Position numbers and translations under genes: made by a program. A stretch of 59,637 nt of DNA. It comes from an uncultured Deefgea sp. (GTDB taxonomy: Bacteria > Pseudomonadota > Gammaproteobacteria > Burkholderiales > Chitinibacteraceae). Below, piece by piece: positions 1-59,637 of the stretch. Position 1 is the stretch's first letter. Each line of letters begins with the position of its first letter. The notes beneath the pieces were generated by a model that was not told the DNA's origin, ran no database searches, and saw nothing but the letters and a program-made list of their open reading frames with translations. The stretch covers positions 1-59,637 of the forward strand of contig NZ_CAMTIA010000016.1 of assembly GCF_947072475.1 (NCBI RefSeq). The letters are read 5' to 3'.

Positions 1-1218
1 GACCGAGCCTTTTAAAATCTGAAAAGTGGTAAAACCCAAAGCATGGGCAATGGGTAGCAATTGGTTGTCTAACCACGCAATCGGGATAAACACCCCCACC
101 GCCAGTACCGTGCCCGGCACCGCATAGCCTACCGTGGCGATGCGCACCAAGACTGAGGTGATTTTGGCGGGATAGCGGCGCTGCACATACACCATTAGCA
201 AGGCCAGCACCGTGACAATCAATGCCGCCAGTAAAGAGATGCCGATCGAGCGCAAAATAAACCCCGGATAGCGTGAATCAAAATCCTCACGCCACACTTC
301 AGCACACCAAACTAGCAGTTGCGCCATCGGAATTAAAAACGCCAGCAATAGCACCAAAGTACACACTGCGGTGGCCCAACGACCTTGCGAGCGCGTTAAG
401 ATAATGCGTTCACGCGCCACAATCCGGCCATGATAGCGGCGAGCGCCCCGCCCCCAACGCTCAAGCCCGAGCATCAGCAGAACCAACAACACCAGCAAAG
501 ACGCCAGTTGCGACGCGGCAGTGAGGTTAAATAATGAAAACCACGATTTATAAATTGCGGTGGTAAAGGTATCAAAATTAAAAATCGACACCGTACCAAA
601 ATCAGCCAATGTCTCCATCAGCGCCAAGGTCACCCCAGCAATCAACCACGGGCGCGCCATGGGCAAAGCCACGGCAAAAAACGCCCGAGGCCGAGACATA
701 CCCAACATCTGTGCGGCCTCAAGTGCGCGTTTACCTTGAGTTAAAAACGCATTTCTAGCGAGCAAATACACATAGGGATAAAACGCCAGCGACATCACCA
801 AAATCACCCCGCCAGTACTGCGAATGCGCGGAAACCATGCTGACGAGCCCGTCCATTCACGCAATAGCGTTTGCACCGGCCCGGTAAAATCTAACAACCC
901 CACCATGACAAAAGCCAGCACATAGGCTGGCATGGCCAAAGGCAGCATTAAAGCCCAAGCAAAAAACTGTCGCCCGGGGAACTGGCATACGGCGGTAAGC
1001 CAAGCCAGCGGTACGCCCAAGAGCAATACCCCTAGCCCCACGCCTACGATTAAGATCAGGGTATTTTTGAGCACCTCGGGCAGCACATATTCAGATAAAT
1101 GCTGCCAAATTTCAGGCTCGGGATGCAAGAAAGACCCCATCACCACCAAAAGCGGAATCAGGGTCAGCAATGCAATTGGCAACAGCAACACCGCACCGCG
1201 TGGAGACATAAAACGCAT
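1..1218 (-). CDS. fbpB: Iron(III) ABC transporter permease, C-terminus cut by window edge
   Basis: This is the inner-membrane permease of a ferric-iron ABC importer. It would accept Fe3+ from the periplasmic binding protein encoded just upstream (1421-2416) and pass it inward using a separate ATPase that is not in the window. The reading frame is open from the ATG at 1218 to base 1, 406 codons, so roughly the last quarter of a protein of about 540 residues is missing. The translation is strongly hydrophobic and begins MRFMSPRGAVLLLP. An EAA loop, the ATPase-docking signature of such permeases, is visible as EAAQMLGMSRP about halfway along. The length before the cut fits the fused two-module FbpB type. 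The family is clear; iron specificity rests mainly on the neighbouring binding protein. Confidence 0.88.
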   Translation of the reverse strand, partial: MRFMSPRGAVLLLPIALLTLIPLLVVMGSFLHPEPEIWQHLSEYVLPEVLKNTLILIVGVGLGVLLLGVPLAWLTAVCQFPGRQFFAWALMLPLAMPAYVLAFVMVGLLDFTGPVQTLLREWTGSSAWFPRIRSTGGVILVMSLAFYPYVYLLARNAFLTQGKRALEAAQMLGMSRPRAFFAVALPMARPWLIAGVTLALMETLADFGTVSIFNFDTFTTAIYKSWFSLFNLTAASQLASLLVLLVLLMLGLERWGRGARRYHGRIVARERIILTRSQGRWATAVCTLVLLLAFLIPMAQLLVWCAEVWREDFDSRYPGFILRSIGISLLAALIVTVLALLMVYVQRRYPAKITSVLVRIATVGYAVPGTVLAVGVFIPIAWLDNQLLPIAHALGFTTFQILKGSV

Positions 1219-1240
1219 TAGAAATCCAAAAATATGAAAA

Positions 1241-1263
1241 AGGCAGCCGATTAACGGCTGCCT
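1241..1263 (-). terminator. Hairpin between iron-binding protein and permease genes
   Basis: A perfect 9-bp stem (AGGCAGCCG / CGGCTGCCT) with a 5-nt loop is followed on the minus strand by T-rich sequence. It lies between the binding-protein stop and the permease start. Such a partial terminator is a known way to make far more binding protein than permease from one transcript. That it acts this way here is inferred. Confidence 0.7.
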
Positions 1264-1420
1264 ATCGATTGTAATCGGACGCAGGCCATATGCCACGATT
1301 TGATTACAATAAAATGATAACAAAGTACGGCATCGCCATTTTAGCAAAAAACCTCAAAACACACTCAAACCGACAACAACACGGTGTTTTGCTGCCAAAG
1401 GGCGCGCACTGCCGCTGAAA

Positions 1421-2416
1421 TTATTTATACCCAGCACGATCCATCAATTTAACCGCTTGCGACTGCAATTCACCGGCCTTACTCATATTGATTAAGTTTT
1501 GCTTAAATGGGCCCCAAGAAGCCACCAATTGATCGGGCTTAACCGCTGGATTAACCGGGAATTCCATGTCTTTATCGGCGTAGATATTTTGCGCTTTTGG
1601 CGACGACAACCATTCGATCAACTTCAAAGCACCCGCTTCGTTTTTAGCGTAGCGCGTCACACCAGCGCCAGACACATTGACATGCACGCCTTCGGCTTTT
1701 TGATTGGCCCAGAATAATTTAGCGTTAAATTTAGGGTCTTTCGCAACAATTCGGCCGTAATAATAGGTATTGGCAATACCAACACCACACTGACCGGCCG
1801 CAATCGCTTCCAGCAATTTAGTGTCGTCAGGGAATACATTGGTCGCTAAATTGGCCACCCAGCCACGAACAATTTGTTCGGTCTTGGCTTCGCCATATTG
1901 CGCAATCATCATCGCAACCAAAGATTGGTTGTAGACTTTTTTACTAGTACGTAAGCATAGTTTGCCTTTCCACTTTGGATCGGCCAAGTCTTCATACGTC
2001 GACAACTGATCGGCACTGACTAACTCTGGATTGTAAAACATGGTGCGCGCGCGCACTGACAGGCCATACCACTGCCCTTTTTGATCACGCAAATGCGCTG
2101 GAATATTGGCATCGAGTACTTTTGAGCTAACAGTTTTAAGTAAGCCCAAATTAGCTGCCTGCCAAAGATTACCGGCATCCACCGTAATCAGCATGTCCGC
2201 TGGTGTATTACTGCCTTCGGCTTGTAACCGCGCCATCAGTGGGCCTTCTTTATCGGTCAACACTTTGACTTCAACGCCAGTTTGCTGCGTATACGCATCA
2301 AACAAAGGCTTAATCAATTGCTCGTTGCGGGCACTATATACAGTAACCGTTTCCGCCTGAGCAAAGCCCGACATCAAAGACAAGGTCAACACAGAGAATG
2401 CGATGCGTTTCATCAT
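1421..2416 (-). CDS. fbpA: Periplasmic iron(III)-binding protein of ABC transporter
   Basis: This is a 331-residue FbpA/FutA-family solute-binding protein that captures ferric iron in the periplasm. Residues 1-21 form a classic signal peptide ending AQA. The mature protein starts [12 protein letters not shown], the usual opening of this family. The tyrosine cluster at residues 218-220 (NTYYYGR) matches the tyrosines that coordinate Fe3+ in FbpA. The permease follows 200 bp downstream on the same strand, separated by a hairpin, so the two probably form one transcription unit. A Fur-box-like sequence lies about 50 bp upstream, consistent with induction under iron limitation. Two adjacent Met codons (2416 and 2413) make the exact start uncertain by one residue. 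Confidence 0.92.
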
Positions 2417-2466
2417 GAGTCATTCCAAAATAAAGAAGATAAAGTGCGGCCACTGTAGCACACAAT

Positions 2467-2485
2467 AGCAATCATTCTCAATATC
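2467..2485 (-). promoter_or_regulatory. Fur-box-like operator
   Basis: Read on the minus strand, the 19 bases GATATTGAGAATGATTGCT match the consensus Fur box (GATAATGATAATCATTATC) at 13 of 19 positions by my count. The site sits 51 bp upstream of the iron-binding protein start, where an iron-repressed promoter is expected. It also lies about 90 bp upstream of rdgC on the other strand, but rdgC is not known as a Fur target. Confidence 0.6.
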
Positions 2486-2575
2486 ATGTGCCATGCAAAC
2501 TGACTCTTTCACGCTTAAACTTTGCGTCTGCCGCCAGCAGCGCTACAATCGGCCACCCAGATAAAGGAAAGCCCC

Positions 2576-3487
2576 ATGCTTTGGTTTCGTAATTTACAAA
2601 TTTATCGCCTGAGTGCTGACCACGCGCTCACCAGCGAATCCATTGGCACCGAGTTGGCCAAACGTCCATTTGTGCCTTGCGGCAATATGGATATGCAAAG
2701 TTGCGGCTGGGTTGCACCCGCCCGTCATGCGCCAGAAGAATTCGCCTTCGTACGCCAAGATGCCGTGTTGATTAGCCTCAAAACCGAAGAAAAAGTGCTG
2801 CCTGCCGCAGTGATTAAAGACGAGCTCGATCAGCGCGTTTTACACATCGAGCAAGAAGAAAACCGCAAAGTCGGCCGTAAAGAACAGCGCGAAATGAAAG
2901 AGCGCATTACCGATGAGCTGTTGCCACGCGCCTTTACCCGCAGCCGCACCAACCGTGCTCTGCTCGATTTAGCCAATGGCTTAGTGATTGTCGATGCCGC
3001 GTCTGCCGCCAAAGCTGAATACCTACTCTCAACCTTGCGCGAAACATTGGGCAGCTTGCCTACGCGTTTGATTGATACCGAAATCAGCCCAGCGATGGCG
3101 ATGACCGATTGGCTAACGAGCGAACCACCCGCAGCTTTTAGCATCGGCCAAGATGCCGAACTTAAAGTGCCGGGCGACGAAGGCTCAATTGCCCGCTTTA
3201 AACGCCAAGTGATGGACTGCGAAGAAGTTCGCCAACATTTAGAAGCCGGTAAAATTGCCACGCGTTTGGCCTTAGCTTTTGGTGAACGACTCACGTTTAC
3301 GCTGACCGAAGCGCTAGAAATCAAATCACTGGCGATGCTTGACGTACTCAAAGACGAAGTCAAAGATATGGACGCCGAAACGCAAGACGCGCTCTTTGAG
3401 TCGCAAATGGCACTGTTGATTGGCGAGCTACGCGGGTTTATTCCTGAGTTAGTTAAAGCGCTGGGCGGCGAAACGCAAAAAATCTAA
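2576..3487 (+). CDS. rdgC: Recombination-associated protein RdgC
   Basis: RdgC is a ring-forming, sequence-independent DNA-binding protein that restrains RecA activity in the cytoplasm. The protein is 303 residues, the usual family length, and opens MLWFRNLQIYRLS, which is diagnostic. I chose the ATG at 2576 because an AAAGGAAA ribosome-binding site lies just upstream. A longer frame from a TTG at 2522 adds 18 residues not seen in the family. The gene stands alone, divergent from the iron-uptake genes. It is followed by a repeat-rich intergenic region. Identification is firm. Confidence 0.93.
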   Translation: MLWFRNLQIYRLSADHALTSESIGTELAKRPFVPCGNMDMQSCGWVAPARHAPEEFAFVRQDAVLISLKTEEKVLPAAVIKDELDQRVLHIEQEENRKVGRKEQREMKERITDELLPRAFTRSRTNRALLDLANGLVIVDAASAAKAEYLLSTLRETLGSLPTRLIDTEISPAMAMTDWLTSEPPAAFSIGQDAELKVPGDEGSIARFKRQVMDCEEVRQHLEAGKIATRLALAFGERLTFTLTEALEIKSLAMLDVLKDEVKDMDAETQDALFESQMALLIGELRGFIPELVKALGGETQKI

Positions 3488-3531
3488 GCCATTTAGTCGC
3501 CGACACCACCAAGTCAAAGACTAAAAAGCCA

Positions 3532-3743
3532 ACGCAGAGGCACAGAGACGCGGAGGAAATTCAGGGTTTTTCGATTGATTTTCTCTGTACCTTTGCGTCA
3601 AAAGCGACACCAGCAATGAAATTGAAGAAAAAAATGCCGCTCACTTGACTTAAGTGAACGGCATTACCGCTTAAACCGTCGTTTTTACTGGGGTTTAAGT
3701 TCTGACTTGGCTTTTCTCTGCGTCTCTGCGTCTCTGCGTCAAA
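3532..3743. repeat. Dispersed GACGCAGAG-type repeat, copy 1
   Basis: This fills most of the 319-bp gap between rdgC and the dienoyl-CoA reductase gene. Bases 3532-3666 are nearly identical to 32202-32335, with only scattered substitutions by eye. The block runs from an ACGCAGAGGCACAGAG motif through a shared central segment to a 14-bp hairpin. Bases 3707-3743 carry a further copy of the CGCAGAG motif in the opposite orientation, as in copy 3 at 46591-46737. Between them, CTTAAACC and GGTTTAAG can pair into another stem. No ORF is supported here. Confidence 0.8.
3633..3665 (-). terminator. Hairpin terminator within repeat copy 1
   Basis: The arms AATGCCGCTCACTT and AAGTGAACGGCATT pair over 14 bp with one mismatch and a 5-nt loop. 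On the minus strand the stem is followed by a run of seven Ts, the layout of an intrinsic terminator. It would end transcripts of the dienoyl-CoA reductase gene at 3807-5813. Confidence 0.7.
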
Positions 3744-3806
3744 AGATTTTTATTAAGTGAACAGCATGACGCTAACGAGGCTGTTTTTTATACGCCAAAC
3801 CGATAA

Positions 3807-5843
<2,037 letters not shown>

Positions 5844-6031
5844 TTAGCTTAGATCACCCTCGCTAGACTATTAGGGTTAATCACTCAGTCTCGATTAAAC
5901 GACACTTTTAGCCCCAAGCCCATCCAACAGCGCACACAATAAGCTGACACCATGTGTATTAGCAGCAAAGGAATATCCTGATTAGATGACCATCTCTGCC
6001 AGCAAAAAATTGCACTTATCGGCGCTGGTTT

Positions 6032-6107
6032 GCCAGCGAAAGCGCGGTCAACTGGGGTGATTCACGCCGATATCGGCATTGCTTTCGCGGGCAAGCCCGC
6101 TCCTACA
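6032..6107. repeat. REP-like palindrome cluster
   Basis: This lies in the 378-bp gap between the reductase and MFS genes. The core TTCGCGGGCAAGCCCGCTCC contains the stem GCGGGC-AA-GCCCGC and closely resembles REP elements of pseudomonads. An inverted copy of its left part lies at 6032-6043 (one mismatch over 12 bp). A perfect 12-bp palindrome GCCGATATCGGC occupies 6066-6077 between them. A related, decayed sequence occurs near 22710. The rest of the gap shows nothing I recognise. Confidence 0.7.
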
Positions 6108-6191
6108 GAATGCTGTTGACTTGGCTGCTCATCAGAAAGCGTATTGAGCACTACGATGCAGCACTGTTGTGTGCTGCGCCGTTCATCCCCA

Positions 6192-7331
6192 TCAGCGCCA
6201 ATCAACTCGTCGGGTGCACCAAGCAATCAATGTGGCCGCCAGCGCAATCACCGCCATGCCCCACGCCAAATTACTGGCATGAGCAATAAAGCCAATCAAC
6301 GGTGGCCCCATCAGCGCCCCAATCGAGCCCATGGTCGTCACTGCCGCTAACGCCACTGCGCCATGCTTGGCGGCTGCGGCATACACACACGGCGACACCG
6401 CCGCCACACCCAAACCGACCAAAGCAAAGCCGATTAAAGCCGGTACCACGCCACCGATCACCAGTGCCATCGCTAAACCAACGCCAGCTAATAAACCACC
6501 GCCCGTTAACATCCGCTCAGCGCCCCAGCGGGTACGCCAACCATCGCCCAGCCAACGCGCAATCAGCATGGTGCCGGACACACAGGCAATCCCCAGTGGG
6601 GCCAACTGCGCCGAAGCGCCAGCCATTTCTTTTAAATACAAAGCCGACCAATCGGACATCGACCCTTCAACCACCGTGCCGCACAGCGCAATCAAACCCA
6701 ACCACAATGCGATACCCTTAGGCATCACAAAGCGTTTGCCATTGGACTGCTCGGCATCTTTTATTTGCTCGGGCAACAAGCCTTTACGGGCAAAAGCCAC
6801 GCCAAGCCACAACAAACCAGCGGCAGAAACAAAATGAACCCATAAAGAATCCGTCAGCAGCGTCAGCCCAGAAGCAAACAACGCCGCCAGCAAACCGCCC
6901 AAACTAAATACCGCATGTAAGCGCGACATAATCGCCTGCTTACCCGCTAGCTCAACCTCAACCCCTTGCGAATTCATTGCGACATTTAGGCACGCCACGG
7001 CGATGCCTTCCAGCGCCATTACTGCCATGGCCAATGGAAAGGTCGGCGCTAAAGACAAGAAAATCAAAATCAATGGAATCGCCGCCCCGGCCAGTAAGCA
7101 GAGTTTTCTTGAACCGAGTTTATGCAGCAAAGTGGCGGTAATTGGAAAAGAAAATACCGCACCCAAACCGCTGGCCAACAATAAAATCCCCACCTCGGCG
7201 GCGCTTAAATCCAATTGCATTTTCAGCGTAGGAATGCGCGAAGCCCAAGTACCAAAATTAAAACCTAACACCAGAAATAAAGAAGCCACCGCCAGCTGAC
7301 TGCGGCGTAAAGAGACAGAAGAAATAATCAC
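6192..7331 (-). CDS. MFS transporter, YbjJ-like
   Basis: This 379-residue protein has about 12 hydrophobic segments and the look of the YbjJ branch of the major facilitator superfamily, for example the opening FLVLGFNFGTWASRIPTLK. It is an inner-membrane secondary carrier whose substrate cannot be read from sequence. The start is a GTG whose bases overlap the TGA of the upstream FlhB-like gene by 4 nt, which suggests translational coupling at the end of the flagellar cluster. No link between this carrier and flagella is known to me, so the arrangement may be chance. The gene is followed by REP-like palindromes. Confidence 0.82.
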   Translation of the reverse strand: MIISSVSLRRSQLAVASLFLVLGFNFGTWASRIPTLKMQLDLSAAEVGILLLASGLGAVFSFPITATLLHKLGSRKLCLLAGAAIPLILIFLSLAPTFPLAMAVMALEGIAVACLNVAMNSQGVEVELAGKQAIMSRLHAVFSLGGLLAALFASGLTLLTDSLWVHFVSAAGLLWLGVAFARKGLLPEQIKDAEQSNGKRFVMPKGIALWLGLIALCGTVVEGSMSDWSALYLKEMAGASAQLAPLGIACVSGTMLIARWLGDGWRTRWGAERMLTGGGLLAGVGLAMALVIGGVVPALIGFALVGLGVAAVSPCVYAAAAKHGAVALAAVTTMGSIGALMGPPLIGFIAHASNLAWGMAVIALAATLIAWCTRRVDWR

Positions 7332-7678
7332 AAGGAGTCCGTCGGATCAACAACTAAAGGCGCAGCCTGCGGCTCGCTTAAAGCAGATAAATGACTAAAA
7401 TCAGGCGCGGTGACGGTATCACCCCGCTCGAGCATATAAATAAACGCCAGCAATTCTGCCACAGCGCGATACAGCTGCGCTGGAATCTGGCTGTCTAAAT
7501 CAACTTGCATCAATAAAGACACCATTTCTGGAGAATCATGCACAAAGATACCGGCCTCTTTGGCTTTTTCGATAATGCGTTCGGCCAATAAACCTTGCCC
7601 TTTAGCCACCACGCGCGGCGCACTACTACCCTCGCGATACGCCAGCGCCACCGCGCGTGATAAGGGTTTATGGCTCAT
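7328..7678 (-). CDS. FlhB C-terminal-domain homologue (EscU/YscU/FlhX type)
   Basis: This small cytoplasmic protein of 116 residues corresponds to the C-terminal export-switch domain of FlhB. The visible match runs from ALAYREGSSAPRVVAKGQG to IPAQLYRAVAELLAFIYML. It lacks the transmembrane part and the self-cleaving NPTH motif: the equivalent stretch reads SSAPRVVAKG. Such stand-alone FlhX/YlqH proteins are often found beside fliK-like genes and can partly replace the FlhB C-terminus in specificity switching. I use the ATG at 7678. A longer frame from 7720 would place 14 unrelated residues in front and overlap the upstream gene more deeply. As drawn, it overlaps the FliK-like gene by 11 nt and the MFS gene by 4 nt. 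Confidence 0.82.
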   Translation of the reverse strand: MSHKPLSRAVALAYREGSSAPRVVAKGQGLLAERIIEKAKEAGIFVHDSPEMVSLLMQVDLDSQIPAQLYRAVAELLAFIYMLERGDTVTAPDFSHLSALSEPQAAPLVVDPTDSL

Positions 7679-8705
7679 TGCTAACCTGATATTGCACCAC
7701 ATTAAGTCCGGCAGCCGCAAAGCGCTCGAGCAAACTGGCTTGCTGTTGCTTAAGCAAATCAGCGGTATCGGCGTTTAGCGCATTAAAGCGCAAAGAAAAC
7801 TGCCCGTGTTGCAAGCTAGCAACAACACCCAACTCACCGAGCTTAGGCAAAGCTAAATCCAGTTTGGTCTGCCATTGCTGCTGCGCAGGGTTGTGCTCGC
7901 TATGCGCCTCGCCCTCGTTTTTTAACTCTAACTCCCAACGCAAAGGCTGATCGGGCCACGCCGCTCCTTGCCAAATCAAAGGCCGCTGCTCAAGTAAATC
8001 GACTTGCTGGCGAACCAATTGCCGCATCGCTTGCTCGGGCGGTAAATCCTCATTTTTTTTATTCAATAACAAGGCATCCGCCGCCATGGCCGTGGTTTGA
8101 CGCGCTAAAGGCAGATCACCCTTTGGCGTTTGTTCGGCACCAAGATTAAATTGCGCTTGAGGCTCTTTCAGCAAGGTTTGTAAAGGGCGCTGTCCGCTCA
8201 CCCATTCGGCTTGATGCGATTCATAAAACAAACCACTTTCTGCTAAACGCCCAGCCAATTGGCCCGCCAATTGCGCCGAATTGGGCGAGCCAACAAACAA
8301 AGGCTGCGCCTGTTGCAATACCGCCGTTTTGCCATCCGTTGGCGCGTTTAATACGGCGCTAAGCATCGCTGCGCCTTGACTTAATGCCACATTGGGCGGC
8401 GGTGCTAATGTCGGTTTGGCTTCAGGCTGAGCCAGACTAAAGGTGAGCGTTGGCGTTTTGGCCAACACCGTTAAATCCAGTGTTTCACCCGGTTGGGTAT
8501 TACGGGGTAGGTTGAGATCGAGCAACTGATCTTTAATCAGTACCGCAAAACGGCCATTGGGCAACAGATTGGTGACTGTTGCTTGAACTTTCTCGCCAAC
8601 AGTAAGGCGAATATCATCAGGGGAGAGTTTGACCGCTTCTAAAACACCTTGCTGACCGCGCAAATATTGCGTTAGCAAAGTGCTGGCCATATTGCCCGGC
8701 AGCAT
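7668..8705 (-). CDS. fliK: Flagellar hook-length control protein, FliK-like
   Basis: This 345-residue protein has a variable Gln/Pro/Ala-rich N-terminal two thirds and a C-terminal Flg_hook domain of about 90 residues, beginning near WPDQPLRWELELKNEG and including LGELGVVASLQHGQFSLRF. FliK is exported while the hook is built and signals FlhB to switch export from hook to filament subunits. Its neighbours, an FlhB C-terminal homologue and the filament-cap genes, support the call. The start codon shares one base with the stop of the DUF2802 gene (TAATG). Many betaproteobacteria have a second, canonical fliK elsewhere, so this may be a paralogue with a divergent role. Confidence 0.78.
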   Translation of the reverse strand: MLPGNMASTLLTQYLRGQQGVLEAVKLSPDDIRLTVGEKVQATVTNLLPNGRFAVLIKDQLLDLNLPRNTQPGETLDLTVLAKTPTLTFSLAQPEAKPTLAPPPNVALSQGAAMLSAVLNAPTDGKTAVLQQAQPLFVGSPNSAQLAGQLAGRLAESGLFYESHQAEWVSGQRPLQTLLKEPQAQFNLGAEQTPKGDLPLARQTTAMAADALLLNKKNEDLPPEQAMRQLVRQQVDLLEQRPLIWQGAAWPDQPLRWELELKNEGEAHSEHNPAQQQWQTKLDLALPKLGELGVVASLQHGQFSLRFNALNADTADLLKQQQASLLERFAAAGLNVVQYQVSNEP

Positions 8706-9100
8706 TAGTTGCGTTCCGCGCTACGATAAATCGCCACAATCAAATCAGCTTCGCCACGAGAAATACCACAAGCCGCCGCCACTTCCGGCGCATCGGCCCC
8801 GGTCTGCGCTAAACGAATCGCGTGGGCGTAAGGGGACTCTGGATCTTGCTGAATAAGTGATGACAAATTATCTTGCGATGTATTTGCATCAGTAGGGATT
8901 GATGCGGCAACCGCCGCCAATCGAATTTTAATTAACTCAAGGTCTTGTTTTAAAGCTAAAATTTCTGAATTTTGCTGTTGAATCAAAAATTGAGCATTAC
9001 TTTTTTTTTGTTTAAAAAAGAAGTAGAGTAGCTCGCCAATATAAAACAAAACAACGATCAAACTAGCATAAAACAATTGAGGCCACGTAATTACCAACAT
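8705..9100 (-). CDS. DUF2802 membrane-anchored protein of the flagellar cluster
   Basis: This 131-residue protein has one N-terminal transmembrane helix (about residues 8-28). A short, predicted coiled segment follows (about 30-65). The C-terminal domain ends AACGISRGEADLIVAIYRSAERN and resembles the helix-turn-helix-like DUF2802 domain. Proteins of this family commonly sit in flagellar operons of proteobacteria, but no biochemical role is established that I know of. It is packed tightly between fliT (18 nt upstream) and the FliK-like gene (1-nt overlap), so it is almost certainly co-transcribed with the flagellar genes. Confidence 0.75.
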   Translation of the reverse strand: MLVITWPQLFYASLIVVLFYIGELLYFFFKQKKSNAQFLIQQQNSEILALKQDLELIKIRLAAVAASIPTDANTSQDNLSSLIQQDPESPYAHAIRLAQTGADAPEVAAACGISRGEADLIVAIYRSAERN

Positions 9101-9118
9101 AATGCCGCCCTTGTTAAA

Positions 9119-9451
9119 TCATTCACCGAAATAAGCTTTATTTACTTTATTAAGATTACTAGCACCATGTAAAAACCCAGCCAAAAATGCTTTTCGCTCA
9201 ACAAATACCGCATCCAGTAATATTAAATTTTGATTCAACTTTGCCAATAGATCAAGCCAATCATTTTTCAGGCTTTGTGGTATCAAATTAATATCTAGCT
9301 GAGGGCTGCGCTGATATAAATCATGCAACTGCTGTTGAAGCTGTAAAGTTTTATCCCAATCCTCTTGTTCCGCAGCAAGCAACGCATCGCTCGACAGTTG
9401 ATATAATAGTTGAGTGCGGATTAAATCATGCTTTTCCATAGCTTGCTGCAT
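9119..9451 (-). CDS. fliT: Flagellar export chaperone FliT-like protein
   Basis: This is a small, mostly helical, glutamine- and leucine-rich cytoplasmic protein of about 110 residues directly after fliS, the position of fliT. In enterobacteria FliT is the export chaperone of the filament cap FliD and also restrains the FlhDC master regulator. The latter function is often absent outside enterics. Sequence conservation in FliT is low, so the call depends largely on length, helical composition and context. I use the ATG at 9451, preceded by GAGG. The first in-frame start (9484) would overlap fliS by 59 nt and an ATG at 9439 is also possible. Confidence 0.72.
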   Translation of the reverse strand: MQQAMEKHDLIRTQLLYQLSSDALLAAEQEDWDKTLQLQQQLHDLYQRSPQLDINLIPQSLKNDWLDLLAKLNQNLILLDAVFVERKAFLAGFLHGASNLNKVNKAYFGE

Positions 9452-9890
9452 CTCTAAGCGCCTCATTATTTTCTGTCGTAGCAAGTGCCTCTGAATTCAA
9501 TTGATTAGGTCCAATCGACTGCCAAGCTTCTTTTAACTGCGTCAACAGCGCTACGACATGACTCAATGCATCAACGTCATTATTTATATTTGCGTTTAAC
9601 AATTGAAAGCTTAAATATTCATACAGTCGATCTAAATTTTCAACCAATTCACCACCTTGCTCATGATCTAGCGCCAAGCGTAAACCGTCATCAATAATTG
9701 CAATTGCTTTTGAAATTGCTGCGCCTTTTTCTGCTATCTTGCCTTGCTCCATTTGAAAACGAGCCGTAACAACCGACTTAATTGCCCCTTCGTAAAGCAT
9801 TACAATCAATTGATGTGGACTAGCGCTTTCTACCACTAAATCTATACTGGCTTGGCCATACGCTGAGATGGCTTTTTTCATCATGCTCAT
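9426..9890 (-). CDS. fliS: Flagellin export chaperone FliS
   Basis: FliS binds the C-terminal disordered part of newly made flagellin, prevents early polymerisation and delivers it to the export gate. The 154-residue protein shows the family features: an opening AISAYGQASIDLVVESASPHQLIVMLYEGAI, followed by amphipathic helices with the LDHEQGGELVENLDRLYEYL segment. It lies 26 nt after fliD and overlaps fliT, the standard fliD-fliS-fliT order. Starts at 9890 or two codons later are both possible. Confidence 0.92.
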   Translation of the reverse strand: MSMMKKAISAYGQASIDLVVESASPHQLIVMLYEGAIKSVVTARFQMEQGKIAEKGAAISKAIAIIDDGLRLALDHEQGGELVENLDRLYEYLSFQLLNANINNDVDALSHVVALLTQLKEAWQSIGPNQLNSEALATTENNEALRDAASYGKA

Positions 9891-9916
9891 TCTTTTTACC
9901 TCATACCACTACTGTT

Positions 9917-12184
9917 TTACCTCGGCAAATTTGCCAATTGCGAAGTCAAACTATTACTAATATTTTTCATATTGGAAATGGCGATATCCATCGCCGTAAA
10001 CTGCTGACGATACAATTTTTCAGTCATTTCATATTGTCGATTCAGGCGAATACGTTGCTCAGTAATCCCCTCGACTGATTTATTCACGCCAGTAACACGA
10101 CTTGCAATTGCACCTTGATTCGATAGCATCGCGTCCAGTGCTTTATCTAAATTAAATGCAAAGCCACGACTAAAACTAATTGATCCAAAATCACCCGCCG
10201 TACTCGAGCTCGCACTCACTACCATGCCACTGGCCTTACCTGTACCAGTTAATAGCTGACCATCGCCAGTAGCCGCTTCACCACCAATGGTACCCACTAC
10301 ATCACTACCAGAAGCCATGCCAGCTATATTAATACCCAATGTCGCCAACGAAGATGTGCCTACGCTGCTAATTTGCACATTTGATTTAGAACCATAGCTT
10401 GAAGATAAAATCTCAAAGCTACTGGTTTTCTCGTTAAAGTTAACAATCACTGATTTGCCTGACTTTACTAAACTGGCGTCACCATTGATTTTAGACTGAA
10501 GTTCTGCGGCTAAATCAGCAGGATTAGCATATGCACCCTGCTTAAGTTTGATACTTGAACTAGACACATCATCAATGGCCACCATGATCGAGTCGTTGTT
10601 TGCGTCAATGGTTAAAGGCTGAGTTGTATTGGCAATATTTAATGACATTGAGCTAGTTGTGCCAGCACGTACATGCTTGATATCAAATAATTTTGTTGAT
10701 GAGTTATAGTCCACACTCACAGTATCGCCTGTTGTGAATAAATTTGTATCGGCCGTAATTTTGGATTTAATTTGATCGGCTAATTGCTGTGAGGTGTAAT
10801 TGCCAGTATCAATCGAAATATTCGATGAAGCGCCGGCCAAACTAATTGACGCGGATTGATTGGCGCCATCGATCTTCATGAAGGGTAAAGCAGTGCCTGA
10901 AAATTTAGCTTGCGTAGCTGGCGATGTAATTGATATCGGATATTTGCCTGCAACGGTTTGATTGGTTGAGGAAATATATTTTATATTCGGGTCGCTGGAT
11001 ATGCCATTGACGGTAAATAAATTCGCAACGGCGCCTGGATTAGATGTAATGGCTTGCTGAAGCTTGGTTTCATTTAAAGTCATTGCGCCGGCTTTATCTA
11101 AACTAATCCCAACTTCAGATAAAGATTGAAAAAAACTCCCCGACCCTAAAGGCCGATTCAATACTGCACGTAACTCTTGCTGTACTGAACGAATTGCTGT
11201 TTCTCCATTCAGAATACCAGCCTTACCCGTTTTGGGGTCATAACTGGATAAATCAGTGAGTGATTTATTGAGCTCATTAAATGCTTTAACAAAACTTTGC
11301 ACTGAAGTTTTAATGCCACTTGCATCATTACCAATCGTGATTGTTGTCGGCGTAGTTGTGACTTTCAACAAATTAAGCGTAACACCTTGAATCGCATCAT
11401 TAATTGTATTTGAAGGCTTAGATACACTAATCCCATCAATTTTTAGTTTGGCGTCTTTTGCGGTTTGCGTTTCAAGTAAATTTCGTGTGCCCGTTGGATC
11501 ATAGCTAAGTGCCGACAAACCATTGGTGTCTGTTTGATTGCCGTCAGTATCCTCAACCACCAATCGCATTGAATTGGCAGCACCCGAGTCTTTACTGGTC
11601 AATACCAAACGATTTCCAGAGCCATCATTTAAAATACTAGCCGTTACCCCAGCATTGGCTGCATTAACGGCATCGCGTACACCGGCAAGCGAATTGTTCG
11701 AAGCTGTAATATCAATAGTAATCGAGGCTTTTGCTGAATTAACTGTAAACGTATCATCTGCATTTGATGGCGTATCTTTTGAATCTACAGTACCAAATTG
11801 CAATGTAATTTTACCGGTACCAACCGGCGAATTAACCGATGTAAATACACTCGTTGTTAACTTTTGGTTCTGAGCTAATTGACTCACTTCAAGGGTTGAA
11901 GTGCCTGCCTGAGCAATTGAACTCGAGCTGGCAGTACCAATGGTTGCATCGCCAATTGAGACATTGGTGCTTTTAAATTTATTAACATCGGACAAGCCAC
12001 GAACCGCAGTCTGAAATGTTGACATGGCACCTTTTAAAGTGCCCAGTGCTGTAATTTTAGCTTGAAATGTTAATTCTTTTTTATCCAAGACTTGCAGCGG
12101 CATTTTTTCAGCGGTCATTAATTGGCTAATTAAACCATTAATATCAATGCCTGAGCCAGATCCCGACGAAGTAATTGATGCCAT
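9917..12184 (-). CDS. fliD: Flagellar filament cap protein FliD (enlarged)
   Basis: FliD forms the cap at the filament tip that guides flagellin assembly and may contact surfaces. The N-terminal D0/D1 region (residues 1 to about 95, with SGIDINGLISQLMTAEKMPL) and the C-terminal helices (about 690-750, with YEMTEKLYRQQFTAMDIAIS) are typical. At 755 residues it is far longer than the usual 450-480. The extra length is in the surface-exposed middle. There I see two related tandem units at about residues 437-518 and 531-607, each with a pattern like YTSQQLADQIKSKI or YANPADLAAELQSKIN followed by a beta-rich tail. They probably project outward from the cap. The gene is 33 nt after flaG and in one operon with fliS and fliT. 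Confidence 0.93.
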   Translation of the reverse strand: MASITSSGSGSGIDINGLISQLMTAEKMPLQVLDKKELTFQAKITALGTLKGAMSTFQTAVRGLSDVNKFKSTNVSIGDATIGTASSSSIAQAGTSTLEVSQLAQNQKLTTSVFTSVNSPVGTGKITLQFGTVDSKDTPSNADDTFTVNSAKASITIDITASNNSLAGVRDAVNAANAGVTASILNDGSGNRLVLTSKDSGAANSMRLVVEDTDGNQTDTNGLSALSYDPTGTRNLLETQTAKDAKLKIDGISVSKPSNTINDAIQGVTLNLLKVTTTPTTITIGNDASGIKTSVQSFVKAFNELNKSLTDLSSYDPKTGKAGILNGETAIRSVQQELRAVLNRPLGSGSFFQSLSEVGISLDKAGAMTLNETKLQQAITSNPGAVANLFTVNGISSDPNIKYISSTNQTVAGKYPISITSPATQAKFSGTALPFMKIDGANQSASISLAGASSNISIDTGNYTSQQLADQIKSKITADTNLFTTGDTVSVDYNSSTKLFDIKHVRAGTTSSMSLNIANTTQPLTIDANNDSIMVAIDDVSSSSIKLKQGAYANPADLAAELQSKINGDASLVKSGKSVIVNFNEKTSSFEILSSSYGSKSNVQISSVGTSSLATLGINIAGMASGSDVVGTIGGEAATGDGQLLTGTGKASGMVVSASSSTAGDFGSISFSRGFAFNLDKALDAMLSNQGAIASRVTGVNKSVEGITEQRIRLNRQYEMTEKLYRQQFTAMDIAISNMKNISNSLTSQLANLPR

Positions 12185-12217
12185 GGCAATCCCCTTTTAG
12201 ACCAATAACCACCGTTG

Positions 12218-12592
12218 TTATGCTTTTTCTTTTACTAAAAGCCCTTGAAAACGATCAATAGCTTGTGCAATAGATATTGCCTCTTCTGTTGGAATTTGTC
12301 GAATGACTTCTTTAGTATCTAAATCGACAAGTTTAACCACAGGTACTTTTGATTCTTCATCAACCGAGAATTGCAAACCATTGGCTAGTCCCTGAACCAT
12401 CTTATTGAGTTTCTCAACCGATTGATTCAACAACTGAGGATCAGATGGCGATGCAGCTCCGACAGTAGTCGATGTTGCAGAGTTTGGCGTTGCGGTTTGC
12501 TGAGTGGATTGAACAACCGCAGTATCTGTGCCTGCCACTTTCATCGCCGGTACGATCAAGGACTGAGCGGCTAAATTGGATTGAATTTGCAT
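12218..12592 (-). CDS. flaG: FlaG family flagellar protein
   Basis: This small protein of 124 residues has a low-complexity Thr/Ser/Ala-rich N-terminal half and a conserved C-terminal FlaG domain (LQFSVDEESKVPVVKLVDLDTKEVIRQIPTEEA). FlaG influences filament length in some bacteria, but its mechanism is not settled. It lies between fliC and fliD, its usual place. I choose the ATG at 12592 because the AGGAG ribosome-binding site is 8 nt ahead of it. The upstream GTG (12601) and ATG (12598) lie inside or too close to that site. Confidence 0.88.
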   Translation of the reverse strand: MQIQSNLAAQSLIVPAMKVAGTDTAVVQSTQQTATPNSATSTTVGAASPSDPQLLNQSVEKLNKMVQGLANGLQFSVDEESKVPVVKLVDLDTKEVIRQIPTEEAISIAQAIDRFQGLLVKEKA

Positions 12593-12613
12593 GATCATCA
12601 CTCCTGTAGAAAT

Positions 12614-12641
12614 GCCCCAGCAATTAAATAATCACTGGGGC
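12614..12641 (-). terminator. Hairpin between fliC and flaG
   Basis: GCCCCAG and CTGGGGC form a 7-bp GC-rich stem with a 14-nt loop, 40 bp after the flagellin stop. There is no strong T-run behind it on the minus strand. It may act as a partial terminator or 3'-end stabiliser that lets fliC mRNA exceed that of flaG-fliD. Function is inferred. Confidence 0.5.
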
Positions 12642-12680
12642 TACACAATTTATATTCCATTGTGCCAATCTAATTACCTA

Positions 12681-14306
12681 TTAACCCCTTAGCAAGCTAA
12701 GCACTTGATTTGGCAGTGCATTCGCTTGACCCAACATCGCAGTACCCGCTTGTTGCAATACTTGTGCTCGAGTTAAAGCGGCGGTCTCAGAAGCAAAATC
12801 CGCATCTCGAATTCGACTACGTGCCGCACTCATATTCTCTGATGTAGTCGATAGGTTATTAATCGTTGCTTGGAAGCGGCTTTGCAAGGCACCGAATTTA
12901 GCGCGTTGGTCATTTACCGCAGCCAAAGCATCATCAACCACACGAAGCGCTTGAACTGAGTTTTCAACACTAGAAATATCGAGTTTTTCAACCGTTTTTA
13001 ATGTTGAGGCATATGCCTGACCAGAAGCCAGTGCCACAGTTGATGAGCTACCACCTAGCGCTAAAGTACCTGAACTAAACGTAGCACCACTGGTTGATAC
13101 TGAGTAAGAGCTAGATGAGTTGAGTGTAATTTGACCGCCAAAAGTAACATTGCCGGAGCCTGCAGCTGAAGAAGAAACACCTGCTGCTGCGCCACTAGAA
13201 ACGAACTGAGTAGTCCCACTCGAAGCGGCATTGTCACGGTTATAAACTTTAACGCCGCCACCAAAACCACTGGCATTACCTGCTGAATTCATTGAAATAT
13301 TAGAGCCATCATCAGCGACCAGTTTCAATGCATATACTGTTGTTTTTGATGAATCTTGATACGTAGCCAGCTGAGCAGTCACACCCGTTTTCGATGATTT
13401 GGCATTAAATGCCGCAACAGCTTGAGCGTAATCTTCTGCTTCTACTGAGCCATCCGAGTCGGAATCCGTCACGTTAAATGAAATCGCTTCAAAAGTACTG
13501 CTTTTCGATGCGACGGTTAAGCTATACGAGCCAGAGCCAAGACCTAAATTTACCTCAGTCCGCGCTGTTGCGGTCACGCCAGTACCTGCATCATTAATTT
13601 TTTTGGCAATATCGCTTGCCATATCAGTGCCGGATACGGTAATTGAGCTGCCATTAATATTAAAGGTTCCTCCCGTTGCCACTGCTACTCCAGCAACATT
13701 AACCGATCCCGTTGCACCAGCGCTAACCGTTGTCGAACCACTCACGCTATTGGTCGTGGTTAACGTTCCAGTACCATTACCAACACCCATCTGGTAAGTA
13801 CCATATTGGTTGGTGCGCAAATTTGCAGTATTCGCGGTGATAGTTTGATTGGCATTGGCCCCCACTTGGAAAGTCGATGCCGAGAAACTACCGTCAAACA
13901 ATTTTTGACCGTTAAACTCTGTCGAAGTTGAAAAACGATCCAACTCAGAAACCAGCTGCGAAACCTCAGCATTCAGTGCAGCACGATCTGAATTTGAGTT
14001 CGTTGCATTACCAGACTGAACCGCCAACTCGCGAACGCGTTGCAAAATATTACCCATTTGCGATAGCGCGCCCTCACCCGTTTGGGCGAGTGAAACACCA
14101 TCATTGGCATTGCGTTTCGCTTGATCCATACCGCGAATTTGCGATGTGAAACGCTCTGAAATCGCCAAACCGGCTGCATCGTCTTTTGCACTATTAATGC
14201 GTAAACCCGAAGAAAGACGCTCCAAAGAGGTATTCAGGCTTGATGACGACTTTGCTAAGTTATTCTGGGCCGTTAGCGAAGGTACGTTGGTATTAATGAC
14301 TTGCAT
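12681..14306 (-). CDS. fliC: Flagellin FliC
   Basis: This is the major filament subunit, 541 residues. The D0/D1 ends are strongly conserved: the N-terminus begins [17 protein letters not shown] and the C-terminus ends in the coiled region with [20 protein letters not shown]. Residues 88-98, [11 protein letters not shown], match the TLR5-recognition segment of Salmonella-type flagellin. The middle, about residues 170-430, is a Ser/Thr/Gly-rich variable domain suited to O-glycosylation. A sigma-28 promoter lies upstream at 14388-14414, and an AAGGAGAT ribosome-binding site precedes the ATG. It is the first gene of the filament operon and the sugar-modification genes end just upstream of its promoter. 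Confidence 0.97.
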
Positions 14307-14387
14307 GATAAATCTCCTTGCGCGCCTAACTTGTTTTATTACTACCTAATTAGTTTCGGGTCAGCTTCAAAAGCCCCCTTGCTCTAG

Positions 14388-14414
14388 TTATCGGTCAAGC
14401 AATGCATAACTTTA
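14388..14414 (-). promoter_or_regulatory. Sigma-28 (FliA) flagellin promoter
   Basis: On the minus strand TAAAGTTA, 11 bases, then ACCGATAA matches the FliA consensus (TAAAGTTT-N11-GCCGATAA) at 14 of 16 positions with exact spacing. It lies 82 bp upstream of the fliC ATG. This predicts class-3 flagellar control of fliC. Confidence 0.9.
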
Positions 14415-14452
14415 GTCAAAAATTCAAATTGCATACCTTCGATTCAAAACAC

Positions 14453-17400
14453 TTAAGGCTTAGCCGGGCTCCACGCTGCCAACCACAAATCCAGATTGTG
14501 CTCACGCAACATCCAGTCTTTGTTTACCGCAAACTTTAACTCGTCCCCCATTCTGGCCGCATTCTCTAAATCCATGGTATGAGCACGAATCGCATCAACC
14601 CAATCTTTATGCTTATTTTTAACCCGCGTTACCGGTAAATGCTGTGCATACGGCTCAATATCAGTACAAATCACTGGGTAACCAAAAACGCCATACTCAA
14701 GCAGACGGAGATTACTCTTGCATCGATTAAATAAATTATGCTCAAGCGGTGCGAGTGCTACATCTAGATTTAAGCTGGCCAGCTTTGCTGGATATTCATT
14801 AATCGGCACGCCAGCATGAAACTCATGCACATATGGCCTGAGCTTATCTGGGCACATACCAAAAAACACCCATTCCACTTCACCGGCCAATTCTTTCACC
14901 ACGTCCGCAATCAACTCCAAATCACCAGTGTGACTTACCCCCCCGGCCCATCCTACCCTAGGCTTTTTAGATTGTCGTCTTGCGGACGATACCCCACCCC
15001 AAACATTCGGCGACAAATAGTTATTGACTACATGAATATTTGAATGCAAACCTGAATAAGCATTTGCCAGTTCATCCGTTGACACAACAAATCGATCCAC
15101 CATGGTTAATGCTTTACGTAGCGACTTTAATATGTCTTTCGGCATTTGATCACGATGCGCACTTTTTAATGGCAAATTAGGTAAATAATCATCTAACTCA
15201 TAAATTTTAAATGATGAATTGCAGAATTTAGCTTGTCGCATAAATTCAAGTTGCTGCTCTGTAATTTGTCTTTGAAAAATCATGACATCTGGATTGTATT
15301 TCGCCAATTCAAACGGTGGTAATAACTCAAACGTTAATGAACCGGTGATTTTCAATTCTTGTTCAAGTGCCAAAAACGGCTGAATTAATCGATAATTTCC
15401 ACACCCCATTTGATCAGCAGGATGGCATAATATTTTTGGCGCAGGATGCCAAGTTAATGGATTCCAGCTTAATAAAGCACGATGCTCTAACTCAAAACCA
15501 TTACCGCTTAATGTTAAATTTTTGTTGTATGCTGGATCATTGCCAATTTTAGACGACCATTTGGCATACATTGCTTGCTGCTCGGATTGGAAACGGCGCA
15601 CTTTCTCCGTTTGCTTGGCTACATCAACCGTATTCTGACTAACACTTCCTTCATGCAAGACGACCGAAAATGGCGTCCAAACTACCAACAGCCCCAACTC
15701 ACCGACTTTCAAACACAAGTCGACATCGTTATACGAAACCTTAAAATCCACCTCATTCATGCCACCAACCTGCTGATAAACCGATCGGCGAATCATTAAA
15801 CACGCAGCAGTCACTGCAGAATAATTCTGCTCCAATTGCAAACGATGCATATAGCCAGAGTTTTCATGCGCAGCCCCTATGCATGGGTGATCAGCAGGAC
15901 CACGCAAACCCAATACCACACCTGCGTGCTGTACAAGTCCGCTTGGATATAATAATTTTGCACCAACAACACCGACGTCAGGGCGCGCGGCATGCTGCAA
16001 TAATTCATCAAGCCATGTATTTTGAATAATAGCCGTATCATTATTCAACAACACCAAATACTCACCACGAGCTTGACTGACCGCAAAATTATTAATCGCA
16101 GAAAAATTAAATGCATGCGGATACGATAAAACTCGAAGTCGACCAGCCAAGAGTGATTCAAGTTGATTTAAATAAGGCGCAACAAGGGGATCATCACTTT
16201 GATTATCAATCACAATAATTTCATAGTACTGATAACTGGTTTTTTCTAAAATAGATTCAATACACCTTTGCAGCATTGGCAATTGATTCTTTGTTGGAAT
16301 AACAATACTCACCAATGGAGAATCTGGCATTGCATACTGAATACGCAAAGCACCTTCGACACGATTATTTTCAGAAACAACTGCAGCAAGGCCTAATCGC
16401 TCAAGATGAGCACAAATCAAGTCATAGAATGCTTGATAACGCGTGATATTTGATAAAACTCGAGCATCATTAATATTCAAATGAGCAACAAGCTCAGACA
16501 CATGACCAATCGATTTCGCGCCAAACCGTTCATAACAAGACAACAACATTGCGATTTGCTCACAGCCAAACATGTCAATTGCAATCGAACTGAGCAAATC
16601 TAACTGATTATTTTTTAACAATACAAATCCATCAGCATAAGGCATGCTGCGAATTAAATTGATATCAAAATCAGGTTTAAATCTTGGGCAAGCTGGTCGA
16701 CCATCTAAATTAATAATGTCATCATCAAAATAAACCGACTTCCATTCTTCTTTATCAACGATTTGATGCATCGCAAGCAACAGACCAGTCAGCGTCAATT
16801 CATCACCAGCCTCTAAAAAACCAAGCCAATCGCAATCATGATTGATATTTAAGCATGTTGAATAAAAGTCTTGATTCGTTCTAATCCAATCTAAGCCACC
16901 ACCTTGCATTGGATTTTCTGCTGTAGAGCAAATCAATACATTTAAATTTGAATAAAGCTGCTGAGAAATACTCTTAATTGTTTTAATAACTAAATTTTTA
17001 TCGCCAAAACGATCGACAATACAAATCTTCACTTTAGGCATTTCTCTTGATGCAGCATGAAGATCAAGAAGTTTAGCCTCACTCTCGCTTAATTTTTGCT
17101 GATTTAGCCAATGCAAATACTCTTCACTACTATTAGGGAATCGTGGATTAGGTACATTGCCCTGATAACCGGCATCAACAGTTAATAGACCTTGATGATA
17201 AGCAACTAAAGGAAATAAGCGCTCGATAGCATGCGCCAGCGTGCCATCGGTTTGACCTAATTCAGGTTCAAAATCATCTACAAAAACATTTAGCGCACGC
17301 AATGAATCAAACACGCGCCCGCGACACCAAAACATCGAGCCACCGGGGAACTCATAGGCCATTTCATCCAAATTAAAACCCAAGCGTGCGGCCAATTCAC

Positions 17401-18757
17401 GCAACAAATTAATATTGCCACCTGGCGAATAATGCGCGTACAACAATCCTCCAGCGCCGGCAACAATACCCACCTCTGGACGTGAATTAAATAAATCAAA
17501 AATTGCTTTTACACCATCCTGAGACGGCAACAAAGAATTCAGTACTTCATTACGCCATTTTTGTACAAATTCAGGATCTAAATGTAATGATTTTTTAGTG
17601 TGTAATTTGCAAACAAAATCATACTCTCCCAAATTTTCATGTTGCAATAGGGTAACTAGCGGGCCGATATCTCTGCCACGATTTTCTGTGATATACAATT
17701 TAGCCGCAGGATATGAATGCGTGAGAAAATCACTGACTCGACCTTGATTTTCTGGCGTCGTTGTTACAATCAAATCAAAACCGTTTGGAATATTTTTTAA
17801 TAAATCCGAAATATCTTCCCATTGATCTAAATAAAATAGATGCAAAACAACAGCTATACGCGGATTTATACGCAGGTAATTTAAACTAGCGTGATCATCC
17901 TGTTTTGGTGCCGATTTCCCTTGTGAATTAATAACACCCAGCACATCCCCATGGTGTATTGCAGTGATTTTAGGCAAATGAATATGAGTTATTCCAACAG
18001 CTAAAAACCTTTCCCATAAATCCCAATCACCAGGATAACAATACCGCCAGCAATTAATGTTGTAACGAAATGTTTTTAAACCCGCGTGATAAATAGATGA
18101 TATTCGTGAAATTCCACCTTGCACTGGCTGTGCAGCACCAACAATGGTTTGATCAACCCCTTGATCATCTTTGAATAAAACTTGGGCGTGCACCCACTCT
18201 GCCCTTGCAAGTTGCGCAGTACGCAGCAGCGATGACAAATGATCGGGCAGAAACTCGTCGTCATCATCAAGATGTGCAATCCATTGTCCGGTTGCGACAC
18301 GCAACCCAAAATTCACTGGCTTAGTTCCCGCAACATACCAACGTGGTCCATCAAAATTCGGATAACGCCCTCGGCGCTTCAAATTATAAAAACCGATCCG
18401 AGGATCAATTTCACTAACATTTGCCAGTTTTGCAGCAGACTCATTTGCCATCTGATCACCAATAATGATCAGCTCCCAATTTTGATAATTCTGTGCCAAA
18501 ACGGATGGAATTGTTCGTTCAAGCAAAATATCTGCGCGATTAAAAGTAGGAATAATGATTGATATTTTAGGGTTTGCTTCAAAAGCAGATTGATACGAGG
18601 CGGAAGCCCGAATAGCTTCCAAACGATGCATATCTTGGTGACGAATGGCCGATTTTTGCTCAACGCCAAGCGCCAAAAAAAATTGCTGAGAAAACGCCAG
18701 CTGCTTTTTTAGCCAATCATTTTCAATACTCAACTGCGCCAATTCATCGATCGTCAT
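14453..18757 (-). CDS. Giant multi-domain glycosyltransferase
   Basis: This 1434-residue cytoplasmic or membrane-associated protein joins several glycosyltransferase modules. After a short N-terminal helix, a GT-A (family 2) domain covers about residues 60-295, with ISIIIPTFNRAD and the acidic metal-binding stretch AHLDDDDEFLP. A rhamnan-synthesis RgpF-like domain follows at about 300-550 (NRGRDIGPLVTLL). A weaker GT2-like region lies at about 575-790. A second clear GT-A domain lies at about 812-1050 (LVSIVIPTKNQ, LLNNDTAI). A GT-B-like C-terminal module covers about 1105-1430 (RVGWAGGVSHTGD, RLLEYGVFGYPVICTD). Such proteins build or extend surface glycans. It is last in the sugar operon and sits directly before the fliC promoter, so flagellin glycosylation or an O-polysaccharide are the main options. 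Confidence 0.85.
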   Translation of the reverse strand: MTIDELAQLSIENDWLKKQLAFSQQFFLALGVEQKSAIRHQDMHRLEAIRASASYQSAFEANPKISIIIPTFNRADILLERTIPSVLAQNYQNWELIIIGDQMANESAAKLANVSEIDPRIGFYNLKRRGRYPNFDGPRWYVAGTKPVNFGLRVATGQWIAHLDDDDEFLPDHLSSLLRTAQLARAEWVHAQVLFKDDQGVDQTIVGAAQPVQGGISRISSIYHAGLKTFRYNINCWRYCYPGDWDLWERFLAVGITHIHLPKITAIHHGDVLGVINSQGKSAPKQDDHASLNYLRINPRIAVVLHLFYLDQWEDISDLLKNIPNGFDLIVTTTPENQGRVSDFLTHSYPAAKLYITENRGRDIGPLVTLLQHENLGEYDFVCKLHTKKSLHLDPEFVQKWRNEVLNSLLPSQDGVKAIFDLFNSRPEVGIVAGAGGLLYAHYSPGGNINLLRELAARLGFNLDEMAYEFPGGSMFWCRGRVFDSLRALNVFVDDFEPELGQTDGTLAHAIERLFPLVAYHQGLLTVDAGYQGNVPNPRFPNSSEEYLHWLNQQKLSESEAKLLDLHAASREMPKVKICIVDRFGDKNLVIKTIKSISQQLYSNLNVLICSTAENPMQGGGLDWIRTNQDFYSTCLNINHDCDWLGFLEAGDELTLTGLLLAMHQIVDKEEWKSVYFDDDIINLDGRPACPRFKPDFDINLIRSMPYADGFVLLKNNQLDLLSSIAIDMFGCEQIAMLLSCYERFGAKSIGHVSELVAHLNINDARVLSNITRYQAFYDLICAHLERLGLAAVVSENNRVEGALRIQYAMPDSPLVSIVIPTKNQLPMLQRCIESILEKTSYQYYEIIVIDNQSDDPLVAPYLNQLESLLAGRLRVLSYPHAFNFSAINNFAVSQARGEYLVLLNNDTAIIQNTWLDELLQHAARPDVGVVGAKLLYPSGLVQHAGVVLGLRGPADHPCIGAAHENSGYMHRLQLEQNYSAVTAACLMIRRSVYQQVGGMNEVDFKVSYNDVDLCLKVGELGLLVVWTPFSVVLHEGSVSQNTVDVAKQTEKVRRFQSEQQAMYAKWSSKIGNDPAYNKNLTLSGNGFELEHRALLSWNPLTWHPAPKILCHPADQMGCGNYRLIQPFLALEQELKITGSLTFELLPPFELAKYNPDVMIFQRQITEQQLEFMRQAKFCNSSFKIYELDDYLPNLPLKSAHRDQMPKDILKSLRKALTMVDRFVVSTDELANAYSGLHSNIHVVNNYLSPNVWGGVSSARRQSKKPRVGWAGGVSHTGDLELIADVVKELAGEVEWVFFGMCPDKLRPYVHEFHAGVPINEYPAKLASLNLDVALAPLEHNLFNRCKSNLRLLEYGVFGYPVICTDIEPYAQHLPVTRVKNKHKDWVDAIRAHTMDLENAARMGDELKFAVNKDWMLREHNLDLWLAAWSPAKP

Positions 18758-18805
18758 TTTTTTTCCAAGAGCAAGGTATATATCGTATAAAAAACAAGCA
18801 AAGGC

Positions 18806-19372
18806 TCAAAAGTCAAAAGGTTTTTCTGCGAGTAAATCACTCTCAAGCCGTAAAATTGTCTCGGATTCTCGCTCTCGCAATCGACGCACAGGTGTCCCCA
18901 CATATACGCCCCATGCAGTCAGCGATTTATTCACTACGGCCATCGCTCCAATAGCACAACCTTCACCAATTTCAACGCCAGGCATAATGACACTATTCGC
19001 CCCAATTATGGCGTGGCGACCAATACGCACAAATGAGCGAATCACTTTTCTAAACCGCACTGGCACAGTCGGATTAGTCAACCCACCACCCAGAAAATCT
19101 TCGCTACCACAGATAATGCGCACTCCAGATGACAAACCAGAAAAATCCCCCAATACGACTTCACCTCCGCCACTAATTGATGCAAAAGAAGCTATATGGA
19201 CATAGCTACCTATCACAATGGGTGCAGTCGCATAAATCAAAACAAAGTCATCAATAATGACATTACTTCCAATATGGATATGCTCACACCCGATGATTTT
19301 TGCTCCCGCATAAATACGTACATTCTCACCAACTGAAGCAAATCCCATGGTACTTACATCAAGTAAAGCCAT
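18806..19372 (-). CDS. Left-handed beta-helix sugar acetyltransferase
   Basis: This 188-residue protein is made of hexapeptide repeats (IGSNVIIDDFVLI, IGRHAIIGANSVIMPGVEIGEGCAIGAMAVV), the left-handed beta-helix of acyl-CoA-dependent transferases. The end, VYVGTPVRRLRERES, is typical of sugar N- or O-acetyltransferases such as WbbJ or QdtC. With the upstream aminotransferase it could form an N-acetylated amino sugar. I use the ATG at 19372, one base past the aminotransferase stop. The longer frame from 19420 would run 47 nt back into that gene. The glycosyltransferase follows 48 nt later. Confidence 0.82.
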   Translation of the reverse strand: MALLDVSTMGFASVGENVRIYAGAKIIGCEHIHIGSNVIIDDFVLIYATAPIVIGSYVHIASFASISGGGEVVLGDFSGLSSGVRIICGSEDFLGGGLTNPTVPVRFRKVIRSFVRIGRHAIIGANSVIMPGVEIGEGCAIGAMAVVNKSLTAWGVYVGTPVRRLRERESETILRLESDLLAEKPFDF

Positions 19373-19373
19373 C

Positions 19374-20486
19374 TCAATCCACTCCAAGAATGTCGTGCAG
19401 ACAGATACAAACGCGCTCAATTTGAGCTTCGGTCATATCAATTGAATAAGGCAAACCTAACAAGCGCTCGGACAATGCGTGCGATATTGGTAAATCTCCG
19501 GCCTTATAGCCAGCAAAAGCAGGGTGAATATCCAAAGTAGGGCAATACCATTGACGGCTTTCTATTAGATAATCCAATAGTGCAGACTGCACACGCTTTG
19601 CTTGCATCCCTTCTGGCAAGAGCACCACTTGAATGGGATAAATTCCAGAGACTGGGCGCCTTTGCACCTGCACTGAAGGGCAATGCTGCGCCAACGCACG
19701 CTGATACTGCTGCTGTAAATCCAACCTTGTGGCGCAGGTTTTTTTCCACGCATCCAATGCCGCATGCGCAATGGCGGCATGGTACTCACTCATTTTTCCG
19801 TTTTCTCCAGGATCAAAAACTAAGCCGCCACTTGCAAAATCAATTCCAAAATTACTCAATTGGCGCACTTTCTCGGCAAAACTAAATTGTCTACTTACAA
19901 CTAAGCCCCCTTCTCCTGCCCCCAATGCTTTAGTTGCGTGCAAACTAAATACAACACGTGTTGTCACCCCAATAGCCTGATTACCGTAAGCTCCCGCAGC
20001 ATCAATCACGACAGGAATACCCGTTTCAGCAGTAAAATTGTCCCATTCCCCAACAGGTTGAGGCACACCAAATGTAGCAACCGGCATGACCACATCAAAT
20101 GGCTGCTGTTGCAACATCTCACGCGCGATGGCTGGCGTCAGTAACCAAGATTCCGAATCAACATCGCAAATCAACGGTAAATAACCGACGCGCAAAGCGG
20201 CTGAAGCCGTTGCAACAAAAGTCAAAGCTGGCAACAGGACTTTCGATCCCCTCTTTAATCCCAAGGCCGCCAGCGCCAACTCAAGTCCGACAGTTCCATT
20301 GGCAACAGTAACGACCTGCACCGGAGCAGGTTCTCGCATAAACGTATCAGAGATTCGTGATTCAAGTTGGCGAACCAATGGGCCAAAATTGGTATACCAA
20401 CGGTTGGTATCGATTTGTTGCAGGTACGGCAATAATGCATCGGCATCAGGCATCAACGGCCGCAACAAAGGAATCCGTTCACTCAC
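19374..20486 (-). CDS. DegT/DnrJ/EryC1-family sugar aminotransferase
   Basis: This 370-residue PLP-dependent enzyme is of the family that converts nucleotide-linked keto sugars to amino sugars, using glutamate or glutamine as the usual donor. Seen in sequence are the N-terminal IPLLRPLMPD and TNFGPLVRQLE segments, the VTVANGTVGLELAL substrate-binding region, and FSLHATKALGAGEGG, whose lysine should bind PLP. It overlaps the methyltransferase gene by 8 nt and is followed at once by an acetyltransferase, so the three are one operon. The precise sugar is unknown. No dehydratase or ketoisomerase is present here to supply the keto sugar. Confidence 0.83.
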   Translation of the reverse strand: MSERIPLLRPLMPDADALLPYLQQIDTNRWYTNFGPLVRQLESRISDTFMREPAPVQVVTVANGTVGLELALAALGLKRGSKVLLPALTFVATASAALRVGYLPLICDVDSESWLLTPAIAREMLQQQPFDVVMPVATFGVPQPVGEWDNFTAETGIPVVIDAAGAYGNQAIGVTTRVVFSLHATKALGAGEGGLVVSRQFSFAEKVRQLSNFGIDFASGGLVFDPGENGKMSEYHAAIAHAALDAWKKTCATRLDLQQQYQRALAQHCPSVQVQRRPVSGIYPIQVVLLPEGMQAKRVQSALLDYLIESRQWYCPTLDIHPAFAGYKAGDLPISHALSERLLGLPYSIDMTEAQIERVCICLHDILGVD

Positions 20487-21228
20487 GTGTCAGCTCCTTT
20501 TTTCCTATATACAAAATTGAACCTGGCGTGATGCCATGTCGACGAAATGCTTCAGCGCCAAAATCTACCACTCCAAACTGAACAACGGAAAACCCGCCGC
20601 GTTCAAGACGCGCTAAAAACGATGACTGGGTATACATTCGAACATGATCATCCTGACCAAACCGACGCCAGCGCTCGTTCACATCCATAAGTTCCACATC
20701 TTCGTCAATCATCGTCGCCGTAGTCAAAATAGGCACCATTAAGATGGCGCAGCCGTCCGGTGCGAGTACTCGATAAATTTCAGCAATGGCCACCGAATCA
20801 TCTTTCACATGTTCTAAGACATGAGAACAGACAACAAAATCAAAGGATTGATCTGGATAGCAGCGCATGTCCATCACATCCACACGTTCGTCAGCTAATG
20901 CCGAATAAAGATCGGCAGAGCGATATGCGACCTCCGGTAAGCTGCGCAATATTCGAGATAACCCTGAAGCAGGTGCAATATCCAGAACTCGCAATTTTGA
21001 ACGTCGCGTACGGACAAACTGAGAGTGAATATAAAGTGCATATAATCGATCTCGATCCGATGCCTGACAAACCGGACAGCTGTATTGAGCAATATTCAGC
21101 GTTTCAAAATCATCTAATGAATAAGGCACATTCAAACGATGAAAGATTTCAAAAAAACTAATCGGCAAGGGAAGAAAATTGGGGAAGTGGCTTGCACAAA
21201 CGGGGCAGGTTCTCATCAAACTTCTCAA
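20479..21228 (-). CDS. SAM-dependent methyltransferase with N-terminal CPxC motifs
   Basis: This 249-residue class I methyltransferase carries motif I as LRVLDIAPASGLSRIL and a Methyltransf_11-type core (FDFVVCSHVLEHVKDDSVAIAEIYRVLAPDG). The N-terminus holds two CPVC pairs (about residues 9-12 and 51-54) that may bind zinc. The gene opens the surface-sugar operon, so methylation of a sugar or of a lipid-linked glycan is the best guess. A start at the fifth codon (21216) is equally possible. The galU terminator lies 160 bp upstream, so this operon has its own promoter in the interval, where I could not pick out clear -35 and -10 boxes. Confidence 0.78.
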   Translation of the reverse strand: MRSLMRTCPVCASHFPNFLPLPISFFEIFHRLNVPYSLDDFETLNIAQYSCPVCQASDRDRLYALYIHSQFVRTRRSKLRVLDIAPASGLSRILRSLPEVAYRSADLYSALADERVDVMDMRCYPDQSFDFVVCSHVLEHVKDDSVAIAEIYRVLAPDGCAILMVPILTTATMIDEDVELMDVNERWRRFGQDDHVRMYTQSSFLARLERGGFSVVQFGVVDFGAEAFRRHGITPGSILYIGKKELTRE

Positions 21229-21388
21229 TCAATGAACGACGGTTAAAAACTTAGGAATCATTAAATAAAACTCAAAACTTACGCTTTTTCTTTATGACTT
21301 AGAATTAAAAAAATCACTGATTGCAGTCCAACACAAAAGCCAAAACAACAATGGCTCGCAACAAACCAAGCACCATATTAAATAAACA

Positions 21389-21419
21389 AAAAGGGTGCTA
21401 CCAGAAGTAGCACCCTTTT
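21389..21419 (-). terminator. galU intrinsic terminator
   Basis: AAAAGGGTGCTAC and GTAGCACCCTTTT form a perfect 13-bp stem with a 5-nt loop, followed on the minus strand by Ts. It lies 21 bp after the galU stop and separates galU from the surface-sugar operon. The A/T-flanked stem should work in both directions. Confidence 0.9.
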
Positions 21420-21439
21420 GTTTCATTCATTACTCACAT

Positions 21440-22315
21440 TTACTTTGCTTGGCAAAAATCTTTTAAATAAGCAGTAAATTCCTCACCCACTTCGTGGTGT
21501 TTCATCCCCAATTCAACCGTCGCTTTCAAAAAGCCGATTTTGCTGCCGCAGTCGTAGCGGGTGCCTTCTAGCTTGTGGGCGAGGATGTGTTGCTCTTGCA
21601 TTAAGGCAAAAATGCCGTCGGTGAGCTGGATTTCGCCACCTTTACCCGGCTGCACGTGCTGCAAGTGATGAAAAATCCTCGGGGTAAGGATATATCGGCC
21701 AACCACGGCCAAATTTGAGGGGGCTTCTTCCGGTTTTGGTTTTTCAACGATATTGCCAATGCGCAAACGGCCGGCGTGTTCAGACACTTCAACAATGCCG
21801 TAGCTACCGGTTTCTTCCATCGCTACTTTTTCAACCCCGAGTACCGAGCAATGCGTGTCGTCAAACACGTCGACCATGCGCTTCATTTCGGACACGCCAT
21901 TGCCGTCGATTAAATCGTCGGCCAAAATCACCGCGAATGGCTCATCACCCACCACTGGCTTGGCGCACAATACCGCGTGCCCCAAACCCAAGGCTTCTGG
22001 CTGGCGAATATAAATACACGTGACCGACTTAGGAATAATCCCGCGCAAGATTTCGAGCAATTTGGTTTTTTGTTTGGCTTCTAAATCCGCCTCTAGCTCA
22101 CCGGCTTTATCAAAGTGGTCTTCAATACTGCGTTTATGTCGACCAGTGATAAAAATCATTTCGGTAATGCCCGCAGCCAACGCTTCTTCTACCGCGTATT
22201 GAATCAGCGGTTTATCGACGATTGACATCATTTCTTTGGGGCTGGCCTTAGTGGCTGGCAAGAAACGCGTACCCATACCGGCGACAGGGAATACGGCTTT
22301 GCGGATTTTTTGCAT
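21440..22315 (-). CDS. galU: UTP-glucose-1-phosphate uridylyltransferase GalU
   Basis: GalU makes UDP-glucose from UTP and glucose-1-phosphate, a precursor for polysaccharides, LPS core and trehalose. The 291-residue protein begins [29 protein letters not shown], with the nucleotide-binding signature of bacterial GalU. It ends with the family's C-terminal [14 protein letters not shown] region. I place its start at 22315, where an AAGGAAG ribosome-binding site lies 4 nt upstream. The frame stays open for a further 67 codons that encode a Cro-like helix-turn-helix, described separately, so a longer fusion protein is possible. The strong terminator at 21389-21419 ends the unit. Confidence 0.93.
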
Positions 22316-22516
22316 GGAACTTCCTTGTTGAACAGGTGACGCGATCAAGCCTAGGCGCAATGCGGCGCCCATCACTTGATCGGATTGTTTTTGATTGAGT
22401 TGATCCGGCCACTGCGAAACCGCAGAACGCCCCAAGCCCAAGGCTTCGGCGAGACGGGTTTGTGAACCAAATAATTGTAGAGCATCAGACTTACGCATAC
22501 CGTTATGTTTAATCAT
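22316..22516 (-). CDS. In-frame Cro-like HTH segment upstream of GalU
   Basis: These 67 codons are continuous with galU and contain no stop. They encode a small DNA-binding module: [20 protein letters not shown] followed by [12 protein letters not shown] fits the helix-turn-helix of phage Cro/CI proteins. The remainder ([13 protein letters not shown]) looks like the closing helix of a complete domain of about 60 residues. Starts at 22516 (ATG) or 22498 (ATG, beginning MRKSDAL) are possible. The first overlaps an operator-like inverted repeat, so I favour 22498. If translated from here, the product is an HTH-GalU fusion of about 352 residues. If ribosomes also start at 22315, two isoforms result. 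A lost stop codon is an alternative explanation. Confidence 0.6.
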
Positions 22517-22523
22517 TTAAACA
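22506..22523. promoter_or_regulatory. Operator-like inverted repeat 1 (HTH-galU)
   Basis: On the minus strand the sequence is TGTTTAAATGATTAAACA: 6-bp arms TGTTTA/TAAACA with a 6-nt spacer. The same arms and spacing recur at 22555-22572, with centres 49 bp apart. The site covers the first possible start of the HTH segment, so a protein bound here would block expression, as expected for autoregulation by a Cro-like protein. Confidence 0.6.
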
Positions 22524-22552
22524 GCAAAGTCAATACTTACCTCGACTTAAAA

Positions 22553-22574
22553 TTTGTTTATTTTTCTAAACAAA
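22553..22574. promoter_or_regulatory. Operator-like inverted repeat 2 (HTH-galU)
   Basis: On the minus strand TTTGTTTA, six bases, then TAAACAAA: an inverted repeat with perfect 8-bp arms whose core (22555-22572) has the same arms and 6-nt spacer as the first site. It lies just upstream of the presumed promoter region of HTH-galU. Confidence 0.6.
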
Positions 22575-22705
22575 ATGTACATGCGCTTGCTGATTGCCGT
22601 GAGAGCGATGACAAACCGGTTGTTGATCGTATTTTTGCTTTAGAGACCGACAAAAAACGTGGTATTTGAAGCGGCGGGCTCGCCCTGCGCGCTAAATAAG
22701 AAAAC

Positions 22706-22769
22706 CTTCGCGGGCAAGCACGCTCGTAGCATCACCCTCACCCTAGCCCTCTCCCATCAAGGGAGAGGG
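22706..22769. repeat. REP-like and CTCTCCC hairpin repeats
   Basis: In the gap between HTH-galU and ligA (about 360 bp), a REP-like sequence (TTCGCGGGCAAGCACGCTCG) is followed by CACCCTCACCCTAGCCCTCT. A perfect 9-bp hairpin CCCTCTCCC/GGGAGAGGG with a 5-nt loop then lies at 22747-22769. Similar sequences are scattered in many proteobacterial genomes. An open frame of 54 codons on the plus strand (22505-22669) lies across the operators and is not supported as a gene. Confidence 0.65.
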
Positions 22770-22875
22770 AATGCCGCGAAGCTTTAATCACTATCAACAC
22801 GTAATCTGAAGATTACCAATCATTCATAGGTATATCATTACAGCCCTTACCAAAAAACAGCTACCAGCAGATACC

Positions 22876-25293
<2,418 letters not shown>

Positions 25294-25414
25294 TCAATTT
25301 CCAAATTAGGGACTTCAATAGCAAACGCCGCTTCAGCCGAAGCGGCGTTATTCACTCTATACCACTCGATACTCAATAAATCGGTAAGGCCAACAGCGTG
25401 GCCCATCTTAACCA

Positions 25415-25552
25415 TCTAGGGTCTGTTGACGCTTGGTTTCCCGCCGCGCTGGAGCGATTTTCGTGGCGAATCAAGGCGTAGTAAGCGATGCATAGTCATT
25501 CTATGTGAGCTTGCTACAACGCAGAGTCACCGCGAAAAGCGCCCAGCCCCTA
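25415..25552. repeat. Dispersed CTAGGGTCTGTTGACG repeat, copy A (long)
   Basis: Starting CTAGGGTCTGTTGACGCTTG, this 138-bp block fills half the gap between ligA and zipA and ends at the zipA stop codon, which lies inside the closing CTAG. Its interior can fold: TTTTCGTGGCGA pairs imperfectly with TCACCGCGAAAA, and CATAG-TCATT-CTATG forms a central hairpin. Shorter relatives are at 26935, 33627 and 42827. Confidence 0.75.
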
Positions 25553-26869
25553 GGCAAACAAACGCAGCGCCGCCATCGAGCCGGGCGCAATGCCGCGATC
25601 ATCCATGCTGGCATACAGGCCGCTCAGTTGCTTACGGATATTGGCTAAGCTGGCTGCATTCAGCGGTTTTTGATTGTCATCGACCAAATCGCAATGCAAG
25701 GCCGTTGCCAAGTTTTGCGCAAAATCAGCCAGATAATCAAACACCGCCAATCCACCCGCTACGCGCGGCACGTCAAATAGCAAAGTTAGCCCTTGCGAAG
25801 TCGACATCAACGGTGTTTGGTCTTGGTTGGCTAAAACAAATAAGGTTTTGCCTGAATCACTGCGATATTGGAACGTGCCATCGGCCTGATGACGCACCAA
25901 ACCGGCTTGCTCCGCCAAAATACGCACTTTTTCCATCGGCAATGGCCGGCTACCAGCGGGAATATTTAAACCAATCAATACATCGACCGACGCACAAAAT
26001 TCGTCGAGCTCTGTCGCCAAATTGAGCTTGGCGGCGCGCTGCGGAAAGGTCACCGAAGCATCGAGTGCGTCGGCAAATTGCTGCACGCCCATGCAAAACG
26101 CATTGAGTGACTCCTGGCTTAACGCGCCTTGCCGATCGGCCATTTGTAAGCCAATGCGCAATTCTTTAAAGCGGCCCCGCGTGGTGCTATTGAGCATTTC
26201 CCATTGCTTGTTTTGGTTTAAACCCAAAACCTGAATCCGCTTATTGGCTGGGAACGGCGGCACTTCAGACGCAGAGATCGCATCGGGCGCATGCACTTCG
26301 GCAATAAAATCTAACGCTGGATCGAGCAAACTGCCGGCCAATACCACTTCATCGACCACCTCGTGCTGCATAGTCGGCACGGCAGCGACTGCTGGCGCAG
26401 CGGGTGCAAGCGGTGGTGGCGCAGAAAAAGTCGGCTCAGTATAAGCTGGCGCAATAGGTTCTACCGGCGCTGGCGGCGTATACATCGAGCGATAGGCCGG
26501 TGGCATTTCAGGAATATCATCGGGCATATCGTCGCTTAACGTCGATTTGCTCGTATTACTTAACTGCGCATCGCTCAATTGCGCTTCACTTAAATCGGGC
26601 ACATCGTATTCGGCCTGATCCAAGCGATTTTCATCGTAAAGTGGCGCGGATTCCGCGACCGGCGTTGGCTCTAAAATCGGCTCCAGACGCTGCCCATCGC
26701 CCTTACGCACCATGTTTTTGGGCGTATTGAGTAATACATCGGGCTGATTGCGCGCGAACGCCTTATTCGCTTGCTGGCGAAAGCGGTATTCTTGCCACCA
26801 ATTAAATCCATACACTGCGGCGACAATCCCACCGGCACCGACTAAGGAATAAATCTGCAACTCAGTCAT
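25550..26869 (-). CDS. zipA: Cell division protein ZipA
   Basis: ZipA tethers FtsZ to the inner membrane and is essential for division in gammaproteobacteria. The 439-residue protein has the family layout. A short N-terminal membrane anchor lies at residues 5-22 (IYSLVGAGGIVAAVYGFN). A long Pro/Ala/Asp-rich, presumably unstructured linker extends to about 200. A C-terminal FtsZ-binding domain follows (about 225-435, with GLNIPAGSRPLPMEKVRILAEQAG). It lies between smc and ligA, the conserved betaproteobacterial order. The stop codon falls within the end of dispersed repeat copy A, so the last residues (RLFA) may have been altered by that insertion. Confidence 0.9.
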   Translation of the reverse strand: MTELQIYSLVGAGGIVAAVYGFNWWQEYRFRQQANKAFARNQPDVLLNTPKNMVRKGDGQRLEPILEPTPVAESAPLYDENRLDQAEYDVPDLSEAQLSDAQLSNTSKSTLSDDMPDDIPEMPPAYRSMYTPPAPVEPIAPAYTEPTFSAPPPLAPAAPAVAAVPTMQHEVVDEVVLAGSLLDPALDFIAEVHAPDAISASEVPPFPANKRIQVLGLNQNKQWEMLNSTTRGRFKELRIGLQMADRQGALSQESLNAFCMGVQQFADALDASVTFPQRAAKLNLATELDEFCASVDVLIGLNIPAGSRPLPMEKVRILAEQAGLVRHQADGTFQYRSDSGKTLFVLANQDQTPLMSTSQGLTLLFDVPRVAGGLAVFDYLADFAQNLATALHCDLVDDNQKPLNAASLANIRKQLSGLYASMDDRGIAPGSMAALRLFA

Positions 26870-26934
26870 TGTTTTATTTAGGTCTCAACTTAGGCGTAAT
26901 TAATTTACGCGTTAATTATATTTTGCACCCTGCA

Positions 26935-26982
26935 CTAGGGTCTGCTGACGCTTGGGCAAAGTACCGATCTAGCTCAAATCAC
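26935..26982. repeat. Dispersed CTAGGGTCTGTTGACG repeat, copy B (short)
   Basis: CTAGGGTCTGCTGACGCTTG lies in the 176-bp gap between smc and zipA and differs from copy A by one base over its first 20. The remainder diverges and no terminal inverted repeat is evident, so this looks like a decayed or truncated copy. Confidence 0.6.
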
Positions 26983-27045
26983 CACCAATCAGCGGTGCGG
27001 CATAACGATTTAGCGCCCACTGCAAAGTGATAAATTGAATATCTC

Positions 27046-30000
27046 TTAATTAAATTCAGGCTCACGCATTTTTAGTGCGGCTTCAATATCGACCGCCACA
27101 ATCCGCGATACGCCTTGCTCTTGCATCGTCACGCCGACCAATTGCTGCGCCATTTCCATGGTTAATTTATTGTGGCTAATGTACAAAAATTGCGTGTGCT
27201 GTGCCATTTTTTTTACTAATTCGCAAAAACGTAGCGTATTGGCATCGTCCAGCGGTGCATCGACCTCATCTAATAGGCAAAAAGGCGCCGGATTAAGCTT
27301 GAACAGAGAGAATACCAGACTTAATGCTGTCAGTGCTTTTTCACCACCTGACAACAAGTGAATGGTTGCATTTTTCTTACCCGGAGGTTGCGCCATCAAA
27401 CTCATGCCCGAATCTAATATTTCATCGCCAGTCAATGTCAACTCAGCATGCCCACCACCAAACAGCGCCGGGAACAACTCTTGCAAATTGGTATTCACAC
27501 TATCGTAAGTCGATTGCAATAGACTGCGGGTTTCTTTATCAATGCGGGTAATCGCCGCGCTCAGCGTGGTCATCGCCTGCTCCAAATCCCGCGTTTGCTC
27601 GGCCAAATAGCTTTGCCGCTCTTCATTGGCCGCCAATTCTTGCATCGCCGCCAAATTCACTGGGCCCAACTGGCTCAATTGCCCAGTCAAGCGACTAATT
27701 TCAGCCGCGTAAGCTTTGACGCTACGCCCCAATAATGGCTGCAGCGCGACTTCATCCACCGCCAAAGCCAGCATTTCATCAGCGTAACGCGCCAAATTGA
27801 GCCGGGTTTCTTGCTCAGTTAAGCGCATTTGCTCCAAGGCATCGCGCTGCGTGGCGGCGGCTTTTTCGGCATTTTGCTTGATTGCTTCTTGCTCACGCAG
27901 CGTGGTGGCATGCTGATTGAGTGCTTCTTTGGCCTGCGTTAATAACTGTTCTTGCGCAGCGCGCCGCGCGAGCAAGACTTGAAACTGCGCGTCAATTTCA
28001 TCAACCTGAATGGTTTGCGCCTCTTGCTCTAGCGCCTGTTTGCGCTGGCTTTGCTGCTCACGCTGTCGATCAAGGTCAATTTGGCGCTGCTGTAAACCAC
28101 TGATCTGCTGCGCCTTATTCACCACGGCAAATTGCGCACTTTGTGCCGAGCGCTCTAGTTCACGCAGCTGCAAACTATGTTGGCTTTGCGACGCCTGAAA
28201 TCCTTCTTTACTCGCACGAGCTTGCTGCTCTTGGGTTTGCAATTGCAATAAAGACACAGCCAGCCGCTCAAGCTCAGTATCTAAGGCCGCCGAATGGGTG
28301 CTTTCTTCGCTCAATTGCTGGCTGATTTGCGCCAATGTTTGTTGCACTTGATCAAGGCGTGATTGCCGCTGCGCTTGCTGCTCTTGCTGACGACGCCATT
28401 CATTTTCTAATGCTGGCAAGGTTTGGGCGCGCTGCGCGTATTGCGCTTGGCTTTGCTGTTGCGCTTGCAATAAGGCAGCGTGTTCGAGCTGCGTTTGCGC
28501 CAATATCGGCGCATGGCTTTGCTGTGCTTGCTGCGCCGTATCGAGCGCTGCGGACACTTTGCGTAATTCGGCTTGCCGCGCTAATCGTCCAGCATCCGCC
28601 GACTGACCGGCAAAAAAATCAAGGGTATATCGGGTAGCGATATGGCCATCCATCGACACCCAGCTATACCCTTCTGGAATGTCTGATTGCTGCGTCCAAA
28701 GCTGCGCCGTATGCTCAACGCACAGCACCGTACCCAGCAGTGCTTGCAAGCCCGCATGCAAACGCGCGTCACTGTTTGCCACATGTTGCCACAAGCTCTG
28801 CGGATGAACTGGGCCCGTCACTGGCGCTGGGCTCAATACAAACAAGGCACTCGGCGGCGCGCAATCAACGCTAGCCAAGATCCCTTGCATTTTTTGCCCC
28901 AATACCGCTTCAACGGCAAGCTCCCAACCGGCAGCCACGCGCAATAATTCACTTAACTGCGGCGCGTCTTGCAACTGATTTTGCGCCAACCACGGCGACA
29001 ACGCCGCACTGGTGGCGACAGTTAACACTTCACGCAAAGCCTGCTCGCGCGCGGCCAGTTGCGTGACATCGTCTTGCAACTGCTGCGCCGTGCTGTGCTG
29101 CTGCGCCAACTCTGCATCCAATACCAAGCGCGACTGGGCTTGTTCGGCCAAGGTTAATTCTAATTCGGCCAGCTGGTAGCGATATTCGTCAATTTGCTCG
29201 GGTAAATCTTCAGCCAGCGCTACCGGCGCCAACTGATTTAATTCAGTCTGCAGCTGCTGCTGTTGGGTATTGAGCTGGCCAATCTGGCGCTGCACAAATT
29301 GCCGCTCTTGCAGCTGCAATTGCTGAGCACTGTGCTCAGCCGCCAGTTGCGCGTTGAGCGCCTGCCACGCTTGCTCGGCGAAATGGCGCTCTTGCTCTTG
29401 ATCGGGCAAGCTTAAACTGGCCTCGGCCAAGGCCATAGCGGCAGTTTCTGATGCCAGTTGCAAATCCTCTTGCTGATCATGGCATTGCAATAAAGCCAAT
29501 TGAATATCGCTGGCCGATTGCTGCTGCGCTTGTTCATCCCGCTCGCACTGCGCAATTTGCTGCGCCAAGCGCTCGCTATTTTGCTTTAAATGCAGCAAGG
29601 TTTGCTCGATTCTCGCTACTTCGGCATTGGCGGCATAAAGGTCCGCCTGCGCCGCTTGCAACACATCACTGGCAACAAAATGACTTTCACGCAAGCATTC
29701 AAGTTGCGCCTCAGCGGCAGTCACCTGCGCCAATGCGGCTTCTAATTGCGTTTGCGCTTGTAGCAAAGCCAAGTGCGCGGCGTCAGCAGCCACCGCTGCA
29801 TCGATTTTTCTTTGCAAAGCTTGCAATTGCTCGGCTTGCGCGATGTGTTGGCTTAAAGTTTGATATTGCTGGGCAACGCCAGCTTGGCGGCTCAAGGTGT
29901 CGATTTGCCGTTGCAGCTCGAGTTGAATATCGGCCACCCGCGCTAAATTGTCCCTAGTATCGGCAATGCGACTTTCGGTCTCGCGGCGCCGCTCTTTGTA

Positions 30001-30516
30001 TTTAGAAACGCCAGCCGCCTCTTCCAAATATTGCCGCAATTCATCGGGCTTGGCCTCGATAATGCGGTTAATCATCCCTTGCTCAATAATCGCGTAACCG
30101 GACTTACCGACACCGGTACCCATAAAGAGCTCGGTAATATCGCGGCGGCGCACCGCTTGCTGATTAATAAAATACGATGAATCGCCCTGCCGAGTCAGCA
30201 CCCGCTTAATGCTGATTTCGGCATACGCTTGCCAAGCCCCAGCGAGCAAGCCGGCACTATTATCAAACACCAACTCCACCGCCGCCCGACTGACCGCCTT
30301 ACGCGTGGTCGAGCCATTAAAAATCACGTCTTGCATCGATTCGCCGCGCAATTGCTTGGCGGATGATTCGCCCAGCACCCAGCGCACCGCATCAATCACA
30401 TTGGATTTGCCGCAACCATTGGGCCCACACACCGCCACCAACTGCCCCGGAACTGGGATGGTCGTTGGATCAACGAAGGACTTAAAACCAGATAATTTAA
30501 TATGAGTCAGGCGCAC
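27046..30516 (-). CDS. smc: Chromosome partition protein SMC
   Basis: SMC is the ATPase that, with ScpAB, organises and separates sister chromosomes. The protein of about 1156 residues has an N-terminal Walker A site (GPNGCGKSNVIDAV, about residues 28-41). Two long Gln/Ala-rich coiled coils flank a hinge near residues 500-650. The C-terminal ABC signature (HLLSGGEKALTALSL) and Walker B (PFCLLDEVDAPLDDAN) follow. I start it at the GTG at 30516, which gives MRLTHIKLSGFKSFVDPT, the family opening. The TTG at 30531 adds five unusual residues. Glutamine content in the coils is very high, likely reflecting lineage composition. It heads the smc-zipA-ligA cluster. Confidence 0.96.
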   Translation of the reverse strand: MRLTHIKLSGFKSFVDPTTIPVPGQLVAVCGPNGCGKSNVIDAVRWVLGESSAKQLRGESMQDVIFNGSTTRKAVSRAAVELVFDNSAGLLAGAWQAYAEISIKRVLTRQGDSSYFINQQAVRRRDITELFMGTGVGKSGYAIIEQGMINRIIEAKPDELRQYLEEAAGVSKYKERRRETESRIADTRDNLARVADIQLELQRQIDTLSRQAGVAQQYQTLSQHIAQAEQLQALQRKIDAAVAADAAHLALLQAQTQLEAALAQVTAAEAQLECLRESHFVASDVLQAAQADLYAANAEVARIEQTLLHLKQNSERLAQQIAQCERDEQAQQQSASDIQLALLQCHDQQEDLQLASETAAMALAEASLSLPDQEQERHFAEQAWQALNAQLAAEHSAQQLQLQERQFVQRQIGQLNTQQQQLQTELNQLAPVALAEDLPEQIDEYRYQLAELELTLAEQAQSRLVLDAELAQQHSTAQQLQDDVTQLAAREQALREVLTVATSAALSPWLAQNQLQDAPQLSELLRVAAGWELAVEAVLGQKMQGILASVDCAPPSALFVLSPAPVTGPVHPQSLWQHVANSDARLHAGLQALLGTVLCVEHTAQLWTQQSDIPEGYSWVSMDGHIATRYTLDFFAGQSADAGRLARQAELRKVSAALDTAQQAQQSHAPILAQTQLEHAALLQAQQQSQAQYAQRAQTLPALENEWRRQQEQQAQRQSRLDQVQQTLAQISQQLSEESTHSAALDTELERLAVSLLQLQTQEQQARASKEGFQASQSQHSLQLRELERSAQSAQFAVVNKAQQISGLQQRQIDLDRQREQQSQRKQALEQEAQTIQVDEIDAQFQVLLARRAAQEQLLTQAKEALNQHATTLREQEAIKQNAEKAAATQRDALEQMRLTEQETRLNLARYADEMLALAVDEVALQPLLGRSVKAYAAEISRLTGQLSQLGPVNLAAMQELAANEERQSYLAEQTRDLEQAMTTLSAAITRIDKETRSLLQSTYDSVNTNLQELFPALFGGGHAELTLTGDEILDSGMSLMAQPPGKKNATIHLLSGGEKALTALSLVFSLFKLNPAPFCLLDEVDAPLDDANTLRFCELVKKMAQHTQFLYISHNKLTMEMAQQLVGVTMQEQGVSRIVAVDIEAALKMREPEFN

Positions 30517-30659
30517 GATAGCTTCAAACAAGAGAATGGGCGCATTTTACCTCAGCCATCCAATGCTTGAAGCAAAAGATCCAACTCAAATCCATTCAAG
30601 GCCTGCTCAAACAGCTCATCATACAAAAATTACCAATAAACTGCCGCCGCACAACAAAA

Positions 30660-30682
30660 CGCCCCAACAACACGCTGGGGCG
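30660..30682 (-). terminator. Terminator after the sodium-coupled transporter gene
   Basis: CGCCCCA and TGGGGCG form a 7-bp stem with a 9-nt loop, followed on the minus strand by GTTTTGTT. It lies 50 bp past the transporter stop and 144 bp before smc, insulating the two units. Confidence 0.7.
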
Positions 30683-30732
30683 AAATCTGAATTTAAGCGT
30701 CACTCGTACTAACGGGTTACAAGCCTTTTAGT

Positions 30733-32055
30733 TTACAAACCCTTTACAAACACCCAGGCAATCAAAGCGGGCGCTACCACGGCGCTGGTTAAGCGAAATA
30801 CCGGCAACCAAGGTGCGCGTGCGCCCTGCTGCGTAATCTCGGCACTACTGCGTTGCCAAATCACCCAACCAACACAGATTGCACTGGCCATACCGCCTAA
30901 AGGCAGCAATAAATTGGATGCCAGATAATCCATTAATTCAAACGTGGTGCGATTAAATAATTTGGCATCGGACCAAATCCCGAACGACAAAGCCGCCGGA
31001 ATCGCCGCCAAAATCACCGCGCACAGGCTGACAATCACTGCGGTTTTGCGTGACCAATGAAATTCATCAATCAAAAAACTCACAATCGGCTCAAGCATTG
31101 AAATCGACGAAGTCAGTGCCGCAACCAGTAATAAGCAGAAAAAAGCCACGGCAAAAAACTGCCCGCCCGGCATGCTGGCAAACACCGCTGGCATGGTAAT
31201 AAACGTCAAACCCGGCCCCGCAGCAGGGTCCATGCCAAAGGCAAACACCGCAGGCAACACCATCAAACCGGCCAATAAACACGCCAACACCGCTAATGCG
31301 GCCACCCAGACTGCCGCGCTACCGAGCTGAATATCGCGCCCCAAATACGAACCGTAGGCAATCATCGTTCCGCAGCCAACAGATAAAGAAAAACACGCTA
31401 AACCCAAAGCATCAATAAACATACTGTCATTGACCTTGCTCCAATCGGGCGTTACAAACCACATCACGCCGTCCATTGCACCGGGCAAAGTCAGCGCTCG
31501 AGCGATCAGCACCAGCATTAATACAAACAATAAAGGCATCAACACCTTACTGACCGATTCAATGCCTTTTTGCACGCCACCGACCACAATCGCTGCGGTA
31601 AGGCCGACAAAGGCAATCAAATATGCAATTGAATTCACTGGATCGGCAATCAAAGCCGTAAAGTGCTGGCCCAAATAAGCCGTATCTTTCGCCAGCGCAG
31701 CACCAGAAAGGGCTTCGCCGATATACATCAAGGTCCAGCCGCCGATCACGCTATAAAAAGAAAAAATCGTAAAAATACACAACAAACCCATCCGACCGAC
31801 CCAAGCCCAAGCGGGCCCAGCTAAAGTCCGAAACGCGCCAACTGCCGACAGCCCTGCTGCGCGGCCGATGACCATTTCAGCCAATAGCATGGCAATGCCG
31901 ATCGAAAAAGTAATTGCCAAATACACCAATAAAAATGCCCCACCGCCATTTTGGCCGGCCACGTAAGGGAACTTCCAAATCGCCCCCAAACCGACCGCCG
32001 AACCGGATGCAGCAAGAATAAAACCGATTTTTGAACCCCATTCACTTCTTGCCAT
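30733..32055 (-). CDS. Sodium-dependent (NSS/SNF family) transporter
   Basis: This 440-residue inner-membrane protein has about 11-12 hydrophobic helices and is of the neurotransmitter:sodium symporter family, which in bacteria takes up amino acids or related small molecules with Na+. The diagnostic first helix is present: WGSKIGFILAASGSAVGLGA followed by IWKFPY, which contributes to the sodium and substrate sites in LeuT-type proteins. I use the ATG at 32055, preceded by GGAG at 7 nt. The upstream ATG at 32067 lies within that site. The substrate cannot be told from sequence. It stands alone between a terminator hairpin and the repeat behind the mrp gene. Confidence 0.88.
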   Translation of the reverse strand: MARSEWGSKIGFILAASGSAVGLGAIWKFPYVAGQNGGGAFLLVYLAITFSIGIAMLLAEMVIGRAAGLSAVGAFRTLAGPAWAWVGRMGLLCIFTIFSFYSVIGGWTLMYIGEALSGAALAKDTAYLGQHFTALIADPVNSIAYLIAFVGLTAAIVVGGVQKGIESVSKVLMPLLFVLMLVLIARALTLPGAMDGVMWFVTPDWSKVNDSMFIDALGLACFSLSVGCGTMIAYGSYLGRDIQLGSAAVWVAALAVLACLLAGLMVLPAVFAFGMDPAAGPGLTFITMPAVFASMPGGQFFAVAFFCLLLVAALTSSISMLEPIVSFLIDEFHWSRKTAVIVSLCAVILAAIPAALSFGIWSDAKLFNRTTFELMDYLASNLLLPLGGMASAICVGWVIWQRSSAEITQQGARAPWLPVFRLTSAVVAPALIAWVFVKGL

Positions 32056-32201
32056 TGCCCGCTCCATTTGATTGTCCGCGCTACATTGGCATATTTGCTA
32101 GGGTTCGCCTAGACGTAAAACGTCCACTTTACAGATCAAAGCCACTACGCTAGCAGCAAAATAAAAAACCCAGGACTCGCCTGAAATACCCTGAAAACCT
32201 G

Positions 32202-32335
32202 ACGCAGAGGCGCAGAGGCGCGGAGGAAATTCAGGGTTTTTCGATTGATTTTCTCTGTACCTTTGCGTCAAAAACGACACCCGCAATGAAATCGAGAAAA
32301 AAATGCCGTTCACTTGGCTTAAGTGAACGGCATTA
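32202..32335. repeat. Dispersed GACGCAGAG-type repeat, copy 2
   Basis: This is nearly identical over its whole length to 3532-3666: the GACGCAGAGGCGCAGAGG start, the central segment with CTCTGTACCTTTGCGTC, and the hairpin end all recur. It fills the 3' region of the mrp gene, the same placement (downstream of a minus-strand gene) as copy 1. The rest of this roughly 300-bp gap shows no gene. Confidence 0.85.
32302..32334 (-). terminator. Hairpin terminator within repeat copy 2
   Basis: AATGCCGTTCACTT and AAGTGAACGGCATT form a perfect 14-bp stem with a 5-nt loop, followed on the minus strand by seven Ts. It should terminate mrp transcripts. Compared with copy 1, the one mismatched pair is intact here. 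Confidence 0.8.
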
Positions 32336-32376
32336 AGGACTAGCCTAGGTTTGTGTACCAATGACTGCGCTATGAT

Positions 32377-33534
32377 TTAGGTATTTTGGATCACAATCTT
32401 CGGAAACTTACTGGAAAAATCCTGCGACTTGGCGGCGATTTTGACCGCTACTTTCCGCGCAATCGCCTTATACAAACCGGCAATCTCGCCCTCTGGATCG
32501 GCCACTACACTAGGGCGACCGGCGTCGGCATTCAAACGAATCGACAAATCCAAAGGCAATTGACCTAATAAATCGATACCGTATTCAGTACCCATTTTTT
32601 GGCCGCCGCCTTCACCAAAAATCGCTTCCATATGGCCGCACTGACTGCAAATATGCATACTCATATTTTCCACCACGCCCAAAATTGGCACGCCAACTTT
32701 CTCAAACATTTTTAAGCCTTTGCGCGCATCGAGCAAAGCAATGTCTTGCGGCGTAGTTACAATCACTGCACCGGTCACCGGCACTTTTTGCGACAGCGTG
32801 AGTTGAATGTCGCCGGTACCCGGCGGCAAATCGATGACCAAATAATCCAAAGCATCCCATCGGGTATCATTGAGTAACTGCGTTAACGCTTGCGTCACCA
32901 TTGGGCCGCGCCACACCATCGGCTGCTCTGGGTCAATCAAAAAGCCAATCGACATCGTTTGCACGCCATAATGCAAAATCGGCTGGATGTATTTATTGTC
33001 GATGGTTTCCGGATGTTGATCAGCGACGCCCATCATTGTTGGCAGGCTTGGGCCATAAATATCGGCGTCCAACAAACCCACTCGCGCGCCTTCGGCCGCC
33101 AGCGCCAGCGCCAAATTCACTGCCGTAGTCGATTTACCCACACCGCCTTTACCAGAAGCCACCGCAATAATGTTTTTAATCCCTTGCTGCAAGGGCAACC
33201 CGCGCGCCACGGCATGCGCGGCAATCACGCTACTCACCGTCACATTCACCGCGTCAACGCCGTCCAATGACAATAACGCGGCGCTAATTTGCGCTTGCCG
33301 CGCCGCAAATTGACTTTGTGCTGGATAACCCAATACCAAGTCCAAGCTGACGACACCTGCCTGCCATTGCAAGTTTTTAACGCATTTACTGGCGATATAA
33401 TCTTTGCCGGTATCCGGATCGATTAGCGTGGCCAGTGTTTGGCGTAAAATTTCAAGATTTGCTTCACTCACAACAGGATTTCCTTGGCTAGGCGCTGCGG
33501 CCGTGCGGCCGAGCAATCGATCAAACAATGTCAT
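32377..33534 (-). CDS. apbC: Iron-sulfur cluster carrier ApbC/Mrp
   Basis: This cytoplasmic P-loop ATPase of 385 residues binds and hands over Fe-S clusters to apoproteins. The N-terminus (about residues 22-100) is a DUF59/MIP18-type domain. The ParA-like core has the deviant Walker A motif VASGKGGVGKSTTAVNL. The C-terminal CSQCGH carries the CxxC pair that bridges a cluster between two subunits. I use the ATG at 33534 (MTLFDRLLGRT) with a GAG ribosome-binding site. The frame continues to 33582 without family similarity. It ends in the terminator of repeat copy 2. Confidence 0.93.
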   Translation of the reverse strand: MTLFDRLLGRTAAAPSQGNPVVSEANLEILRQTLATLIDPDTGKDYIASKCVKNLQWQAGVVSLDLVLGYPAQSQFAARQAQISAALLSLDGVDAVNVTVSSVIAAHAVARGLPLQQGIKNIIAVASGKGGVGKSTTAVNLALALAAEGARVGLLDADIYGPSLPTMMGVADQHPETIDNKYIQPILHYGVQTMSIGFLIDPEQPMVWRGPMVTQALTQLLNDTRWDALDYLVIDLPPGTGDIQLTLSQKVPVTGAVIVTTPQDIALLDARKGLKMFEKVGVPILGVVENMSMHICSQCGHMEAIFGEGGGQKMGTEYGIDLLGQLPLDLSIRLNADAGRPSVVADPEGEIAGLYKAIARKVAVKIAAKSQDFSSKFPKIVIQNT

Positions 33535-33626
33535 TTTAGATCTCAAGATAAGACCAAGGGCAAACGGCCGATGGCCCATCAAATATGCGGTTTAACTGCC
33601 GTTTTTCAAGACATCATGCGCACAGA

Positions 33627-33682
33627 CTAGGGTCAAAATCCGCACAAACGCGGCTGGCAAACCAAACGCCAACAGACCCTAG
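33627..33682 (-). repeat. Dispersed CTAGGGTCTGTTGACG repeat, copy C with 8-bp TIRs
   Basis: This 56-bp element is bounded by perfect 8-bp inverted ends CTAGGGTC and GACCCTAG. On the minus strand it starts CTAGGGTCTGTTGGCGTTTG and ends GGATTTTGACCCTAG. It lies between mrp and the patatin gene, 3 bp past the patatin stop. It looks like the intact minimal form of the family. Confidence 0.75.
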
Positions 33683-33685
33683 CGA

Positions 33686-35878
33686 TTAAAATTGCTTGCC
33701 GAGCATCATATAAAACCGTGCCTGACGATTATCGCCATACGCCGCACCAAAATACAATGGGCCTAAAAAGCTGTCGTAAGCCAGATAAACCGAAGCGGAA
33801 TAATGCAGCACATCGTCAACGCGCTGATCTAGCGTATCAAACACCCCGCCCACTTCTAAAGCACTGCCGATATAACTACCCGACAAAAATGACGTTGCAT
33901 GTAGATATTGCAATGAGCCGTAGACAAAGCGTTCACCCACCAATTCTTGATAGTTATAACTGGATAAATTCAAAAATCCGCCCAACCATTTCACATCAGA
34001 AAACGCTGGTTGCTCACCATAGGTTGTTTGCGCTTTGAGTGTGAAATGAATCGCATCACCATCAATCGGCACGGCTTTGCGATAAACAAAACCATAGCGG
34101 GCATAATTTTCTTGTTGTTTACCCGCGCCCAAAGCGTAATAGCCATAAGCATTAAAGTAACTGCCATTTTTAGGTAGGAAATAATGATCTAAATTATCAT
34201 AAAAAGCATTAAATCGAATGCCGTAATCATAATTAGACGACTCAGGAAAAACCAAAGAACCCACCGAGCGCTTGCCGCTGTATTCATTAAATACCGGGCC
34301 AATTCTTAATTCGGTATGCGTTGATAATACCGAACCAAAATCAAAACCCACCGATGATTTATTATATTCATATTCAGCCAATTGCTGGTCGCCCTGCCAA
34401 ATCGACAGTGGCCCAGTAAAATAGCGATAATACGTTGCTAAAAACATCGCTTCATTGAGTAGCAAGGGTTGATAAAACTCGGTGTTAATCATGCTCGAAC
34501 TACCAATTTGCGCGGTGGTTTTCCATTCTGCACCCAAATCATTAAGCCATGTTCGGCGGTATTGCGCGCTAATATTCCACGGCTGTGAGCCGCTAAAATC
34601 AGTAGCAAAACTTAAACCAAATTTCAGGTAATTAGGTCCCCAGCTTTTCTCAATCGGCAAAATAGATACCGCTTCACCGTCACCGGTTTGGCGTAACTCA
34701 TAGTCTAATTGGCTATGATCGCCTTTGGCATACACCTGCATTAAATGACTATGAAATTCATTGGATGCCAAGGGCTGGTTAATATCAATATTGAGTGCAT
34801 TTTTAAGCACTTCGGGATTGACCACATTAGTCGGCGCAACATCAATTCTTTGCACCGGTTTGGGCTGCAAGCGTGAGGCTTCTCTTTGCGCCTGCCATGC
34901 TGCATATTCTTTGGGACTCACCGAATAACGCTGCAATTGCGTTAACACCCGATTGGCTGCTACCTCACCGGCGTCAATGAGTTCCACCCCTCTTTTAAAG
35001 TCACCCGCCGAAATACCGCCAAACTCAGGCGTAATTAACACGTCTTGATCGCTCAAGCTTTTTAACTGTGGCGCAACGTTTTGAATCATCATCAAGCGGG
35101 TGTATTGATCGGCCACACTAAACACGTCTTTAATTTGATCGCGCTTTAAGGGCGGCGAGCCAACATCGACCGCAATCACCACGTCAGCACACGTGTCACG
35201 CGCCACATCCACCGGCAAATTGCGCACCAAGCCGCCATCGACCAGCATACGGTTGTCGGTATTGACCGCTGGAAAAATCCCCGGCACCGCCATACTGGCA
35301 CGCATGGCCGTCACCAAATCACCACTGTCTTGCACCACCATACTGCCGTTTTCCATATCGGTGGCAATCGCCCGATAAGGAATACCCAGCTGGTCGAAAT
35401 CTTTGACCGTGCCAGCAAAAGTAAGATCACGCAGAAAGAATTCAATTTTTTGGGTGCTAATCGCCGCGCTCGGTAGCTTGATATCACCGCCATCGCTCAG
35501 ACCAAATTCAACATTAATCAATGAATACAAATCGTCTTGTTTGCGGCGAAAGGTATTGAGCTGGCGTGGCAAAGTCGAGCTAATCAAATCATCCCAATTG
35601 GCCCCCACAATCCGCGTTTGCATCTCATTGGGATTGCGCCCTGCTGCATACGCCGCGCCGACCAATGAACCAATACTGGTGCCAATCACGCAATCAACAG
35701 GAATGCGGTTTTGCTCTAATACTTTAATCACGCCCACGTGGGCAAAGCCGCGCGCGCCGCCGCCGCCCAGCACTAAGCCAATCCGTGGCCGTTCAGCCAA
35801 CGCCGGCATGCTCGACAGCAAAAAGGCCAAGCACAATAAAGCCGGCTTAAGGCTGGCGTAGCGCAATTGACGTGTCAT
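33686..35878 (-). CDS. Patatin-like phospholipase, type Vd autotransporter (PlpD-like)
   Basis: This 730-residue protein combines a secreted lipase with its own outer-membrane pore. A signal peptide (MTRQLRYASLKPALLCLAFL, ending PALA) is followed by a patatin domain (about residues 30-230). That domain has the oxyanion motif GGGGARG, nucleophile Ser68 in GTSIGS and catalytic Asp214 in DGGLVRNLP. A POTRA-like segment (about 325-385) leads into a BamA-like beta-barrel that ends in the aromatic signature GKQF. This order is that of Pseudomonas PlpD. Family members have phospholipase A1 activity. The ATG at 35878 has an AGGAAG ribosome-binding site. The longer frame to 35932 would run into the divergent gene. 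The catalytic dyad is intact, so it is probably active. Confidence 0.9.
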   Translation of the reverse strand: MTRQLRYASLKPALLCLAFLLSSMPALAERPRIGLVLGGGGARGFAHVGVIKVLEQNRIPVDCVIGTSIGSLVGAAYAAGRNPNEMQTRIVGANWDDLISSTLPRQLNTFRRKQDDLYSLINVEFGLSDGGDIKLPSAAISTQKIEFFLRDLTFAGTVKDFDQLGIPYRAIATDMENGSMVVQDSGDLVTAMRASMAVPGIFPAVNTDNRMLVDGGLVRNLPVDVARDTCADVVIAVDVGSPPLKRDQIKDVFSVADQYTRLMMIQNVAPQLKSLSDQDVLITPEFGGISAGDFKRGVELIDAGEVAANRVLTQLQRYSVSPKEYAAWQAQREASRLQPKPVQRIDVAPTNVVNPEVLKNALNIDINQPLASNEFHSHLMQVYAKGDHSQLDYELRQTGDGEAVSILPIEKSWGPNYLKFGLSFATDFSGSQPWNISAQYRRTWLNDLGAEWKTTAQIGSSSMINTEFYQPLLLNEAMFLATYYRYFTGPLSIWQGDQQLAEYEYNKSSVGFDFGSVLSTHTELRIGPVFNEYSGKRSVGSLVFPESSNYDYGIRFNAFYDNLDHYFLPKNGSYFNAYGYYALGAGKQQENYARYGFVYRKAVPIDGDAIHFTLKAQTTYGEQPAFSDVKWLGGFLNLSSYNYQELVGERFVYGSLQYLHATSFLSGSYIGSALEVGGVFDTLDQRVDDVLHYSASVYLAYDSFLGPLYFGAAYGDNRQARFYMMLGKQF

Positions 35879-35926
35879 TTTCTTCCTATAATTTAAAATT
35901 ATTGCACCCTCTATCGAGCCATCATC

Positions 35927-36601
35927 ATGCATCTACTCGCGCATCGCGGCTGTACACAGCAACACCCCGAAAACACCCTCGCCGCTTTTGCCAGCGCGCT
36001 GGCCTTAGGCTTTACCGGCATTGAAACCGATGTACGCTGGTCTTTAGATGGCGAGGCGATTTTATATCACGACCGGCTTAGCCCACGCGGCCAAGCTGTC
36101 GCTGCACTGACTCGCAAAGAATTATCGCATCAAGCTGGCTTTATCGTCCCCAGCTTAAACGAAGCGCTGGACGCTTTTCCTGATGCTTTTTGGAATATTG
36201 AGCTTAAAACCCCAGATGGCTTGGCGTCTATCTTGGCCACTTTAGCCAAAATACAGCATAAAACGCCGATGCTACTTTCTTCATTTTACCACCCACTGAT
36301 CCAAGAGGCTGCAAATACCCTTGATACGTATCTAGGCCTACTCTTTGCTAGTCGGCCTTTATCAGTCAATACCCTACTAGAAATCAACTATGCCTCTAGC
36401 AAAATTAAAACCTTAATCTGGGATTTTGAGATTCTTGACCCCTTGTATCTGGATGAAGCGCAGCGACTGGGTTTTGCTCATTTTGTTTATGGTGCCGCCA
36501 ATGAAATTGAACATGAAGGGTGTCGTAATTTGGCCATAGAAGGCATCATCACCGATTATCCCGAATGGGTCGGCTTAGGCAGCGCGCCGCGTTGGCAATA
36601 A
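35927..36601 (+). CDS. Glycerophosphodiester phosphodiesterase
   Basis: This 224-residue GDPD-family enzyme hydrolyses deacylated phospholipids to glycerol-3-phosphate and an alcohol. Seen are AHRG (His6, Arg7), PENT, the metal-binding Glu33 and Asp35 in GIETDVRWS, and His48 in LYHD. The C-terminal half has the usual IITDYPEW end. No signal peptide is evident, so it is cytoplasmic, closer to UgpQ than GlpQ. It is transcribed divergently from the patatin autotransporter, with 48 bp between start codons, so the two promoters must overlap. Both act on phospholipids or their breakdown products, which hints at shared function but is not proof. Confidence 0.9.
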   Translation: MHLLAHRGCTQQHPENTLAAFASALALGFTGIETDVRWSLDGEAILYHDRLSPRGQAVAALTRKELSHQAGFIVPSLNEALDAFPDAFWNIELKTPDGLASILATLAKIQHKTPMLLSSFYHPLIQEAANTLDTYLGLLFASRPLSVNTLLEINYASSKIKTLIWDFEILDPLYLDEAQRLGFAHFVYGAANEIEHEGCRNLAIEGIITDYPEWVGLGSAPRWQ

Positions 36602-36990
36602 AAACGCCGTCACGTGTAGCCCGCACCAATACCCCTAAAGAAAATAAGCCAATATTTCAAGTCTCTACACAATTCACACTCAAGCCGCAGGCAAAAGCGC
36701 CGATAAGACGGTAAGACTTGCTCATCAATAAAAACGCTTATGCTTATGCTTACGCTTACCCATGCCTACGCCGAAATCCCCACCCCGGTGAGCACTACAC
36801 CGAACCCTAACCAGGCCAATCTTGGCCTCGTTGCGGTCTTGTGTGGCCTACACCAAAAACAACTGCTAAGCCGCTACAGCACAAACAGCAGCAGGCCAAC
36901 CACCGAGCCCAAATAAACTCAAGTTAAGCCAATCAATGCAATAGGTCGCTGCGATGCGACGCCCAGATCACAGCGCAGCAACAAACCCAC
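36602..36990. other. Gene-free interval with a short tandem repeat
   Basis: This 389-bp stretch between the phosphodiesterase gene and tex contains no supported gene. A four-unit tandem hexamer (CGCTTA/TGCTTA) lies at 36735-36758. On the minus strand, short hydrophobic pieces such as VYLGSVVGLLLFVL and FGVVLTGVGISA end at stops, which could be traces of an eroded membrane-protein gene, but I cannot confirm this. Confidence 0.4.
36735..36758. repeat. Tandem hexanucleotide repeat (4 units)
   Basis: CGCTTA, TGCTTA, TGCTTA, CGCTTA stand in direct succession in non-coding sequence. The array is too short to infer a role. Confidence 0.7.
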
Positions 36991-39306
36991 TTAGCGAGAA
37001 TGCTTTAGCTTTAATGCCGCCAACTGATCCGCCATCGCCCCCAATTGCGGCGCAGGCGCTGTGGCGGCCTTTTTTTGTTGCGCAGTCATCGCTGGCGCAC
37101 CCTGCGTGGCGGCAGGCTCGCGCGGCGCATCATTTAAGCGCATGGTTAGCGCAATGCGCTTACGCGGCACGTCGACTTCGGTGACTTTGACTTTCACCAC
37201 GTCACCCGCCTTGACCACCTCACGCGGGTCTTTCACAAACCGTCCGGCCAAGCACGAGATATGTACCAAGCCATCTTGATGCACGCCAATATCCACAAAA
37301 GCGCCAAAATTAGTCACATTACTGACTACGCCTTCGAGCACCATATCGACTTTTAAATCTTGAATCCGCTCAACGCCATCGGCAAACGTCGCGGTTTTAA
37401 ACTCAGGGCGCGGATCACGCCCGGGTTTTTCTAGTTCAAACAATACGTCGTTCACCGTGGGCAGACCAAATTGCGCATCCACCAAACTCGCCGCATCCAA
37501 CTGCTGCAACACACTGCGATCGCCAATCAGCTGGCGAATATTTTTATTCACTCGCGCCAAGATTTTCTCAACCAATGGATACGCTTCAGGGTGAACCGCA
37601 GAGGCGTCCAAAGGATGGTCGCCTTGCATAATCCGCAAAAACCCAGCCGACAATTCAAACGCTTTATCACCCAAACGCGGTACTTTGAGCAGGGCTTTGC
37701 GATTGGCAAATACGCCATGACTATCACGGTAGGTGACGATGTTATTAGCAATGGTTGCGCTCAAGCCCGACACCCTTGCCAACAGCGCCGCTGAGGCGAT
37801 ATTCACATCCACGCCGACGGCGTTCACGCAATCCTCCACCACGGCGTCCAGCATGCGCGCTAATTCATGCGGATTGACATCATGTTGGTACTGGCCAACG
37901 CCAATCGCCTTGGGGTCGATTTTGACCAACTCCGCCAAAGGGTCTTGCAAACGCCGCGCAATGGACACTGCGCCGCGAATCGACACATCCAAATCCGGAA
38001 ACTCTTTAGCCGCCAATTCCGACGCCGAATACACCGAAGCCCCCGCTTCAGAAACGACGACTTTCGCCGGTTTGCGCCCGTCTAATCGAGCAATCAACTC
38101 AGTAGCCAATTTATCGGTTTCACGGCTGGCGGTGCCGTTACCAATGGCAATCAATTCAATCTGATGGGTCATACACAGGCGCTCTAGCACGGCGAGCGCG
38201 CCGACCCAATCCCGGCGCGGCTCGTGCGGGTAAATCGTTTCGTGGGCGACAAATTTACCGGTCGCATCGACCACCGCCACCTTCACGCCGGTGCGTAAGC
38301 CCGGATCCAAACCCAAAGTGGCGCGCGGGCCAGCCGGTGCGGCCAGTAGCAAGTCTTTTAAATTCAAAGCAAATACCCGAATCGCTTCTAAATCAGCTCG
38401 CTCGCGAGCCGCGCTGAGTAATTCGTTTTCTAAAGACAAGCCGATTTTCGCCCGCCACGCCAACCGCACTGAGTCGTTCAGCCATTTATCCGCTGCGCGA
38501 TTTTGCGCTGCAATCCCAACATGGCGCGCAATCAATATTTCACAACGATTGGCTTCGCCCATGCGGCCACCGGCGGCGATTTCTTCAGGCAGTAATAAAT
38601 GAATCGCCAAAATACCTTCGTTGCGCGCGCGCAAAATCGCCAACAACCGATGCGACGGCATCGCCATCAATCGCTCAGAAAAATCAAAATAATCGCTAAA
38701 TTTGGCACCGGCGCCTTCTTGCCCGGCGATGACGCTGGTTTTGAGTTGCCCTTCTTGCTGCAAATGCTGGCGCAAAGCGGCCAATAAAGTGGCGTTTTCG
38801 CTCCATGTTTCGAGCAAAATCGCCCGCGCGCCATCCAGTGCCGCTTTCACGTCATTGACGGCGTGCTCGGCGCTCAAATAATCCAGTGCCGCCGTTTCCG
38901 GCACCAACAATGGATTGAGTCGCAACGCCTCACCCAAGGGGGCCAAACCGGCTTCGCGGGCGATTTGCGCCTTGGTGCGCCGCTTTTGTTTAAAAGGCAG
39001 GTATAGGTCTTCAAGCGTTTGTTTATTGTCTGCAGCGAGCAATACCCGCTCTAAATCAGCCGTGAGCTGACCTTGCTCGCGAATGGTATTGAGCACACTG
39101 GCTCGACGCTCTTCGAGCTCGCGCAAATAGCGCAATCGCTCTTCCAAAAGGCGCAATTGAGTGTCATCTAAGCCACCGGTGAGTTCTTTACGATAGCGCG
39201 AAATAAACGGCACGGTCGCGCCCTCATCCAATAAAGTCACTGCCGCCAAAACTTGTGGCTCACGGCAGGCCAACTCTTGCGCTAAACGCTGAAATATCGA
39301 TGTCAT
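36991..39306 (-). CDS. tex: Transcription accessory protein Tex
   Basis: Tex is a conserved RNA-binding protein related to eukaryotic Spt6. The 771-residue protein has the N-terminal Tex domain ([20 protein letters not shown]), a YqgF/RNase H-like fold ([20 protein letters not shown]), helix-hairpin-helix repeats ([13 protein letters not shown] region, about 490-560) and a C-terminal S1 domain (about 640-715, [20 protein letters not shown]). It ends in a short Ala/Gln-rich tail. The ATG at 39306 is preferred over the TTG codon directly before it. It is a single gene with no evident operon partner. Confidence 0.95.
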
Positions 39307-39516
39307 CAAGAAAACCTAATTCATATGCAATGGATCAAGCGGTGCATTGTAATGCATGGCTTTGCCCAGCTGTACCGACAAATCGATCCCCAGTCAGAAA
39401 GCCGCTTCAGGTAGAATGCGATTTCAGAAGTGGACAACGCATGACAGGCTGACAACACATCCACGTCAGCCCAGTGCCGTAATATCGCCGAGACATCGCA
39501 AACAGGAACACGTTAA

Positions 39517-40308
39517 ATGACCGTAATCGCCGTCTTTAATATGAAAGGAGGCGTGGGTAAAACCACGATTGCCGCCAATTTAGCCGCTGCGATCGCTAAA
39601 AACGGCGTCGAACCCTTACTCATCGACCTTGACCCGCAAGCGCATTTAACCTCGATGTATGGCATCAAAACCCCCAGCAGCAAAAGCATTTATCGCTTTT
39701 ATCAAGGCTTAAGCACGCTGTCTGATCTGGCTACGCCCTTACCCAGTGGCATTCAATTTATTGCTTCACACCTTGAACTGGGCAAAATCGACGCCCAAGT
39801 GTCGCGGCATCGCGACAATATTTGGCGACTCAAACTTGGCCTACACGCCGAAATGCTGGCCGGCAGCGGCCTGCCGATCATCATTGATTGCACGCCGATG
39901 CTGGGGGTTGTTGCTTTTTCGGCACTGTTTGCCGCCGACATCATCCTCGTACCAGTGGCCGCAGAATATTTGGCGCTCAATGGCGCAATGCAGCTGTCGC
40001 AAACGCTGTATGGGCTGGAAAAATTTCAATCCAGAACCCCAAGGCGCTACCTGATCAATCGCTACATTCCCAATCAAATCACCGCAGAAACCGTTGCGGG
40101 CCAACTCACCAAACACTTTCCCGGCGAAGTGCTTAAAACCAGAATCCGCGAGCAAGAAGCGCTGGCTGCCGCCGTGGGTTGCGGCAGTAATATCTTTGAT
40201 TTTGCCCCGACGTCGGACGCCGCAACTGACTTTAGCTTTCTACTGGATGAATTAATTGAGAATAATTTACTGTCTTTGTCAAGGGATCTACCGTTCATCC
40301 ACGAATAA
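39517..40308 (+). CDS. ParA-family ATPase (orphan)
   Basis: This 263-residue MinD/ParA-type ATPase has the deviant Walker A motif MKGGVGKTTIAANLA (residues 9-23), a Walker A' region LLIDLDPQAHLTS and a Walker B-like PIIIDCTP. Such proteins position DNA, chemoreceptor arrays or other cargo by ATP-driven binding to the nucleoid. No parB or centromere-like repeat accompanies it. The next gene on the same strand, 101 nt on, encodes an outer-membrane barrel protein. Hence the cargo is unknown. An AGGAA ribosome-binding site lies 8 nt before the ATG. A chromosomal ParA would normally be next to parB and gidAB, so this is a different paralogue. Confidence 0.85.
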   Translation: MTVIAVFNMKGGVGKTTIAANLAAAIAKNGVEPLLIDLDPQAHLTSMYGIKTPSSKSIYRFYQGLSTLSDLATPLPSGIQFIASHLELGKIDAQVSRHRDNIWRLKLGLHAEMLAGSGLPIIIDCTPMLGVVAFSALFAADIILVPVAAEYLALNGAMQLSQTLYGLEKFQSRTPRRYLINRYIPNQITAETVAGQLTKHFPGEVLKTRIREQEALAAAVGCGSNIFDFAPTSDAATDFSFLLDELIENNLLSLSRDLPFIHE

Positions 40309-40409
40309 TTACTAACGTCAAGCTTTCTTACGCTTACTGTTGTTTTTAATTCTTGCTTTCCGAATCGCACCATCTACAAAAAAAGAGATTGCGACAAACG
40401 GAAAGCATC

Positions 40410-41621
40410 ATGCCAAATTTTAAGCCCTTCCTGACTTTAATTGCCCTCGCATTCAGCACCTACGGCTATGCTGCTCCGTTTGAATTTAGCGCCACAATGG
40501 GCAGCCAGACTCAATCTAGCCGCCATACTGACGCCGAACAAAGCGTGAATTTGTTTTATAAACAGGCCATCAAACCCGGCAGTATATTTAGCAATTACAC
40601 CGGCAAAGAAGCGGTCACCAGCACACTCAACTTTCGCGGACTACCTATTATTATTGCTTACCCCGATGGCGGAAGTAAGCTGGTATTTAGCATTCCAAGC
40701 ACCGGACTCAATAAAACCTTTCAAGGTCGCACCAGAGAACAAAGCCAAGCACTGTTTTTAAAATATTTCAGCAGCACGCCAGACTTACTCAGCGAACCCA
40801 GTACGCATTTGATCGAACTATCCCCCATTGACTTAATCGCCGGCAATAGCAATAGCTTAATGAGTCGTGGCGTAAGTAATGACGCGCAAACACTGTGGTT
40901 TGGTAGCGACGCCGTCGCCGACGAGCAGCGGCTTTCAGTCGGCATCAACTACACGCACATGCAATCAAGTGCCACCGCACAAGCAAGAGCCATGAGTAGC
41001 GATGGCATTACCCTGCCATTGGCGTACGCTTACAATTTAGGCGCTGTCAATCACGAGTTGATTGTCAGCGCCCCACTGGGCTACACCGACGCCGAGGGCA
41101 GTAAATCTTATGATGCCAATCTCGGATTAAGCTACCGCCATCCAATCAACAGCAACTGGACACTCAGCGCCACCGGATCGGCGCGCTTTGCCGGATCGAA
41201 CGATATGGGCACGTCAGCCTGGATTGGTTCGGCGGCCATTGGCTCAAGCTATGTTTGGCAAGGGGATGGCTGGCATGTCACGCTGGGCAATATGCTTGGC
41301 TACTACAGCGCTTTTAGCCTGCGCGTTGATGACCATACATTTAACCCCGACATTGCCAATACTGTATTTAGAAATGGTTTGTTTTATTCGCTAGACCGCC
41401 AATGGGAAGTCGGCGGCGACCCGCTCTCTTGGGAAGTCTATTTAATTAATACGCAATACACTGGCACCAAATTATTTAGCAATCATCAAAATGAAATCGG
41501 CGTGAGTTTTGGTCAGCAACGCAGCGAACAAAATGCCAATATCGATTTTCGTGGCGGCGTGAGCTACAGCAAAGGCGAGAACCTCGAAAGCTGGCAAGTC
41601 AATTTTGGCGCGTGGTTTTAA
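40410..41621 (+). CDS. Putative outer-membrane beta-barrel protein, unknown function
   Basis: I do not recognise a named family. The 403-residue protein starts with a signal peptide (MPNFKPFLTLIALAFSTYGY, then AAP). The mature part is rich in alternating hydrophobic strands and aromatic residues (for example WTLSATGSARFAG, WHVTLGNMLGYYSAF). It ends in SWQVNFGAWF, whose final Phe fits recognition by the BAM machinery. From about residue 175 on it looks like a barrel of 10-12 strands. The first 150 residues may be a separate domain. I use the ATG at 40410, after GGAAAG. A longer frame from 40353 would precede the signal peptide. It follows an orphan ParA gene. Confidence 0.7.
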   Translation: MPNFKPFLTLIALAFSTYGYAAPFEFSATMGSQTQSSRHTDAEQSVNLFYKQAIKPGSIFSNYTGKEAVTSTLNFRGLPIIIAYPDGGSKLVFSIPSTGLNKTFQGRTREQSQALFLKYFSSTPDLLSEPSTHLIELSPIDLIAGNSNSLMSRGVSNDAQTLWFGSDAVADEQRLSVGINYTHMQSSATAQARAMSSDGITLPLAYAYNLGAVNHELIVSAPLGYTDAEGSKSYDANLGLSYRHPINSNWTLSATGSARFAGSNDMGTSAWIGSAAIGSSYVWQGDGWHVTLGNMLGYYSAFSLRVDDHTFNPDIANTVFRNGLFYSLDRQWEVGGDPLSWEVYLINTQYTGTKLFSNHQNEIGVSFGQQRSEQNANIDFRGGVSYSKGENLESWQVNFGAWF

Positions 41622-41685
41622 ACCTAGGAACTAAATCAGCCGCACCTACCCTAATGGGCACGTTCACTCCAAACCCCTTAACGCC

Positions 41686-42417
41686 ATGCAAGACTTGCTT
41701 CAAACTGCCATCAACCATTCCAATGAATTGGCGCTCGCCGTGTTATTTATGATTGTCTTGGCCGAATCCACCGCCTTAATTGGACTCATCATTCCCGGCA
41801 CCATCTTAATGGTCACCATGGGGACATTGATCGGCAGCGGCAAAATGGATTTTTGGCTGGCGTGTAGCGTCGGCTTTGTCGCTGCGCTCATGGGTGATCT
41901 GATTTCGTATGCGCTCGGTTATCGCTATCGCCGCCGATTGCAACAACTCAAACTGATTCGGCAACATCGCCGCCTATTGATTCAAGCGCGGCTGGTTTTA
42001 CGGCATCACGGGCCAGTGGGGATTTTTGTTGGCCGATTTTTAGGCCCAACTCGACCGGTATTGCCGATGGTGGCAGGTATGCTCTCCATGCCCGCCAAAC
42101 GCTTTATGCCGGCATGCATACTGGCCTGCATTCTCTGGTCGCCATTGTATTTTTTACCGGGTATTTTAGCCGGTGCGGCGCTTGGGCTAGGTGAAAGTAC
42201 GGCGGTGCATTTCCCGACACTACTGATGGTGACGCTGGCGCTGATAGTTACCGCTGGTTGGATGTTGTGGCGCTTATTCAAGCTGAGCGCACCGCATCGC
42301 TGGTTTACTTTCGGCACGCCCATCAGTGCATTAGCCAGCGCTGGCGCACTGTATTTGCTGTTAACCCATCCCCACGCCAGCAACTATGGCGGCCGATTGT
42401 GGCAGGTTTTAAGTTAA
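41686..42417 (+). CDS. DedA-family membrane protein
   Basis: This 243-residue inner-membrane protein of the DedA/VTT superfamily is linked to lipid-carrier (undecaprenyl phosphate or phosphatidylethanolamine) flipping and membrane-potential homeostasis. Family marks are AESTALIGLIIPGTILM, the GDLISYALGYRYRRR segment and FVGRFLGPTRPVLPMVAG. The conserved acidic and arginine residues needed for function are present. About five or six hydrophobic segments are visible. It starts 64 nt after the barrel-protein gene on the same strand and may share its transcript. Confidence 0.88.
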   Translation: MQDLLQTAINHSNELALAVLFMIVLAESTALIGLIIPGTILMVTMGTLIGSGKMDFWLACSVGFVAALMGDLISYALGYRYRRRLQQLKLIRQHRRLLIQARLVLRHHGPVGIFVGRFLGPTRPVLPMVAGMLSMPAKRFMPACILACILWSPLYFLPGILAGAALGLGESTAVHFPTLLMVTLALIVTAGWMLWRLFKLSAPHRWFTFGTPISALASAGALYLLLTHPHASNYGGRLWQVLS

Positions 42418-42552
42418 CGCCATCAACAATCTAAGGCCTGCGGCGTCAGCAAACCCTAAGCCGCAGCGCCTTGATCGACCCATCAAATACACAAAAATTC
42501 ACGCTCAAAATTCACACTCAAAATTCAGCAGCAATTTTGTGCCAAATCAAAT

Positions 42553-42568
42553 TGTGACAGTGGTCACA
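42553..42568. promoter_or_regulatory. CRP-like binding site
   Basis: TGTGACAGTGGTCACA fits the CRP/Vfr half-site consensus exactly (TGTGA-N6-TCACA) and is a perfect palindrome at the outer seven bases counting the flanking T/A. It lies 116 bp upstream of the 48-codon gene. Between them are an A/T-rich stretch and the direct repeats CATCACAACA/CATCACAACT. Which promoter it serves is inferred. Confidence 0.6.
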
Positions 42569-42683
42569 AAGACAAATTAGATTATCATTGCTGCGTAATC
42601 CTTCGTAATTCATTACAACGCATCACAACACATCACAACTGGTCGCAATTCAAATCTCTTTTTCACCCCAAAGAGGCAAGATC

Positions 42684-42830
42684 ATGCACAACAAGCCAAC
42701 AAGCAGCACCACGCGCAGCACCGCCCTCGGTCATACCCACCTGTCCAAACCCAAACAAACTTTTGCTGATCGAATGCGCGGCAGCACGCCGTTTGCATGG
42801 ATTAAGTTCAAGCAAAATCTCACCCACTAG
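42684..42830 (+). CDS. Small basic protein, 48 codons
   Basis: This is a short frame beginning MHNKPTSSTTRSTALGHTHL and ending AWIKFKQNLTH. An AGAGG ribosome-binding site lies 7-8 nt before the ATG and a CRP-like site is upstream, so expression is plausible. The protein is basic, hydrophilic and lacks a membrane helix or cysteine pair. I recognise no family. Its TAG stop lies within the first bases of dispersed repeat copy D, so the original C-terminus may have been longer and cut by that insertion. Confidence 0.45.
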   Translation: MHNKPTSSTTRSTALGHTHLSKPKQTFADRMRGSTPFAWIKFKQNLTH

Positions 42831-42880
42831 GCGCTATTGACGTTTGGTTTATCCAGCGCGTCAGCGGGGATTTTGATCTA
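42827..42880 (+). repeat. Dispersed CTAGGGTCTGTTGACG repeat, copy D
   Basis: CTAGGCGCTATTGACGTTTG at the start and GGATTTTGATCTA at the end align over the whole length with copy C, with several substitutions that spoil the terminal inverted repeats. It supplies the stop codon of the small gene at 42684. The rest of the interval up to murI holds one hairpin. Confidence 0.65.
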
Positions 42881-42949
42881 AAGCACCGCACGCAGCGCGG
42901 CCACGCTACGCTACGCCAGCGCTAAATAACGCAGCAGCACTAAAGCCAA

Positions 42950-42977
42950 CAGCCTCGATATTTAAACATCGAGGCTG
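42950..42977 (-). terminator. Hairpin after murI
   Basis: CAGCCTCGAT and ATCGAGGCTG form a perfect 10-bp stem with an 8-nt loop, 31 bp past the murI stop. The T-run on the minus strand is weak (TTGGCTTT). It is probably the murI terminator. Confidence 0.65.
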
Positions 42978-43008
42978 CTTGCTTTAGAGGCGAATAACGA
43001 CAGCGCAA

Positions 43009-43815
43009 TTACAACTGTGCCAGCTCAATCTTGCCCAAGCTACGCCCCAGAAATCGCTCGCCGATGGTTTGAAACTTCACCGGCAAATCGGTGACCACAA
43101 AACGATAATCTGGAATTTGATGCGCTGGATTGGCCAAGCCACGCGATTGCAAAATCTCGGCCGTTTGCGCCGCAATCGATAGCGCCGAATCCACCAACTG
43201 CATGCGATCGCCACAAATATCCATTAATAGCGGCTTAATCAATGGGTAATGCGTGCAGCCCAGCACCAGCGTGTCAATCGATTCAACAAACACCGGCTTG
43301 AGGTATTCTTGCGCGGTTAAGCGCGTCACGGCATGGTCGAGCCAGCCTTCTTCCACCAAAGGCACAAACAACGGGCAAGCTTGCGAATAAACCCGAAAAG
43401 TGGGATTAAGCTGATGAATCGCCCGCGCATAGGCATTGGAATTGATCGTCGTTGGCGTACCAATCACGCCAATACCACCGGTTTTGGTGTGCGCCACCGC
43501 GTTTTTGGCACCGGCTTCAATCACGTCCAGCACCGGTACATTGGCCGACGCGCGCACTTTATCGGCCGCCACCGCCGCCATGGTATTGCACGCAATAATC
43601 AGCATTTTGACTTCTTGCTGCTGCAAAAAATTCGCAATTTGCTGGGTATAGTGCTCGATGGTCGCCACCGACTTCACGCCATACGGCACCCGCGCCGTAT
43701 CGCCAAAATAAATGATGTTTTCAAACGGCAAGCGATCCATCAAAGCCCGCACGACGGTAAGTCCACCCACTCCAGAATCAAAAACGCCAATCGGGTGCGA
43801 CGGTAATGAAGTCAT
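43009..43815 (-). CDS. murI: Glutamate racemase
   Basis: MurI interconverts L- and D-glutamate, supplying D-Glu for peptidoglycan. The 268-residue protein has the opening PIGVFDSGVGGLTVV and both catalytic cysteines: Cys76 in IIACNTMAA and Cys187 in VLGCTHYPL. The ATG at 43815 gives MTSLPSHPIG; the frame from 43839 adds eight residues without support. The gene is monocistronic, flanked by a hairpin downstream and by an unrelated SulP gene upstream on the same strand. Confidence 0.95.
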   Translation of the reverse strand: MTSLPSHPIGVFDSGVGGLTVVRALMDRLPFENIIYFGDTARVPYGVKSVATIEHYTQQIANFLQQQEVKMLIIACNTMAAVAADKVRASANVPVLDVIEAGAKNAVAHTKTGGIGVIGTPTTINSNAYARAIHQLNPTFRVYSQACPLFVPLVEEGWLDHAVTRLTAQEYLKPVFVESIDTLVLGCTHYPLIKPLLMDICGDRMQLVDSALSIAAQTAEILQSRGLANPAHQIPDYRFVVTDLPVKFQTIGERFLGRSLGKIELAQL

Positions 43816-43924
43816 ATTCGGCCTAGCAACAAAACACACAAAGGCGGGATTCTACTCTGAAGCCCAAGAGAAAACACCGTAAGCACACAAAAAGTCAGCC
43901 CACTCAACATATCAATCAAACACA

Positions 43925-45574
43925 TCAATCCGCAGACAAACCATCCGCTCTAGCAATCGCACTGGCCAAATCAGCGCAGTAATAGCCCGCGCCCAAAGTC
44001 GCCATCACCCCAGCACGCTCTAATTTGGCCAAAACGCGTACATTGGCTTCACACAGCAGCACTCGCACGCCACGGCGCTGCAACTGCGCAATCGCCTCGT
44101 CCAATACCTGCAAACCGGTAATGTCAATAAATGGCACGCGTAATAAGCGAATCACCAGCACCTTGGGGTCGGTATGCGTTGCGGCCAGCGCGCGCTCGAA
44201 ATTTTCTACCGCGCCAAAGAAAAACGGCCCTTCAATCGAATACACCAGCACCCCGGCGGGCAATTGAATTAAACCTTGCTGGATTAATTCAACGCCGATT
44301 TGCTGCGCATCTTGCGACACCACCTCAACCGACATCGACATCCGGCGTAAAAAATGCAGCGTGGCTAAAATCACCCCAATATTCACCGCCACCACTAAAT
44401 CGGCAAACACTGTTAACACAAAAGTAATCAGTAAAATCGCCACATCGGCCCGTGGGGCATGCGTCAACATATGCCAAAAATGCTTCACTTCGCTCATATT
44501 CCACGCCACCACAAACAAAATCGCCGCCAAAGCAGCCAAGGGAATCGACGCGGCGAGCGGCGCTAAAAACAAAATAATCACCAACAAGGTGATGCCATGC
44601 ACAATGCCTGCTAAGGGGCTATTGCCACCGTTGCGAATATTGGTCGCGGTGCGCGCAATCGCGCCGGTGGCAGCAAAACCACCAAATAGTGGCGTAACTA
44701 AATTAGCCAGACCTTGGCCGACCAGCTCTTGATTTGAATCATGCCGCGTGCCCGTCATGCCATCGGCCACCACCGCCGACAGCAATGATTCAATCGCCCC
44801 CAACATGGCAATGGTAAACGCCGGACCAATCAAGTTAATCAATTGCCCGGTACTGACTTGCGGCAACGAAAACTCAGGCAAGCCTTGCGGAATACCGCCA
44901 AACGCCGAGCCGATGGTCGCCACGCCAGCAAAATGAAATTGCGACTGCAAGCCTGTTGCCAGCACCATCGCCAACAATGGCCCGGGGATTTTTTTAGTCC
45001 AACGCCATTTGGGCGCAGCAATTAATACCAATAAACTCAGCAGCGCCAAACCGGTGGTCGCCCAATGCAAATGCGGCAAAGCCTGCACAGTGAGCCAGAA
45101 TTTTTGATGGAAATGCTCGCCCTGCACCGCCGGTAGACCAAAAAAAGCGCCCCACTGCCCCACCCAAATAATCACGCCAATCCCAGCGGTAAAGCCCACG
45201 ATCACCGGCGCAGGAATAAATTTAATCACCCCACCGAGCTTGGCCAAGCCCATTAACAGCAAAATCGCACCGGCCATCATCGTCGCCACTTGCAAGCCCG
45301 CCACGCCGTATTGCGCGGTAATGCCAGACAAAATCACAATAAACGCGCCAGTGGGTCCGGCGATCTGGACCCGACTGCCACCGCACACCGCCACAATAAA
45401 GCCGGCCACAATCGCGGTATAAATTCCTTGTTCGGGCTTGACGCCTGACGCGATGGCAAACGCCATCCCGAGTGGCAAAGCCACCACGCCGACAATCGCC
45501 CCAGCAACGATATTGTTCAACCAGTTTTTGGGCGCAAGTAATCCGGCTTTTTGCGCGGCAAGCAAAGCAATCAC
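43925..45574 (-). CDS. SulP-family anion transporter with STAS domain
   Basis: This 549-residue inner-membrane protein has 10 or more helices followed by a cytoplasmic STAS domain (about residues 430-545). SulP/SLC26 proteins carry sulfate, bicarbonate or other anions. The transport domain opens NIVAGAIVGVVALPLGMAFA and contains VQIAGPTGAFIVI. The STAS domain reads VLVYSIEGPFFFGAVENFE with FIDITGLQVLDEA. The start is a GTG at 45574. The substrate is not readable. No carbonic anhydrase gene accompanies it, so bicarbonate uptake has no contextual support. It is divergent from the spermidine-synthase-like gene, with 140 bp between starts. Confidence 0.9.
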   Translation of the reverse strand: MIALLAAQKAGLLAPKNWLNNIVAGAIVGVVALPLGMAFAIASGVKPEQGIYTAIVAGFIVAVCGGSRVQIAGPTGAFIVILSGITAQYGVAGLQVATMMAGAILLLMGLAKLGGVIKFIPAPVIVGFTAGIGVIIWVGQWGAFFGLPAVQGEHFHQKFWLTVQALPHLHWATTGLALLSLLVLIAAPKWRWTKKIPGPLLAMVLATGLQSQFHFAGVATIGSAFGGIPQGLPEFSLPQVSTGQLINLIGPAFTIAMLGAIESLLSAVVADGMTGTRHDSNQELVGQGLANLVTPLFGGFAATGAIARTATNIRNGGNSPLAGIVHGITLLVIILFLAPLAASIPLAALAAILFVVAWNMSEVKHFWHMLTHAPRADVAILLITFVLTVFADLVVAVNIGVILATLHFLRRMSMSVEVVSQDAQQIGVELIQQGLIQLPAGVLVYSIEGPFFFGAVENFERALAATHTDPKVLVIRLLRVPFIDITGLQVLDEAIAQLQRRGVRVLLCEANVRVLAKLERAGVMATLGAGYYCADLASAIARADGLSAD

Positions 45575-45714
45575 GATGTATGGCCTATGAAGATCAATCG
45601 ATTTCTTATTGTAGCCTTACATCAACAATCTTTTCATGCGCAAGATCACGGTCTACTTTATTTGTTGATTATTTGTTGAACATGCGATGATGGCGGGCTG
45701 ATTCATTTTTAATA

Positions 45715-46539
45715 GTGCCAACCAGCGTGACTAAGCAGCCCAGCCCTTCTTTTGCCGATTTATTTGCCGAAACCTTAAGCGGAAAACCGTTTGTCTACGA
45801 GGAAGGCGACGAAGTCTCGCTGATGTTTGACCTCACCACCGTGCAAAGCCGGATGAAACGCCAAGCCCCACAAGACCTTATACTGGGGTATACGCGCTCA
45901 ATGGTTGCATTTAGCCTACTGCAAGCCAATACCCAGCATATTGGTATGATTGGTCTCGGCGGCGGCTCGCTCACCAAATACTGCCATCACTACCTGCCCG
46001 ATTGCACGATTAAAGTCGCTGAAATCGACGCCGATGTTATCGCCTTGCGCGATCGCTTTGCCATTCCCAACGACAGTGCACGGCTTAAGATTGAATGTGT
46101 TGACGGTGCGGCGTGGTTAAAACGCCAATCGGCGTTTGACGCACTCTTGGTTGACGCTTATAGCCAAAGTGGTATGCCAGAAAGCCTGGCCACCGCGCAA
46201 TTTTTTGACGATTGCCGCGCGGCTTTGGCCGATGAAGGGATATTGGTGGTGAATCTATGGGGTAGCGACGCGCGCTTTGATAGCTACTATCAACGAATTC
46301 GCACGGTGTTTGACGGCGCGGCCATTGCCATTGGTGCCGATGGCTGCGCCAACCGGATTGTTTTAGCCATAAACGGCGGCAAGTTCCCGCCGAACACTCG
46401 CGCCATCATGCAGCGCGCGCAAGCGCTAGCTAAAGCGCACAGCGTAGACCTACCCGCCTTAGCGCGCCGAATCGAGCGCGCCTTGCGCCACCCCGATGGA
46501 CTAGAACCCGCTAATCGCCATATTGAAGCGGCCGGTTAA
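45715..46539 (+). CDS. Spermidine-synthase-fold protein (SpeE-like)
   Basis: This 274-residue protein has the Rossmann core of polyamine aminopropyltransferases (IGMIGLGGGSLTKYCHHYLP, VAEIDADVIALRD, DALLVDAYSQSGMPESL). It lacks the N-terminal beta-domain typical of authentic SpeE, and no speD gene is nearby. Such stand-alone members often have unknown substrates and may be methyltransferases or produce other polyamines. The start is a GTG at 45715, because an in-frame stop lies directly upstream. The C-terminal 50 residues are basic. A repeat region follows. Confidence 0.78.
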   Translation: MPTSVTKQPSPSFADLFAETLSGKPFVYEEGDEVSLMFDLTTVQSRMKRQAPQDLILGYTRSMVAFSLLQANTQHIGMIGLGGGSLTKYCHHYLPDCTIKVAEIDADVIALRDRFAIPNDSARLKIECVDGAAWLKRQSAFDALLVDAYSQSGMPESLATAQFFDDCRAALADEGILVVNLWGSDARFDSYYQRIRTVFDGAAIAIGADGCANRIVLAINGGKFPPNTRAIMQRAQALAKAHSVDLPALARRIERALRHPDGLEPANRHIEAAG

Positions 46540-46590
46540 GCCCAAAAATCTCGCAGCGGCGGTGTGCGGCTCACTGCTGCGTACCGCATC

Positions 46591-46737
46591 GAAAAGCCAA
46601 CGCAGAGACGCAGAGACGCAGAGGCACAGAGTAAACCAGTGCAAAACATCAGCAAATCGCAGTTTAAATCGTCCTATTGACGAGCGATTTGAACTCTGAC
46701 TGGCTTTTCTCCGCGTCTCTGCGCCTCTGCGTCAAAG
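46591..46737. repeat. Dispersed GACGCAGAG-type repeat, copy 3
   Basis: The left end carries three or four tandem ACGCAGAG units from 46600. The right end (46700-46737) carries the same units inverted (CTCTGCGCCTCTGCGTC), so the two can pair into a long stem. A central hairpin (AGTTTAAATCGTC with GACGAGCGATTTGAACT) matches in position the CTTAAACC/GGTTTAAG stem of copy 1. The hairpin with AATGCCG found in copies 1 and 2 is absent. It lies between the SpeE-like and peptide-transporter genes, both of which end toward it. Confidence 0.75.
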
Positions 46738-46804
46738 TTTTTTAAGCCCATGCCATCACCGCTATTGCCGAACTCTTTGCCAAATCACACCTTGCTTAAT
46801 CGCA

Positions 46805-48181
46805 TCAACGAATGCCGTGCATCATTTTTTGCAATGGCTTGCTGGCCAATAGCAATAAGCCGCCAGCCAAGAACGACATGGCGACAAATAACATAAAGAA
46901 GTCATGCAAATTACTCACTTGCCAGCCCAAGAAAGACGGAAAAGGTTTGCCGGACTCGGGATAAAACCCCGCCAAAATACCAGCAAACCAATTGGCCGCC
47001 GCATTGGCTAAAAACCACACCGCCATCAATAACGACGCAAATCGCGCTGGCGCGAGTTTATTTACCAAAGACAGGCCAATCGGCGACAAGCACAATTCAC
47101 CCATGGTATGCAGCCAATACATCGACACCAACCACAAGATCGATACCTTCATGCCTGCATCAATACCATCAACACCAAAAGCAATCACTACATAACCCAA
47201 GCCCAATAAAATCAAGCCCCACGCCATTTTGGTCGGCGACGACGGCTCTTTGCCCTTGGCTGACAAGCTCATCCACAAGCGCGCCATAATCGGTGCAAAG
47301 ATCAACACAAACACCGGATTTAACGATTGAAACCACGATGCGGGCACTTCAAAGCCATACACCATGCGGTCCGTCGATTCGCGAGCAAAAAAGGTGAGCG
47401 ACACGCCTGCTTGCTCAAATGCCGACCAGAAAAACACCACAAAAAAGGCCAATACACCGATAACGACCATTCTTTGAATATCAATGGTACTTAATGAGGT
47501 ATCGATTTGGCTTTTTTCCAGCGCCGATAGCTGCTTAGGCGGCAAGCCCAAGATTTGCCCTTCGGGCGACAATAAATATTTATTTTTAAACGCTTGGAAA
47601 ATCACCAACGACAGCAGCATCCCAATCCCGGCGGCTAAAAAGCCCCAGCGAAAATCAGCCGGATTACCGGTGTCGCCCAAAGTACCGCAAATCAATGGCG
47701 CACAAAACGAGCCTAAATTAATCCCCATATAAAAAATGGTATACGCCGCGTCTTTACGCGCATCATTGGGTGCATACAGCTGCCCAACCATGGTGGAAAT
47801 ATTCGGTTTAAAAAAACCATTACCCAAACAAATTAAACCCAAACCAGAATAAAAGAACGGCAGTGCCAAAGTTAGATTGGTGTAAAAAGTGCTAGCAAAA
47901 AACAAGGCAAATTGCCCAGCGGCCATCAATAAGCCGCCGACCAAGATTGAGCGCTGATTACCCCAGTAACGATCGGCGATATAACCGCCAATCAACGGCG
48001 TTAAAAACACCAAACCGGTGTATTGCCCGTATAAAGCAGAAGTGAATTGCTTATCAAACGACAAGGCGGAAATCATGAATAAAGCCAATAAAGCCCGATT
48101 GCCATAATACGAGAACCGTTCCCACATTTCGGTGGCGAACAGTAGATACAGCCCTTTAGGGTGAGCTTGTGTTGCAGACAT
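46805..48181 (-). CDS. POT-family proton-coupled peptide transporter
   Basis: This 458-residue inner-membrane protein with about 12-14 helices is of the POT/PTR2 family and imports di- and tripeptides with protons. The PTR signature ATEMWERFSYYGNRALLALF is intact, including the ExxERFxYYG motif that takes part in proton and peptide binding. GLICLGNGFFKPNISTMVGQ is a second family mark. The C-terminal half has SPIGLSLVNKLAPARF. It resembles DtpT. A 43-nt gap separates it from a PxpA-like gene upstream on the same strand, so they may be co-transcribed; peptide uptake and 5-oxoproline metabolism would be compatible. Confidence 0.92.
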   Translation of the reverse strand: MSATQAHPKGLYLLFATEMWERFSYYGNRALLALFMISALSFDKQFTSALYGQYTGLVFLTPLIGGYIADRYWGNQRSILVGGLLMAAGQFALFFASTFYTNLTLALPFFYSGLGLICLGNGFFKPNISTMVGQLYAPNDARKDAAYTIFYMGINLGSFCAPLICGTLGDTGNPADFRWGFLAAGIGMLLSLVIFQAFKNKYLLSPEGQILGLPPKQLSALEKSQIDTSLSTIDIQRMVVIGVLAFFVVFFWSAFEQAGVSLTFFARESTDRMVYGFEVPASWFQSLNPVFVLIFAPIMARLWMSLSAKGKEPSSPTKMAWGLILLGLGYVVIAFGVDGIDAGMKVSILWLVSMYWLHTMGELCLSPIGLSLVNKLAPARFASLLMAVWFLANAAANWFAGILAGFYPESGKPFPSFLGWQVSNLHDFFMLFVAMSFLAGGLLLLASKPLQKMMHGIR

Positions 48182-48224
48182 AGAAGCACGCTATCAATGA
48201 TTGATTTGCGTTTACCTTAACGCA

Positions 48225-48950
48225 TCATTCGCCCTTTTGACCAGACTCAGCACACAGACGGACGCCCAAATTCAATAAAAACTGACGAATCGCAAGCGTT
48301 TGCGCCAGTTCAAGGTAATTTTCACCATGAACCGACAACGATTGAACTTGTCCCACCAACGCCAAAGCTAGCTGTTGTGACTCAGTCCAATCGGCCGCTG
48401 GCGAGGTATCGAGCCCTACACTTGATGCTGCATCGTCTCTATCGCCATGCCCCAGCGAACTTTCCGAAATCGTCGTCAAACCCCGCGCGGCGGCGGCCAA
48501 CAATAATTCGCTATGCAAGGGTGCCATTACCGATAAATCAGGGTCAATTTCAAAGATCAATTGCGCGATTTGATCGGCCAATACTGGGTTTTTAGCCGCG
48601 TCACGATATAAAGCGCCATGCAATTTAACGTAAGCCACTGAAACGCCTTCTTCAATACACACCGCCTTCATCGCCCACAATTGGGCGGTAATACTAAACA
48701 CCAGTTGCGAGGGGTGCATCGATAACGAGCGCTGCCCTAAATTCGCCCGATCGGGGTAGCTGGGCGCAGCGCCAATACGCACCCCATACTGATGCGCCAA
48801 ATGCACTGCGGCACGCATTGAATCCACACTGCCAGCGTGACCGCCGCACGCAATATTGGCCAAAGACACCAAGGGCATCCATTGCGAATCCAAATCCTGA
48901 TCACGACCAAAATCAGCGTTTAACCCAAGAAACACGCCCTGCTCAATCAC
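48225..48950 (-). CDS. Divergent PxpA/YcsF-family (LamB) protein
   Basis: This 241-residue protein of the LamB/YcsF family, whose typical members are the A subunit of ATP-dependent 5-oxoprolinase (PxpA). Family landmarks are present but changed: LNADFGRDQDLD for LNADLGE, NIACGGHAG for NIACGFHAGD, GAAPSYPDR for GAHPSYPD, while VKLHGALY is close to normal. The central segment that usually reads EGFADRAY is replaced by SSLGHGDRDDAASSVGL. Partner genes pxpB and pxpC are not adjacent. An AAGGAAA ribosome-binding site precedes the GTG start. It may be an enzymatically altered paralogue. Confidence 0.75.
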   Translation of the reverse strand: MIEQGVFLGLNADFGRDQDLDSQWMPLVSLANIACGGHAGSVDSMRAAVHLAHQYGVRIGAAPSYPDRANLGQRSLSMHPSQLVFSITAQLWAMKAVCIEEGVSVAYVKLHGALYRDAAKNPVLADQIAQLIFEIDPDLSVMAPLHSELLLAAAARGLTTISESSLGHGDRDDAASSVGLDTSPAADWTESQQLALALVGQVQSLSVHGENYLELAQTLAIRQFLLNLGVRLCAESGQKGE

Positions 48951-49188
48951 AACAATTTCCTTTAGCGTAACGACGCGCCACCGTGCGACGTTACCCTTGA
49001 TAGATCAAAAAATAAGGCAAACCAGCTCAGCCGGTGCTCAGCGAGACACTAGACACAACAGCGCCGCAATAGTAACTGACGTCAAACTTATAGTTAACCA
49101 TTTGATAATTATTAAAAATTTCAAATCCCTGAATATATAGCCACTCAGCAAGGCAGACTTTATCCGCAAATTAGCCATAATTAAGTCC

Positions 49189-50493
49189 ATGCCTGACACC
49201 GATGCGTACCCCATGACCAACGAGTCCAATTACTTTGCTCACCCCGATCAGCTGCAAGTGGGCGTTTACATCCAACTCGATTTGCATTGGATGGCGCATC
49301 CATTTAGCTTTGGTAGTTTTAAAATCAAATCGATCGATCAAATCGACACGCTAAAAAAACTCGGCTTAGTCAAAATTCGCTACCTTCCCCATAAAAGCGA
49401 CAGCCAACCCCTGCCATTCACCGCCCCGCAGATTGCACAAGCCAGCAGTGCCATCTGCAACGCCGAAATAGTCGACCCGGATGTTTTGGCGCTTTTGGCC
49501 GCCAAAAGGCAGCGCCAAGCCCAGCATGAACACCGACAAGCGCAACTAAATGCCTGCGAAAAAGCCTTTAGCAAAGCGGCAAAAATCGTCAGAAGCATCA
49601 ACAGCCAAATCCATATTGATGCCAAAAAAACCGTGGCGGCGGCCGATCAGTTGGTGAACCAGATGCTCGATTCGCTGTTAATCGACGATGACATTGCGAT
49701 TCATTTAATGAATGGCAATACGCTGGGCGACGAAACCTACTTCCATATTTTAAATGTGGCCGTATTGGCTTTAATGCTAGGGCGCGCCATGCAATTATCT
49801 CGCGACGAGATACACATCTTGGGTTTGGCCGCCTTATTTCACGACATTGGCAAAAGCGAAGTGCCCAACCGTGTTTTACTCAAAACCGAAGCCTTAAATC
49901 GCGCAGAACAAGCGCTGATGGAACAACATGCCATATGGGGCGTAGAAACCGCGCAGCGCGCAGGATTAGACCCTCGCGTATTAAAACTCATCGCGCAACA
50001 TCACGAATACTGCGATGGTAGCGGCTATCCACAACGGCTAAAATTGGCGCAAATTGATCCGCTGGCGCGCATTTTGGTGTTGGTCAACACTTACGACAAT
50101 TACTGCAACCGCAATAATTCGGCACTATCCTTAACGCCGCACGAAGGATTGGCGTTGATGTTTACTCAGCACAAAGCCAAGTTTGACCCCGGTCCGCTCA
50201 ATCACTTTATTAAATGCCTGGGTGTCTATCCGCCGGGTACTTTAGTGATTTTATCTAATGACTGTTATGGCCTCGTGGTCTCGGTGAATGCTTCGCGCCC
50301 TTTGCGCCCGCAAGTCTTAGTCTGTGGCCATGAGTCCGGCAGCGAAAACGCGATTATTTTAGATTTAGAGCACGAAAACGGCATCAATATCAGTAAATCG
50401 ATCAAGGCCAATCAGCTGAGTGCCGATGCAGCGCGCGCCTTAAGTCCAAGTAAACGCATGAACTACTTTTTTAGTACCAGCGAGCCAATATGA
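49189..50493 (+). CDS. HD-GYP cyclic-di-GMP phosphodiesterase with DUF3391
   Basis: This 434-residue cytoplasmic protein would degrade the second messenger c-di-GMP. The N-terminal DUF3391 domain (about residues 15-130, QLQVGVYIQLDLHWMAHPFS) is common in HD-GYP proteins. The catalytic domain (about 155-350) has His218/Asp219 in FHDIGKSEVP, the HHEYCDGSGYP segment with the GYP triad at 279-281, and downstream LARILVLVNTYDNYC. All metal ligands I can check are in place. The gene overlaps the kinase gene by 4 nt (ATGA), so the two are translationally coupled. The second ATG, at 49213, is an alternative start. Confidence 0.92.
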   Translation: MPDTDAYPMTNESNYFAHPDQLQVGVYIQLDLHWMAHPFSFGSFKIKSIDQIDTLKKLGLVKIRYLPHKSDSQPLPFTAPQIAQASSAICNAEIVDPDVLALLAAKRQRQAQHEHRQAQLNACEKAFSKAAKIVRSINSQIHIDAKKTVAAADQLVNQMLDSLLIDDDIAIHLMNGNTLGDETYFHILNVAVLALMLGRAMQLSRDEIHILGLAALFHDIGKSEVPNRVLLKTEALNRAEQALMEQHAIWGVETAQRAGLDPRVLKLIAQHHEYCDGSGYPQRLKLAQIDPLARILVLVNTYDNYCNRNNSALSLTPHEGLALMFTQHKAKFDPGPLNHFIKCLGVYPPGTLVILSNDCYGLVVSVNASRPLRPQVLVCGHESGSENAIILDLEHENGINISKSIKANQLSADAARALSPSKRMNYFFSTSEPI

Positions 50494-52364
50494 CCTTACT
50501 GGCACACAATCTGCTCGACGCCTGCGCCACGGCGATTTTAGCCGTCTCGCCGCATGATTTACGCATTGTTTCGGCCAATCAAGCCAGCGCTTTGCTACTG
50601 GGTTATGCCCAGCACGATTTAATGGGTCGGCCGATTCAAGACATTGAAACCGGATTACAAGAACATTTTTTTTGGGAAGACGTGCGTAATGGCGGCAATA
50701 CCCACATCAGCCAGCTTGAAACTGATTACCGCCATGCACAAGGATATTTCTTATCGGTATGCAAAAGCGTGCGCAGCACCGTCTGGGAAGATCAAACGCT
50801 GTGCGTGATTTCTTTTTACGACATCAGTCAAAGCAAGCGAATAGAACGAGAGAGCGCACTCACCGCCTCTTTGCTGTATGCCACTTTAGAGTCCACCGCC
50901 GATGGTATTGTCGTCACTGATTTGGATGGGCATATTCGCCATTGCAACGCGGCAATGATGCAAATTTGGCAATGGTCAGATACGCGCCAATCTGAGGCTT
51001 TATTTGAATGGATCAAACCGCAACTCAGTCATGCCGAAGAATTTCAACATTGGTTAGATCTACTGTATAGCGATCCGTATCTTGAATCGCAGTTTGCCGC
51101 TCATTTGCTGGATGGTCGATTTTATGATTTTAATAGTCAAGCACAGCGCTTGGGCGAAGCGCCTGAAGGGCGGATTTTTAGCGTTCACGACACCACGGCC
51201 ATCAAATGCAGCGAAGCGGCACTGCGTATTGCGCACCAAAAAGCGCAAGCGGCCAGCCGAGCTAAATCAGAATTTTTATCGCATATGAGTCATGAACTGA
51301 GAACACCGCTCAATGCCATTTTGGGCTTTGCCCAACTCATTTACATCGACACCGACAATCCGCAACGCCAACTGGGCAATTACATTATTAATGCTGGCAG
51401 GCATTTACTCGACATGATTAATGAAGTGCTCGATTTAGCCAGTATCGAAGCGGGAAAACTCACCGTACGCCATGAAACCATTGATCTCACGCCGATTGTG
51501 CGTGACTGCTGTGAGTTAATGCAAAATTTAGCCACAGAAAAAAACACCCAACTCTTTATTGATCTCCCTCCTAATTGCTGCTGGGTGGAGGGTGATGCGC
51601 GCCGAATCAAACAGATTTTATTAAATTTTACTTCCAACGCGATCAAATACAATCGCCCTGCCGGCCGCGTGACAATAAGCATCAGCCAAACCCAAAACAA
51701 CAATTGGCGCTTAATGGTATCCGATACCGGTTTGGGGATCAGCCAAACCGATCAAGCCCAGCTCTTTATGGCTTTTTCTCGGGTGGGTGAGCAACAAGAA
51801 GAAATAGAAGGCACCGGCATTGGGCTAGCCTTTACCCGTAAACTGGCGCAGCTGATGCAAGGGACGGTCGGCGTAAAAAGCCAGCTCGACATAGGTAGTG
51901 ATTTTTGGGTGGACTTCCCTGCAGTCACCCCAGCCGCACACCAGAGCAGCAGTGGCAGTGCCTCAACCGAAGCCAAGCAGCGGCACATTTTATACATTGA
52001 GGACGATTTGCTGTCCCAAAAACTCATGAGCCGCATACTCGAGCAGCAACGTGCTCATTATACATTAGCGCTAGCCAGTACCGCCGCCGCAGGTTTATTG
52101 CTGGCGCAGCAGCAAATCCCCGATTTAATCTTGCTCGATCGCCATCTTCCCGACGCCACCGGTGCCAGCCTGCTGGTGCAATTAAGAATGAATGAAACCA
52201 CCCGACACATTCCAGTGATTGCCTTATCAGGCGACGCTTTGGCCGAAGACATTCATCAAGCGATTCAACTTGGCTTTGATGCCTATTTGACCAAACCACT
52301 GGATATTGCCAAAGCACTACCCATCATCGACAATGCTTTAGGCTATACCCATCAGGGTATATAG
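50490..52364 (+). CDS. Hybrid PAS-sensor histidine kinase with receiver domain
   Basis: This 624-residue protein with no transmembrane helix has two PAS-like sensory domains (about residues 5-115 and 130-245). A HisKA domain holds His268 in MSHELRTPLNAILGFAQ. A HATPase domain carries the N-box NFTSNAIKYN, DTGLGIS and GTGIGLAF motifs. A C-terminal receiver (about 495-620) has phosphoacceptor Asp550 in LILLDRHLPD and Lys in LTKPLD. It presumably autophosphorylates and passes phosphate to its own receiver. Coupling with the HD-GYP gene suggests that the signal alters c-di-GMP breakdown, but direct contact is inferred. No separate response regulator follows. Confidence 0.92.
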   Translation: MTLLAHNLLDACATAILAVSPHDLRIVSANQASALLLGYAQHDLMGRPIQDIETGLQEHFFWEDVRNGGNTHISQLETDYRHAQGYFLSVCKSVRSTVWEDQTLCVISFYDISQSKRIERESALTASLLYATLESTADGIVVTDLDGHIRHCNAAMMQIWQWSDTRQSEALFEWIKPQLSHAEEFQHWLDLLYSDPYLESQFAAHLLDGRFYDFNSQAQRLGEAPEGRIFSVHDTTAIKCSEAALRIAHQKAQAASRAKSEFLSHMSHELRTPLNAILGFAQLIYIDTDNPQRQLGNYIINAGRHLLDMINEVLDLASIEAGKLTVRHETIDLTPIVRDCCELMQNLATEKNTQLFIDLPPNCCWVEGDARRIKQILLNFTSNAIKYNRPAGRVTISISQTQNNNWRLMVSDTGLGISQTDQAQLFMAFSRVGEQQEEIEGTGIGLAFTRKLAQLMQGTVGVKSQLDIGSDFWVDFPAVTPAAHQSSSGSASTEAKQRHILYIEDDLLSQKLMSRILEQQRAHYTLALASTAAAGLLLAQQQIPDLILLDRHLPDATGASLLVQLRMNETTRHIPVIALSGDALAEDIHQAIQLGFDAYLTKPLDIAKALPIIDNALGYTHQGI

Positions 52365-52389
52365 CTGTAACTTATTTATTAGTTAAGCT

Positions 52390-53466
52390 TCAATCCAATA
52401 CCCTATGCTGCGCCAAAGCCCACAACACATGCTCACGCACCATCTCATTATCAATATCGCGCCGAGCTTGTAAAGCGGTGACAACCTCAGATGTAGTGCT
52501 AGCATTGCCTAAGCCCACCGCCAGATTTCTCAACCACGCCCAATAGCCGATTCGATAGATTGGGCTACCGGCCATTTTTTGCTGAAAGTCGGTTTCAGAC
52601 CAAGCAAACAACGTTAATAAACTGACATCATCTAAGCCATGGCGAATCACAAAATCGGTTTCAGGGCTGGTTTTGGCAAAACGATTCCACGGACACACCA
52701 ATTGACAATCATCGCAGCCATACACGCGGTTACCAATTTGTGAGCGAAACTCAATGGGAATCGCCCCTTTTAATTCAATGGTTAAATAAGAAATACACCG
52801 CCGTGCATCCACCATATACGGCGCCACAATCGCTTGCGTCGGACAGGCATCAATACACGCAGTGCATTGGCCGCAATGCTCTTTGGGCATCGGAGGGTCG
52901 GCCGGCAAGGCAATATCTAAAAACAATTCACCAATAAAAAAGAACGAACCATATTGCCGATTAATTAATAAACTATGTTTGCCACGCCAACCATTGCCAC
53001 CTTGCTTGGCCAATTCAACCTCAAGCACCGGTGCTGAATCAACAAATACCCGATAGCCCATTGGGCCAACTAAATCGGTAATTTTTTCGGCCAATTGTTG
53101 CAGACGATGCCGCAAAACTTTGTGATAATCACGCCCTAAGGCGTAACGAGAGATATACGCCCTATCGGTATCGGCCAAAACGCCTTCTGGATCAGCACCG
53201 CCAGACAGATACGGCATAAAAACAGTGACTACCGATAAAGTTCCCGGCACTAATTCGGCCGCTCTGGCGCGCTTTAAACCGTGCCTTGCCATATAATCCA
53301 TTTCGCCGTGATAACCCGCAGCCAACCATTGGCTTAAACCGGATTCGGCATGGCTTAAATCAATATTGGCAATCGCCGCCGCGGCAAAGCCAAGCTGGTG
53401 CGCCCAATCTTTAATCGATTGCACCATAACCTGATCATTGGGTGGTAAATGTATAAATTCAGTCAT
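52390..53466 (-). CDS. queG: Epoxyqueuosine reductase QueG
   Basis: QueG carries out the last step of queuosine formation in tRNA, reducing epoxyqueuosine with cobalamin and two 4Fe-4S clusters. The 358-residue protein has the N-terminal cobalamin-binding region (GYHGEMDYMARHG, ISRYALGRDYHKVLR) and ferredoxin-like cysteines in CGQCTACIDACPTQAI, CISY and CDDCQLVCPWNRFA. The C-terminal part resembles HEAT-type repeats. Its start overlaps that of the divergent tsaE by 18 bp, an unusual arrangement. A later ATG at 53427 would remove the overlap but lacks a well-spaced ribosome-binding site. Confidence 0.94.
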   Translation of the reverse strand: MTEFIHLPPNDQVMVQSIKDWAHQLGFAAAAIANIDLSHAESGLSQWLAAGYHGEMDYMARHGLKRARAAELVPGTLSVVTVFMPYLSGGADPEGVLADTDRAYISRYALGRDYHKVLRHRLQQLAEKITDLVGPMGYRVFVDSAPVLEVELAKQGGNGWRGKHSLLINRQYGSFFFIGELFLDIALPADPPMPKEHCGQCTACIDACPTQAIVAPYMVDARRCISYLTIELKGAIPIEFRSQIGNRVYGCDDCQLVCPWNRFAKTSPETDFVIRHGLDDVSLLTLFAWSETDFQQKMAGSPIYRIGYWAWLRNLAVGLGNASTTSEVVTALQARRDIDNEMVREHVLWALAQHRVLD

Positions 53467-53973
53467 ATTGCAAATGATACCGCGTTCAGCGCGGTTTTAA
53501 ATGATGAAGCCGCCACATTGGAATTTGGCCGCCATATTGCGCAGGTGCTTCGCGCTGGCATGGTGGTGTTTTTAGAAGGCAATTTGGGCGCAGGCAAAAC
53601 CACATTAACGCGCGGTATTTTACGCGGTGCAGGCTTTACGGGACGCGTTAAAAGCCCAACTTATACCTTAGTAGAGCCTTACCCTTTGCTTGGACTTAAA
53701 GCAGATTCTAAATTATACTTTTATCACTTTGATTTATATCGATTTAATGATCCAAGCGAATGGGAAGACGCCGGTTTTAGAGATTACTTTAATGCCGAGT
53801 CTGTGTGTTTAATTGAATGGGCCGATAAAGCCAGCGGTCAACTCCCCACGCCCGATTGGATTATTCAATTAAGTCCCGAAGGCGAAGGCCGAAAAATTTT
53901 ATTGTCCGCTACCAGTGAGTTAGGCCAAACATGCCAGAACGCTTTGACCTTAGCAGTCCAATCAGCGCAATGA
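53449..53973 (+). CDS. tsaE: tRNA threonylcarbamoyladenosine ATPase TsaE
   Basis: TsaE is the ATPase of the complex (with TsaB, TsaD and TsaC product) that makes t6A at position 37 of ANN-decoding tRNAs. The 174-residue protein has Walker A GNLGAGKTTLT (residues 44-54) and the family motif VKSPTYTLVEPY. The HFDLYRF segment and the IEWADKA motif are also present. The ATG at 53449 lies within queG on the other strand. No later Met precedes the conserved region, although an ATT at codon 7 cannot be ruled out. It is coupled to amiC by an ATGA overlap. Confidence 0.93.
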   Translation: MYKFSHIANDTAFSAVLNDEAATLEFGRHIAQVLRAGMVVFLEGNLGAGKTTLTRGILRGAGFTGRVKSPTYTLVEPYPLLGLKADSKLYFYHFDLYRFNDPSEWEDAGFRDYFNAESVCLIEWADKASGQLPTPDWIIQLSPEGEGRKILLSATSELGQTCQNALTLAVQSAQ

Positions 53974-55283
53974 ATTGCGAATTAAATTTAAATCGCCGCG
54001 ACGTATTACGTGCCGCCGCTGCGACCTTGATTTTATCAGTGAGCCCAGTCAGTCTTGCTGGCAACGCCAGCGTCGTTGCGGTGCGTGTTTGGCCATCGGC
54101 CGCGTATACCCGCGTCACCATTGAGTCGTCTGAGCCGCTACCGTTTAATCAATTTATGATTAAAGATCCAGAGCGCTTGGTGATTGACTTGCACGGCATT
54201 GATTTAAACAATGAATTACAAAGTTTGGCCGGCAAAGTCGGCGGCGATGATCCGTATATCAAATTACTGCGCGCTGCGCGCAATAAGCCCGGCACAGTGC
54301 GCTTGGTTTTAGATTTAAAAACCCAAGTCAGCCCACAAGTCTTTACCTTAGCGCCATTCTCAGAGTACAAGCATCGTTTGGTGATTGATCTTTACCCCAC
54401 CGAGCAAAACGATCCATTACTGGCCTTACTCAACGACAATCCAAGCGCTGCGGCGGCCAGCGCGATGCAGGCCAAGCCGGCTGAGCCCAAAGTGGCCGAA
54501 GCGGCCAAGCCGGTTGAGCCCAGTAAAGCCAATGACAATACAGTTGATCGCAATAAGCTCAAAGTCGATCGCTTAATTACCGTGGTGCTCGATCCTGGCC
54601 ATGGCGGCGAAGATCCCGGTGCCGTTGGGCCATCGGGCACGCACGAAAAAGTCGTGGTATTGCAAATCGCAAAAAAACTCAAAGCTTTGCTCGAAAATGA
54701 AGCCAATGTGCGCGTGGTGCTAACGCGCGATGGCGATTATTTTGTGCCGCTGGGTGTTCGGGTTAAAAAGGCGCGTGCGGTCAATGCCGATTTATTTGTC
54801 TCCATTCACGCCGATGCCTTTGTTCGCCCTGGTGCCAATGGCTCATCGGTGTTTGCACTGTCTGAAGGCGGCGCAACCAGCAGTCAAGCGCGCTGGTTGG
54901 CGCAAACACAAAATGATGCCGATTTAATTGGTGGGATTAAAATCAAAACTGAAAATCCGTATTTGGCGCGCACTTTAATGGATTTAACCACGACGGCAAC
55001 GATTAACGACAGCATGAAGCTGGGCAAAGCCATGCTCGGTGAAATCGGCAATATCAATCGCCTGCATAAACCTAGCGTTGAACAAGCCAATTTTGCGGTA
55101 TTGAAGGCCCCAGATATTCCATCAATTTTGGTCGAAACGGCGTTTATTTCGAATCCAGAAGAGGAGCAAAAACTCATCTCTGACGCCTATCAAAACAAAA
55201 TGGCCCAAGCCTTACATCAAGGCATTAAGCGCTATTTTGCTAAAAATCCGCCGCTAGCCAAAACACGACTCGCCCACAGCTAA
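53970..55283 (+). CDS. amiC: N-acetylmuramoyl-L-alanine amidase AmiC
   Basis: This periplasmic zinc amidase splits septal peptidoglycan so daughter cells can separate. The 437-residue protein has a twin-arginine signal (NRRDVLRAAAATLILSVSPV), indicating Tat export as for E. coli AmiC. An AMIN domain (about 35-145) localises it. A Pro/Ala/Lys-rich linker leads to the Amidase_3 domain (about 195-425) with zinc ligands in LDPGHGGEDPGA, the Glu of THEKVV and the His of VSIHADAF, and the catalytic Glu in VETAFISN. I use the ATG at 53970, which overlaps the tsaE stop as ATGA. The ATG at 53931 would add 13 residues before the Tat motif. Confidence 0.94.
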   Translation: MNCELNLNRRDVLRAAAATLILSVSPVSLAGNASVVAVRVWPSAAYTRVTIESSEPLPFNQFMIKDPERLVIDLHGIDLNNELQSLAGKVGGDDPYIKLLRAARNKPGTVRLVLDLKTQVSPQVFTLAPFSEYKHRLVIDLYPTEQNDPLLALLNDNPSAAAASAMQAKPAEPKVAEAAKPVEPSKANDNTVDRNKLKVDRLITVVLDPGHGGEDPGAVGPSGTHEKVVVLQIAKKLKALLENEANVRVVLTRDGDYFVPLGVRVKKARAVNADLFVSIHADAFVRPGANGSSVFALSEGGATSSQARWLAQTQNDADLIGGIKIKTENPYLARTLMDLTTTATINDSMKLGKAMLGEIGNINRLHKPSVEQANFAVLKAPDIPSILVETAFISNPEEEQKLISDAYQNKMAQALHQGIKRYFAKNPPLAKTRLAHS

Positions 55284-55308
55284 AACCCATCCATCTAGCT
55301 AGTACAAC

Positions 55309-55344
55309 GCCTGTTGGATCGACTGCATCGTCAATCCAACAGGC
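55309..55344 (+). terminator. Hairpin between amiC and mutL
   Basis: GCCTGTTGGAT and ATCCAACAGGC form a perfect 11-bp stem, extendable inside the loop by GAC/GTC. A T-rich run (TCTTTTGTTTTTT) begins about 20 nt later. It may partly terminate tsaE-amiC transcripts before mutL. Confidence 0.65.
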
Positions 55345-55389
55345 TGGTATACTTCAGCCTCTTTTGTTTTTTGACCATCGTCTAACTTC

Positions 55390-57360
55390 ATGCCACGCAT
55401 CCAAAGACTTTCCGATCACCTTGTCAATCAAATCGCCGCCGGCGAGGTGGTTGAGCGACCCGCGTCGGCATTGAAAGAACTGTTAGAAAACAGCATTGAT
55501 GCCGGCAGCAAAAGCTTGCACATTGAATTACACGCTGGCGGCAGCAAACTGATTAAAGTGATTGACGATGGTTGCGGCATTGCCAAAGACGATCTGGGCC
55601 TTGCCCTGCATCGCCATGCCACCAGCAAAATCAGCAGCATGGATGACTTGGCCAAGGTCGGCACTTTGGGTTTTCGCGGAGAAGGATTGGCCTCGATTGC
55701 CTCCGTCTCTCGGCTGAGTTTAACCAGCCGCTTTACTGAAAACGATCAATTATCGGCCCACGCTTGGCGGGTTGAAGCCGATCATGGTCATTTACTCGAA
55801 CCTGAACCGGCAGCCTTAGCCTGCGGCACCACCATCGAAGTGCATGAGCTATATACGCAAGTGCCAGCACGAAAAAAATTCTTAAAGTCCGACAGCACCG
55901 AATACGCCCATTGCCTGAGCATGGTTGAGCGCTTAGCGCTGGCCAACCCGCAAATTCAAATCACCTTGCTGCACAACGGCAAAGCGCAGCAGCGCTGGCT
56001 GGCTGGCGATTTAGCCAAACGTGCCGCCGCCATTATTAGTGATGACTTTGTGCAATCGGGGATCGTGGTCGATGAAGGCTTTGGTAGCTTGCGATTGCAT
56101 GGCATCACCGGCTCACCCACATTGGGTAAAACCAGCCGCGAAGCGCAGTACTTTTTTGTGAATGGCCGCTTTGTGCGCGACAAAGTGGTGATGCACGCGC
56201 TCAAAGAAGCCTATCGCGACGTGCTACACCATAATTTACACGCATCATTTTGCCTGTTTTTAGAGCTCGACCCAGAAGGCGTGGATGTCAACGTCCACCC
56301 CACCAAAATCGAAGTACGCTTTCGCGAAAGCCAAGCGATCTATCGCTTTTTGCTGACTAGCTTATCCAAAGCCCTCGCCCAAACCAAAGCCGGTAAATTA
56401 CCCGAGGGTATTGATACCGAGACCGGAGAAATAAAAGCCCCGGCAGCAATACCCCAAGAAACCAACTACAAACCGCAAGATTACGCCAAAATGGCGTATC
56501 GCCAGCAGTCGATACCACTGGCACCAACTGCTGGTGAAGGCCTGCAAGTTTACGAAACGATGTTTGCCGATTTGCGCCAAAGTAGCCCTAGCGCACCCAT
56601 CGCTGAGACTTCACCCGCATACCGTGCACCGATTGATCCAGCGCCAGTTGCGCCAATCATCAGCAGCACGCCCGAGCCAGAGCACCGCGCGAAGATCGGC
56701 GGCGCTAGCGTTGATCAACCTGCACCATGGCTAGCAACGCCCCGCACCAAGCTACCGCCTAGTGAGGAAAATGGTGCGCCGCCTTTGGGCTTTGCACTCG
56801 GCCAATTGCACGGCGTTTATATTTTGAGTCAAACCAACGAAGGCCTGATCGTCATCGACATGCACGCCGCGCATGAACGCGTGGTGTATGAAAAACTCAA
56901 AACGGCGCTTGATTTAGCCAATATGCCGATGCAGCCTTTGCTCATTCCGCATGTGTTTAACGCCGACAAATTTGACATCGCCACCGTCGAAGACTTTGGC
57001 GAACAACTTGCCGATTTAGGGCTAGAAATCTCAGTCACCTCGCCCACACAGCTCTCAGTTCGCGCCGTACCGATGTTATTGCAAAACAGCAATCCCGTTG
57101 AATTAGCCCAAGCCATGCTGCGCGATATTCGCCAAGTGGGCGTCTCGCAAGTGCTCTCCGGTCGTCGCAACGAGCTATTGGCCACCATGGCCTGCCACGG
57201 CGCGGTGCGCGCCAATCGCCAGCTCACTGTGCCAGAAATGAACGCGCTACTGCGCGAAATGGAAGTGACTGAGCGATCCGGCCAATGCAACCACGGCCGC
57301 CCAACTTGGTTTCGCCTCACCATGAATGATCTTGATAAAATGTTTATGCGCGGGCAATGA
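55390..57360 (+). CDS. mutL: DNA mismatch repair protein MutL
   Basis: MutL couples mismatch recognition by MutS to strand incision. The 656-residue protein has GHKL ATPase motifs near the N-terminus (ELLENSIDAG, VIDDGCGIA, GFRGEGLASI). A variable Pro/Ala-rich linker spans about 345-460. The C-terminal dimerisation domain carries DMHAAHERVVYE from Asp490 and CNHGRPT. The DMHA-x2-E-x4-E pattern is the metal-dependent nuclease motif, so this MutL should nick DNA itself, as in Neisseria and unlike E. coli, which relies on MutH. It lies between amiC and miaA. Confidence 0.96.
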   Translation: MPRIQRLSDHLVNQIAAGEVVERPASALKELLENSIDAGSKSLHIELHAGGSKLIKVIDDGCGIAKDDLGLALHRHATSKISSMDDLAKVGTLGFRGEGLASIASVSRLSLTSRFTENDQLSAHAWRVEADHGHLLEPEPAALACGTTIEVHELYTQVPARKKFLKSDSTEYAHCLSMVERLALANPQIQITLLHNGKAQQRWLAGDLAKRAAAIISDDFVQSGIVVDEGFGSLRLHGITGSPTLGKTSREAQYFFVNGRFVRDKVVMHALKEAYRDVLHHNLHASFCLFLELDPEGVDVNVHPTKIEVRFRESQAIYRFLLTSLSKALAQTKAGKLPEGIDTETGEIKAPAAIPQETNYKPQDYAKMAYRQQSIPLAPTAGEGLQVYETMFADLRQSSPSAPIAETSPAYRAPIDPAPVAPIISSTPEPEHRAKIGGASVDQPAPWLATPRTKLPPSEENGAPPLGFALGQLHGVYILSQTNEGLIVIDMHAAHERVVYEKLKTALDLANMPMQPLLIPHVFNADKFDIATVEDFGEQLADLGLEISVTSPTQLSVRAVPMLLQNSNPVELAQAMLRDIRQVGVSQVLSGRRNELLATMACHGAVRANRQLTVPEMNALLREMEVTERSGQCNHGRPTWFRLTMNDLDKMFMRGQ

Positions 57361-57444
57361 TGAATTTTGTGCTGCCTGCTGCATAACAACGACACAAACC
57401 AGCACCTCCAAACTTAATCCCTCTACTTTTGCCATGGCCCAATC

Positions 57445-58389
57445 ATGAATCCACTTCCTCCTGCTATTTTCATCATGGGGCCCACGGCCAGCGGCAAAAC
57501 GGCGACGGCCATGCGGCTTATCGAGCTCGGGCTGCCAGTTGAACTCATTTCGGTCGACTCGGCCTTAGTGTTTAAAGACATGGATATTGGCAGCGCTAAA
57601 CCTAGCAAAGCTGAACTCGCGGCAGCGCCGCACCATTTAATTGACATTATCGACCCCACCGAAGTCTATTCTGCGGCGCAATTTAGGCTCGATGCCCGTG
57701 CCTTGATGGACGACATTACCGCACGCGGCAAAGTGCCGGTACTGGTTGGCGGCACCATGCTGTATTTCAACACCTTGCAACAAGGTATTCATGACCTACC
57801 CACGGCCGATGCCGAACTGCGTGCGCAAATCCATCTTGACGCCCAAGCGCTAGGCTGGGCGGCGATGCACCAACGATTGGCGGCATTGGACGCCATCACC
57901 GCAGCTAGGCTAGACCCCAATGACACGCAAAGAATCGAGCGGGCTTTAGAAGTCTGCATTTTGTCGGGTAAAGCCATGTCGAGCATACTGGCTGAGCCCG
58001 CCAGAGAGATACTCCCCTACGATTTACTCAAAATCGCCTTAGTCCCAAGCGATCGCTCGGTACTTCACCAGCGAATTGCGCTGCGTTTTGATCAAATGCT
58101 CAGTGACGGTTTATTGGCCGAAGTGCAAATGCTGCGCGCCAAATACCCGCTCAATCTGGATTTACCATCCATGCGCTGCGTCGGTTACCGCCAAGCTTGG
58201 AGTCATTTAGACGGCGAATACGATTTTGCCACCTGCCGCGAAAAAGGCATTGCCGCCACCCGCCAACTGGCTAAACGCCAACTCACGTGGTTACGCGGCA
58301 TGGATGATTGCGACTTAATTGACTGCACTAGAAATAATGCAGAAACAGAATCAATAGAATTAATTTTAAAAAAATTACAGCCAAATTAA
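57445..58389 (+). CDS. miaA: tRNA dimethylallyltransferase MiaA
   Basis: MiaA adds a dimethylallyl group to A37 of tRNAs that read codons starting with U. The 314-residue protein has the P-loop MGPTASGKTATAM (residues 11-23). The DSALVFKDMDIGSAKPSKAE segment corresponds to the family's DSAQVYRGMDIGTAKP, with several changes in usually conserved positions. PHHLIDIIDPTEVYSAAQF and LVGGTMLYF are typical. It follows mutL by 84 nt in the widely conserved mutL-miaA pair. hfq, which often comes next, is not here. Confidence 0.94.
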   Translation: MNPLPPAIFIMGPTASGKTATAMRLIELGLPVELISVDSALVFKDMDIGSAKPSKAELAAAPHHLIDIIDPTEVYSAAQFRLDARALMDDITARGKVPVLVGGTMLYFNTLQQGIHDLPTADAELRAQIHLDAQALGWAAMHQRLAALDAITAARLDPNDTQRIERALEVCILSGKAMSSILAEPAREILPYDLLKIALVPSDRSVLHQRIALRFDQMLSDGLLAEVQMLRAKYPLNLDLPSMRCVGYRQAWSHLDGEYDFATCREKGIAATRQLAKRQLTWLRGMDDCDLIDCTRNNAETESIELILKKLQPN

Positions 58390-58609
58390 CAAAACAAAAA
58401 AAACACACCAAACAAATACCATAAATAGTAAATTAACAAATCATTAAATCATTAAATCATTACATAAGAGATTAATTAATTACCATTTGTCAATAAATTT
58501 AAATGCATTCTTGCTTTACGCCGTACTTCAATTTAAAACTAAAGCTAATGCAACATCTCAACAACTCAATCTGAGATTTGCCCACTTTAAACTGCGTACG
58601 GAGCATGTT

Positions 58610-59245
58610 ATGAAACACCTTAAAAAACTTGCAATTATTGCCGCCCTACTAAGCACATCGTCTTTTGCGCAAATCTCTGCAAGTGGGCTAATCATCAGCG
58701 GCACTACTTTTAGCACCAACAATGCATTCCAATTTTTTAATACTTCAAACGCTGGCGAATACATCACCTCATTAACTTGGGACTTATCCCCGATTGGCGG
58801 TTTTTTTGATACCGCCGCAACGACACCAGGAACAAGCTATTCAGGTTTAGTGATTAATACTTCAACTGGCGGTGTTTCAGCAACGGCTCCCACCAATGCA
58901 GCGTTAGATGGCAAGCAACAAGTTACCTTTAATTTTGCAGGCAATACATTCGCTGCCGGGCAAAAATTTATTTTTGGTGTTGATACTGACTTATTTAGCT
59001 GCGTTGATTGTAATGGGATTAATGGCGCAGGCTTTATTGGTGCCAAAGTAGCGGCAACCTTCTCCGATGGCCAAACGCGCTATGGTACCTACACCGGCAC
59101 GAATAAACTAGGATTTGGCTCAGAAGTCAGTATCACTCAGCCTGTTCCTGAACCAGAAACCTACGCCCTAATGGGGCTCGGTCTAGTCGGCTTACTCGCT
59201 GCCCGCCATCGTAAATCACGCCACGACACGAAAAGTAAATATTAA
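58610..59245 (+). CDS. PEP-CTERM sorting-domain protein
   Basis: This 211-residue secreted protein has a signal peptide (MKHLKKLAIIAALLSTSSFA) and a Ser/Thr/Gly-rich beta-type body. A C-terminal PEP-CTERM tail follows: VPEPETYALMGLGLVGLLAA, then the basic cluster RHRKSRH. Exosortase recognises such tails and processes the protein at the membrane for delivery to the surface or extracellular matrix, usually with exopolysaccharide. Two cysteines in FSCVDCNG may form a disulfide. The ATG at 58610 has GGAG 6 nt ahead. The longer frame from 58487 lacks this and would hide the signal peptide. No exosortase gene is in the window. The body resembles no family I can name. Confidence 0.85.
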   Translation: MKHLKKLAIIAALLSTSSFAQISASGLIISGTTFSTNNAFQFFNTSNAGEYITSLTWDLSPIGGFFDTAATTPGTSYSGLVINTSTGGVSATAPTNAALDGKQQVTFNFAGNTFAAGQKFIFGVDTDLFSCVDCNGINGAGFIGAKVAATFSDGQTRYGTYTGTNKLGFGSEVSITQPVPEPETYALMGLGLVGLLAARHRKSRHDTKSKY

Positions 59246-59253
59246 TCATTACT

Positions 59254-59297
59254 GCGCCCAATAAAAAACGCCATTAATGGCGTTTTTTATTGGGCGC
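59254..59297. terminator. Perfect 44-bp palindrome, bidirectional terminator
   Basis: The arms of 22 bp are exactly complementary with no intervening bases: GCGCCCAATAAAAAACGCC and its mirror around ATTAAT. The inner stem ACGCCATTAATGGCGT followed by TTTTTT is an intrinsic terminator for the PEP-CTERM gene. By symmetry it also works on the minus strand. Confidence 0.9.
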
Positions 59298-59637
59298 TGC
59301 CAGTTGTTTACAAAGCCTTTCCAGTTGCTGAGTAAATAAATTATTTATTCGCTTAAAATCTCAGGTATCATCAAACAAAGATAAATAAGCAAGCATTAAA
59401 TTCAATGAAATTTTATCGGATTCATCCCGAATAAATTCCTGATTCTCCCTTGTCCAGCATCCAGCCGCACTCACGACCTAAATCAAACATGTCTGAATTT
59501 GATTCATCACATTTAACCGCATCAATTCAGTTTTAAATCCCAAAATACGACGCCACAGGGCAAAACGTTAACTCAGTCTGCAAATCACAGGTTCAAATAG
59601 TAAGTGCAACGCTAGGTAGGTTCGTCAATTCAGTGAC
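59298..59637. other. Gene-free right end of the window
   Basis: I find no supported gene, RNA or repeat here. The stretch is A/T-rich at first (for example AATAAATTATTTATT near 59334) and probably contains the upstream region of a gene outside the window. Confidence 0.5.

Follow-up and report, generated by a model that had tools for sequence, protein, structure and literature searches.

A helix-turn-helix fused to GalU in Chitinibacteraceae: a probable trigger enzyme acting on its own gene

In the part of PMC8249747 consulted, BirA, NadR, PepA, PutA and PyrH are given as trigger enzymes of Escherichia coli, and PutA is reported there to bind nowhere but in the putA-putP spacer, where its own promoter region lies. 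PutA, BirA and NadR are likewise metabolic enzymes carrying their own DNA-binding domain, and PutA is nearest in logic to the protein described here, in which a helix-turn-helix (HTH) precedes GalU. Trigger enzymes as such are already known; what differs here is that the enzyme is a GalU, that its head is an HTH of the P22 Cro type, and that the gene has a probable leaderless start together with a probable internal start giving a headless enzyme. P22 Cro and the N15-type all-helical Cro proteins (PF14549, 1RZS) resemble HTH-GalU in HTH sequence over residues 1-39, and P22 Cro-type proteins bind palindromic sites of similar size. Unlike P22 Cro, HTH-GalU gives no free small protein, it is chromosomal and family-wide, and its similarity covers profile positions 1-33 of 60. 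Lambda cI is named among leaderless mRNAs in the portion of PMC9031893 consulted. Its repressor is made from an AUG at the 5' end, as we infer for HTH-GalU, but the latter adds a fused enzyme and, within the gene, a second start with a Shine-Dalgarno, and its leaderlessness is a prediction. GalU of other Betaproteobacteria belongs to the same TIGR01099 equivalog and, in six ligA-linked relatives, has a start like M62 of the fused protein, but it is unfused. Searches of the literature for HTH-GalU, or for galU in Chitinibacter, returned no report of such a fusion among the titles and abstract openings listed.

The window, that is, the whole stretch of 59,637 nucleotides analysed, carries the fused gene on its minus strand (Table 1). 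The sequence-only reading had described a galU frame open through 67 upstream codons that encode a Cro-type HTH. The ORF list and translation of the window bear out the frame, which extends over 358 aa from 22516 to 21440 with 67 codons ahead of the GalU ATG at 22315. Of the two starts proposed in that reading, 22498 is the likely one, as M is invariant there in 40 of 40 genes of the family, whereas the ATG at 22516 was rejected because it lies inside the proximal operator and is not seen outside the window's genus.

Table 1. Features of the HTH-GalU locus, with positions in the window
Feature	Position	Strand	Basis or remark
HTH-GalU fusion gene	21440..22498	-	352 aa, counted from the conserved start codon (22498); open in 40/40 gene-carrying family members
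P22-Cro-type helix-turn-helix, residues 1-52	22343..22498	-	PF14549, 1RZS, dN/dS, model pLDDT
Linker, residues 53-61	22316..22342	-	Length and sequence vary between genera; pLDDT <50 at 55-61
GalU (UTP--glucose-1-phosphate uridylyltransferase), own start 22315	21440..22315	-	TIGR01099; M62 aligned with unfused starts
Shine-Dalgarno AAGGAAG of internal GalU start	22320..22326	-	Core kept at this place in 40/40
Proximal operator (candidate) TGTTTA-N6-TAAACA	22506..22523	.	Overlaps putative -10; family consensus 11-12 of 12 in 40/40
Distal operator (candidate) TGTTTA-N6-TAAACA	22555..22572	.	49 bp upstream of proximal; 10-12 of 12 in 40/40
-35 hexamer TTGACT	22528..22533	-	TTG 40/40, TTGAC 37/40
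Putative -10 AAACAT (family RAACAT), 17-bp spacer	22505..22510	-	Column counts; predicted +1 about 22498, A of HTH ATG
Terminator-like hairpin 3' of gene, 14 pairs then T-rich	21389..21419	-	Hairpin scan

The Cro-type assignment likewise finds support. Against Pfam P22_Cro (PF14549, cut-off 30.2), the segment alone scores 33.7 bits and the whole protein 29.9 bits, just below the cut-off, the match covering the first 33 of the 60 profile positions. A profile built from the HTH of the family finds P22 Cro (PDB 1RZS) as its best match, with an E value of 1.4e-8. The C-terminal part is GalU by NCBIfam TIGR01099, at 373.3 bits against an equivalog cut-off of 326.8, and many GalU columns do not vary in a comparison of 21 fused with 45 unfused relatives, by which the enzyme domain is judged intact in the fused protein. 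We also modeled the structure of the protein as a monomer from 66 sequences (mean pLDDT 82.5, pTM 0.72). The HTH reaches a pLDDT of about 90 over residues 1-40, the linker is poorly defined (Table 1), and GalU is mostly folded, with two stretches below 50 (73-89 and 123-132). A model based only on sequences of the family had been poor, with a mean pLDDT of 43.3. An Rfam scan of 21300-22900 gave no match, and the hairpin scan of the region listed 6 terminator-like sites, with 2.6 expected.

Searching the window's family, we found the fused gene in 40 of 43 Chitinibacteraceae genomes and in 10 of 11 genera. We read each of the 40 genes. In all of them HTH and GalU share one open frame, which places the DNA-binding domain in the same polypeptide as the enzyme, and the sole TGA counted within the family matches (genome G018) precedes the HTH ATG. 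The check for a conserved stop codon between HTH and galU in relatives, which the sequence-only reading had proposed, found none in 40 of 40 genes, window included. The genes do not encode a small free-standing repressor of the P22_Cro type, as no stop stands before GalU; an HTH on its own could arise only through cleavage, frameshift or early release. A scan of 84,980 species with short HTH peptide patterns, which detects close relatives only, returned 22 named records, all fused and with both operator sites present; they are largely the same genomes as the 40 and do not count as independent. They are labelled Deefgea, Chitinibacter, Andreprevotia, Silvimonas, Jeongeupia, Amantichitinum, Chitinolyticbacter, Iodobacter, Chitinilyticum and Chitiniphilus, together with two metagenome assemblies under other labels, and all ten named genera are Chitinibacteraceae, Neisseriales.

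Within the family, the full-length match is confined to these 40. Genus g8, with three genomes, gave weak matches only (best E 1e-12), and the HTH profile found nothing in its genomes; these three (G024-G026) are without the HTH and without a close GalU ortholog. Besides the fused gene, genome G007 has a second galU (L060:1069-2004) that is 60% identical, with no HTH in its 311-aa ORF.

Across the HTH and linker, 25 columns are invariant in the 40 genes, M1 among them, and M62 is invariant too. The median dN/dS was 0.114 for HTH codons 1-52 versus 0.088 for GalU, from pairs that are not independent of each other; of 780 pairs for each part, 350 (HTH) and 326 (GalU) were usable, the other 430 and 454 being excluded as saturated or failed. 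These ratios indicate that the HTH is under purifying selection. The HTH plus linker measures 60 codons in 9 genes, 61 in 7, 62 in 20, 63 in 2 and 67 in 2. Five values need at least four length changes. On the GalU tree, which was built by a quick method and leaves 13 of its 33 inner branches open, five are required, all of them multiples of three bases. If frame were irrelevant, with a chance of about 1 in 3 for each change, we estimate that frame would be kept throughout with a chance of about 1% for four changes and 0.4% for five.

The two identical inverted repeats upstream, TGTTTA-N6-TAAACA, were confirmed, and they are the only two in the window, where 0.02 were expected and none of 100 shuffles contained two. 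Written as TGTTYA-N6-TRAACA with at most 2 of 12 letters off, both sites recur in 40 of 40 relatives, so the pairs are conserved as the earlier reading had asked. These are the best matches within short search ranges; under a stricter pattern, both sites are found in 38 of 40. Compared with the 12 fixed letters, the proximal site is perfect in 35 genes with one miss in 5, and the distal site is perfect in 30, with one miss in 8 and two in 2. The spacing between them is confined to 48-51 bp (49 in 25 genes, 50 in 9, 48 in 5, 51 in 1). By our arithmetic such distances do not correspond to complete helix turns of 10.5 bp, so it is not evident that a single tetramer would occupy the two sites together.

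Aligned on the proximal site, the TTG of a -35 hexamer is invariant, followed by A and C in 38 of 40 genes each. After the 17-bp spacer comes RAACAT, its second-place A present in 40 of 40 and its last T in 36 of 40, overlapping the right arm of the proximal operator. RAACAT is a weak match to the -10 consensus, and a promoter scan demanding 4 of 6 does not list this promoter. The HTH ATG lies 7 nt past the operator in 21 genes, 8 nt in 18 and 6 nt in 1. With the T of the -10 placed at -7, the first transcribed nucleotide would be the A of the HTH ATG or one nucleotide away, and we infer that the transcript starts at about the HTH ATG. Since the distal site is not part of either promoter hexamer, its conservation is not accounted for by promoter function.

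The two start codons differ sharply in what precedes them. The sequence-only reading had given GalU a ribosome-binding site of its own, and the AAGGAAG it pointed to is correct; a ribosome-binding site is retained at this place in all 40 genes. We scored as a Shine-Dalgarno core any of eight four-mers located 20 to 5 nt upstream of an ATG. Such a core precedes M62 in 40 of 40 genes, M1 in 0 of 40, and the other in-frame GalU ATGs in 59 of 314; mean duplex energies were -5.47, 0.36 and -2.47 kcal/mol, respectively. Around the M62 site the linker varies between genera in sequence and length, so the Shine-Dalgarno is kept while its surroundings change. The absence of a core at the HTH ATG in all 40 genes, together with the -35/-10 spacing, suggests that the HTH-GalU mRNA is probably leaderless. 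An HTH-free GalU is a probable second product, from the internal start on the same mRNA.

Taken together, these features make it very probable that in this bacterial family GalU regulates the gene that encodes it. We consider it probable that HTH-GalU is an autoregulated trigger enzyme, in which a leaderless fusion and an internally started GalU are made side by side and the gene is repressed through the proximal operator. One mRNA would begin at or next to the HTH ATG; ribosomes initiating there would make HTH-linker-GalU, and those initiating at the internal Shine-Dalgarno would make ordinary GalU. GalU oligomers would pair the HTH heads, one pair per TGTTYA-N6-TRAACA operator, and a GalU tetramer could hold both operators. 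Binding to the proximal operator would cover the -10 and shut the promoter, so that the level of GalU would set its own synthesis. Subunits without an HTH, made from the internal start, would lower the share of paired heads. Against plain autorepression, the distal site could serve activation. In Pseudomonas aeruginosa, the tetramer of GalU is needed for activity, according to the part of PMC11005391 consulted, so a fused enzyme can supply the pairing of HTH heads. We tentatively speculate further that the GalU oligomer is the dimerisation module of the Cro-like head: since the mRNA would yield headed (leaderless) and headless (Shine-Dalgarno) subunits, mixed oligomers might have few or no paired heads, and repression might be set by how often initiation is leaderless rather than ordinary, combined with the occupancy of GalU by UTP or UDP-glucose. 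If true, this would be a family-wide single-gene circuit tying UDP-glucose supply to ribosome state.

The core enzyme that supplies UDP-glucose, a central sugar donor, appears to repress its own gene in 10 genera of a single family. Through autorepression by HTH-GalU, the few known trigger enzymes would be joined by a sugar nucleotidyltransferase, and it would show a phage-type repressor head taken over by a housekeeping enzyme. The compact design, a leaderless fusion plus an internal start, would be testable with one promoter and one protein.

The same start-site data can be read in another way, which we regard as possible but doubtful: the internally started GalU may be the only enzyme that matters, and the fusion a rare leaderless protein acting purely as a repressor, with its GalU part serving to oligomerise it. 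The contrast in Shine-Dalgarno cores, present at every M62 and at no M1, fits such a division of labour, but both products share the GalU residues, so sequence cannot separate their activities. The operators, for their part, might be bound by the fusion as an activator or mixed regulator, the distal site (centre near -66) activating and the proximal one repressing; some phage repressors do act as mixed activator/repressor. Two sites at a near-fixed distance, the distal one upstream of the -35, and a weak -10 that would suit an activated promoter all agree with this. We consider it unlikely, as the proximal site covers the putative -10 in 40 of 40 genes, the classic repressor layout, and its agreement with the consensus is no worse than that of the distal site (35 versus 30 perfect).

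Similar sites also occur elsewhere. In the 3.45-Mb genome of the window, TGTTYA-N6-TRAACA is found at four places, two at galU and two inside long ORFs, and the reversed control at none. The two extra sites lie in PepN-like and ApbE-like frames, named by eye. The 43 family genomes have 1-8 exact sites each and 0-6 matches to the reversed control, which is commoner than the operator pattern in G001 and G033; exact matches alone are therefore weak evidence away from galU. Genomes of genus g8, which have no HTH-GalU, contain 1-2 exact sites each. One of these, TGTTTA-N6-TGAACA at L177:1501-1518, stands just before the likely start of a regulator that looks HTH-cupin-like by eye, and the same 18 bases are also present in a second g8 genome. 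The site is reminiscent of a PuuR-type site. Its position before another HTH regulator means that such a site alone does not imply HTH-GalU, and that such sites can belong to other regulators. It is this site that speaks for a further reading, in which a different regulator binds the inverted repeats at galU and the HTH does something else, such as stabilising GalU. That reading seems improbable to us, given that both sites are found at the promoter of every one of the 40 fused genes; sites at the own promoter are the usual layout of an autoregulator.

A wider regulon was also considered and rejected: among the places examined, and counting exact sites only, no second target promoter was common to genera. 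The four genomes of genus g9 listed in full have further TGTTYA-N6-TRAACA sites away from galU, several of them close together. Of four such loci that were read, L225 and L224 have their sites within a long frame that looks like a glycoside hydrolase by eye, and L226 and L221 have theirs in no listed ORF of at least 80 aa.

That the HTH frame is a functionless relic of an inserted phage gene, accidentally open to GalU, is hardly credible and was rejected: the HTH is indeed closest to phage regulators, but the stops or frameshifts in relatives that would support a relic occur in 0 of 40, and purifying selection (dN/dS), linker changes that preserve the frame, and the presence of invariant HTH residues and of both operators throughout 10 genera stand against it. 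The sequence-only reading had offered, as its own alternative, a small repressor gene that lost its stop. This may describe the origin of the fusion, but a recent accident does not fit 10 genera and five in-frame linker lengths.

HTH-GalU was also sought outside the family. In 399 genomes of the order, taking the best candidates per genome, the HTH profile gives E values below 1e-30 in 13 family members only, each time in the fused gene. Weak matches (E 1.4e-8 to 9e-4) occur in 13 other genomes, and two family members show a second weak match; two of the weak matches in the order sit in long frames, of 867 and 439 aa. Among the matches listed for the order (399 genomes) and the class (369 genomes), only family members align from position 1. 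We also examined 46 unfused galU loci, 32 of which matched the GalU motif used. Six of the 46 have more than 45 open codons before the first motif of GalU, and none of these looks HTH-like by eye.

Six unfused loci, all from the window's order, have ligA just upstream of galU. Their GalU starts as MQK(V/I)(R/K)KAV, at the residue matching M62, and its first motif begins 22-113 nt past the end of ligA, a gap that leaves no room for an HTH and a promoter. In the family, the ligA end signature is found 5' of the HTH in 35 of 40 genes, and a second pattern adds L034. The ligA-galU neighbours without fusion and the ligA upstream in the family suggest that the promoter, the two operators and the HTH came between ligA and galU, and that galU retained its own start.

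Two further features of the window were noticed. Between ligA and the galU promoter, at 22742-22769, lies a G+C-rich inverted repeat, CCCTCTCCC...GGGAGAGGG, whose 28-base pattern has a single match in the window when up to 3 mismatches are allowed. Downstream of galU, on the same strand, a 1434-aa ORF at 14453-18757 looks glycosyltransferase-like by eye.
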